A stretch of 64,000 nucleotides of DNA from Halichondria panicea (lineage: Eukaryota > Porifera > Demospongiae > Suberitida > Halichondriidae): NCBI RefSeq assembly GCF_963675165.1, contig NC_087378.1, forward strand, positions 2,210,525-2,274,524, given 5' to 3'. The notes under the pieces are model-generated. The model did no database searches. It was not told where the DNA came from and worked only from the letters and a program-made list of their open reading frames with translations. The translations under genes and the position numbers were made by a program. Of this stretch, positions 1 through 64,000 are shown piece by piece (the stretch's first letter is position 1; every line of letters starts with the position of its first letter).

Positions 1-130
1 GTGAGCTACATGTATAGCTACATGACAGTGTCAGACAATAGCTACTTTGTGCTGATAGGCATTACTTATTCATACCTTGCTTGACTGTGTGTTCAGTAAC
101 CCCCCCCCCCCCTCTCTCTCTCTCCTACAG

Positions 131-7748
<7,618 letters not shown>

Positions 7749-8049
7749 CAGTTAATTTTGTTATGAGATGTTTATTGTGTTAGAAATTTTTTCTGTCCGC
7801 CTTATTACACATGATTTTTGTCATTAATTTTTTAGAACTTAATATTATATTTTTTACATGTACAGTAACATGTATAGTCATCCAGTCAATGCCATTTTCA
7901 TTAACCAGTGCTCACACGAGCAGAGTCTTACAATCTGGTCGGGTTAGATTTTCCCGGGTATAAATGCTGACAACTTAATATAACTTTTGAATGCTGTGAT
8001 TTGTCTGTCAAAACTTTGCTCCTCTTCAGTTCTCCGTCTATAATTCATC
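7749..8049. promoter_or_regulatory. 3' flank of adaptor and promoter of histone H1 with TATA box
   Basis: This gap holds the adaptor 3' UTR (AT-rich, no clear AATAAA) and the H1 promoter. A TATAAA at 7959-7964 lies 85 bases before the H1 start codon, a reasonable core-promoter distance. No other gene is seen. Confidence 0.6.
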
Positions 8050-8559
8050 ATGTCTAAGACAGTATCCTCTCATCCCAAATACTCCGAGATGATCGCTTCT
8101 GCTGTTACAACATTGAAAGAAAGAAATGGATCAAGTAGACAGGCCATAAGCAAGTATGTAAAGGCAAACTACTCAGTGGGGGAACAAGCTGATACACATG
8201 TCAAGACCTCGCTGAGAAAGATGGTTTCCAACTGTGATCTGCTACAGACAAAAGGGACAGGTGCTAGTGGTTCATTTAAAATCAATAAAGCTAAACTGCA
8301 GGCCGAGAAGAAAGCAGCAAAGAAAGTCGAGAAGGCACCTAAAAAGTCAGAAGGTTTGAAAGAGAACAAAAAACTAGTGGCTAAGAGATCATTGACTAAA
8401 AAGGTGACAGACAAAAAACCAGCAGCTAAGAAATCGGCAGATACCAAGAAGCCAGCTACTAAGAAGAAGCCTGCTGCCAAGAAAGCTAAGCCACCTCCAA
8501 TCCCATCCGAGACTGTCACTGAATCTTCCTGCTCTGATCTTGAATCTTCAGAAGACTGA
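8050..8559 (+). CDS. Linker histone H1 (H1/H5 family)
   Basis: Intronless, 169 residues. The winged-helix globular domain covers residues 6-80 (HPKYSEMIASAVTTLKERNG, then SSRQAISKYV, VKTSLRKMV, GASGSFKI). A lysine/alanine/proline-rich tail follows (KKPAAKK, KKPATKKKPAAKK) and then an acidic, serine-rich end (SSCSDLESSED), which is unusual for H1. The protein should bind linker DNA at the nucleosome dyad and compact chromatin. The 3' flank shows no replication-dependent histone stem-loop. AATAAA signals at 8721 and 8793 suggest a polyadenylated mRNA, as for replacement-type H1. Confidence 0.93.
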   Translation: MSKTVSSHPKYSEMIASAVTTLKERNGSSRQAISKYVKANYSVGEQADTHVKTSLRKMVSNCDLLQTKGTGASGSFKINKAKLQAEKKAAKKVEKAPKKSEGLKENKKLVAKRSLTKKVTDKKPAAKKSADTKKPATKKKPAAKKAKPPPIPSETVTESSCSDLESSED

Positions 8560-8696
8560 ACTCATCTTGAAGACAATAATTAATTGTGTACAATAATTGT
8601 TCTCTTCTTTGCTTTTGCTTCTGTATCTATGCTCAATTTCAATCTCTCACATGGTTTCATATTCTATTCATGATCATCCATTATTTTATTAATGTG

Positions 8697-8844
8697 CCAA
8701 ATAGATCTACATGTAGCTACAATAAACTATATACAGCACACTAGAAAAGTTATATGCTCCATCAATAGCCAAATAGATCTACTTATAGCTACAATAAACT
8801 ATACAGTACACTAGAAAAGTTATATGCTCCATCCTCCATCAATA
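8697..8844. repeat. Tandem duplication of about 70 bases reaching into the BDH2 stop codon
   Basis: Two direct copies (about 8697-8767 and 8768-8844) share CCAAATAGATCTAC, AGCTACAATAAACTAT, CACTAGAAAAGTTATATGCT and CCATCAATAG. The right copy contains the BDH2 stop and last codons (minus strand); the left copy is a non-coding duplicate. Each copy carries an AATAAA usable by H1. Confidence 0.85.
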
Positions 8845-10245
8845 GTGAAGCAGGTCCCAGTGACAAAGTTTGACTGCATGGGGGTAAAAATTTACACCTT
8901 TATCTCAACCACAAGATCAAATTATCAGCCTACATGCAACAGCATGCTTACAGCACAAGTGCTGCATGTATAGGTATAGGCATCATGCACATTCGTAGAC
9001 CCGAGTGGATGACCAATACACTCTCAAGAACTTATTATATAATTATGTACTGTGTATGTGTACTGAGTGGATGACCAATACACTCCCAAAACTTGTGTGC
9101 TGTGTATGTGTACTCATACACACAACTCACCTCATTACTGGCCAGGTAGACAAACATGCTAGCCACTTCTTCAGGTGCCCCAAGACGCCCAAGCTTCTGT
9201 CTGGTAATGAAGTCTGTCCTCGACTGTAAAGTGGTGCATGACATACAGTTACCAGTATAGCTATGGAGAAATTATAAACCGATGTGCGGTGGGTTAATTC
9301 TCACACCTTGTCATAATCACCAGTAGCTTTCATCCTGTCATTTAGAGACGGGGTGTCAATTGTACCTACAGCAAAAACCAAAAACAGTACAATAAAACCT
9401 TCGCCAACATTTCAGCAAAACTCACCTGGGCAAATGGCATTGCATCTAATCTTGTTACCAACATAGTCGATAGCAATTGACTTGGTGAGACCAATCACAG
9501 CAGCCTTTGTAGCACCATACACACAACGATTAGTGGCTCCTTTGATACTGGAGGCCACCGACGCCATGTTGATGATGTTACCAGCCACTCCTTTCTCCTT
9601 CCACAGCTTGATGCACGTTTGTGAAGTGCAAAACATGCTCTTGACATTGATGTCAAAACTTCTGTCCCAGTCCTTCTCTGTCGTCGTCTCAATGGTGCCA
9701 TTGAAAACATAACTGTGTGAGTACAATTAGCAAGATACAAAAGATATCGAAAGATGCACAAGGTCAATAGGTTGGTAACTGTACACACACGTATGTACAT
9801 GTAGTCTATCAAACTTTATTTCAAGTGAGGTGAAAGGGTTAAGGTTGTACACACATACCCAGCACAGTTGAACAAAACATTCAGTTGAGGGTATTTTTCA
9901 GTGATCATTGCCTTCACATCTTCACTCTTTGTGACGTCCAGCGTGTCTATCTTGATCGATGATCTCTCCGACTGAAGCTCCTTCAGCTTCTCAAAATTGA
10001 GGTCAGTAGCGATCACCTCAGCTCCTTCATCATCACATCTCTGTAAACCGAAAAAATTGATCAGCTTACGCAAAAGTGCAGATACCATACAGTAGACAGA
10101 TCTAGTTGCTGTACTGTACTACAGTGTACTAGAGTGTGCATGTAAATTGATCACACACAAGAGCAGTTGCCCTTCCAATCCCCTGAGCTGCTCCAGTGAT
10201 GAAAACAATCTTTCCAGCTAGTCTTTTGGTGCATGAGTTTGCCAT
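8820..10245 (-). CDS. BDH2: Short-chain dehydrogenase/reductase, 3-hydroxybutyrate dehydrogenase type 2
   Basis: Six exons on the minus strand: 10245-10159, 10040-9859, 9712-9426, 9365-9307, 9223-9131, 8873-8820 (about 253 residues; human BDH2 is 245). The Rossmann glycine motif TGAAQGIG lies near residue 15. NCAG, the catalytic Ser in NMASVASS and the YxxxK motif YGATK are all present, and the C-terminus DGGWSI matches the family ending DGGWSL. The best match by eye is BDH2 (DHRS6), a cytosolic NAD-dependent enzyme linked to (R)-3-hydroxybutyrate oxidation and siderophore-like 2,5-dihydroxybenzoate. The start is the ATG at 10245 (MANSCTKRLAGKIVF). GLRX3 lies upstream on the same strand, about 270 bases away. 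Confidence 0.93.
9005..9112. repeat. Direct repeat in last BDH2 intron
   Basis: GAGTGGATGACCAATACACT occurs at about 9003 and again at about 9065, each near a GTGTATGTGTACT word. This is a local tandem duplication of about 62 bases. Confidence 0.7.
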
Positions 10246-10518
10246 ATTTCTGGTAGCAGCCTAGTTTCTCTGTTCGCCACTGCAGCACTACAATTATATA
10301 AAAGGTCAGAGGGTGGTAAAGACAGTTTTGCAGTTTTGTGAGATCACATGTTTTACCACCCCCACACTTGAACAATTGACCTCCCAATAGGAAATAAAAT
10401 GAATATCCCTACCACAATCACAATCATAGTATTTGAACGATTATTATTTATGAGGTGCAATAGTTTGTGTTCTGTTTTTGGCTGATATCTGATATCGGCT
10501 GATATTTGATTAAAGTGG
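10246..10518. other. Intergenic gap between BDH2 and GLRX3
   Basis: This is upstream sequence of BDH2 and downstream sequence of GLRX3 (both minus). It contains a GCTGATAT word repeated at about 10481, 10498 and nearby. No TATA box or gene is recognised. Confidence 0.5.
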
Positions 10519-12605
10519 TTACTCCGACAACCCTAGTGTGGAGAGTAGTTCATCAGATTCCTTCAGCTCCTGGGTAAAAAAACGAAGTGTACCGTTAATT
10601 CTTACCCAGTGGTACATGGTACCATTGAGCCACCAATGCAGCAAGCATAAAACATATAGGATATCTACTTAACAAAAAAAGATGTGACATGTCATTTTAA
10701 GTCAACTGACTCCACTAACAGACCAAAGACAATAGATACATGTACTGCACACTAGCTAGACAAACCCACACACACCATACAGCACTCACCTTGAGTATGT
10801 CTAGGCCACCGATGAGTTCACCCTTTACGTACAGCTGGGGGTAAGTGGGCCAGTTGGAAAACTTCTTCAGCCCCTGTCGCACCTTATCGTCAGAGAGGAT
10901 GTCAAATGTTTCAAAAGTAGCCCTGTATAAAATTTGCAATTCAGCACTGCCACTATCAAATTGGTATTCGGGGATGGTATTATTTCAAATCTTACACAGG
11001 CACCAACAGGAATGCAGATGGGGTTGTAACACAGACATTTTAGCATGTAGGCCGTCTGGAGCCAGAGGAGGTATGACACGAGTATCTTGATTAGGCTTGG
11101 TCATGTGCAAAATTCAACAGTAAAGTCATTGTTGATTAACTAAAATCGAGGTACTCGTCGGACCTCCTCTGGTCTGGAGCTAGCTTTCACTCACCCACAC
11201 TCCTGTAAAATCCCGCACACAGTTTTACTGAATCCACACTGTGGTTCCTGAAATGAGCAGCTATAAGACTCAGTTGTGCTAACACAATTGCTTACCTCCG
11301 GAGAACCTTTCATGAAAAGCATGATAGGTGCTTTGTTAGTCAGTGATTTTAACCTGTATTGTGAGTGAAAAGGAGTAAAACATTCCGATTCGGCTTGTGT
11401 GTATAGTAGTACAGTGGCATACGTACCTATCATCCAAAGATATTCTCTTTGGTAATATTTCTTTCAGTTCTCCATTTTCTTTCATCTCCTGTACACAGAA
11501 TACAGCAGTAAGGAATACAGCAGTAAGGAATACAGCAGTAAGGAATACAGCAGTAAGTCTATACGGGCTCATATCTGAACTAATTCCACACCTTGAGAAT
11601 GTCCAGTCCACCTAGTAATTCCCCCTTTACATACAGCTGTGGATATGTGGGCCAGTTGGAGTATTTCTTTAGTCCTGCACAGAGAGAGAGAGAGAGCAAG
11701 AGTTTGAAAGTGAAACCCTGCAAACATTCAACCCGTAATACATGTACCTTGCCTGACTTCATCATCAGCGAGAATGTTGAATGTAGAGAATTTAGTTCCA
11801 CACTCATTTAGCAGAGCCACTGTTTGTCGACTGAATCCTGAGAACAAGACGTGACAAAATAATCATAATCTTTCAGCCATGTAGTTTTGACGTACCACAT
11901 TTTGGTTCTTCCGATGTGCCCTTTATGAAAAGCATACAATCAGCTGCATTGATTAGCTTCTTCAAGCGTGTGTCAAGATCCTGAGGAAAAATGAGCTTAC
12001 TCAAATGCTATGATTGCCCTACAAATGCTATGACAACTAACCTCTTTCTCGGCTGGTGCTGCCTGAGGTGGTGCCATGGTCTGAGAGTGAGCAGCTGTCT
12101 TCTTGGCGAGCTCAGGAACATGAGCTCCATTCAGCGTGTCCACAACTTTACCAGCCTGAGAGTGAAAATAGAGCATTCTTAATCTTTGAACTTGGGGTTA
12201 AATTTAGGACAGCCAACCAAAGAACCGTTCACTTGAATAAATGATATACCTTAAACAGTAGAAAGGTAGGCACAGCCACCACCTCATACTTGAGAGATAT
12301 CTCTGGAAACTCTTCCGCTTCAATCTGTGTGTTGTCAATCTTTATTAACAAAACCGAAAAATGATAATCGAACCTTTATAAACTTCGAGTTCAAGTATTC
12401 CTTGGCTAAATCTTCCATAGCCTCTGCCATCTGCTTGCACGGCTCGGACCATGGTGCCCAGAAGTGGACTACCGTCAACCTGATTGATATTGTTTGATTG
12501 ATTGTTAGATACTGATAGATCTAGATCTACCCTACAGATGTCTCACCCTCTATAAGAGACCAGTTGATCAAATTTGTCAGTCTTCTTCAGCTCTTCAACA
12601 GCCAT
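10519..12605 (-). CDS. GLRX3: Glutaredoxin-3 (PICOT), thioredoxin plus two monothiol glutaredoxin domains
   Basis: Twelve exons, minus strand: 12605-12547, 12479-12374, 12324-12250, 12155-12042, 11980-11896, 11837-11748, 11674-11592, 11488-11427, 11353-11296, 11247-11195, 10922-10790, 10569-10519. The sum is exactly 969 bases (322 residues; human 335). The N-terminal thioredoxin-like domain has [10 protein letters not shown], so only one active-site Cys remains, as in the family. Two monothiol glutaredoxin domains follow, each with KGS/TxEEPxCGFS and the GSH-binding [19 protein letters not shown]. The protein is a cytosolic/nuclear carrier of bridging [2Fe-2S] clusters that works with BOLA2 in iron homeostasis. 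The short first exon starts MAVEELKK. It shares a 218-base divergent promoter with the kinesin gene. Confidence 0.97.
11500..11557. repeat. 15-base tandem repeat in a GLRX3 intron
   Basis: About four copies of AATACAGCAGTAAGG lie in the intron between exons 7 and 8. They are simple, recent and non-coding. Confidence 0.9.
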
Positions 12606-12823
12606 TGCGATGTGACACGTGTAATGTAATATTAGTCATTATTGTGTTTGGGTAAAGATCATCAGCTCTACTAAAACATGCCTAAGTATGATGTCATTTA
12701 TTCATTCTGATTGGCCCACTGTTCAAAAACCATTGTACACAATTACAAGTACAAGATAGAGCGATCGTGTAGCTAGCTTTTCGCGATCACCAAGCAGCAA
12801 GCTTATTAAACTACCGTTACTAA
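12606..12823. promoter_or_regulatory. Divergent promoter of GLRX3 (-) and KIF20B-like (+)
   Basis: Only 218 bases separate the two start codons, so the genes must share or abut core promoters. The segment includes an inverted CCAAT-type word (ATTGG at about 12711) and no clear TATA box. Confidence 0.6.
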
Positions 12824-15800
12824 ATGAATTACGGATTCACCCCGTCACTAGCCACGGCCGGCCTGGCTACCTCATCAGACCTAGATGATGATGTTGACGA
12901 AGACTTCACCTCAATAAAGAAGCAATTGTTTAACTGCGACACCACCCCAGCAACCAAGAAGCAGGCTGTGCAAGTATTTCTAAGGGTTAGACCTAAGAGT
13001 ACCTTGGAGATACAGCTGAAGCAACCAGAATGCTTCCACTTTCCCAATGGCAACCAAGAGTTGATAGCAATCGCACCCAAGAGCTCTCAGAGTTACAAAT
13101 CCAAGACGGCTACTCACACTAACAGCAAGTACACCTTCACTAAAATCTTTGGTCCGGATACGACACAAGTGGATTTGTTTGAGGAGACGCTTCTTCCGTC
13201 TCTGAAGGACTTTCTAGAAGGGCAGAACTGTTTAGTGTTTACCTATGGCGTCACCAACTCCGGTGAGAAAGTGTTAACTAATGTCTGTTTAATTTATTGA
13301 TTGACTCTTCACAATGAGTGGTCACCTAATAAGCTTAGCATAGGCGCTAGGCGTAGGGATGATGGTTCGTTTATACACCTAGATATAATTATACATGTAC
13401 TATTTATAATTATGTAGATTTTATACCAAGGACCTGTGACCAGCTTGTGTTTCTTATTCCCTCTAAAGTGTTCACAACCATTATTACCTTTGTCTGCGCT
13501 ATAGGGAAGACACACACTGTATCTGGGACCCCTAGCAACCCTGGCCTGCTCCCTAGGATGCTGGACGTTGTGTTCAACTCTGTCCAAGATGGAAAACTTC
13601 TCACTGATGTCAAATTCAAGCCCAAGCATTACTGTGGTGTGTCTTATCCCTCCCAAAAGGAGCTGACCTCTGAGAGTGAGATCAAAGCAGCTATCCTAGC
13701 CAAGGTAAACAGCTTAAAGTTACTGTAAACTGTTTGCTTATTTATTCATGAACTACCGTAAACGTTGAAATTTTCGACGGGTGTTTAATTTCGTTTTTTC
13801 CGTCCTTGGACTCAACGCACAAAATTAATAATTAAGCCACACCTACGTTAATATAACGGACGAAAATTTATGCGCACGAAATTTAAGAATTGTGGGCCTA
13901 GTGCAGAAAGTGCGAAATTTTGATGCGTCGAAAATTTCAACGTTTACGGTATATCTAGTGCAGTGATGTGAGCAGCTAGTTTGAGCTGGAAGTCACGTGG
14001 CTCGAATACACTAGATAGCTTAGGTACCAGCTAGTTTGAGCTGGAAGTCATGTGGCTCAAGTAGTACATGTAGCTTAACTGTATGCAGGGCCACACGAAT
14101 TTTTTGAAAGGTTACTGAAAGCTCACAGGAGACTTTTTTCCTTGGCTCTGACCGCCATTCTAAACATTCTTATTTTGTGAAAAACTGCTTCGCGTAGCCG
14201 TCCAGTATAGCAAGAAGTGTGCTATAAGAGCATAATTCAGAGCTAGAATTATTTTTATTTGACTACTATTTTGTGCTGATGATCGCTCATACCATTTTGA
14301 ATTGGTACTTGTGTACACCAATAATTATGCCTCGAGGCGTAGCCGCACGAGGGATACGGTAAAGCTGACTGTGTGTGTGTCTGTGTGTCTGTGTGTCTGT
14401 GTGTCTGTGTGTCTGTTCCAGCTGTAACTGCTCAACGGTTGCAATGCGACGAAAACTAACAGCTTCTATAGGCTTCTAGCCACGTTCTCTTGGATTTTGA
14501 TTCGTGGATTAGCAAACTAAAGCTTCTTTCTCGAGTTATGGCTAGTTTGACTCACATTGAAGGCTGTTGCAGTCTCTTCAGAATCTTTCATAGCATCATC
14601 TGTCCGCACAAACTTTCTATTCAACATATGAGTTAGCCTTGCACTAAAGCGCTAGCTTTTTGTTAGCTACAAGACTCAGAAAATACCTGTTAAAACAGCT
14701 AGCTAGCAGTAGCCATTTGTGAAATTGATCTCTTTGGACACACCCTTTAATTATTCCTATGGATGTAATGCGCATGCGCGCTCATTCCCCAGATCCAGAT
14801 CCTCCTGGCAGAATCATATTTTTCTTGAGGGCCTGGTAAGCCACAAAACACTACTATAGATAACAATATGTATGTACACAAGTCTTTTCTTCTTAAATAT
14901 TATAATTATACACTGCATGAACTACAGATCCAATTTTCTTCTTTCTTGAGGTCCTGGTATTAAAGCCACATAATACAACAATAGATGCATGTAATAAGTC
15001 TTTTCTTCTCAGTGACTTTATATAAATAAGCTAACTTTATGAAATAATTATGCACTTCCGCTTATAATTAATTGAAAACAAAATCTTCTTCTTTGTTGCT
15101 TCCTAGATCCTTGAGGTCCTGGTATAAGCAGCCACAAAACACAACAATGATACCATAATTATACAATTGCAAGTCAGTTTTAGACAGATTATTTTATACA
15201 CTTTTTCCTCTTCTATACTTTCTCTACTATACTTTTGAGCGAAAGCAAATCATGGCGAGAGGCATTAGCACAGCGCCAGCTTGAACACTAGTTATAGATA
15301 GTACATGTACCAATTGGTATGTTCTTCAAACTTCAATCATGGCATTTATAGCTTCACAAAAAGCAATGAGCAGGTAACCTAAACTGTCTGGCTGTGTCTG
15401 GAGGTGGCCACAAATTAATTGTTGAAGGAGGTGCCTATCTTGTCAAAGGCATGCTCTGTCTTGCCCTAGCTATGAATATGATTATAATTGTTGGTCTACC
15501 AGGATGTCCCAATGTGTTCTCCCTCACCCCCAGGCTATGGAGGTGGACCAGACCCTCTCCTCTACTTTCCCTGTTCTGGACGAGACTGGCAGTGAGCAGC
15601 AGGACATCAGCTCAATCTCCAGTGTGTCCTCCAAGGTCTCCTCCAACATCAGCAAACTCAGCTGTGATAGTGGTAACTTGTATGGCAATTTTTATCGCGT
15701 TCCAAGATGAATATACAATACATGCACCTGACGTGCTTGTGTATTTGTATCCCATTATCTCAAGCTTACAAAGAGCAACTCTGTTACAATACATGAGTCA

Positions 15801-18800
15801 CCACTTATATGTAAGGGAGAACTTTCACGTTTAATTTTCCCAATAGGAATGAGTTTTGAGATCCCCACTCAAGACAGCTCCACAATTAACCTGGATGACA
15901 GTGACCACTATTATTACTCTGTGTGGGTATCTTATGCGGAGATCTACAACGAGTTCATATACGACCTCCTCGGTGACGCTCACGTGACGGGCAAGACACG
16001 CTCGGCACTCAAACTTCAAGATGATCAAAACCACAATCAATTTATCAGAGGTGAATTAGCTTACATGTACAGGTACATGTAGCTTACTATATACAGCGTG
16101 CACATGGCAGCTTCAAAAGTTAGTCAGTGTCCTCATACAGTTAAGGCAGCTCCACATTGTCATTACATGTGCATACTTAATACATGTAGTAGTTTAATGT
16201 GAGCTTATATCTTATTGAACAGCTCGCCTAAAGAAAGACTGCTTGTTCACCCTGAGACATCCTCTGATTCGGTTTTCTCACAGCAGCCTCAATTATCATG
16301 CTATCCACATGCAGGTCTACGTGAGATCCAAGTGAGCACTGTGGAGGAAGCCATGCTCCTACTGCGCTATGGGTTGCGTCATCGCAGTCAAGCAGCCACT
16401 CGGCTCAACTACAGCTCATCTAGAAGCCACGCTGTGTACACCGTCAAGCTAGTCAAGGTGGTCAACCCGGACAAGCCGGCCAATGCCCTGGTGAACAGGT
16501 AAGTAAAGGTGTTAACATGGCTATACTGTACAGTGTATATACAACACCCTGTGGGCATTTTGCACGTCTATGACCCTAAGGTTGTATATTTTTTTCATGT
16601 AGCTATTACAGCATTAAAGCTTAATACCAAGGGCGTATGAAGAGAAGAGGGCATGCAACTACAATCTATCGTATTATAAATGGGCGGGGTCTTATGTCTA
16701 AAAATAGCATTGCACGTGCACTGTTTTTGTGCGTGCAAGGTGAAGATATACGGAAACTTACAGAGAAAGTAGCTGTTCTAGCTAAGCTAGCTAAGCTAAC
16801 ATACTGTAGCTCTCTATACTAGTAGTAAATGATGCTCAGTGACACTAGAAAGTGAGTAGCATAGTCATACTAGAAACAACGAGCCAGAAACCACAAACCT
16901 TGAGTTGTTGCTGCAAATCTTTCGTTTCTTTGACTCCTGTCTTGATGTAGCAGGTATAGCAATCATAGTGTTAAACTACTACGACTCATAAACTAACAAG
17001 AGATGTCGTACAAGAGAGATAAACGAGCTAATGGAAAAAGTGCCGACTCAGCGGTTTGGAGTTTAACATAAAAAACATAAGCTCACGTGAATCAGGCGGT
17101 TGGCTAAATATAGCATATCCTGCTGACTCATCAATAATATGACACATACACAGTATACATTGTGAGTTGCATGCCCTCTTCTCTTCATACGCCCTTGGGT
17201 AATTCTATGTGAAAATCGGATGACCCCCTCAGATTTCCTCGAAACTCGGTACATGTGGATACATGTAGTAGTTGTTGAAATATTAAAACAACAAAAATGT
17301 GTGGTTATAGTGTGGTAAAAATGTGAGGTTTTTTGCAATTTTGACCTACATTGCATCGCAAATACTCATTTCTTGATTGCTTTTATGAGAAACTAATTGT
17401 ATGTGGTTGTAGCATACATGTAAGTATTAGGCTTTTATTTGATATGCATAAAATATGCTTTCTAGTGAGGTTGGGGTCAAAGATTAATTGGTGAACAATC
17501 GACTCCAGTGTTGAGGCCTTCGGGATATTTAAATTGTTTTTATATTTTGTTGTGATAATATTCCTCTTTATCGCGCTTAAGTTTCGTATTGGGATGCCAA
17601 TGGGTTCGGGAGATACGGAGCTCTCAGTAACTAGTGGTTGCACTAAGCACTCACAATCCGAAACTACTAACACAAAATGGAGATACTTGCCCCACACGTA
17701 CAGCAAAGCACAACAAACATTTTTTGACGACTAAACAATGCTCATCTTTTGGTACAGCCTACATCCTGTCGATAGCCTATACTATACTGTTACATCCATC
17801 TGTGAAATAATTTAATACACATAGCAAACCCGCCTGCAGATTTAAAGAACCACATATAAATGTACGTACCTCAATCGCAACCTGTACTTGAAATACATAA
17901 CTATAATTATACTAAACATTCCTTCCTTTTCTGTGTAATTTCAAAACCTTAAGAAAAAGCACAACTTGTACACTCAAACTCACTGATCTTGACAAGGAGA
18001 AGAAAACTGCCCAATAAACTCGGCAAGACAAGTAGATCTAGTACAAATATAGCTGCTTCCTGTTCTATCCGGCCAGACTATGGTTAACATAAACCTACTA
18101 GGCCCTATAGTAGGTTTATTCTATGTGTCCCTAGTCTAAGGACACATACATGTAGAACTAGGGACATGTTCGTAGGTGTGCTAAAGACAGAGACTAGACA
18201 GCTGTCTGTTTAGCATGACGCCACCTCCAGGGCCACGTATAAAAGCAATCACTTCATGAGAAATGAGCATTTTGCATGATGCAATGTAGGTCAAGATTGC
18301 AAAAATCTCACATTTTTGCCACACTACATGTGTATATAACCACACATTTTTGTTGTTGTGGTTTAATATTTCAACACTACTACCTATGTATGTACCAAGT
18401 TTGAGGGAATCTGAGGGGGTCATCCGATTTTCGTGTTTATTTCACATGGAATGACCCCCTTGTTAATACTGCAGTACATAATTATTTTGTGTTTTGTAAG
18501 CTCATGTACATACATGAATGAATCACAAATAATTAGACACTGTTTTGGAGGTGTCTATGGGATTTAGAAGCCCAAAGGTACTGATGTAGTATCCCGAGCG
18601 TAGCGAGGGTACTACAAGTGGCTGAGGGCTTCTAAATCACATGGACACTGACAAAACAGTGTCTAACTCATTTAGATACTAGTGCGCATGCGCTAACCGC
18701 TTGACTACAATACAATTACTTGACAACGGAATACTAGGTATACTAAGTAAATTTGCAGGTATACTAAGTCCCATAGTATACCTACTCTGAGGCACTTTTC

Positions 18801-21800
18801 CCATGTACAAGTACTTCCCATGTAGATATTATCAACTAGTGTCTAACTGTGTGCATGTAATGTCACGTGCAGAGTGTCCATAGTAGACCTGGCTGGTGCT
18901 GAGAGGTCAAGCAAAACTGGAGCCAGTGGAGCGAGGGTGAAGGAGGCGGGACAGATCAACAAGTCTCTCCTCACTCTGGGCAAGTGCATCGAAGCAATGA
19001 AGCACAATCAGCTCAAGAAGTGAGTTGGTGATACAGTCATGTATCTCTTGCTATATCTAGCTCTTGTACATTTGTACCCTAGAACTTCGTGTGTACGTAT
19101 AGTTTCAGCTCCTCCGTTTATGAACTAAGTTATTACTGCACACAGCAGTAGCCAGTTTACATGTGTACACCAATCAAGATTTTATGGGCTCCTATCTTCA
19201 TATTGAAGGCAATATTGCACAAGTTTTCAGTTATAATTATCTATAGGGGAGATGACCTGATGGTCCCATTTCGTGAGAGCAAACTGACACGACTGTTCCA
19301 GAACTACTTTGTGGGTAAGGGAGGGAAGGAAGCGAGGCAGGGCAAGGTCACCATGTTTGTCAACATCTCCAACATTGCTTCTGTATTCGATGAGACGATG
19401 CACGTGCTCAGATTCTCAGCTCTCACTAGCAAGGTGAGTCTATCCACAGCTAGTGTACATCGCCTGGTGGACTACATGTACTGTACATGTTATGGTCCTC
19501 CTGCCCCCCACACCTAGCACACTCACACGCTCGCATGTATGGTCCTCCTGCCCCCACACCTAGCACACTCACACGCTCGCGTGTATGGTCCTCCTGCCCC
19601 CACACCTAGCACACTCACACACTCGCGTGTATGGTCCTCCTGCCCCCACACCTAGCACACTCACACGCTCACATGTATGGTCCTCCTGCCCCCCACACCT
19701 AGCACACTCACACGCTCGCGTGTATGGTCCTCCTTCCCCCCACACCTAGCACACTCACACGCTCGCATGTATGTTCCTCCTGCCCCCCACACCTAGCACA
19801 CTCACACGCTCGCATGTATGGTCCTCCTGCCCCCCACACCTAGCACACTCACACGCTCGCATGTATGTTCCTCCTGCCCCCCACACCTAGCACACTCACA
19901 CACTCACATGTATGTTCCTCCTGCCCCCCACACCTAGCACACTCACACACTCACATGTATGTTCCTCCTGCCCCCCACACCTAGCACACTCACACGCTCG
20001 CATGTATGGTCCTCCTGCCCCCCACACCTAGCACACTCACACACTCACATGTATGTTCCTCCTGCCCCCCACACCTAGCACACTCACACACTCACATGTA
20101 CATGTATGTATGTATGTAACATAGGAGATAGATATATCTCAGTTGTGGTTCCATAATTATACTAACATGTATGTATGTGTAGATGTAGATTCATTCGTGC
20201 TTACTAACATTCAGATATACATGTACATGTACATAGCAAAATATTGTGCCAACAAAAGAGTTGTTGGGTGGGGCAATGAGTCAACTGATTAAGTTCTGTT
20301 AATGTATACATAATGTATGTACATGTACATGTATTGTTGTGGTGCTGCTTTTCACAACTTCATTCAATGCACAATTTATATTGTCTGTCTCCAGGTGATC
20401 CCACTGGTCAAGTCCCTCCCCGGACCCACCCCCCAAAAGAGGTCTAAGACGAGTAACCTTCCACTCCCCACACCAAGCACACTCAGAGTCACACGCTCCC
20501 GGGTCCTCCCGCCCCCTACACCTAGCACACTCACACGCCCTGCAATGCCGACGTACTCAGCAGAAGAGGACTGCTCGAGCAGCACTGACGTTGGTCCAGC
20601 ACAATGTCTAGACTGCAAGGTGACACACAGTATTTGTAGATGTGTTTGTACTGTACACCCAGGTTCTTTAAAACTCCCTACTGTATACAGCATCAATTTC
20701 TAAAAGTTTGAATTATTGGTTGCCACTATAATAGTTAACTTGCGGTCCATTTACAGAACATGCACATAATTATACTGTACATGTACATAATAATATCTTT
20801 CTCTGTTTCACAATATAGGTATCGGAACACTATTAATAATGACTTTTTATACGACTGCTTCCCCCCCCCCCCCCCCCCCCCATACACACACTGACAGTCA
20901 TTGAAAGAGATGGTGGGCTCCCTGCGCAGTGAGCTGAGAGAGCAGGAGTACAAGCTACGACAAGAGGTGTGCAAAGAGTTCAATGAGCAGCTAATAGAGA
21001 TCGAAGACAACCACAGGTACAGTACTAGTGTGCAATTTAACACAAGTAAGATCGGTGTCTGCTCACTCTCTCAGCAAGTAGTTAGGAAAACAATACTATA
21101 CATGTACACGTGAGGTGTGATACATGTATATTGTACAGCTACATGTAACTCCTCCCCTCCCCTACAGTCGTGAGCTGGAGACGCAGGCCGAGGAGATTGA
21201 GGAGGCGTACGAGAAGAGGATGCACAACCTCCAAAAGTCCATGAAGAAGCAGTTTTCGAGAAAGAGGAGAAGAAGAGATGATGATGGTGTGTGTGGTTGT
21301 GAAATCTTAGACTACAGTTAATAGCTAGACGGTTTCTCCGCCTTGGTACGTGTACATGTACATTATAACATGTACATGTAGCTCTATGGTTAGCAGGAGT
21401 ACAAACAGAGGATATTTATTGTACTGTACACACTGTGTATACATGTGACTTGCACTCGATCGTCATCTCTTTCTCTTCAGATGAGGAAGGCAATGGTGAG
21501 CAAAGACTGAGAGAGATGGTCGAGCGACTGGAGGAGAGGAACAGAGAATTGGAAGAAGAACTGGAGCTGGAGAGAGATAGAGGTGGAGCATTCACACGTA
21601 CTGTAGTAGCACCCCTGATCTCAGTATTGCACTATTAAAGACGCTGGTTTTTACACACGTACAGTACATGTACTCTGTAATGGCAACTGTATGCGTACAT
21701 GTGTATAAAATTAATTAGTTATATTATTGTAACACTATGTTTTTCTTACCACATTACAGTACATGTGCAAACATTGTATTGAAAAAAAACTCTGTAATGG

Positions 21801-24800
21801 CAATGCCAATTATGCTTTTAAACTTCTCGTAAAACAATTCCACCTCTGTAACATGCAGCTGCTGCTGAGGTGCGTGACACTGTAGAGAGTCACGAGACAA
21901 GGGTGGTGACCCTGAACAGGCAGCTGGCAGACAAATGTGTTGAGGCTCTAGAGAGAAGCAAGGAGATGGCTGGGCTCAAGGAGCAGCTGTCTTCCCTCCA
22001 AGGAGAGCTGGGCCAACTGAGGGGCCAGGAGGGACAGCTTGCAGACAAATGTGCTGAGGCTCTAGAGAGAAGCAAGGAGATAGCTGGGCTCAAGGAGCAG
22101 CTGTCTTCCCTCCAAGGAGAGCTGGGCCAACTGAGGGGCCAGGAGGGACAGCTGGTGCCTCAACTGGAGGCTCTCAAAGACAAGGTGTGTTGTGAACAAA
22201 ACTATAACTGGCGCATGCATTTTGTCACATGCAAGACAAGACTGTCCTACATGTACTGTAACAATAGCTGACAAGTCACCTTAAGTATTGCTACGTACGT
22301 ACGTACCTGTGCAGGTTTAGTTATAGTATATAACTATAAAAATTACGTTGTCGTCCATTGCCCTCCACACAGCTATCTTCTGCTGAGACGTCAGCCGAGT
22401 ACGCTCTGGCCGAGGTGGAGATACTCACGTCTCGTATCAGTGAGCTCACCAGCGAGAACGAAAGAATGGAGGAAATGGAGAAACAGCTGAAGGAAGCAAT
22501 AACATCAACAGGTACACTTTAGCTAGTGCTGTTGTGGGAGGTACGGTACATGTACAAAAGGTAGAACTGTACTTTTATGTATACTGTACATGTACATGTA
22601 GATAAGCCCAAGGGCGAGCTGCCTGTATATTCATTGCAGCAAGGATTGGCATGCTACATGTACATGTACATGTATAATTGTCTGTTTTAATTATGCCACG
22701 ACAACCCTATATCTGCTCATCATCTGTATGACTTTTGTACTGTAATTGTTTCCTTGTCTGTACAGCTCCTACAAATGACAACGACAGTGAGAGAGTGGCT
22801 TCTCTGGAGTCTCAACTAGCAGAGCTGAACAGTCAGTTGACCACCACCCAGGCTGAGCTCTCAGCCATAGCCAGCAGACACGAGGAGGAGACAAAATCAT
22901 GGGAGACTCAGGCTGCAGAATATAGTAGGGAGAAAGAGGCGTGGATGCTCGATAGAGCTGCTCTAACTCGAGCCCAAGCTGAGAAGGTGGAGGTCGAGCT
23001 ATTGAGGGGAGCTTACGATGAGGATAAGGCCAGTTTAGCTGGGGAACTCGAATCGCTCAGGAATGCTCACACTAGCGAGCAAGCGTCTTGGGGGGAGAAG
23101 ATGGAATCAGTCGCTGAAACACACCTAAATGAGAAAGCCACTCTTCAGGCTGAATTGAGCCGCCTTGGCCAAGAGAAGAACCTCCTTGTTTCTGAGTTAG
23201 ACGACTTCAAGAAGTCTAATTCGAGTAAGATGGATGAACTACGAGGTGTGCTGAGCGGCGAGGTGGTCTCACTCAAGAAGGAGCATCTCAAGGAGAAGGC
23301 TGCCTGGGAGAACCAGGTGGAGGCTCTAAAGAACGAAATGAACTCTGTCTCCGCTAAGGTTGCTGTCAAAAATGAGAAGATCTATAAAGTGGAGTCACAG
23401 AAGGAAAGCCTGTAAGCCATAATGTAAACATGTACATGTACACATGTAGCACAATTGTATTGCCTGGTTGTAGAGAAATGGATCTTAAAGATTTGAAGGA
23501 AATGCTGCAAGGCAAAGAAGCCATGATTTCCGAGCTCACAAATCAGACAGGTACAGTACATGTGTGTACTCATCATCCTAATGCTAACAGTTGTATTGTA
23601 GCGTAATATACACATACATGTAGATATACATACATGTACGTAGTACATTGTACACACAAGCAGAGACCTGCACACGCTACTATACTGTATACATACATTT
23701 TGTCAGGATTTTGTATATACATGTAACCTTATGTTATCTACGTAATCTACTATTTACTAGTAAACTGTGATGCTTTATGTGTTACCTGCCATGTGAACCT
23801 GCATGTACCCTCCACCCCATACACACAGACTCTCTGAGCTCAAGTATCAAGAGGACATTAAAGGATTACGAGATCACCCTCAAGAATCAGACGGCTCACA
23901 TAGAGGAACTTAAGAGAGAAAACGAAGTGGCCGTGTCTCAGAGTGAGGAGCTGGCTCAGCAATGTGCTGATCTTGAGCTGAGGATGAGCCGGGCGTGTGC
24001 TGCCAAGGAGGCTCTGTCTAATCGTGTGGAGGAGCTCACCAACTCTCTGGACGGTACTTACAGTACATGTACATGTATGCATACAGGTGTAAATTATCAT
24101 GGGTTCCATGGCGGGGGAGTCCTCCTTGTGACTGGCTTGTTCTGACCGATGAGCTCAGTGACCTCTGACCCTCAATCCATAATGCTTCACTCTATACCCA
24201 TTACAAGCCATTTTAGTTTCTTTCCTTACAGATACTGTACATGTATAATTATTTGTAAGTACATACCGTGTAGTGTAGTGTAGTGCGTGCAAGGTTTATT
24301 GGATGTACGGCATCATTTACATGTACTTAGAGAACTGTTGATACATGTACATCTGTAGATGCTGTTTACTTACAGCTTCTAAGCAGATCTCTTCGTTATG
24401 TTATCTACAGACTCACGGAAGGCCCTCTCCCAAAGAGAGTCAGAGTTGCTGGACTCCTCTGACCAGTGTCGGGCCGTGCTGGAGGAGACAATTAGTGATC
24501 TAAAGAAGAGCAATGCCACACTAGAGCACCAGCTGACCGTAGCCAGGGAGGATACCAAGGCTCTGCAAGCTACATTCACTGAGAAGGTTAGTTCCTGAAA
24601 GTTCTGTATTAGAGTCATGTAGTACATGTATGTGTAGTTTGTACTAGGGGGCACATGTATGCAAATGTTTGATGCTGGCAAAGTATGTACATGTAGTACG
24701 TAAGGCTCAGTAAGAGTGTACATGTACTGGTGTCAGCATCAGATTTTGTATGTACGGAGATGAGATCTTTATCTCAGTAGATTTTGTATGTACGGAGATG

Positions 24801-25189
24801 AGACTGTATGTGCATAGTTTCGAAGTTATAAGCTCTACTGTACAAACGTGTGTATTTATAAACCTGTACTTTCTTCTTGACACTTTGTTACATATTGATC
24901 CCACCCACCCACCCCAGGAGAGTGAGCTGTTGAGTTTGGCCAAGTCAGTGGGCGGTGAGAGGGCCGAAGTGGAGTCGCTCAATAGCCAGATGCTGGAGCT
25001 CACCCAGAGACACCAGACACAGGAACAGGAGCGTCATACACTCGTTAGTGAGATCAAAGGTGGGTGGGGTGCATGCTCAGAATAGTACATGTACATTGTG
25101 TAAATGCGGAAGTAATTGTGAACGTACATGTATTTGTAGTTGTGTTATACACTACATGTACACATGCATCTTTCACTGCTGTGTGAATG

Positions 25190-25247
<58 letters not shown>

Positions 25248-28200
25248 ACCCACCAGCTTGAGGTGGCCCAATACTCAATTCGTGTGCGAGAGTTGAGTGA
25301 TGAGTTAGAGTCAACAAGGGCAGAGCTTGATGCCAAGAGGGCGGAGCTTGACAATGTGGGGTCATCATACGAGAGTGAGGTGGAGAGTGTGCGGGCAGGG
25401 TGGAACGATGAGGTGCAGGGACTCAACAAGAAGCTGCAGCAAGCAGAGAAATCGTGAGACACACTTACATGTACAGGGAGACACAGCTTGTAGCTAGTGG
25501 TACACTGTGCTTTAGTGCTGTACACACATTTATATTTCTATACTGACATGACATGTACAGTAGCTGCCAATATAAAGTACTCATTCCGTTTACGTAGTAC
25601 GCTGGTACGTTGCAAAATAAACGTTAAAAGTACGGTTAAGATACGCTACGTACCGTTGCGTTTTTTTTCTAATCAATCGTTGTTAAATTTTTCCTTCGGC
25701 CACACTCATGCAGCTCTGCACGCAGCTAGCTAGCTAGAACTTTTGCAGCAGTTAGCTGTTAGATAATTATTATAGCTAGCTAGCTAGCGTTTTCTAACCT
25801 TGTAGAACAGAGATAGAACTCCTATAGAGACTGCAGACATCCTTTTTGATTAAGAACCTGTGAATGGTGCGTTTTATGTCTTTGTTGTAGATCTAGAGCT
25901 AGACTTACAGCTAGACATAGCCATAGCATAGCTAAGTAACTAGTTTAGCTACGATATTCAAGATGACTAGGATTGTCTCTTTGTTCGTTTAGAACTAAAA
26001 CTTTTCTGCAAAACGTACTTGCAACATACAACGGTACGGTAAATTCAACGCTTTTAATACGGTGTTAAAACGGAAAGTTACGGACGTACTACGTAAACGG
26101 ACCGGGTACTTTATATTGACCACTACTGTATGGCTCTATCGCTATAATATTATAGTAACTAATTATACAGTCTATAATACTGTGTCCTGTGCACACTGTA
26201 CATGTACATTGTACATTACAGGTTGAACAGGCTGGCTGTTATGGAAGCTGAGTTAAAAGCTTTCAAGAAATCTTCCCAGCAGCTGAAGAAGGTAGTGGAC
26301 AAAGATAGAAAAGAGATTACCTCTTTGAAAGCCACCGTGAGTCTATTAGACATGATGCCATTCTGTTTTATTTTACGCACACATGCACGCACACCAGGTG
26401 AACAGTCTGGAGAACACTGCATGTGCCAGGGACCAGGAGCTGCTCAAGTTGAAAATCAACCATGAGACGGCCATGCAGGCAGTAAAGGACGAGTGGAGGA
26501 CGGAGGTAGGAGAGGTCAGAGCAGCTGCCCAACTGGAGCACAAGGACAAGGACCCTATTTATGAAGAGCTGCCAGAAGTGAGTGTATAATGCACATGTGC
26601 TGTAGGACAGTAGCATCCCTTAAAATAATCTGCTTTAGACATTGTCTTGTGAAATAATTATATCTTCACAATTGCGGCTTGTGTGCAGCACAACTTGTTT
26701 TTACATCGCATTCAACATACACTGTAGTGTACATTGTGTACATACACGTGCACATGTCCAGCTAATTCTGTCATATACAGTTTAATTGAAATTCTCGTCA
26801 TTGACAGGCCCCGTCAGAACAGCCTACAATCTATGACTCGGTGTGTGATGGGAGTTATGTCAATAGCGAGGCTCCTCCATCTAGCAACCAGACTTCTGTT
26901 GCTAACGTGCCCAAGCCAGTAGAGAGCACCGTTAACAGTAGAAGGTACACTGTACATGTACATGTGGTATAACGTATGAATTCATGTACCGTATACATGT
27001 AGCGGGTTATTTTCGTTGGAAATGTTCGTATTGTATATTGTAGAGCATCGTACGAAAATTAAAACTACAAAATTATTCTACCCGCAATAGGTTCAACGTC
27101 ACTAACCTGAGCTGTACAAATATTTAAAATAATTTATTTTATTTTATTTAAATATTTAAAATAATTCAATTGGACAGTTCATACGAACTAACGAAAATTA
27201 CCCACTACATGTATATGCACGGTATCTATTATTGTGTTGAATGTAGGCTGTACTAGGCTGCACTGAACTTTGTAGCTTGGTGAACTCTGTTATAGGCACA
27301 ACAATGTATCAAAGACTGGTGTGTCCCTCACAGGTCTTACCTAGTAGCTGTGACCACCTCCATTACCCCTGATCATGAGAGTGAGCGCAGTATGTTGGAT
27401 ACCTCCAAACCCATGGTCCCCATCCTGGAGTCCAGCTCTCAGCTCATGGACGATACTTGTCTCTCTGAGCCTCAGCGGGTGGAGATCGATGCCACTCCAC
27501 TCCCACTCAGGAAGAAGAGGAGGAGGTTTGCCTCAAAAAAAGCCTTAGACAAGGAGAATGCTGTCCTGGTAAATACATGTAGATGTGTAACGCAGTTGTG
27601 TAAAACTATTTTTTAAGCTGTAAATTACATGAATACATCTTGAAGTTAGCTAACTGGTAGAACAATCATAATTATGTAGCAATTTCATGTAGGGCAATGT
27701 ACAGTAGATCTACAATACTTATGTGGGTTAGTTCAATGTTTAATATTCCAGATCAGTGGCCTGTTATCAGCGACTTACTGATCACTAAGTCGATTGGGAG
27801 GGAATATATTGCTGGTAGAACAATACAATCACATTATGCTAACTATTATACACAATTGTACAAGTTCACTGTGTATACATGATCATAGTTGACCAATGTA
27901 TTGACATCCGTAGAGTCCACCTCCTGAGAAGAAATCTAAGTACCCTCTGAGGTCCAGGGTCAAGAAAGTCAAAGAACAGGTGTGTGTGTGTGTGTCTTTC
28001 TTCACTGTTCTTGTTTAAATGCTTGTCTACACTTCTACATAGGATAATGCCTCACTCGATAGCTTTACGCCCACCTCTCAGAAAAGCTTCATAAAGAAAC
28101 TCAGTAAGTTCTCATAATTCAAAATGTAGTTTTTCAACTCTTACATACGTAGCCTCGTACATGTACATGCATGTTCCCAAATTACATGTACATGTATGTG

Positions 28201-28437
28201 CACCCTGTATTTTAAATCAGCAAACAATATTTGCGAGATTGAGTACATGTACATTGTATTTGTTCCCCTTCAGCTACCAAGAAGAAGAAGGTAACTCTGC
28301 CTGTGACCCCTAAGAAGGAGCAAGCGTCTCTGAACACCTCAACGGTTTCTACTCGAACCAGAACCAGGAAAAGGGGGCTCCACAAGTCACAGATATCTGG
28401 ACCTATTGAGTACTTTGACTCCCCCATGAATGTATGA
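12824..28437 (+). CDS. KIF20B: Kinesin-6 family motor, KIF20B-like
   Basis: 26 exons: 12824-13262, 13505-13704, 15534-15672, 15847-16050, 16315-16498, 18873-19019, 19247-19433, 20395-20619, 20898-21016, 21168-21286, 21481-21582, 21859-22184, 22373-22511, 22766-23411, 23474-23550, 23829-24053, 24411-24586, 24918-25059, 25246-25453, 26222-26336, 26398-26577, 26808-26944, 27334-27568, 27914-27979, 28043-28103, 28274-28437. They total 4962 bases (1653 residues). Motor: P-loop GVTNSGKTHT (a kinesin-6 variant), an insert rich in Ser, switch I NYSSSRSH, switch [11 protein letters not shown] proline/threonine-rich linker follows, then some 900 residues of coiled coil, a basic KKRRRRF segment and a basic tail. 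The length and long coiled coil fit KIF20B/MPHOSPH1 better than KIF20A (about 890 residues). The likely role is in the central spindle and cytokinesis. AATAAA is at 28569. Confidence 0.9.
13754..13951. mobile_element. MITE, TACCGTA family, in kinesin intron 2
   Basis: The termini TACCGTAAACGTTGAAATTT and AAATTTCAACGTTTACGGTA are perfect inverted repeats of about 20 bases. Internal CGAAATTT words repeat. It is 198 bases long and non-autonomous. Confidence 0.9.
13973..14073. repeat. Direct repeat next to the MITE
   Basis: AGCTAGTTTGAGCTGGAAGT occurs twice about 55 bases apart, each followed by CA.GTGGCTC. This is a local tandem duplication. Confidence 0.8.
14330..14800. mobile_element. Interspersed repeat copy related to 63500-63960
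   Basis: Shared order of words in both copies: CCTCG start, GTGT microsatellite, AGCTG..CTGCTCAA, TTCTATAGGCTTCTAG, TTCTTGGATTT, ATTCGTGGATT, TTCTCGAGTTAT, then GCACTA.A.CGCTAGCT and GTAGCTACAAGA. No open frame is seen. It is an unclassified dispersed element in kinesin intron 2. Confidence 0.6.
14810..15175. repeat. Three imperfect tandem repeats in kinesin intron 2
   Basis: CTTGAGG.CCTGGTA followed by a GCCACA.AA.AC word occurs at about 14826, 14946 and 15111, with TCTTTTCTTCT spacers. The period is 120-165 bases. No function is apparent. Confidence 0.7.
16626..17200. mobile_element. 575-base inverted-repeat element with ACCAAGGGCGTAT ends
   Basis: The left end ACCAAGGGCGTATGAAGAGA continues with AGAGGGCATGCAAC, and the right end is its inverse (GTTGCATGCCCTCT... 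TACGCCCTTGGGT), about 34 bases per arm. No transposase frame is visible. It lies in the large kinesin intron 16499-18872. Confidence 0.88.
17201..18460. mobile_element. Foldback element, about 1.26 kb with roughly 200-base inverted arms
   Basis: The left arm (about 17201-17396) and right arm (about 18237-18460) are imperfect reverse complements over their whole length. Paired words include AAAATCGGATGACCCCCTCA, ACATTTTT/AAAAATGT, GACCTACATTGCATC and TTGCTTTTAT. The 840-base centre shows no long frame. It directly follows the 16626-17200 element in the same intron. Confidence 0.85.
18533..18666. mobile_element. 134-base palindromic element
   Basis: TTAGACACTGTTTTG..GTGTC and GGATTTAGAAGCCC at the left pair with GGGCTTCTAAATC and GACACTGACAAAACAGTGTC at the right. 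The centre carries CCCGAGCGTAGCGAGGG. It would form a near-complete hairpin. Confidence 0.85.
19489..20099. repeat. Minisatellite, 13 units of 46-47 bases, in kinesin intron 7
   Basis: Thirteen near-identical units contain GGTCCTCCTGCCCCCCACAC, then CTAGCACACTCACACGCTCG and CATGTAT. Units differ mainly at GCTCGCAT/ACTCACAT and G/T positions. The unit matches coding sequence of the next exon (20440-20545), so the array appears exon-derived. Confidence 0.95.
20861..20881. repeat. Poly-C run used as polypyrimidine tract
   Basis: About 21 consecutive C residues lie 17 bases before the acceptor of the kinesin exon starting at 20898. Confidence 0.8.
21921..22148 (+). repeat. 114-base coding tandem duplication in the kinesin coiled coil
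   Basis: Unit 1 (21921-22034) and unit 2 (22035-22148) differ at only about three bases. Each encodes 38 residues beginning QLADKC and ending RGQEG. The duplication is recent and in frame. Confidence 0.95.
25191..25245. repeat. (CA)n microsatellite forming a splice acceptor
   Basis: A pure CA run ends in CACAG, the acceptor of the kinesin exon starting at 25246. Confidence 0.9.
25568..26118. mobile_element. 551-base inverted-repeat element in kinesin intron 19
   Basis: The left end CAATATAAAGTAC..CCGTTTACGTAGTACG is inverted at the right end CGTACTACGTAAACGG...GTACTTTATATTG. Sub-terminal words (AACGTT, TACGGTAA, TACGTACCGT) also pair. No transposase is visible. Confidence 0.85.
26987..27224. 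mobile_element. MITE, TACCGTA family, in kinesin intron 22
   Basis: It begins TACCGTATACATGTAGCGGG and ends CCCACTACATGTATATGCACGGTA, with ACGAAAATTA at both sub-ends. The AT-rich centre has AAATATTTAAAATAAT twice. Confidence 0.75.
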
Positions 28438-29313
28438 CTCAGCTGACTGTGTTTGTTTCTGCATACAATTTTGTATTTGTCTAACTGTATCTTGAACACT
28501 CCGTTATATGCATGTAAACATGTTGCTAAAATTTATTCTGTCATAAGACAATGTGCACTGACAAATTAAATAAAAACACTTGCAACCCTTTTCACATCAC
28601 TTGAAATGTACCCAAGCTTGCTCAGTGTGACCACTAATTTCATTGAATACGTAGCTGCAGTAAGACACAGTCACTATTCAACTGTTAGGGTCAATAATTA
28701 TTATTTCTGAAAATATTATTGCACTTAGGCTTGTATGTAATACGTACCGTACATATAATAATTATATATAGCGGGATTTTCGTATAACAACATGATGTAC
28801 CCATTTCTTTCGTATTCAATATTCGTACAGCTCAGGATAGTGACATTGAACCTTTTGTGCCAGAAAAAGTTCCCAGTTTTAATTTTCATATGATGCTCTA
28901 CAGTATGAGTACTAAAAATTCCACCATATCCACCATACAACTGCTATACAGTTACCATAAAATGGCTATAATATCACGGGCGGCGGTCGATACGCCCTTG
29001 ACTTGATATTGTGTTAATTGTTCGCACATGCACATGCACACTCATGCAGATGATCAAGCAGCAGGTCTTCGTGACAAAAGGGATAAACCTTGGGAAAAAG
29101 TTAAGGCCACCAGCTAAACTGATCGTACATGACTGCTAAAATAGACTCTGTGTTGTGTTAGTATATAATTCAGTACACTGTACATGTTAGAAAGTCTTTT
29201 CCCCCATCGGTATAAATTATATCCCCACTGCAGCTTATATAATTATAGTGAACTTTGTTTGTCAATTTTAATATGTAACTGTCATGATAAACTCAGAATG
29301 ACAAAATTGAGAA
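28438..29313. other. Convergent 3' region between kinesin and the 29314-32381 gene
   Basis: It holds the kinesin 3' UTR (AATAAA at 28569) and, from about 28743, a one-ended TACCGTA-type element (TACCGTACATATAAT, GCGGGATTTTCGTAT). The TACGCCCTTG word at 28991 resembles the end of the 16626-17200 element. No gene is seen. Confidence 0.5.
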
Positions 29314-32300
29314 TCAACTATGAGCAGGTTTTAGTAATGGGAACACTGTGAACACTATGAGGTCATGAGCATGTGAAGTGTTCTCCAGTTGCAGCTGGTT
29401 GTTAGGGGTGACTAAGAACTCTCTCCTCAGCTTCTCCTGACAGCTGACGGCTAAACTGTTGGCTCTGCCCTCACCACTCCACACAATGCCTGCATACATA
29501 CGCGTGAAAGTAGATCGTATTGAAGGTTTCATTTATATAAGCACCATCTTACTTTTGATCCAGTTAATTGTTTAGAGATCTTTACATACTCACAAATGTA
29601 GCTAATTTATAACTTTATTAATCAGCCAAGGTATTATCCTGATCATTACCTGCAAACGGTCTCTCCTCCCCCTCTCTCTGGTACTTGGCTCCCGGGTGCA
29701 CCACAAAACCCTCTCCATAGAAACCATGATAGAACAGCCTCACCACTTTACCCCAGTCTCCTTTCTGTAGCACCTCACATTCTCTCCACCAACGCTCCTT
29801 GAAGGAGGGGTCAGTGTTACCAGCCCAGTCCAGAGTCTCTGTGAAGTGTGTGTGTGTGGGGGGGGGGGGGATTACTTCAGTGGAATGTTTTACTCCAAAT
29901 GCCAATTAACACTTGTTTTTATGGTTAATTCATGCGCACTGTAGACTGTGCAAACACAACTTGCTCACCATCTAGTAGTTTCTCATCAGACTCTAATCCC
30001 CTCAAGTGGTAGGTTTTCCTTGCTTCCTCCAGCTCCTCCGAGGCTATCCTCTCTCCTAGCACCCAGGCCAGCAGGTGAAAGTCATCCTGAGGCAGCTGGA
30101 TCTCAAAAGTCAACCACGGCCCTACGTCAGTACAGCAAGGAATTGACTACAAGCATTTTCAGATAGTTTACAAGGAAATAGATACTCGATTAAATAATTA
30201 TGAGGCCCCCCATGCAGCCTTAAGAAATAGGAAATTAGGCGGAATTGTAACTAGGCACCGTCACTATGTGTTTAAAACTCACACCAACATACATGTAACA
30301 CACTCCGTGTAGCTATCCTATAATTATATCACCTGTATATACCTGGAGCATGGATGATCTTCTGTTCAATGGTCCAGCTCTCCCAAGGTCTGATCTGGTA
30401 CTCATTCAATAGTGGATACAGGTTGTCATTTTCTCCAAAATGCCTCAGGGAGGAGAGAACCTACAATCATGGCATTTACAAGGTCATCAAGCTCTCACCA
30501 CACATATAAAGTAATAGCTACCTTCAGGTGACATATTTTAACAGGTAGATTTGTTTGCGATTTCACTGTTCAGCTCATTTTGCTGGTACATTGTAATTCT
30601 GCTAAATCCTGTTCAAGTTGTCCTTATAATTATGGATATCTAATGTACATGTTTACACATTGTGGTGTCATAAACATTGTGGTGAAATGCCGCTTAGGAA
30701 GCAAAATTCAAAAACAAAATGGCTTTTTCTTGTGAAAAAAGCTGACCAAGGCTTTATTTAAGGATATAAGATGGAAAATAGTGCACCAGACAGAGCTGCT
30801 TGGACTGTCTTATCAAAGTGTTACTGAGAATCTTCAAGTTGATCCATCAACTGTTTGTATGCACTCCTGTTTGTATATACAGGAGTATATGATTCATACA
30901 GTCATTCATACACTCCTGGTAGTGCATTGTTGACATGCTGACTAAGATCTACAACTTTATGGTTGACCACAGATAAAACCTTATAAGGAACGCTCAACAC
31001 AAAACGTTTTTTTGTGAATATTGCAAAGATTCTGCAAAATCCTGTAGCAGAAATTAATACCTGCGAAAATAATAATTAGACTGAGCCCCCCCTACATATC
31101 CATACAAATATCTCCCTTAGAGCCATATACAAAATGTAGAAACCATTGTTTTGAAATTTGACAATCTTGCACCCAAACCACCTACACTATATACATGCAA
31201 CCATTGACCCACTTTATCTTTGGTGACGTCAGGCCTCAAACCGAGCCTTGTCTTGACAGGGCCTAGCTCCATGTTATAGGGAGGAACGTCTAATGGAGGA
31301 AAGAAGTAAGCCTCTGTTTTGCCATGGCCCATACAGCAACCATCCACCACGTCTCCAGCATGCACGTGACAGGGAATGGGCGGCACCTCAGTTTCTTCTG
31401 ATGGGAGAGAGAAGACATGCAGTAATCAACAAATATACAATAGGCAAATTTTGAAGAAACTAGTTAGTACAAGCCAGCTTGTTTTAAAATTAGTCTACCT
31501 AGGGACTGAATGCTACACTATACCTAGTCTATACAGTGGTTTGCAGAATAGTTGTCATACCATTGATACAGGAAGAAAGGGATTGGCAACGGATCACGTG
31601 CGCCCGTAAGCTACACATAAAATCAATACAGAGCTTGACGAGCCATCCGTGTTTCCCACCCAACGCGGTAGAACAACCTTTGTTGTAAGTAGCTAGAGGT
31701 ACATACGACGCTATGTACCTGTACTTCTCTCATTCAACTCTGGAGTAAGGTTAGGCTGTCTCTTAACTCCACCGATATCCAGAATTTTTGTGAGTGGCCA
31801 GAGAGCTGCATAGTCTCCCATGAGCTCCTTCTCTGCTACCCTCAGGGCTGTTGGTAGGGACACCAACTGATCACCAATCAGGAGAGAGGTGATTCCTGCA
31901 ATACAACACAGAGTATGAATGCAGGCACAGTGGGGTGTGCCTTATTATTCTTTGAGTGATGAGGCTACCATAGTGTTGCATGGTCTATATCATTACACAA
32001 TTATGTAGAAGTAATAATACCCCATCAACAAGCCACTTTCAAACACCCTAAACCCTCAAACATTAACCACCTTCGTCCTTTACTGGGATGGCGTTCTTAG
32101 CTTCTGTTTTGGACATGATCCACCACTCCACCGGCAGCGATCCACGCTCATCAACCATTTCAGGAATGAACTGAGTGTTAGGGGCTATGATCCCCCGTCC
32201 TGTGTACATGGCACGGTGCACAATTGCAGGAGAGGAGAAGAGAATACCATTCTGGGAACCGAGAGCCTGGGGAAGAGGGAAGGTGACTGTGACTTGTCAT

Positions 32301-32381
32301 AGGTTGCTATGTCTCACTATGCAGGATGCATGTCAGCTCTTGTACCTTGGTGATCTCTTGATGCAAGGAAATAGGTTCCAT
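29314..32381 (-). CDS. Conserved-looking protein of unidentified family, possibly cupin-like
   Basis: Eight exons, minus strand: 32381-32346, 32266-32071, 31895-31719, 31397-31213, 30460-30343, 30121-29969, 29838-29650, 29489-29314. They sum to 1230 bases (409 residues) with consistent GT-AG junctions and phases. The start MEPISLHQEITK lies 107 bases from the divergent receptor gene if its first ATG is used. I do not recognise the family. Residues 145-175 contain CHVHAGDVVDG and GHGKTEAYFFPPLDVPPYN, a His-x-His...Glu arrangement like a metal-binding cupin motif, as in class I mannose-6-phosphate isomerase relatives. Near the C-terminus NTSHAHDLIVFTVFP could be a second His site. Trp/Tyr-rich stretches (RPWESWTIEQ, ERWWRE) are also seen. 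No signal peptide or membrane span is present, so a soluble enzyme is the best guess. An orphan copy of the last exon lies at 34911-35080. Confidence 0.72.
30763..30855 (+). pseudogene. Transposase helix-turn-helix relic (Tc1/mariner-like)
   Basis: In the fourth intron of the minus-strand gene, the plus strand encodes DIRWKIVHQTELLGLSYQSV and TENLQVDPSTV. This is the N-terminal helix-turn-helix pattern of mariner/DDE-type transposases. No catalytic domain follows, so it is a dead fragment. Confidence 0.6.
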
Positions 32382-32545
32382 TTTTAATTAATACCACACC
32401 ATAATGGTAAAAGGGCGTTACTGTTTTACACAGAAAAGAATGAGGTGGGTGGGGCTCAATAGCTGCAATCTCAGTATAGCTGCCAGGAGTGCATGAATAC
32501 TGCATAATGCAAGAATTTTCATTCAACATCAGAGATTATGCTAAG
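32382..32545. promoter_or_regulatory. Bidirectional promoter between the 29314-32381 gene and the Eph-like receptor
   Basis: The ATG of the minus gene (32381) and the first in-frame ATG of the plus gene (32489) are 107 bases apart, or 164 to the preferred ATG at 32546. No TATA box is obvious. Confidence 0.6.
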
Positions 32546-34815
32546 ATGATAGCTATAGCCAACCTGCTGATGATGATGGGTATGCTGACAATGGTGGCTG
32601 GGCAGGCTCCAGGAGATGAGCAAGAACTGTGTACAGTATTTCTACCTGACCTAGGAATAAACATAGTGGAGGACCCTCCTAATGGGAGGATTCTAATGGA
32701 CTCCACTCACTATAACAGGTTGCTTGCACCAAACAGTAATCCAGTGTGGCAGGCAGTGGACCTTGATGCCAATAATCCCATTGGGCTCCGTTCATCAGTA
32801 AGTAATTCTAGAACAAATTTCTAGCCGGTATTTTTGTTCTTCTTTTTCAGTGGATAGAACAAGGGGTTAACTGTGAGTCTACCATATCTGTTTGCGGTTG
32901 GTCAGGTGGGGATCAGAACAACTGGCTCTTTACTCAGCACATCAACAGAACTGTGGATGGATACCCCCTACAGCAAGTCTCCGTACAGATCGAATACCAG
33001 CAGTCTACTTGCCCTGATACTACGGTAGACAACACAAGATGTAGGAGAATATTTGACCTTTGGAAATATGAGACATCTTCAGTGAATCTTGTGGCTGCCA
33101 GGGACACTAGTAATTATGTGGCTATACGAACCTTGACAACTCAGGTCTCTGGAACTATCACACAAAGTATTGACAACTTTGGATTCAATACCGATGAATC
33201 TGGGTTCTACCTCGCTATTAGAGATCGTGGCACTTGTATTCTCATCTCTCGACTGACTGTCTTCTATAATGCCTGTCCTGGCGAAACAGTAAACTTGGTG
33301 GTGCGCCCTGAAACGATAGCTCCTATGGTAGGGTCTGGTATACAGCTCAGCGTTAATGCCTCTTGTGTCGATAACTCCAGTCCTGTAGGTAATGATTTCT
33401 GGCTTAAGTGTTTGGATAGCGGTGACTGGGTTGCTGCAGCCTCTAGTAGGTGTGAGTGCAACACTGGGTTTGTTCCCACCATGGACGGAGAAAATTGTTT
33501 GTGTAAGTATGACCAGTTAAAATTATTGTTAAACTTATATCTACGTGTAGTTACAGGATGTGCATGCATGTGCTTGTATAGGATTGGGTCAATTAATGCC
33601 TCCCCCCCCCCATACAGCCTGTGACCCTGGGTTCTACGCCAGTGTGGCTAATACTATTGCAGAGTGTCTAACATGCCCTAGCAACAGCAACAGCACAGCC
33701 TCAGGCCTGGCAGAGTGTCCCTGTGATGATGGTTACTACAGAACACCACAAGAGGTGGACCTTCCATGCACTCGTGAGTTGGAGGACATAATTATTTGGG
33801 TAATCGCTCCACTCCCAAAATGCCTCGATCTAACAATTGATTTAATGGCTGTTACATACACTGTACGTACGAAATACCTGATCACCTATAATGCTGTACT
33901 TCTAAACACAGCGCTGTACATTGTATTTGCTACAGGCTCGTATCAATATTTCCATAACTGTTGTAGACAAGCCATTGTGATGTGTGTATTGCTCTGCAGT
34001 TTTAGTTCAATGGTTCAATTGATGTTGATGAAAATATTATTCCACCATTTCCTTAGCTCATTCGGTCATGCAGTCTTCCTGTCATACACGCACACACACA
34101 CACACACACACACATACACACACAGTTCCCCCATCCCCTCCGCTTAATGTAAAGGTGGTGGGTACGTCCAGTACCACGATAACGTTAGCCTGGGAGGAGC
34201 CAGTGTCCACTGGTGGTAGGGGGAGAGATGAACTACGATACAACCTCTGGATCAGGACTGCTGGGGAGATAGACATCGAACTATCTAATACTGTCACCGA
34301 CACCATGGGAGTGATTGGAGGTAAGCAGCTACTTGGATAGTACTTGGATAGTACTTTATGAAGATACGCTTCAGCGGGCAAGGTTCCATCCTAGTGCTTA
34401 CCCTTCCAAATACACCCACCCACCCACAGGACTATTTTCAGATATTGAGTACACAGTATTTGTGACATCAGAGACGGACATAACAGATTTTATCCCCGTG
34501 AAAGAGGTTTTCATTCTGGCCAGAGGAGATACACTTGTTCAATCTACTGGTGGGATTGCAACTGAACTATTAGTGGGAGTAACTGTGTCTGTTGTGGCTG
34601 TAGTGTTTACTGCAATTGCTGTCATAAGCGTCGTCAGTATTGCTTGTGTATGCTACAAAAAACGCGTGAAGAAGATAGAGATTGAACTCCAGGAATTGCA
34701 GATGGTGCAGGTCAACACAAATCTCTCCTACGGACAAGCCACTCAGTCAAATGATTGCATTGTGGAAACTGTTTACTCGGACGGACAATATGAAATTGTA
34801 AACGACTTTGCTTGA
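32546..34815 (+). CDS. Eph-receptor-like single-pass protein lacking a kinase domain
   Basis: Five exons: 32546-32797 (an upstream in-frame ATG at 32489 is possible), 32851-33502, 33618-33773, 34126-34320, 34430-34815. I prefer 32546 because MIAIANLLMMMGMLTMVAGQ is a signal peptide. The ephrin-binding-type domain has VCGWSGGDQNNWLFTQHINR, RRIFDLWKYETSS, SGFYLAIRDRGTCI and VFYNACPG. A cysteine-rich EGF-like region matches Eph (CDPGFYA, CLTCPSNS, CPCDDGYYR). One fibronectin-III domain follows (PPSPPLNVKV, TLAWEEP, STGG); Eph receptors have two. The membrane span is IATELLVGVTVSVVAVVF onward, then CYKKRVKK. The tail is only about 54 residues with NLSYGQ, TVYSDG and QYEIV and then a stop. No kinase exon is found downstream. 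It could be a decoy or co-receptor for ephrins; that role is inferred. Confidence 0.87.
34088..34125. repeat. (CA)n microsatellite forming a splice acceptor in the Eph-like gene
   Basis: The CA run ends in CACACAG, the acceptor of the fibronectin-III exon at 34126. Confidence 0.85.
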
Positions 34816-34910
34816 ACATTACAAACTCGTGTGTACAATCATGTTATTTGCATATTCACTGACTACAATATCCTAAGTCATCATCAGAGCAAAAAACCAT
34901 ATCACATCAA

Positions 34911-35080
34911 ACAACACTGTGAACACTATGAGGTCATCAGCATGTGAAGTGTTCTTGAATTGCAGATGGTTGCTAGGAAGAATTCTTTCCTCAGCTTCTT
35001 CTGACAGCTGACGGCTAAACTGTTGGCTCTGCCCTCACCACTCCACACAATGCCTGCATGCATACGCGTGAAAGTACATC
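34911..35080 (-). pseudogene. Orphan, decayed copy of the last exon of the 29314-32381 gene
   Basis: The segment aligns along its whole length with 29336-29517, including the acceptor region and part of the preceding intron (CCTGCAT.CATACGCGTGAAA). The frame first reads GIVWSGEGRANSLAVSCQKK, then shifts and ends early (FFLATICNSRT... stop) where the intact gene reads LVTPNNQLQLENTSH. The other seven exons are absent nearby. The orientation matches the parent gene. Confidence 0.9.
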
Positions 35081-35279
35081 GGAAAAAAATTGATGAGTAA
35101 TTTGTTGCATATACAATAAGCATTGCAAGTCCATCCTAATGATCCAGTAATAGAGAGAATGGTGACACCTCGGTAACATAATAATTATGTCAGTACTTGG
35201 AGAAATGCATGTAAAAAATGGCAGTGTGGTTTGTGTTGCCATGATACTGGTATACAAACCGTGTTATAAATTATTTACT

Positions 35280-35397
35280 TACCGTATAGCGTGTATATTT
35301 CGAAGGTATAAATATTCGCAGTTTTTGCTGATCAAGCATGCACCGCTAACATTTATACCCACGAATTTAATATCACATGCATGCATGCTACACGGTA
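35280..35397. mobile_element. Short MITE, TACCGTA family
   Basis: It starts TACCGTATAGCGTGTATATT, close to the 7337-7608 element, and ends with CTACACGGTA. It is an internally deleted copy of 118 bases. Confidence 0.75.
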
Positions 35398-35650
35398 TAT
35401 CCCATTGCTATGTTGTTGCTATGAATTTTCCGTAAAGTGATAATGCACTAACCACAAAGTCATAATGTAGTTGCGTCCTTTTGCTAGATCGGACATGCTA
35501 TGTACCTCAATCTGTCATGGTTAAGTTAACAGTATTGCTATGTAATTTGTTTGGTCATTTTGACAAATGGGCCTTAGGGTCACCTGCAACAGCAAGGGAA
35601 TCAGCTGTGCATGGTGGCTTTGTAGATTGACAGTAGTGTTGACAATTTAT

Positions 35651-35704
35651 TATGTCCTGACTATTTATATGTACCTAGTAGGTACATATAATAGTCAGGA
35701 CATA
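35651..35704. repeat. Near-perfect hairpin of 54 bases
   Basis: The arms TATGTCCTGACTATT/TATGTACC (35651-35675) and GGTACATATAATAGTCAGGACATA (described in parts: GGTACATATA, ATAGTCAGGACATA; 35681-35704) pair with a five-base loop and one slip. It lies in the gap between the Eph-like gene and U6, with no gene around it. Confidence 0.85.
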
Positions 35705-36117
35705 AGGCTAGTTCTGCTTTTCTTTTGTAGCAGGCTACAGCTTCAGTAATGCATGTCTTCAGCAACACCCTATCCATTCTTGCCCCTGCAATGTGGAGTA
35801 GCAAACACAACAAAGATGTTTGTGGAACAGCCAACTCACATACAAGGATTCCTGTATAGAACATTTAACCACAAAAATGTTAGCTTGCATAAAGTGCTGA
35901 CAGTGCACGTTTAATGCAGCAACCACTCTAACTCTTGTTTTAAATACTTTTGAGCAACAATTTTTGTATATATACATTCTCTCCAAACACATCTAACTCC
36001 TTAGCATGATAAAAACTAGTTAAATAGTATGGTTTGCAAGAAAATAGATAAAACATTCAATACGTCACCAGAGACGAAACCAACCTGTTTTGTGGTTGAA
36101 AAAGAGAATAAATATCA

Positions 36118-36167
36118 AAAAATGTGGAACGCTTCACGAATTTGCGTGTCATCCTTGCGCAGGGGCC

Positions 36168-36207
<40 letters not shown>

Positions 36208-36224
36208 AGTGCCGAAGCAACTAC
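36118..36224 (-). ncRNA. U6: U6 spliceosomal RNA
   Basis: On the minus strand, 107 bases match the U6 consensus. The 5' stem is G.AGTTGCTTCGGCA.TACAT. The universally conserved core includes ATACAGAGAAGATTAGCATG with the ACAGAGA box, then GCCCCTGCGCAAGGATGACA and CGCAAATTCGTGAAGCGTTC. A run of six T (36122-36117) forms the pol III terminator. U6 is the catalytic RNA of the major spliceosome. The gene is alone, with no nearby 5S or other snRNA copies. Confidence 0.97.
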
Positions 36225-36249
36225 ACTAAGCTATAATGTAGTGCACCCA

Positions 36250-36255
36250 TATATA
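36250..36255 (-). promoter_or_regulatory. Pol III TATA box of U6
   Basis: TATATA lies 26-31 bases upstream of the U6 5' end, the standard position for type 3 pol III promoters. A PSE would be expected around 36275-36300, but I cannot recognise one. Confidence 0.8.
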
Positions 36256-37946
36256 GACGAGGGTACTCGCTATCTATCGTTCGTGGTAGAAATGGAATGC
36301 ATGAAATTCAACAACAAATTAGCAGTTGGGCAACGGCAATGGGCAGCGTAATTGTTCCTAAGCTTTACACAATCTCACACTCCACTTACACACCAGCTTA
36401 AATTTCCTCACCACTGAAACAACAACTAGCCAAAACATTGAGGAATCATATAAAATCTGTTTGAACTGAATACCTCTAGCATAAGGGGAGATATGCTCTA
36501 ACTCCTACAGGGACCTATTTCTTCACTACTACAAGCCCACCCTAGCTAGTAGTACACTTCACTGCCCAAGCTTGTACTTCAAGTCCTTTAGCCACTTAGC
36601 TCAAGTAGTGCTAAAAAGCTGATAATGAAATTAGAGAGATCAGTGGGCTGATTGCATAGTAAGATTAAATACACACCCATAAGAACTCACCTCACCTTGT
36701 GAGCCTCAGGAATACAGTTTGAGTGCTCACCTAAAGGAAACAGAGCAGATAATCTTGGTGATTCTTATTAGCTTACATTGTATGAATGCCCTATTGAAGT
36801 TTTGTTTCAACCCCAGCACCACTGTACTTTAGGGAGTGTGAACTGAACATATGGGTGGCATTTCATTGAGTGCTCTGTCATTATTTGGCGTGCTCTTGTT
36901 ACGTCTGGAGACACTCCTTGCCCTGCAGTCATTAAATTCATGCAGATTGAGTGGCTCAATAGTTACCTGTCCACCCGTTTTTCAGCTCTGTTTCACGGCC
37001 TCGATAAATTGATCATTAAATTATTGTGTAGATCTGCGCTACATTGTGAACAAACTACACATAATTATCTCATAGTCTGAGCATCATACACTACTTTTCA
37101 TTGACTGACATCTCACCGTAGCTGAGCTGTCTTGTTAGCAGATGACTGTGAAATTGACATTGCAGGAAACACAGGAAATCACTGTGTTGGACTTTTCTGC
37201 AGCTGAGGGAAGCCTCAACCACAGAACATAGTGGATTCTAATATTAGGATTCTAATATTAGCTCTGAACAATACTGACTAAAGGTAACTAAAGTCTATTA
37301 TAATAAATGTTTGCACTCTCAAAACCCACACACACACACACACTGAAGTTTGTTTATATTCAAGTTGTATAATAATACTGTATACAGCAGAATTGCATTC
37401 AAAATAAACATGTTACAAGAGTATTATCAGTCAGAAACGTCTGAGCAATCCTTCTTTCATTCTGCTTACAAATTTATGCTTAATTAATCGGCCTGGAATC
37501 GAGGCTACTAGACGGCACAACTTTACTGCAAAGATCTTCAGACTTGTGGTCATAGCCGATTTTAGTCGTCAAATATTCGACTCTAAACAGTGACCTACCA
37601 GCAGTATCTATGAAGAAAAATGCCAGAGTTTACTATAATTTTCGACTTCTACACGTGTACAATGTGCATTGATTAGGTAAAGATCATTAATAATAATTAT
37701 AACATCACTCGAGTTGATGTAAACGGATTTGCTAACCCTTTTCCTTTCATTATGGGTAAAGATCTCACAAGAATAAACCATAAACTGGATCACAAATACT
37801 GCAACTGGTAAAGGGTCATCGAAAATAGATACAAAATTGCAAATTATTACTACTGTACTGGTAAAGGGTCATTGCTCTGCACTACAAAATAAAAAAATTA
37901 ATGTGCAAATCCTGTAAATATGAGGTCACAAGTTATACTAGTTATA
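36256..37946. other. Long intergenic region with no recognised gene
   Basis: AT-rich sequence. A GATTCTAATATTAG word is tandemly repeated at about 37233-37261, and a short CA run is at about 37328. I see no coding exon, tRNA or snRNA beyond the U6 upstream region. Confidence 0.5.
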
Positions 37947-40175
37947 CTATGAAGGTGAAATACATTCTGCTGCTATTTGGTCCCTCTTTGACAGGGCACA
38001 GGCAGCTGCCCCAAACCGAACTGTCGGTAGTTTAGCGACAGGTACCCACTTGAGCGTGCTTGGATCATAGCACTCGACACTGTCAAGATATTCCGAGCCA
38101 TTCGATCCTCCTGTAATGCACGTGAAAGTGTGTGTGTATGTGTGTATGAGTGAGTGCAGGTGTGAGAGTGTGCATTATAAGGAGGTGTGTTTATGTTCTA
38201 GTTTGCTTAGCGAAAGTACAATACCAACATTACAATAACAAATCAATAATAAAGCCGAAAATAAAAACAAACCTTACAAGAAATACACAACTAGCTCACC
38301 CATAACATAGATGAGGTTTCCGATAGAGACCATTGCCAAGCCAACGCGAGGGCTTCCCATTCGAGACACAATCTGCTTCCACTGGTTCAGCTCTGGGTTG
38401 TACACTTCAGCTCCATTGATGACTTCTTTCCCGGCCTGACCTCCAGCGACGAATATCTCCTTAGCAAGTAAGGCAGCACCTGTGCACAGAAAGCAAACAG
38501 GTCAGTGAAGCAATAAATACCCAGATGCAATGTACATTCAGAAATCCAAAGTATATGTACATACTCAGGATTCAAAATAGCTATGGTATGAGGACCTACT
38601 GTATATGGCTTTTGACACTTGCCAACTGACAGCTACATGTACTAATATAAAACCACTTTTATATGCTTAATGAGGCAATTACATAGTTATGCACTAAAGG
38701 TGAATACACTATACTTTAGTCATAGCACTATTACACTCACCTGCATTTGCTCTGGGGGCATACATGCTGGACATTCTCTCCCATTTCCTGTTGAGCAGGT
38801 CGAATCTCTCCACCGATCGCAGCTCCTCCTTCGAGTTAACCCCTCCAATTGCATAAATCCGCTGATCAAAATAGACGGAGCACAAATCACTGCGAGCATC
38901 CAACATAGCCGGCTGATAAGACCACTCGTCAATATCAGGATTGTAGAGCTCTAAAGAATGGAGATACGCCGATCCACTGAATCCTCCTAATACTAAAATC
39001 CCTTGTGGTGTAACAACAGCAGAGCAGCTTCTTCGTGCCGTATTGAGAGCAGCAACCTTCACCCAAGCATTCGACAGGGGCGAATATTTCTCGACAGTCT
39101 TGTGAGGCTCAGTGATGTCTGTTCCACCAATAGCGTACAGTTCCCCTTTGAATAACACGAGTGCCAAACGAGAGCGGCGTTGGAGCATCTTTGGACCCAT
39201 TCTCCATTTCTTTTCGTGGGGGTTGAAGAACGAGACATCCATCATCGACTGGCCAGAGTCCCCCGATCCTCCGACGAGACAGATGACTCCCATGAGTGAG
39301 CTTCGAGGCTGTGTTTTCTTGGGGTTGGAAAATAAAAGCACAGAGGCTGGATTTTCGTGGTAATCGAGTGCTTCTTGAATCATCACCTTCACTTCGTACA
39401 CTTGTGAGAGCGAGGAGTTGAGCATCACAACTGTGCTCAGAAAGTTTGGCTGGAGGATCGGAAATCTGACATGATTGTATAATGGTACAATGTATCTCTC
39501 CCTGTCCTGGTCACATTCAATCCATCTTGTGACTGCATAATAAACATCTTCTTCGGATTCTATCGTGATCTGGTCTCCTCTAACAAGCTCTTCGACTTCC
39601 TCAAAGCTGAGTTCAAGAAATTCGTCTTTTCTAGACATCTGTACAAAGTGCTGAAGCTGAAATTTGGTCGAGGCCGATACAAGATCTTTGAGGTTGAACA
39701 ATTGAGCATACTTCAGTATACCGAGACAATTTGCCGGAGACAAGTGCTTTGAAATGAATCGAGCACAAACTGCTACAATTTCGGGGAGATCGAACAGACT
39801 TGCAGTTGATAGAAGACCTTGAGCGTTGTCTTCGGTGATTTCCAGTTTTGTAGTGTAGACGAAACTGACGAGAAGCTTCACACTGTTAGCATCTACATCT
39901 TTGAGAACAACTTCACTTTGTACAGACTCTTGCATGCAATTGGTGAACATAGCCTTGAAGTATGGAATAGAAGCAGCTAGTACCAGTCTATGGGCTGGTA
40001 TGGAGAGCAGTGGAGTGTCGTGGCTGTTTAGCACCATCAGATTCACATCACAAAGTGCTCTCTGTCTCCATAGCTCCTCGATCTCTTTGCAGTTTGTGAG
40101 CCTCAGATCTTCCTTAACATGTGTGTAGCTTGATCCTTTCTCCATGTCCCTCACAGTCACTGTAGCAGCATGCAC
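37947..40175 (-). CDS. BTB-BACK-Kelch (KLHL-type) protein, likely CUL3 substrate adaptor
   Basis: Three exons, minus strand: 40175-38741, 38479-38300, 38110-37947 (592 residues). The BTB domain covers about residues 30-140 (CDVNLMVLN, IPAHRLVLAASIPYFKAMF). The BACK domain follows (CLGILKYAQLF, ... VEELV, AVTRWIECD). Six Kelch blades are marked by di-glycines: VGGSG, AIGGTD, VLGGFSG, AIGGVN, VAGGQAG, and MGGSNG across the last splice. This is the standard KLHL length and layout. Such proteins recruit substrates to CUL3 ubiquitin ligases; the particular orthologue cannot be told by eye. The start is MHAATVTVRD; a second ATG (40145, MEKGSS) is possible. It is divergent from the LRR gene across 223 bases. 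Confidence 0.95.
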
Positions 40176-40398
40176 ACAGGCTTGCTATAGCGCTAATGAT
40201 ACCTGATGGTTTCCTGGTACAGCACACATTGATAAACATTCCGGGGCTGACCAACAGCTAGCTCCAAACTCCGCGACCTTTCCCAGTTTCCAGATCCTAA
40301 AGCGTGTTGGATCTATATCTTAGATGGGCGTGCCCGTCCCCCATTTTTATGGCCGGGGACGGGCACGCCCATCTATCTATATCTAAGAGCTAGAGAAG
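40176..40398. promoter_or_regulatory. Divergent promoter between KLHL and LRR genes, containing a GC-rich hairpin
   Basis: 223 bases separate the start codons. An imperfect inverted repeat at 40311-40387 (GATGGGCGTGCCCGTCCC and GGGACGGGCACGCCCATC arms, flanked by CTATATCT on both sides) lies directly before the LRR start codon. Confidence 0.8.
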
Positions 40399-43300
40399 AT
40401 GGTGAAGTCACTGGAAGACTATTGTCTAGCATGTATTGCTCGCCACATTACCACCTTCAATCGGCTAGGTAACCACCTGAGCCTCAGGCACAAAGAGGTT
40501 CTCCTGGAGAGAATGTGTTGGCATCAGCAACTCACCCCTGAAGTCACCCCATCCATTTTCTACAACCTCTTCTCACATACCCTCCTCCGAGTGAACCTCT
40601 CCTACTCCCCTCAAGTCACGGATCGTACTCTTGAGTTGCTAGGCAACAGCGGATGCCTCCCAACCTCAATCACTCTTAACGATTGCCCCAATGTGACTGG
40701 TACGTACATACGGGTTTGGTCCACACCATTGCAATACTATTATTTCTGTGTCATTACCACACAGACAGAGGGATTTCCTGTCTTACCAGAATCCTGAGGA
40801 AGACTGAGGTTCTCAAGCTGAAAAGGCTGCATCAGATAACTAGCAAGGGGCTGAAATCTATTGTCTCCCGCTCCTTGAAATACATAAACCTGTCAGAGAG
40901 CAATGGAATATCAGATGAAGGGATCATTGATCTGGTCCACAACTGCCCCAATATTGAAAAGCTGAGTGTGTTTGAGCTGCACAAACTGTCTGACGTGTCC
41001 CTAACTCAAGTGGCTGCAATCCTAGGAGGCACACTTGTAAGTTCAGACCTGATACTATTACTAGCTCAGCTATGTGTGAAGGAATTCAGAACCATTTTCC
41101 ATCTTCCCTTTCTGTCTTGATGCATCACTGCGTGCTAACAAGAGCAAATGAGTAGATCTACTCATTTGCTCCTGGTGCTAATTACATGATAATTATGGGG
41201 TCTATTCCAAACTAGCCTCGTTCCAGGGTGCATTTCCTCCCGTTCTATTAAAAAAAAATCGGCGTGGGAACGAGGCTAATTCCAACTTGTAATACTGTTG
41301 TGTTAGAGTCTTCTTCATTATTACTACTTTTTCCTTCCAGACAGAGATAGACGCGTCTGATATAAACCTTGTGACCTCCCAGTCTACACAGGCATTGGCT
41401 GAGCATTGCAGGAATCTCACTGTGTAAGCACTTAGTAGTCTACCTGCACAAGGGCTGCACAGGAATATGTTTTGGAGCTTCAAATACATTATGTAACTGA
41501 TGCTAGCCGTACAATTAAGTGATGTACCTTCACCCTCACAGGGCTAAGTTTGAGAGCTGTGTTCGTCTAGACGGCTCTGGGTTGATACAGGTAGGGAAGT
41601 TTTTAAGGGATATGACTCAATTCTATGGTACTGCTCCTTACAGCTCACTTGAGGAAAATGATACAGCTGTTTGCATACAGTTATTAGTAAAACCAAGGGC
41701 GTATACAGAGAATACGCCCTTGGTAAAACTTACAATAATTATTCTGGGTAACTTGGCTGTAACCACAGTTGTAACACATAGCTGAATACCAAGCATCAAA
41801 CATCTAACTGCAAGCCCTGTACACCATGATAATTTCTTCAGCACAGCCTCAGAGAACAGATCCAGATGCCAATGAGGGTGTATAAAAATAAAAGTGTTCG
41901 GGGTTCGAGATAACAGTGATATTTTGCAGCAATGTTGCATACAGTAATGCATGTTGCTTCTCTTCCCCACTGGCCTACCACACTAACACCTCCACCCTGT
42001 GATGACACTTGCAGACTTAGAACTTACAAACCAAACGACTACTATACAATACCCGTGGCCGCCCACGCGCACCTGGGGTAAACATAGTTATGTTTCATAA
42101 TCATAATTATCCTCTTACTGTGGTTACAAATGTAAATATTGCAAGTTTTACTAACATGTAAATCACTCACTGCATTACCACAAAACCACCACAATGATCA
42201 ATCTGTGATCCTTGAAAGCTATATAATAAGGTGGTATGGAAATTCAAACCAAAGTATTATGATGAGAATTTGAAGTGTAGAATAGTCTACCAATGCTTTA
42301 TGCTGGGACTTGCATACCAGCAGATAGCTACTAGTCTGTCCACTGTATGGAGAGTTGTGAAGAAGTTTCAGGCTGAAGGAACTGTTAGTGCGAAGTACTG
42401 CTCACAAAAGATTGTTTTGAAAAAGCCTGCTGCTTATAAATACGAGGTTATACCGGTACTACAGTGAGCGAGTCAGCCATCTTAAGTGCAATAATTTTAA
42501 GTGTAAACAATTGCACTCACAGTTTTACATTTACCATTAATTTTGCCCCAAACTTCCAAATGAACTTGCAACGCACAGTATACAGTTCACAATATCTACA
42601 GTACACGTACCACATTGTCTTTATACAGTAATACACAAGCATAAAATGTACTCAATCACCTCTCCTTTCAGATGGCTGAACGATGTGATCTCACCGATCT
42701 CTGGATTTCATTCTGCTACAAAATCTCGCAGCCAAACATCGATATAATTGTGAGCCTTCTGAGAGCCAAGGAAAGAATGGTTACATTTAATGCCATGGGG
42801 ATAGGCATGTCCACACTCTCCATGCAGATGATAGCGGCCAGCTGTCTCACCTCCCTCTCTCTGTGCGGGGTCACAGCTCTCACTGACAGCACTGTCGATA
42901 TGGTAATGAACACGGTCACCCACATGGTATAATTATAGATCTGTGTCCCAGCTACACTATTAATTTTGGTCTGGAATGATTTAGGACTGAAATTTTAATC
43001 ATAATTATGATTATGCATTACTATATGAACTTGAGCTATAAAAATGCCTTTATTGGAACATTGGATCCATTAACCTAACTTTGCTGTGTCTCAGGTACAC
43101 GTATCTATGAGAATGTTTAGGTGTGGTTGCAATTAAGCATATTAATACTAATGGCGTGGCTGAAATTAACTACACGTCCTTCTGGTTCCCTTCACTAGAT
43201 CACCAAAGCCACTGGGCATAGCCTTGTGAATTTAGACGTCTCTAACTGTCTGTGGCTGACTAATCGGACACCTGCCGCTATTGCCCGCCACTGCCACGCC

Positions 43301-45086
43301 CTGGAGAAGCTGGGACTGAGGAACATGAAGGAACTAAATGGCAGAGAGCTATGTCCATTGTTCCTCGATAAAAGAGCCAAAAACTTCAAGTCTATCACTC
43401 TGTCGGGGTCAAAGAATGTAAGTGGAACTGGGTACAGAGACCAGTAAAGCTACACTATACTACAATGCATAAATGGTAATGCGCGCCTAAAGTTTAATGC
43501 TAGTGTCCAATACTTATACTTCCCAATGACGTACCTCTGTGTATGTAGTAGTATGCAGGGTGAGTACTATATATAATTATAGTAGGGAGTTTTGTTGCCG
43601 ACAAAAACAATTGTATGCCTATAATATAGGATATCTTTCCTGGTAGTGTTGTACATGTGAGTAGTTATAATGATTCTCATACACATAAAGCTTCTTCCTC
43701 GTAGCAGCTTGAATGCTTTCTGAGTACCTATAGCGGGAGATTTTTGTTGGTGCACATTTTTTGTTAACTATACCCAGTTAAATATTTCGTATTCTAAGTG
43801 GTTGTAATGGTGATGTAGGACCTATTGCGCATTAATATTTCGCAGTTTTACATTTTCTGGTTAATACGAAAAAACGAAAGAAAATTTTCGAAAATATCCC
43901 ACTAATACAGTATACCTAACATGTAGAGAAGGAATGCAGAGTTCACTTCGGATTTCTAATGGTGTGTGAATTATGAATTACATATGGCCATAAAATGCTG
44001 TGTGTGAACTACACCCACTATAGAATGATGTGATAATTCCCAACTTGTAAGGCATTGTATGTTGATTCAGATTCTTATTTGGGCAATCCAGAACCCAAAG
44101 AAATTAAAAAGCCACCTGTTGGTTGCCCTAATTAACGACCATGTACCATATCCTCTCATCTGCCATGACAGTGTGAGCTTACAATGTATGGTGATTATCA
44201 CCATCCATTTAGCATATTTTTTTAGGCACCTGTTATCTGTTGTTTCCATAGATACCAGCTACAGTTGTCTACGACATAGTAAGCAACTGTACCAGTCTAA
44301 AGATATTCACTGTGGCTGGTCTGAAAGATATAGACGACAGCATTGCTTTTGCTCTTGCTCAAAACTGCAAGAACGCTTGTCAGATCAGCCTTAAAAATTG
44401 TGAACTTACAGATAAAGGTGTTTGTGAGATTGCAGTGAACTGCTCTAAGCTGACCATAATGGCACTGGCTGGTGTAAGTCACCTCACTGACAAGTGTGTC
44501 ATTGCACTGGCAGAGAATTGCCATGAACTGAGAGAGCTGTACGTGTCGGGCTGTCCAAAGATCACCAGACAATGTATCACCTATCTCAAGGTGAAATGAC
44601 ATATTGATTCATAATCTCCAGAAGCCTGGTACATGGTAGTGATTACCTGATCTGATACCTGATACTATGCATGTATCATTTTTGGGTTTCTTCAAGGCTT
44701 TGCCTTTGATCTTGTTCTTGGCTTAAGTACCATTTTGGTTTTGCATGCATGGTTTTTAGTGGTATGTTGGCTAAAATTTTATAGTGCTTGTAATTTTGTC
44801 CGCTTACCTTTCAAACTGAAACTATGCAACTATGCATATGCTTTATTAAACACTGTACAATATCCTGTGTTACCTCAAATACAATGTTTAGCCACATTTT
44901 CTAGCTGATGTGGTATTATTCATGACACTGTTCCCCACCCAGGACTGTGCGATTGGTCGAGTGTGTGTCAAGCACACCATCCCGAATGCCCCCATTGGAC
45001 TGCTCATGGGCAAGGACCTAGATACTGGACAGTATACACGAGTTGACAATGTAGAATTTGACAGCCTCAAGAGCAAACTAGCATGA
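40399..45086 (+). CDS. Leucine-rich-repeat protein of AMN1/FBXL (cysteine-containing LRR) type
   Basis: Eight exons: 40399-40699, 40765-41036, 41341-41423, 41542-41590, 42672-42902, 43199-43417, 44252-44590, 44943-45086. They sum to 1638 bases (545 residues). The N-terminus MVKSLEDYCLACIARHI has a helical cap resembling AMN1/Rad7-type proteins. LRRs of the SCF-FBXL style follow (ITSKGLKSIV, SLKYINLSES, ISDEGIIDLVHNCPNIEKL, ALAEHCRNLTV, VISLS-like SCLTSLSLCGV, ALAENCHELRELYVSGCPKI). A typical F-box is not evident. This suggests a ubiquitin-ligase substrate receptor or a free LRR adaptor. The C-terminal exon has no LRR pattern. AATAAA overlaps the region just after the stop (45087). Confidence 0.85.
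41142..41171. repeat. Perfect 30-base palindrome in LRR intron 2
   Basis: GAGCAAATGAGTAGA is followed immediately by its exact reverse complement. There is no loop. Confidence 0.95.
41212..41279. mobile_element. Short inverted-repeat element (TAGCCTCGTTCC ends)
   Basis: TAGCCTCGTTCC at the left pairs with GGAACGAGGCTA at the right. Internal GGGTGCATTT and AATCGGCGTGG match the longer element at 890-1158. Confidence 0.7.
41692..41724. mobile_element. 33-base palindrome made only of ACCAAGGGCGTAT element ends
   Basis: ACCAAGGGCGTAT and ATACGCCCTTGGT flank a seven-base centre. The 13-base arms are identical to the terminus of the 16626-17200 element, so this looks like a copy that lost its interior. 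Confidence 0.75.
42228..42467 (+). pseudogene. Transposase helix-turn-helix relic in LRR intron 4
   Basis: The frame reads KFKPKYYDENLKCRIVYQCF, then MLGLAYQQIATSLSTVWRVV and KKFQAEGTVSAKY, before it stops. This is the DNA-binding N-terminus of a mariner/DDE-type transposase. The DDE catalytic part is missing. It has the same domain type as the relic at 30763. Confidence 0.65.
43725..43914. mobile_element. Decayed MITE-like element in LRR intron 6
   Basis: TATAGCGGGAGATTTTTGTTGG at the left (given here in part: GCGGGAGATTTT) is loosely inverted by AAAATATCCCACTAATACAGTA at the right (in part: AAAATATCCCAC). ACGAAAGAAAATTTTCG lies inside. It is related to the TACCGTA group by its sub-terminal words. 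Confidence 0.45.
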
Positions 45087-45437
45087 ATAAAACAAACAAT
45101 AATTATTAATTAGCTTAGCAATAATGTTTTATCATGAATTTTATCACATCCATTTTTGTACAAGCACTCCAATCTTATCATCGTTACCTTGTATGGATGA
45201 ATCTTATGGCTGCTGCAATGTATTGTACGGACACTGCACTTGTAATAACATGTGACTTCAGAATTACCACCCAAAGCCTAATTTGTGGTTTGTTGACAGT
45301 TGATCTAATTGAGATACGCCCACACATTTTGCACATTAGATAAAAACGAGGGCACTCGGTTAACAATCATAATATGTTGTTTGAGAACTTAACTACCGTA
45401 GCTGATTAACTATTACTAGACCTCAAGCTAGCTCAAG
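45087..45437. other. Intergenic gap, LRR gene to ADAM gene
   Basis: AT-rich 3' flank of the LRR gene and upstream region of the ADAM gene. No TATA box or other gene is recognised. Confidence 0.5.
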
Positions 45438-48400
45438 ATGAAGCTGTTGCAGCTTTTAACGCTGCTAGTCGGTGCTGGCACCGCTCTAGCTGCGAGCAGT
45501 AGGAGACCTATCAGGAGTCTACATACACCCAAAGGTAAAAAAATCCTTTCTCTGGAGCCGGAGCTAGATCTAGCTGCCATGCATAGTCCAGAACCAGTGA
45601 TAGACATGCACACTAAAAAACTGTGTTGGAATAGAAGACTATGCATGCCACCTCAATGAATCCTTTTCTTGCAGAAACTGTTGAGAATTACGAGGTGGTG
45701 TTTCCAGTTGTCACTTATCCTGAAGGAAAGAAAGTAAGCTGGCGGGATCTAGCCAGAGTTTTACTGTTCTGCACTGACATAATTATTGTCAGCGAGCAAA
45801 AATGAATGTAATTATTATCTTCTATTTCTACCTCACCACAGGCACAGCGCCATCCCTCTGTGATGCATGTGCACATCGAGGCACAGGATGAGAGATACAC
45901 TATCGTCTTGAAGTTGAACGAGTGAGTTTGAGATCTACTACAAGTGACGTATGACCTGATTGTACTGTGTTTTCCAACTTTACAGTATGCTCATTCCCTC
46001 CAACTTCAATTCACTTTCTTATGATAAAGATGGCAGAGAAGTTATTACAACGGTATGTCATGTAACAATGTGTGCTATTTTATTTGTCACATTTTTCAAT
46101 GAATTAAACTAATTTATTATTAATTAATCTGTACTAACCCCCTCCTCTTATAGGGTCATGTGAACTGTTTCTACCAGGGCTGGGTGGAGGGTCACCCAGA
46201 GTGGAGAGCCACAATGAGCACCTGTACAGGATTAAAGTGAGACACTAAGTATCGAATTAGTACAATTAAATTACACACTAACCCCAAAAACGGCGTCCTG
46301 ATATGGACTCACATTTTTAATAGGGAGCCTTGCACGTGTCAGGTGATACTATAGTGCAGCCATATTCGTTGGATAGTTGTGAGAATACATCCGGACTTTG
46401 CTAAGTAGTTGCCAAGTGATTTTTACCACCTTGTGCATACATTGAACATCATGAATGCCCATTTATGATGATTTCAAGTGACACTTTAGATCATTTCGTT
46501 TGTTGCACATGGCTTCTGTTTATGATCAGGTAACGTGTGTGAGTGTGTGTGTTGTACTTGCAGAGGCACTTTTGGGAATTACCAAAACAAGAAAGAGCTA
46601 TTCCATTTGGAACCACTCGACACAAATGACCCATCTGTGAGTTTCATTTTTAAGTTTGTTCTAGCTCATTTTGTTTACTTTGCCTTGTTATTGTTTGTGG
46701 CAGTTGGAGCAGCCCCATGCACTTTACCCTGACATGGAACTCGAGATTGATGAAGGGTCTTGTGGTAGGTGATCTTTTTGCAACACTGCCTCCCTCCACT
46801 CACCATAAATTACACTGTCTCCACACACACACACACATGCACACACCCTCACACATTGCACTGCATCCACACACACACACATGCACACACCCTCACACAT
46901 TGCACTGTCTCCACACACTGCATCCACACACACACACATGCACACACCCTCACACATTGCACTGCCTCCACTCCACACACCCTCCACATCGCACTGCCTC
47001 CACTCCACACGCCATCACTTTGCACTGCCTCCACTCCACACACCCTCACACATTGTACTGTCTCCACTCTACTCACACAGGCTCTAATGAGACTCACATG
47101 GTGGATGAGATCGGTGGAGTGCCCATGCCTGATATAGAAGATCTGAGAGTAAATAACAGAATAAGCTAAAGCTTGACCCTGTGCATGCATGTACCTGTCC
47201 CTGTATATACCTACGTACCTTCTTTTCTATACGTACATAGGGATAATGATAAAAAATTGTGTTGTAACTTTGCAGCTGAAGAGACAAGTCAATGGCTTTT
47301 GGATTGTCGAATTGATCATAGTCAATGACTTTAGACAGGTAAGTGCTTGTGCGTAGATATATAATAATTATTATGCGCTCTGTTTGCATTATACAGTATG
47401 GTAGCCAAGGGCAAAACCTCGCTAACACTGTCAGTAGAGCTCTGAGTATTACCAACGAAGTGGACAGTGTAAGTTGCTCTATCAAACACTTGACATTGTA
47501 CAATGCACCCCCTCTCGCACACTTGCTGTATCTTTCACGACTCTCTCCCCTCACACACAGTCACTATAAGTATTGTTATCCAAATCAAATGTGGCACACA
47601 CTAAAATACTGCAACAGGTATATCAGGCCCTAAGCATCCGTGTGGTTTTAATCCAAAGTATCACTTGGACATCAGGAGATCAAATCACTATCGTCACTGA
47701 TCCAGACGTTGTTCTGCCTTTATTCCGAACTTATGGACGGACAGTTTCAACACCTCATGACTGCATACATTTAGTCACGTAAGAAATAACGAATTACATG
47801 TACCGTATAGCTAGTAGTTTCCGGGAGGGTGGGGGGGCAAAATATTCGTGGTTTTCGTGGTTAAACACTGGAGCAGGAATATTTTATCCCCGAATGAAGC
47901 GACCTTGCCAAGCAGCAACTACGAAAATAAGATCCACAAACTGACTAAATATTGCTCAACCAGGAATATTTTGCCCCCCCGAAAATTACCCGGTATACGG
48001 TATGTTGTGGTCACAATAGCTACCTTCGTTATTTCTCTGTAGTGGTATTAATTTGGATGGGGGTACAGTGGGACTGGCATATATTGGAGTCATGTGTGGA
48101 AGCGGTTGTTCTGGCCTCTCACAAGATGGAGGAAGAGGACTAACAGGAGTCGGAACTACTGTAGCTCACGAGCTCGGTCACAATTTCTTCATGAGTCATG
48201 ATGACGGTAAGAGTTGAACTTTGAAGTAGTGATTTGAACGTGTGCATTGTTGTTTTTGTGTTTAATTCCCTTCTGTATTCTTATTATAGGCATAGCAAAC
48301 ATGCATTATTGAACGTGTTTGAGGTGTAAAAAATCACTGTACAACTACACACATTTTCTCTCTGCCTACAGGTAGTTGCACATGTACTGACTCTGTGGGC

Positions 48401-51400
48401 TACTGTATAATGGCAGCAATATCCACAACTGGCCGTGAGCCTAGCTCTTGGAGCAGCTGCTCTGTTGCCTTCCTTAACACAGGCTTCCAAACACGAAACT
48501 TAAATCGGTGTCTTGGCAACCAACCTATAACAATGGTCGGCGATCCTGTCTGTGGTAACGGTCTTCGAGAAGGCGATGAAGTATGCGATTGTGGCTCGAC
48601 TTTGGAGTGCACTGATCCTTGCTGTAATGCTGCCACGTGCCAGCTAGCATCAGGGGCCCAATGCAGTGCAGGAGGATGTTGTAACACTCAGTGCCAATTT
48701 ATTAGTGCTGGCACCACTTGCCGAACATCTACGGGTAGTTGTGATATCACCGAATATTGTAGTGGGAGCGCCAGCGAGTGTCCCAGTGATGAGAGTGTGT
48801 TGGACGGAACAGCCTGCACTAGGAATGGCGTTGGTGCCTTCTGCTATTCTGGAGAGTGTCCAAATCTAGCCCTGCAGTGTCAAGAGGCTTGGAGTAAGTC
48901 ATCGATCTCTCTATCCTATGTATAAATATGATAGCTTCAGGTCCATACATTAATTAACCCGAGGCCGTGCTGCGGCCAGCGGGTTATAGTAGTTGTCTGG
49001 TTTGTCTGTCGATCTGTCTGTCTGCATGCATGGATTGTCTGTTTGTGATTTCTGAGTCTGCTCACCTGGATGCCACAGCGCTGCGTTTACAGCATGGATA
49101 GCCTTCACACAACTAGTAATAGTGGCAGATTTTGATGTCAAAGCTTCGTTGTCGAATAAAAGCTCGTTGTTTGCCGGTTAGCTAGCTACACGCGCACGAC
49201 CTTTATTCGAGTCACTTATTATTTTGTTGTTTTCTTTGCGGACTCTGCGATCCTAGCACCAGGACTCTAGGCTTCTTCTTTACTGTGATCCTGTGATAGT
49301 TTAGTGGTGCATGATAACTTGCGCTAAACTCTCTCAAATATTTCAGCATACTGCTGTACTAGCCATGCAGCTCAGTCATACATAGTCCTACTACATGCAC
49401 TGTATTTATTGTACATGTACATCATTCCTCTGGTTTCTATAGATCTTTATTATCGTCACCAGCCGAGGGTTTGCACTTTAGTGCTCTAGTTATTATTGTC
49501 ACTCATATCCAATGATTATTGTCTTTGTTCTTATAGCTACATCATCAACCAATGGGGGATCTGCGTGCTTTAATCTGAACACTCGAGGCGATAGATTTGG
49601 CAATTGTATTGTCCATGCAACAGATCCACTCACCTATACAGCTTGTACCACTGCGTAAGTGTGTGTTGATGGCTAGTCTTCTAGCAATATGTTTTAATGT
49701 ACTGTTTTAGGTTGCAATTGATTTACTTTTTATGTTTAGCTTTGTAAGTTGAGCGAAGTGACAGGAAATCTTTCTTTTTCCTCTGTAGCAATGTTGGATG
49801 TGGTCTCTTGCATTGTATGAACACAGGCAACTTCCAGTTGAGCAATGCTAACTACCTTTTGGGCACTATTACTCCTTTTCAATCACAACCATGCAGGCGA
49901 GTTTATCAACTGCTTTGAATGTACATTATGTCATGATTTACTACAATGCCCGTTATCGCACGTTAAAACCTCGATTACATATGCAACCTTGGTAACCTAT
50001 GAAGCCAATTTGGGTCACTACATTTGAGGACATGCATACAAAAGAAGATGGGGTAGAAAGAAGATCAGGGTATGAACCTTTAAGGGCGAACATTTCCATT
50101 CTGACCGAGTATGAATATCATTCTGTATATAAACTCTTGTTGTTATTTGTAATAATTCGATTGTGACATTGCCTGATATCGTTGCAGGTCTTACTTCAGC
50201 ACAGATGCTGATGCTGTTGGTGCAGGGTTTGTATCTGACGGCATTGCATGTGGTACTGGCAATGCCTGTTTCAACAGACAGTGTGTAAATCCTTCACAAC
50301 TCACCACTCATACCTGTCCAGTGGGCTCTAACAGTCTACTCTGCTCAGGAAACGGGGTGAGCTTTAATACATGCACCTACGTACACAATAGCAGCACTGA
50401 TCCACCACAGCAGTTTATATAGAAACAGACAAGCTATAATAATTGTCCGACACTGCATTGTGATGCATTTGTACACGTTTTACATAATATAGCCAGCCGA
50501 AAAAGGACTTGATCATTGTTCTGTTTCCTTACTATAATTATAGCAATGTAACAACAATGGCGGCTGTTCTTGCTCTGCTGGTTTCTCCGGAACTACCTGT
50601 CAGACTTCAGGAGGTAGGTATCAGAATACAAAGTATATAGCTACTCAACTAACTTCAGAGCTGCTATACAGACATACATTATAACTAACACCTGTTTTAT
50701 TTTACAATTTGATTGACAGCTGTTAATCCATTTCAGTTCCAACCAATGAGTGTCTCAACAACAATGGAGGCTGCGCTCAGACATGCACAGACACAACCAG
50801 CTCTTTCGTGTGCAGCTGTGCGACAGGATACAATCTTGCCAGTAACGGACTCGGTTGCAATGGTATGTCCTCTAAATACAGCTAGCCATATGGGAGTTCT
50901 ATACATATAATTATATGGGCAGTGTACGTGTGTGTGTGTGTGGGTGGGTGTGTACTTTTATAGTTGTGCAGGATGTGACCCTGCAGCATATCACATTGTA
51001 TGTCGTCTGACCTTTGATATCATACGTTCATTTGTTTGTACTTGTGATTCTATACTCTCCACATTGTCTCAGACATCAATGAGTGTAACTCTAACAATGG
51101 CGGCTGTGCTCAAGGCTGCATCAACACAGCGGGGTCCTTTCAGTGCAGCTGTGGAACTGGGTACACACTGGCCACTAATGGAATAACATGCAATGGTGCG
51201 TTCACATTTACTCACATTTTCACATTTTTGGACAGCTTTAATATTCTGAATCCTGGGAAGAGATCAAACCCACACGCCAATTACTTATGTGTAGTAATGT
51301 ACACATGTATGGTATATGTATAGCCAACTCGACAATTGCCTCGACAAATATAGACCTGCATGGTTTATGGTTTCCGACATATCCCACGTACATGTACATG

Positions 51401-54400
51401 CAGGAACTACAACTAGCCAGCTATGTTATGTGACCCCCACACGTTTCCCTTTACTATAACCTCCCTAATATGAGCAGATATCAATGAGTGTGTGGCCAAC
51501 ACTGATGGCTGTAGCCAGTTCTGTACCAACACTGTCGGCTCCTTCACCTGTTCTTGTAGCAGTGGATATACTCTCGCCAGCAATGGCCGCACTTGCAATG
51601 GTACGTATTACATACACAATCTAGTGAAACTTGTTAGTACAATATTAGACTTATAGGCATACAGGCTTCCTTGTGCATGCATGGTCTCTTTTGATGGGGT
51701 TAACGTGTCCATGTTGACTACACTGAGACCATAGTTTACATGCATCCCAAAATGTACGGTGGGTGAGTGGGAAAGTGTAATCCTAGCCTCTTACACGGAA
51801 TTAACAAATGTAACTTGAAGTGATGTGGTGTATATACTTGTACACGATAGCTCTGTCCCCACATGAATGTTTGTATTGAGTTGTGATGCATTATAATGCT
51901 AGATAACAACGAGTGTGCTCTCAATACTGACAACTGTCAGCAAGTCTGTATCAACTCGGCCGGCACGTTCAGTTGTGCTTGTAACAATGGCTATACTCTC
52001 AACTCTAACGGGATAACATGTTCAGGTAAGCAGCACACACTATGGACCATTGAACACCTGAGCTGTTAACGCCATAGCGATGTGGTGACAGTGTCAAACA
52101 TGTAATATGAATGGTGCATTGTTATAGAGGCCATGAGAAAGATATGTATACGTATGCACAATCTGTATGCAGTATTAATATTATGGTGCTCAAGGAACGC
52201 TGTTATGGTACTATTATTAGCCTTTAGAAAACAGTACTACCGCATGTACTATAACTGACTTAATGATGTTTTTGTGCACAGATGTGAATGAGTGCAATAC
52301 TAACAATGGCGGTTGTGTGCAGACATGTACAAACACTGCTGGGTCTCGTACCTGTGGTTGCAACTCTGGATACTCACTTGCCAGCAATGGAGTCTCGTGC
52401 AATGGTACGTCAGGCTATTGTAGAAGAATAGTTAGAAGCAAAGTGCACATCATTGTATTGCGGTTATAAATTATCACGGCGTCATACACACCAAAAAATT
52501 TCACGTTTACGTTTCGCTCCGCACGTTACGAAAAACTTCATCTCTTACGGCAGCGTCTGATCAAAAGTATTTGTGTTATGTTTAACGTTTGTCATTGGTG
52601 ACTGTGCTTAATTACATATTTTGTGCACCGGAATCTCTAGACATCAACGAATGCTCGTCAAACAATGGCGGCTGTGCTCAGCGCTGTACCAACACAGTGG
52701 GATCATTCCAGTGCAGCTGTGGAACTGGATACACGCTAGCAGCAGATGGGAGAACATGTAGTAGTAAGTGTAGCTAAACAGGCTTAGAAGTTCAAATTAA
52801 TGTGACACTCTCTCAGATATAAATGAGTGCATGGCCAATAATGGGGGATGTGACCACTCTTGTACCGACACTACTGGCTCCTTCGTGTGTAGCTGTATCT
52901 CTGGGTTCAGACTGGCTACTAATGGACGAACTTGCAACGGTTTGTGGGAATACAACTTTCTTAGCTACAGAACTATCCACTTTCTCCCACACATTCAGCT
53001 ATCAACGAGTGCCAGGAGGGAACTAGCAACTGTGCCCAGCTGTGCACAGACACTGGCTCCTCATTTGTATGCTCTTGTATGAGTGGCTACGTCCTAACTA
53101 ACGGGGTCAACTGTCCCGGTAAGTTAGAGCCTCTGTGAGTGCATGAATCAGCCCAAGCTTTATGGCTCTTCTCTCTCTCCTATATAGACATTAACGAATG
53201 CTCCACAAGCAATGGAGGGTGTAATCAGATCTGCAGCAACTCTCAAGGCTCTTTCCAGTGCAGCTGTAACAGTGGCTACTCTCTAGCTGCTGATGGAATG
53301 ACTTGTGTGGATTTGAACGAGTGTCAACTCAACACTGACAACTGCCAGCAATCTTGCTCTAATATAAATGGTGGTTTCACTTGCTCCTGCATCTCTGGAT
53401 ACATACTTAATAATGACGGAAGGACATGTAGTGGTATGTTAGCTCAAAACAAAACTTGGCATTTTTAATATCTGATTGAATTCCCTACCAGATATAAACG
53501 AGTGTTTTACAAATAATGGTGGCTGCAATCAGGGCTGCACTAACACTGCTGGAGGCTTCACTTGTGAATGTCAATCGGGATACTTGCTCGCTCAGGACAG
53601 CCAAACCTGCAATGGTAGATTCTTGCATGAATACTAGTCCAGGAATTGTCAAATAACCACTAAATTCTTACAGACGTGAATGAGTGCTCGACAAACAACG
53701 GACTTTGCTCTCAGCTGTGCTCCAATAATGATGGGTCATTTGAATGCAGCTGCAATACTGGGTACACACTCAGTGTTAATGGAGCCACATGCCTGGGTAA
53801 GTGATCAAACATTAATTTTCTGAATATGATCAGATGCTGCCAGTAAAAATTCGCAACGCCAGAAAAAAACGCGCCTGAAAAATCGCCATGCATTTCTATA
53901 TTCGCTCAATCAATGGTTCATATATCATTCGCACTGTCCAGTTTTTAGCACAGATGATGTTGACTCACACACACACCAACACATGCACACTCTTTCTTTC
54001 TCAGACATCAATGAGTGTAACTCTAACAATGGCGGCTGTGCTCAGGACTGCGCCAACACATTAGGATCTTTTCAGTGCAGCTGTGAAAATGGATACACAC
54101 TGGCTGCTAATGGAAGAGCATGCAACAGTATGTTTGTAGCTATCCAACATTTTTTGTTTGGACTCAACAAGAACAATTTGTGCACTTATATAGTACTTGT
54201 CGTATATGTGCAGGTAATGTACATTTTGTTTGCTCATGCAGATATCAACGAGTGCCAGAGCAGCAATGGTGGGTGTGACCAGATCTGTACAGACAACGTT
54301 GGCACCTTTGTGTGCAGCTGTAACACTGGTTTTGAACTTGCTACCAATGGACAAACTTGCACTGGTGAGTAGCAGCTGACTTACTTAACATTAGGTGTTC

Positions 54401-57400
54401 TTCTGCATAAATTATGGACAGTCTGTTAAAGTAACAACATTGAGTGGTGTACAAGCTATATCATTTATAATAGGGGAGCCATCAATTGTGCTGTATATGT
54501 ATGCCTTTATATCAATCGTACCTTTACAGCTATTAACGAGTGTGCTGATGGCACCAACAACTGTGAACATCTCTGCATGGATACTGGATCCTCCTTTGAG
54601 TGCTCGTGCAGAAATGGCTACACCTTGAACGCTAATCAGGCAACCTGCGATGGTAAGCAATTTTACTGCATCATATATACATGCACCATGCAGCAATCTG
54701 CTTTTATTGATTCTATACTCTCATCATAATGTTCTTATTGGCCATAAAGTACTTCCAAAAACAACGCACTCTTTATTTACATTGTCTTTGTTTTTATTCA
54801 GACATTGACGAGTGTATCACAAACAATGGAGGATGCTCAGACACTTGCCGGAACTCAGCCGGGTCCTTTGACTGCGTGTGTCCCAGTGGCTTTACCCTCA
54901 ATGCCGATGGACTCTCATGCACAGGTGAGTAGGTATCTCTCTCTTTGTAGCTACTTCGATTTGGCGTGCACTTAAAATTCAGTAATTTTTCGTCAATTAT
55001 ATAGAAAGACAATGCAAAATGCGCGCAATCTACACACACAAGTGCGTGTGCTTGGGATGTTTTATATATAATTATAGCTGGCTCATAATTACCTGTAATA
55101 ATAGTCACACCATTTATGATATGTTTTTCTACAGAAATCAATGAGTGTAATTCAAACAATGGCGGCTGTGATCAGACCTGTACGAACACTGTCGGAGCCT
55201 TCCAGTGCAGCTGTAGCGCTGGGTACCAACTCGATACTGATGGTCTATCATGCGAAGGTAAGCTGATCACTTGAAATGAATATTATGCTAATTGTATCCT
55301 GTTCGGAACCGCAAAGCATGGTTGTAATAATTATGAATGGCACCATTAATTGTTCAGTAGTTTTGCTAATTTAACATATTTTGCTAAGTTTTGTAATGTA
55401 ACACATTGTACAACCCTCTTTCTTGTTTACCTAAACAGACATTGATGAGTGCTTACTGAGCAATGGAGGCTGTGACTCTGTCTGCTCTAACACGGAGGGC
55501 TCCTTCGAATGTGACTGTAACACTGGGTTCAGAATAGAAGCAGACGGAAGGACTTGTACTGGTACGTATGTGAGCATGTAGAACCAACGATCTACTAGCC
55601 TTGTTGATTGCAGAGTAATCATGCAATCTCCTGTTAGTGTAGCTAGCAGGAAATCATTACCAGCTGTATATTATATATTATTATTCACACACACTTTCTG
55701 TTCCCACATGCAGCTATCAATGAGTGTGCAGAGGGAACTAACAATTGCGAGCAGTTGTGCTCAGATACCGGTGATGCCTTTGTCTGCTCTTGTCGCAGTG
55801 GGTACACACTCAATCAGGATCAGGCCACTTGCACAGGTAATCTTTATTATATTAGTATGTCATGTGTGAATGTGTCAACTTGTTTTAAAATTAGAAGTGA
55901 CTTTATTTCAAATGACAAGATTGTATCGTAATTATGTCCCTGTGTAAATACATACAACATGTAGGTATGAATGTGTACATATACATAGCTAATTCTCAAA
56001 AATTACTGTTTTCTCATGATAATGGTAGCAAACCTGAACGTGTACAAGCGTCCACAATAATTAGTATGAAATCCCTCTAATCATTAATTTGATGTTGCAG
56101 ATATCAATGAGTGTGATGCACAAGCGGGTGGAGTGTGTGAGCAAAATTGTGATAACACTGACGGAGGGTTCGAGTGTTCCTGTAATAGCGGCAAGCAATT
56201 GGACGCCAACGGATTCACTTGCTCAAGTGAGTGTTGAAATTCATACTTCCATATTGGAACGGGTGTACGAATTGTGTAAAAATGCTATGTACTATACACA
56301 TTTTCTCCTGTAAATCATGAGTTCTTATTTCTCCTGCAGACATCACTTCAGTTGTGGATGAAAACGGTGAGCTCTCTCTGTTCCTTATGTGCATGCACAC
56401 CTCACAGGCAATCGGCATTTTTGCTTAGTCTGAGTCTGACAGCTAGTAGTACACACACATACATGTACCTCTTTATGTGTAGTAAACATACGAACTAACT
56501 CCTTCACACCTACACACACACAGTTGCTCCTATAGGTGGCATTGTCGGTGGAGTGATCGGCGCGATAATTTTCTTTGTTTTGTTAATAGTCATCGTCATC
56601 ATTGTGGTCACAGTGCTGATGAAAAAGCGAAGCGATAAGACCGAAGGTGACTACAGACCATCGAAGGCAAGCCCAAGCAAACAAAACTCCTCACAGCTGC
56701 ACAGACCTGTCCATGCTTCTCTGACTGGATCAAGTGACAATCTCTTGAACACTTCTACCAATGGTTACCACAACAGTAACATAGCCTACGTACCAGCTAT
56801 GACAACTTTCAGTAATCCTTCTCCAACCAGTCCAACCAGTCCAATCTCAAACGGCCGCTATACTAAAGGATATACCCCACCCCCCGTAACCCCTGCACCC
56901 AGTGGCCCCCCACCTAGACGAGCAGCTCCAATGGCCCCCAAGACAAACCCTGCACCTTCGGCACCCCCCAAATCCTACCTACTACCCGTCAACTCAGTGC
57001 AGTCTCCTCCACCGAAACCAGCCAAACCATTCCTGCAGTCAACACCTCCCCCAAAACCAATGAAGCCTCCGGTCCTCTCAAAGCCTCCGGTCTTCTCAAA
57101 ACCTCCAGTCCACTCAAAACCTCCAGTCCACTCAAAGCCTCCAGTTCACTCAAAGCCTCCTCCGTCTACCGGAACTCCCCTGTATCCGCCATTGAAGCCA
57201 GTAACAGGAGACATTGCAAAGCCTGCTCCTAAGCCAAAGCCAGCCCCTCCACCTAGTAGACCAGTCGCACAGGATAGAAGAGCTCCACCTCCGGCACCAG
57301 CCGTGAAACCACAGCCGAGTAACAAGCCTGTTCCAAGTGAGTAGATATACATACGTATATATACGGCCTATGCTAGGAACCTTCCCTGTCATAAGGTACA

Positions 57401-57677
57401 ATAATGCCTTTCCTACTCTATAAAACAGCGTTGCCCAATGCTATACAACGTACAACACACTTCGTCTAGTCTATGTATAGTACTATTGCCGTGTTTATCG
57501 TAATTATTTCCACACACAGCTCCCAGACCGTCTGTAGCCCCTCGAAGTAACAGCAAGCCTGTTCCTCCCCCGGCCCCCAAACCCACAGCTCCACCTGCCC
57601 CCGTGAACAGCTCAACTAAACAACCCATGGCCCCACCTGGCGGCAAAAAAGCAATGGTACCGCCCCCAAGAAGATGA
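45438..57677 (+). CDS. ADAM metalloprotease with about 20 EGF modules, membrane span and proline-rich tail
   Basis: More than 35 exons. Signal peptide [18 protein letters not shown] (45438). The prodomain lies in exons 45675-47148 ([15 protein letters not shown] is typical ADAM). A furin-type LKRQ is at 47276. In the metzincin domain, exon 48043-48206 carries [13 protein letters not shown] (third zinc His present) and exon 48372-48893 carries the Met-turn GYCIMA. The disintegrin domain has the loop [14 protein letters not shown]. The cysteine-rich domain spans exons 49537-49654, 49789-49896 and 50188-50356. An EGF is at 50544-50613. About 20 EGF modules (50737-56226), mostly DINEC...GSFxCxCxxGY, suggest calcium binding. 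The membrane span is in exon 56524 ([20 protein letters not shown] onward). The tail has many PxxP and KPPVHS repeats. Predicted to be an active surface sheddase. Vertebrate ADAMs have at most one EGF. Confidence 0.93.
46815..47080. repeat. Minisatellite in an ADAM intron
   Basis: Units of roughly 33-48 bases combine CACACACACATGCACACACC, CTCACACATTGCACTGC and CTCCACTCCACAC. About seven imperfect copies precede the exon at 47081. Confidence 0.85.
47801..48002. mobile_element. MITE, TACCGTA family, before the ADAM zinc-site exon
   Basis: TACCGTATAGCTAGTAGTTT..GGGGGGGCAAAATATTC at the left is inverted at the right by GAATATTTTGCCCCCCC...CCCGGTATACGGTA. It ends 41 bases before the exon carrying HELGHN. 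Confidence 0.8.
48958..49440. other. Repeat-like segment in an ADAM intron
   Basis: It starts CCCGAGGCCGTGCTGCGGCC with TCTGTCTG runs and GCTTCGTTGTCGAATAAAAG. These words are reminiscent of, but weaker than, the repeat family at 14330 and 63500. No coding sequence is seen. Confidence 0.35.
50737..56226 (+). repeat. Array of about 20 EGF-module exons, all phase 1-1
   Basis: Exons 50737-50862, 51073-51195, 51478-51600, 51903-52025, 52282-52404, 52641-52763, 52817-52939, 52999-53118, 53188-53433 (two modules), 53492-53614, 53674-53796, 54005-54127, 54242-54364, 54530-54652, 54802-54924, 55135-55257, 55439-55561, 55714-55836, 56101-56226. Nearly all are exactly 123 bases. Each begins and ends in phase 1, so any number could be gained or lost without a frameshift. 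Confidence 0.93.
57056..57163 (+). repeat. 18-base coding repeat in ADAM tail (KPPVHS)
   Basis: Six to seven 18-base units encode [12 protein letters not shown] and KPPVHS in the cytoplasmic tail. The repeated PxxP-like motifs could bind SH3 domains. Confidence 0.85.
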
Positions 57678-57854
57678 ACTGAATATCACAACAATTATTA
57701 CCCTCCCTAAATTAGCGTGTTGCTCTGTTTTTAAATCCAATGCATGTGTAGACGTGAAAGTTATAGCACAAATACATTCACTATTAATTATTCTTTTAAA
57801 TCACTGAAAATAGACAAACAATTTTGCAAAATTAAATGATGAATGAAAAGAATA
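57678..57854. other. Convergent 3' gap, ADAM to BCS1L
   Basis: 177 AT-rich bases hold both 3' UTRs. No separate element is seen. Confidence 0.6.
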
Positions 57855-59994
57855 CTAAAGCGTCCATATTTGGTTGACATTGTTCAGCGAGTCTTCTGGG
57901 TCATTCTTGTAGAACATAAAGTAGCCTTGTAGCTGAGCCATGCTGACGGGTTTGTTCATACAAGTCACTTGCTCTGCAAACAGCTGGGCTCTAGCAATAG
58001 GCTGCTCTGGGTAGAATCGAAGGTACATCTGCTCCAGTTGGTACGGAGATGCATAATCAATAGCAACCTTCATGTCCACTCGTCCCGGTCTAATTAAAGC
58101 AGGGTCCAACCTAAACCAATAAATCAACATTAATTATACAGCATACATTGAAAGAGCATAATTATATAAATTATAGTCAATGTGATTGGATGCACACAAT
58201 AATTATGTAATTACGTATACCCTGTGCGTGCGCAGCAGGGGTAGAGTGATTGGTGTGTGTGTGTGTGTGGACACAAAAATGAGCTGTTTGAGCGAACTAG
58301 ACACCTTCATGGACTGCTTCAACTGCTAATGAGACAGTAGGATAGACTAGCTATAGTTTAAACTTGTAGGTGATCTTCGAAGGCGACTGTTTTCTAATCA
58401 ATCTCGCTTTATAAAGTCACGATCATTCCCCATTTACAATCCCAGAAGGTCATTACGATAAAAAGTTTTGTATCCGTTTTGCCGCTCTGCGCGTGCAATG
58501 AAGCTCAATGCACGGGGTGGAGCATCTTGTTACAGTGATGCATAGTGAACCCACCTGTCTAAGTAGTTGGTGGTCATGAACACGACCCTCCCCTCAGTTG
58601 ACGCCACTCCATCCAAAGTGTTCAACAGCCCACTGAATGTGACTCTACTCAACCCTTCGTATGCCGTTTTAGCCTTTGCACTCTCCTCACGGCTCACAAA
58701 TGCAGCATCCACATCTTCTAAAAGTACAAGACTTCGCTGAGGGGCTAGACTGAGCAGGTGGTTGAGACGATCGTCAGACAATCCTCGATCACTCAGGTTG
58801 AGTACACAGATGCTGTAGTCCAGCTCACCAGCCAGTGCTGTACTATTGTGTGTGCGTGTTGGAGGGGAGGGGGGGGGGGGGGGCAATATTTTGTGGGATG
58901 TATTTGTGAATGCATAAAAAGAACAAAGTCATTCACAATCAGAACAAGTTCTAGCACATCTCGCCTCTAGGGCATTGAGTGGTCATTACATGAAACTACT
59001 CTTTCCACAGCCTGGCGGACCATAGAGAAGGTAACCACGACGATAGGGAATGCCTGAAAAGCAACAGCAAAGTATTTATTTCCAATAATTGTTGTTCCAA
59101 CGTAAGCAGCACTCACCTCTCTCCATGTACCACTGCGGTGTACTGACGAAGCCCTTGATGTCATCCACAATAGCCTCTGTGATGCCCTGGTTCAGTATCA
59201 CTGAGTTGATGGCCCGGTGTTTCCGTGGGTAACCAAACTGGCGCCACTCGGCCCCGACAGGAGTATACATGATCGTTTTGCCCTCCATCTCCTCCAGAGC
59301 CATTTTCCTGGCTTAATACACATGTGCATACCAGACACAAACCAAGTAAACAAGGGGACTAAAACAGTACTTTTTACAAATGCAGAGTTTTATAAACAAG
59401 CTCCACATACCTAACTAGAAACCTGATAAAAGGGGGCACATAATTATATACACTTGACATTGACATAGTGTATTAGGTTATGTCATCAGTTAGATCTACC
59501 AATAGTGACTAGACTAGATAAAGAATAGACATACCTTCTTCCAAAATTCCGAAGTACACCCCTTTGTCTCTACCAAGGGCTGTAAGTGTCACTGTTTCAA
59601 ATGGAGTCCCATTTTGAAGATTCACCATTTGTTTCTCCCTGTTTCGTTCGACTCGTATCCATGTCCGTTTGTACCAGAATATATGAACCCCTGGACTCGG
59701 AATAAAATCAAATTTAGTCCTAATGCTTCCGTTTTCCAATTGTTGGAAGGTCGTCTGAGCACTCAAGTGTTGGGTATGGCTGGCATTCTCTGTTATCCAC
59801 TGAAGAAGCCATTGGTAGCTCTTGTCTCTACTGGGGACTTCTAGTGTGATCATACAGTGCCTTCTGAACATAATCATGCCAAGCTGACTGCCCTTCCTCA
59901 GAAAAGCAAGCCCAGCTCCAACTCCAACCAGTCCAAACCCTGCACCAAAGTATGGATTATTCTGCAAAGCTCCTACAAACTCTGCTAGCCCCAT
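57855..59994 (-). CDS. BCS1L: Mitochondrial AAA ATPase BCS1, complex III assembly factor
   Basis: Five exons, minus strand: 59994-59535, 59311-59117, 59053-58990, 58842-58555, 58110-57855. They sum to 1263 bases (420 residues; human 419). The N-terminal membrane segment [20 protein letters not shown] with flanking basic residues acts as the internal mitochondrial signal. The BCS1-specific domain follows ([20 protein letters not shown]). The AAA domain has Walker A GPPGCGKS (split by an intron just after it), Walker [45 protein letters not shown] with the arginine finger, and the C-terminal [11 protein letters not shown]. It translocates the folded Rieske iron-sulfur protein into complex III at the inner membrane. 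It sits between two ADAM genes. A poly-C run precedes the acceptor at 58842. Confidence 0.97.
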
Positions 59995-60177
59995 AGTGAA
60001 GTGATTTAATAATTTAATAATTAGTAGTCAATGATTAAGGACGCCCTTGAGTTTACTTTGGCCATGTGGTCTTTGATGACTGCGCATGTGCAATAGCAAA
60101 CATCACACAGAATCTATGTATAAATTCTTGGCCTTTCTGTTCTACCATTAGGTTGCCATGGATTACATATAGACTAT
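59995..60177. other. Upstream region of BCS1L
   Basis: AT-rich; it has an ACGCCCTTG word at 60041. No promoter motif is recognised. Confidence 0.4.
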
Positions 60178-60553
60178 TTAATAACAGGAATTCAAGAAGA
60201 ATTGTATTGCTGTAAATCTCCCATAGTGTGCTATCTGTGACATCATCGCAGAATCTATGTGAGAAGGAAGACAAACATTCAAAACAACACTCGTACCATC
60301 CTCGGCTAGGGTCTGTTACCTCCGCTAGTTTCACACGACTGGGTCTCAACATCAACTCCCCTTGCCCCAACAATAATAATAGTATCGGAAAGTCTGGCCA
60401 CATTTCCAGTCAACACCCAGTGCAGTATCATCTAAATTTAAGTACATGTAGTACACATGTATTGCCAATACTATTGCATGGGTCCATTTCACCCACTTCA
60501 TGCATTGTAAGCATGTTTCTGAAAGGACTCACCACAAAGAAGCTATAGACCAT
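60178..60553 (-). CDS. Possible tiny membrane protein (weak prediction)
   Basis: Three exons with GT-AG borders can be joined on the minus strand: 60553-60533, 60431-60320, 60254-60178 (69 residues, consistent phases). The product starts MVYSFFVMILHWVLTGNVAR, a hydrophobic helix, and continues SDTIIIVGARG. I do not recognise a family. A single long frame of 116 residues (60403-60053) overlaps it. Either or neither may be real. Confidence 0.22.
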
Positions 60554-60813
60554 ATTTTGTCAGCAGCCTATGGTTCCATTGATCTGTTCAACACACAATA
60601 CCTTAATTATTATTGCTGTATGATCTGATCAACAAGCAAGCACTTACTTTAAACAGTGTCATTCTATTTTCAACACTTGGTATAAATAAATAAATAATTA
60701 TAGAGTCACATTAATTCACAAAAAGCCTGAGTAAAAAATGAATACTAATGAACTATGTTCTATAATAATAATAATTATAATACAATTTCATATCACAAAA
60801 GTTGGTTGTTCAA
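60554..60813. other. Intergenic gap downstream of the second ADAM
   Basis: AT-rich (several AATAATTAT words). No gene is seen. Confidence 0.5.
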
Positions 60814-63431
60814 TCAAGGCTTGGGAGGAACAAGAGGCCTCCTTGTAGCAGGCACTCCGGGCCTCGGTGCAGGCTTAATTGGTGGCTGGTGGTTGGCATT
60901 ATCTAGGGGTTTTTAAAAATATGTTTGTTATCAAGAGCATATGCATAGGGGTGCATGGTTTGGTTTAATGCATTACACACTAAAAGCTTACAGGGCGGAG
61001 GTGGGTCTTCTCTTGAGGCAGGTATTGGTCTAGACGGTGGTTTAGCCGTGGGTGGAGGAGGTTTGAAAGCTGGTCCTCTGGGTTGTGCCGTCCGTGAGGG
61101 TGGTGGGCGTGAGGGTGCTGGACGTGTGGAGGGAGTAGTGGGAGGACGTGAGGGTGGGGGAGGTCTTGTTGCCGCTGGAGAGGGAGTTAGCTTATTGGAC
61201 CGTACCACACTAACTGATGTGACAGGTTTAGTAGTGGTGTGACCGTTTACTGATCGGCCTCTGTGTGATGGGGTGTACTTTCCGTCCTTGTAAAACTTTA
61301 TCAGCACTACTGTGACAACCACTGCCCCAACGATCAGAGCAAGCACAAGGAGGGTTCCAATGATACCCCCAGCTATCGCCCCACCTGTAAAGGAGAGAAT
61401 ATAGCAGTGGATCAGCAGGAGTCCTTCAACATGATTGTGATATAGTAAAAACCATAGAGTGTACAAGAGTACATGTAAGTCTAAGCGGAATCTGTCATTG
61501 CTAACTCTTAGTTCTGAGTTTGAAATGGACAGGCATAGGCCACTGTAGTATATTCTGACATACATGTAGAGTGGACACATTAACACACACACACACACAC
61601 CTGACGCTGATGCTCCTCCGCCAGGCACATCGATAAACTCACTGCAGACAGACCCACCAGAGCCAACATTGCATGAACACATATTGTCAGTGTTGCATAC
61701 CTAAAAAGAGAAGAAATTCGTATGTCATGCACGTATTAGAGACACATTATTATTTTTATCAACGCAATTGACAAGTTCACGAGTACATTATCTTACTCTA
61801 CCCACACACACTGTCATGTGATTCCCCTTGACGTACCCCGTTTCCAGAGCAGGAGAGTCCATTGCTTCCTACCGAACAAGGAGGGATGTTCAGGCTGGTC
61901 AAGGGCACACACTGTCGTTGGAAGCACACCTGCAAACAGCAAAATACATATATACTTACACAAGTATCACAACTACGAACAATACATGAATCCAAAGTGC
62001 ACTATTAAAGTGTCCATGCATGCATACAGTATGATTGATTGCCAAGCTGAAGGCTTACCATTTCGTCTCCACACTTTGTGCCTTCATCAACCAGTCCGGG
62101 ATTTACAGCATCTGATGATGTCGGGGTAACTGAGCCACGACACTGGTGAGACACTCGATTGTCATCTCTGTTTGAAACTGTGATGACGGTGGTGAAGATG
62201 TTGTTCGGGTTGGTAAATTCCCCAAATTCACAGTAGAGGAGACCACACATCTCGTCTCCTGATGCACATGAGAGATATTGGTTTTGGGAGGGATCGTGGC
62301 CACAGTTGCCAAATTGATTACCAGCCAGGTTCCTTGAGTAGCACTGGTCTATACCTTTATTGGTGTCTGCAGGGAGGAGAAATTACAAAAATGTATGTAA
62401 GTACATGTATGTAGTCTGAAAATACAGTTTAGATACACATACCGTAAAACGTCTAATTAAGGCGCCACTCTAATCTTAGCGCCAACTTTAAACAGTCTAA
62501 TTTTTCTTTGTTCTAATTGGGGGCCAAATGAAGCCATCAAAGCTATTTATCAACGTGGCCGTCACTTTAAATAAGGCTAAAGTATTTTTCTCTGTTCTAT
62601 TTGTGCGCCATAAAACCTTAATTAGAATTTTTACCGTACTTAAGTATATGTTGCATGGTATAGTACATGCAGCATAATGGATGCAGTAGGTTACCATAAT
62701 TCTTTAACTCACTGAAGTCGATCTGACACTGAGAATCATACGAGAGACAAGTACCAGAGAAGCAATACGAGTCGTTGTTGTTGCAAAGCTGTCCGTCCTG
62801 AACTCTGAAATCCTCGGGACAGTCCGAGGAGTCACCAGAGCAATACTCCGTGATGTCACACTCCTGGGTGGACTCACGACAAGTGGTGCCATAGAGACGG
62901 AGCTGACAGCTGTCACAACAAGAGCCGGAGAAACACTCAGCCCCATCTATCAGCTGACAGGAGGTGGCATTGCAGCAGGGATCAGTGCAGATCTACAGAT
63001 ATATGTGTACATACGGGAGGAGAGTTGGCTCAGTCACAATTTACATTGTACATGTAGTGTACTCAAACAACTCAAACATTACTGACACAAGTACAGTCAC
63101 AAGACAATGGGAAATTCGCATGCAGTGTGCTGCATGTAGTCACACTTTAATCATAATTTATACTCTAGCCCAATAGTTCGGCACCAATTAGTTCAGCTCA
63201 CCTCTGGAGTGCCACAGTCGCAGACCTCCCCTGTCTCTCTGAGTCCGTTCCCACACACTCCCTCTCCCAAAATAGCCGCTGGCTCGTTGAACAGACAAGA
63301 GTTGAGACCGTATATTGTGAAGCCTGCATCGAGGTCTTCTTGTGAGCAGGTGGACCAGCGAGTGGATGGAATAGACCCTGACACGGAAGCCATGATACAG
63401 TTCCCTGTCGGGTCATTACACGTGCATGCTC
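60814..63431 (-). CDS. Second ADAM metalloprotease, C-terminal part (5' end beyond the window)
   Basis: Visible exons, minus strand: 63431-63202, 62992-62713, 62366-62059, 61929-61837, 61700-61601, 61384-60992, 60902-60814. The first holds the Met-turn region (ACTCNDPTGNCIMASVSG in part: NCIMA), so the HExxH exon should lie left of it on the gene, beyond or near 64000. The disintegrin domain follows (CGNGLRETGEVCDCG, loop CRESTQECDITEYC), then the cysteine-rich domain (NQFGNCGHD, CGLLYCEF). Only a short EGF-like remnant (VCNTDNMCSCNVGSGG) precedes the membrane span (GGAIAGGIIGTLLVLALIV). The tail is rich in PPPP, RPPPSR and KPPPP. It is a paralogue of the 45438-57677 ADAM but lacks the EGF array. 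It lies tail-to-tail with that gene, with BCS1L between them. Confidence 0.92.
62440..62638. mobile_element. Inverted-repeat element in the second ADAM intron
   Basis: TACCGTAAAACGTCTAATTA (then AGGCGCC) at the left is inverted by ...CCTTAATTAGAATTTTTACC at the right. Internal GGCGC words pair too. The ends resemble the TACCGTA family, but the interior differs. Confidence 0.75.
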
Positions 63432-63499
63432 CTGTTGAGAAGAGAAAAAGATGAATTCAGAACAAAAGTATTGTAGTAAGCAGGATTTCTTATGTGCAA

Positions 63500-63541
63500 T
63501 ATTATTATGCCTCGGTGCGCATGCGCAAGCAAGGTATACAG

Positions 63542-63613
<72 letters not shown>

Positions 63614-63960
63614 ACGGCTACAGCTGCTCAAGGATCAATGACATGCAAGTAAGAATTTCTATAGGCTTCTAGTCAAGTTTTCTTGGATTTTTATTCGTGG
63701 ATTTGCAAAATAATGCTTCGTTCTCGAGTTATTCCTAGTTTTGCTCTTTTTCAGAAGAGTGCGTAGCAAAACTTGTTCACTGAGTGTTGCTACTCTACTT
63801 AGTAGTTAGCTCTGCACTAGAACGCTAGCTATTGGTAGCTACAAGAGTGAGAAGAGACCTGCAAGGCTCTGCTGATGGCAGCCATTAATATAGACTTGAA
63901 ATTTGGCATCAATCGTTCTTAACAACAATCATGGTCGACCATTACCCATTCTTTGAGGCG
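63500..63960. mobile_element. Interspersed repeat copy related to 14330-14800
   Basis: It has the same word order as the kinesin-intron copy: GCCTCG start, GT microsatellite (63545-63611), TTTCTATAGGCTTCTAGTC, TTCTTGGATTT, ATTCGTGGATTTGC, TTCTCGAGTTAT, GCACTAGAACGCTAGCTA, GTAGCTACAAGA. It occupies the intron upstream of the Met-turn exon of the second ADAM. Confidence 0.6.
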
Positions 63961-64000
63961 TGATTCTGGATTCTGCCTGCATGCAACAAAATTAATTAAT

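Follow-up and report, generated by a model that had tools for sequence, protein, structure and literature searches.

The window analysed here is a 64,000-nucleotide stretch of Halichondria panicea genomic DNA. A 39-exon gene model at 45438-57677 (+) gives one protein of 1831 residues with zero internal stops (open reading frames and splice model). Intron borders are GT-AG in 37 of 38 introns and GC-AG in one, where the single GC donor is that of exon 15; all end in AG. The start (45438), stop (57677) and inner positions (48372, 50356, 51073 and 56524) of the original prediction all coincide with the gene model. Its layout of an ADAM followed by about 20 EGF modules, a membrane span and a tail was borne out by the splice model, Pfam and hydropathy. 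The features of the gene and of a neighbouring ADAM paralogue are as follows.

45438-45534 (+): exon 1, start codon and signal peptide (ORF and splice model; hydropathy window at residue 3)
45675-47338 (+): exons 2-9, propeptide and start of the catalytic domain (Pep_M12B_propep)
47276-48893 (+): exons 9-13, reprolysin catalytic domain (Pfam PF01421, residues 207-401), then disintegrin
48167-48205 (+): zinc site, with Phe and not the consensus Gly as residue 8 of the motif (sequence)
48404-48412 (+): Met-turn CIM (sequence)
48569-48790 (+): disintegrin domain, loop end SCD (PF00200, residues 416-489; bases from the gene model)
48803-50356 (+): ADAM cysteine-rich domain, exons 13-16 (PF08516, residues 494-602)
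50544-50613 (+): exon 17, the ADAM's own EGF module, phase 1 end (EGF_2 below cut-off; aligned exons in both paralogues)
50614-50736 (+): 123-bp intron at the junction of ADAM part and EGF chain (splice model; hexamer and ATG scan)
50737-56226 (+): 19 phase 1-1 exons for 20 tandem cbEGF-class modules, two of them in 53188-53433
56340-56366 (+): 27-bp phase 1-1 spacer exon, chain to membrane exon (splice model)
56524-57336 (+): exon with the membrane span (at about 56535-56627) and the larger part of the proline-rich cytoplasmic tail (hydropathy, composition, motifs)
57520-57677 (+): last exon, tail end and TGA stop; ATTAAA downstream at 57831
60814-63431 (-): 3' part of the neighbouring ADAM paralogue, seven exons (sequence, exon alignment)

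In Pfam searches the head (residues 1-678) matched Reprolysin (PF01421, E 1.6e-36, 126.7 bits against a cut-off of 20.8), Disintegrin (PF00200, E 5.4e-20, 72.4 bits against 35.1), ADAM_CR (PF08516, E 2e-18, 67.3 bits against 29.4) and the propeptide family (PF01562, E 1e-6, 29.7 bits against 23.7). The ADAM's own EGF scored 21.3 bits with EGF_2, just under the cut-off of 22.1. A furin-like RLKR is found at the propeptide end (residues 196-199), and a Cys-Gly (GSCG) in the propeptide may be a cysteine switch. The protein thus carries the full set of features of an ADAM (M12B): reprolysin, disintegrin and cysteine-rich domains, propeptide with furin-type site, EGF repeat, one span and a tail.

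The layout had been described previously as a complete ADAM. The domain order stands, but a change in the zinc site had been overlooked. The Gly of HExxHxxGxxHD (motif position 8) is replaced by Phe, and every other position of that consensus is retained. HExGHxxGxxHD is the consensus for predicting active ADAMs (PMC4848645, excerpt), from which the gene departs at the Gly. Protease activity is uncertain because of this Phe. The three His, the catalytic Glu, the Asp, the Met-turn, RLKR and the propeptide Cys-Gly are all retained, and for this reason we lean slightly toward a head that is probably a zinc-bound, working protease.

The chain contains 20 cbEGF-class modules in addition to the ADAM's own EGF. 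It matched FXa_inhibition (9.6e-175, 19 stretches), cEGF (9.6e-164, 19 stretches) and EGF_CA (2.8e-125, 18 stretches) in Pfam, with 530.9 bits for cEGF vs 33.5 for hEGF. Six cysteines and a one-residue linker are present in all 20 modules and the cysteine spacing 6-3-8-1-12 is common to 18; C5-C6 spacing is 11-12. The calcium consensus [DN]x[DN][EQ]C and the Asp/Asn hydroxylation consensus were applied in their commonly known form. The strict calcium consensus is found in 15 of the 20 modules (missing in modules 1, 8, 15, 17 and 19), the hydroxylation consensus in 19 and packing aromatics in 19. All 21 exons of the run that opens with the first chain exon and closes with the membrane exon are in phase 1-1, which is more than chance. 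Between modules, dN/dS was below 1 in all 56 pairs with 0 < dS < 3 (median 0.23), a rough NG86 estimate over 41 codons; the 18 modules of 41 residues gave 153 pairs, of which 97 were either saturated or gave no computable value, and modules 8 and 20 were excluded because of their length.

By these motifs, tandem calcium-binding-type modules with short fixed linkers, the chain is a candidate rod-forming cbEGF array. Calcium binding and a packing aromatic are described as predicting rod-like tandem EGF modules, and Notch1 EGF modules lacking calcium as having bent or flexible joints that are not predictable from sequence (PMC4826273, excerpt). Given its regular linkers of one residue, its calcium motifs and its packing aromatics, the chain can reasonably be predicted to form a rigid distancing stalk. 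The five modules lacking the strict calcium consensus speak against a rod.

Hydrophobic windows in the model occur only at residue 3 (the signal peptide) and in a run starting at 1507-1528. The tail, counted from MKK, has 291 residues with 28.5% proline, and it contains three [RK]xxPxxP and three PxxPx[RK] matches as SH3-ligand-like motifs. No Pfam family scored above cut-off in the span and tail. A search with this part gave 41 matches with E no higher than 1; those elsewhere were weak, the best one apart from self having E 7.5e-5. Four TM-like open stretches are located inside introns, at 50895, 52163, 54175 and 55315.

The neighbouring paralogue has the order Met-turn, disintegrin, cysteine-rich domain, EGF exon (61700-61601), membrane exon (61384-60992) and a tail rich in proline; the exons upstream of these are presumably in L006 (4026-9025). 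Its EGF exon is joined directly to the membrane exon at phase 1 with no chain. Since the neighbour's two exons meet at the same phase 1, the chain sits in a phase-1 slot. Comparison of the span and tail with those of the neighbour showed no real similarity (the only match had E 9.4). Because of this difference, the chain may have been acquired jointly with the span and tail from another gene, as in a fusion with a whole EGF receptor, and not by simple module insertion. Another ADAM paralogue of the same genome (C6, L008/L009) has a core 45% identical to that of the gene (222/494) and its EGF exon also ends in phase 1. In the place of the cbEGF chain it carries five Sushi exons in frame and another membrane exon, a putative fusion. 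We tentatively consider that one kind of ADAM core is set on differing stalks at one phase-1 position (20 cbEGF modules in the gene, five Sushi in C6 and no stalk in the neighbour), and that such stalk cassettes set the reach across the cell gap. If true, stalk cassettes would let protease or adhesion heads act across a cell gap and not on their own membrane.

The reading that we favor, and regard as fairly probable, is a type I membrane ADAM whose long-reach stalk would be provided by a cassette of cbEGF exons, all in phase 1, between its own EGF exon and the membrane exon. The cassette would have been placed at the phase-1 position separating these two exons. After removal of the propeptide by a furin-type cut at RLKR, calcium would stiffen the 20 modules into a rod some 50-60 nm long, as estimated from the EGF length of 2.7-3 nm per module. 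The rod would hold the metalloprotease-disintegrin head off its own membrane; since it carries the head away, the head would then meet partners on neighbouring cells or matrix and not juxtamembrane sites of its own cell. The proline-rich tail would recruit SH3 proteins, as the tails of active ADAMs do; catalytic activity in ADAMs is reported to correlate with SH3 binding potential (PMC4380453, excerpt). The ADAM part alone has no span and the sole span follows the chain, in favor of this reading; the junction acceptor, which scores below the gene's median, is a point against it.

In the usual picture, ADAMs cut substrates near the membrane that they share. A naturally occurring ADAM with a stalk tens of nm long would test whether membrane distance decides the substrates, and whether spacers can build trans cleavage or matrix targeting. 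If the favored reading is true, it would be a clear case of phase-1 exon shuffling that altered protease geometry with the core intact.

It is also quite possible, if short of probable, that the same single protein has a dead protease head. The protein would then be an adhesion ligand like ADAM22, an inactive protease, with the disintegrin and cysteine-rich domains binding at the rod end and the tail signaling or anchoring. Among solved structures, the catalytic domain aligns with snake venom metalloproteases and with ADAM22, which is one of its best-scoring solved relatives. The Phe replaces a Gly after which, in the related astacins, the chain turns sharply (PMC9848320, excerpt). Undetectable activity on azocasein and gelatin is reported for venom homologues that carry both Gly-to-Cys and Glu-to-Asp, or a change of the third His (PMC5086652, excerpt), but the Gly change alone is in neither of these inactive patterns. 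The C6 paralogue has also lost the Gly (Asn instead), while it is retained in L014, a gene of Reprolysin_2 type in this genome (HELGHNWGAHHD). On the other side, dead ADAMs often lose the His, Glu, Asp, Met-turn, RLKR and Cys-Gly features that this head still has.

As regards the junction, 123 bp separate the exon of the ADAM's own EGF from the first exon of the chain, and the intron between them (50614-50736) contains no ATG, AATAAA or ATTAAA and zero signal-peptide-like start candidates. Scored with a matrix built from the gene's own introns, its donor reached 7.4 and its acceptor 5.7 (gene medians 8.2 and 8.1). A competing acceptor at 50720 scored 2.8. There is one AATAAA at 49155 and none in 49156-58000, where ATTAAA is found only at 57831. 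A loose scan that passes its positive control found six signal-peptide-like starts over 48894-50736 vs 1.67 expected in shuffles, an approximate control in which two-base blocks are moved. Five of the six are inside exons 14-17 and out of frame, and one (49512) is in intron 13 in the frame of exon 14. Within 50357-51072 there is one such start (0.45 expected), an out-of-frame reading in exon 17. A single transcript for the ADAM and the EGF chain is inferred from the genomic sequence.

Alternative starts, splicing or polyadenylation could yield several forms, a short secreted ADAM or a protease-free chain form in addition to the long membrane form, which we regard as unlikely. Reading past 50613 meets a stop at 50684 (ORF list), use of acceptor 50720 would leave the EGF frame, and with the in-frame start at 49512 the cysteine-rich domain plus chain would carry a signal-like peptide, so that a protease-free form is possible. 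But acceptor 50720 scores below the one used, and neither AATAAA nor ATTAAA is present in 49156-57830.

That two adjacent genes, one for an ADAM and the other for an EGF-chain receptor, have been joined into one model is very improbable: the AATAAA at 49155, the excess of signal-like starts and the sequence basis of the single transcript leave some opening for them, but the parts are 123 bp apart with zero start candidates in that intron, an end at 49155 would cost the ADAM exons 14-16 of its cysteine-rich domain, with a start at 49512 that domain would belong to the chain gene (both breaks fall within the cysteine-rich part, so neither separates the ADAM from the chain), and the ADAM would be left with no span and the chain with no signal peptide of its own. 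Two transcripts with a promoter and stop in 50356-51073, the outcome named as a refutation in the original prediction, would have little room there. The two-gene reading is disfavored by the junction intron, hexamers, splice scores and signal starts.

Compared with known systems, the gene shares with the ADAM family (M12B) and snake venom metalloproteases the order propeptide, reprolysin, disintegrin, cysteine-rich and EGF, and with ADAMs also the one span and SH3-ligand-like tail. Textbook ADAMs have a single EGF module. The gene differs from the family in its twenty cbEGF-class modules from EGF to membrane and in the Gly-to-Phe change; ADAMs are described with one EGF-like repeat (PMC4848645, excerpt). 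An ADAM with a long EGF chain was not found in open-access literature among the matches listed, as titles and beginnings of abstracts, and the available main text of PMC12549020 (27 word-start matches) has zero whole words ADAM or disintegrin. A 174-residue query of Met-turn plus disintegrin gave 13 pattern matches, none confirmed, in prokaryote contigs (a collection that holds no animals) and one match, not confirmed, in viral contigs.

The comparison of the chain with fibrillin- or Notch-like rods proved to be loose. Both match as structurally solved EGFs with modules 13-15, Notch1 at best 1.5e-10 and fibrillin-1 at 8.2e-8, and rank below LRP and LDL-receptor EGF pairs (best 60 of 134 distinct matches). 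Notch resembles the gene in having a long EGF chain on a membrane protein. In Notch EGF modules the C5-C6 spacing is 8, unlike the chain; its cEGF-over-hEGF score and the lack of consensus sites for O-fucose and O-glucose (0 of 20 modules each) are also unlike Notch modules. LNR and ankyrin families were not detected by Pfam in the head plus chain or in the span plus tail. A Notch-like reading of the chain is thus not favored on glycosylation motifs, spacing and Pfam class, despite the Notch1 structure matches. The best solved relatives of modules 13-15 are LRP2, LRP4, ADGRE5, thrombomodulin and LDLR (among the same best 60 of 134). The EGF pairs of LDL receptor, LRP2 and LRP4, and more distantly fibrillin-1, share cEGF-type modules and one-residue linkers with the chain. 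Unlike LDLR and LRP, the head and chain have no propeller, LDLR class A or TB families by Pfam, and the chain is joined to a protease.

A gene model built from the sequence places the window gene in 39 exons on the plus strand (45438-57677; the window is C2:2210525-2274524 in a searched genome of 131 Mb in 39 contigs). Its coding sequence, 5496 bases within 12,240 bases, specifies 1831 residues with the sole stop at the end. GT-AG ends delimit 37 of the 38 introns (median 157 bases, range 53-643); the intron that follows exon 15 is GC-AG. Pfam detected Pep_M12B_propep, Reprolysin, Disintegrin and ADAM_CR above their cut-offs in residues 1-678, with EGF_2 narrowly below; the following 822 residues matched FXa_inhibition, cEGF and EGF_CA, and counting cysteines gave 20 modules (the chain). 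A spacer exon, one membrane span and a 291-residue tail (28.5% proline) complete the protein; no Pfam family scored above its cut-off on span and tail. The gene model, Pfam matches and module count bear out the original prediction that an ADAM layout runs into about 20 EGF modules, a span and a tail. Three plus-strand exons of the model are referred to below:

50544-50613, plus strand, the ADAM's own EGF exon
50737-50862, plus strand, the first chain exon
27 bases, plus strand, the spacer exon between chain and span

A promoter and stop between ADAM and chain, which would indicate two genes, would have little space at the EGF junction. The intron there is 123 bases long and contains no ATG, AATAAA or ATTAAA, and a loose scan found no signal-peptide-like start in it. 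Its splice sites fall within the gene's own range (donor near the median, acceptor below it). By itself the ADAM part lacks a membrane span, and the chain by itself lacks a signal peptide. The single AATAAA in the gene (49155) lies upstream of exons 14-16, which complete the cysteine-rich domain. The loose scan of 48894-50736 gave six signal-like starts versus 1.67 expected. Five of these fall in a different reading frame within exons 14-17. The remaining one begins in intron 13 (49512-49654), reads into exon 14 without a frame change and is the main argument against a simple single product: it is possibly an alternative first exon, which would yield the cysteine-rich domain and chain without the protease. 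This start leaves ADAM and chain unseparated at the EGF junction. We consider it very probable that the window gene is a single predicted coding unit.

The solved structures matching the ADAM part comprise 83 distinct sequences (E <= 0.001); among the best 60, snake venom metalloproteases with disintegrin and cysteine-rich domains come first, then ADAM22. Two paralogues were compared:

60814-63431, minus strand, neighbour ADAM beside the window gene, conventional layout with its own proline-rich tail
L008 9494-542, with prodomain exons in L009 below ~2462, minus strand, C6 ADAM on another contig

The expectation of a complete ADAM layout held for the domains, metal ligands and Met-turn; the Glu and processing site are also kept. 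It failed at one position of the zinc motif, where Phe replaces the usual Gly. The C6 ADAM has Asn there, and Gly is kept in a Reprolysin_2-type gene of the same genome (L014), which we take to be ADAM17-like. The Gly belongs to the consensus of active ADAMs in PMC4848645, and in astacins, relatives of the same clan, a sharp chain turn follows the corresponding glycine (PMC9848320). In venom homologues, activity loss accompanied Gly-to-Cys combined with Glu-to-Asp, so the available account does not separate the effect of Gly alone (PMC5086652). From sequence, the chance that this head is catalytic appears slightly above even. The prodomain exon at 46154-46236 shares 96% protein identity (27/28 residues) with L009 minus 683-600 of the C6 ADAM, while the core of the same two ADAMs is far less similar (45%, 222/494); gene conversion is possibly responsible. 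The C6 core is 84% identical to the neighbour (281/335).

All 20 chain modules have a one-residue linker, and 18 share identical cysteine spacing. The strict calcium consensus occurs in 15/20, the hydroxylation consensus in 19/20, and Tyr or Phe four residues past the fifth cysteine in 19/20; O-fucose and O-glucose consensus sites were each found in 0/20. Modules 13-15 matched LRP2, LRP4, ADGRE5, thrombomodulin and LDLR best (best 60 of 134 distinct structure matches). The proposed fibrillin- or Notch-like stalk is thus only partly upheld: Notch1 (best 1.5e-10) and fibrillin-1 (8.2e-8) do match these modules, yet rank below those five. An EGF module is about 2.7-3 nm long, and a 20-module stalk would measure about 50-60 nm. 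According to PMC4826273, EGF modules that bind calcium and follow a module with a packing aromatic assemble into rod-like arrays, and non-calcium modules can bend or flex; hinges would be possible at the five modules without the strict calcium consensus. A stalk of this kind may lift the head off membrane-proximal sites on its own cell and offer it to an opposing cell or matrix. The SH3-ligand-like tail would be consistent with a sorted or signalling ADAM (PMC4380453).

The neighbour is 46% identical to the window gene core (154/334, readable part of the neighbour). The exon for its zinc site did not turn up in the readable sequence; the upstream catalytic exons presumably lie just past the window end. 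Between the two genes is the N-terminal part of a BCS1-type protein (59509-60027, minus; BCS1_N E 7.5e-31). The neighbour's EGF exon ends in phase 1 and is followed directly by a phase-1 membrane exon, and in the window gene 21/21 exons, beginning with the first of the chain and ending with the membrane exon, have phase 1-1; therefore, the chain occupies a slot open to phase-1 exons without a frame break. The exon at 53188-53433 holds two modules and every other chain exon one, which implies that an intron disappeared at this point or that none was ever acquired. The span and tail are unlike those of the neighbour, and chain, span and tail could therefore have arrived together.

A genome search with modules 2-5 gave at least 217 matches (150 of 638 candidates scored). 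Among the matches listed, the top identities outside the query, 79% and 75%, are single modules of the same chain, and identity elsewhere is at most 66%; when matches are ordered by E-value, stretches of several modules on C5, C3 and C4 are interspersed with those of the chain itself. These identities would fit local amplification, and the first module could have come from any of the genome's many similar EGF arrays. At the DNA level, modules 2 and 13 share 86% identity. Among 153 module pairs compared, dN/dS was below 1 in all 56 usable pairs, which argues that the modules are maintained as protein. Further chain-like stretches among the matches listed lie at C11:2000352-2066138 and C2:6951126-7011170 and on C4, C1 and C3, some clustered across tens of kilobases; long EGF arrays abound in this genome.

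PMC4848645 describes ADAMs with one EGF-like repeat, whereas the window gene has 20 further modules. No ADAM with a long EGF chain was found described in a full-text literature search (titles and abstract starts, among the matches listed). The claim that no such family had been described holds for those titles and abstract starts; unnamed predicted relatives may well exist in protein databases.

The C6 ADAM frame can be extended at phase 1 after its EGF exon, through five Sushi-type exons to a membrane exon; Pfam, run on three of the five, detected Sushi (4.5e-25) in three stretches. The joining intron is 2.3 kb, and an open frame within it encodes a QRICH1-type domain; no signal-like start was found there (0 versus 0.72 expected). 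An ADAM-Sushi receptor fusion is only a lead. Two Sushi exon pairs (L008 minus 2678-2152 and 1855-1329), about 823 bases apart, have near-identical translations, introns included, which suggests a recent tandem duplication.
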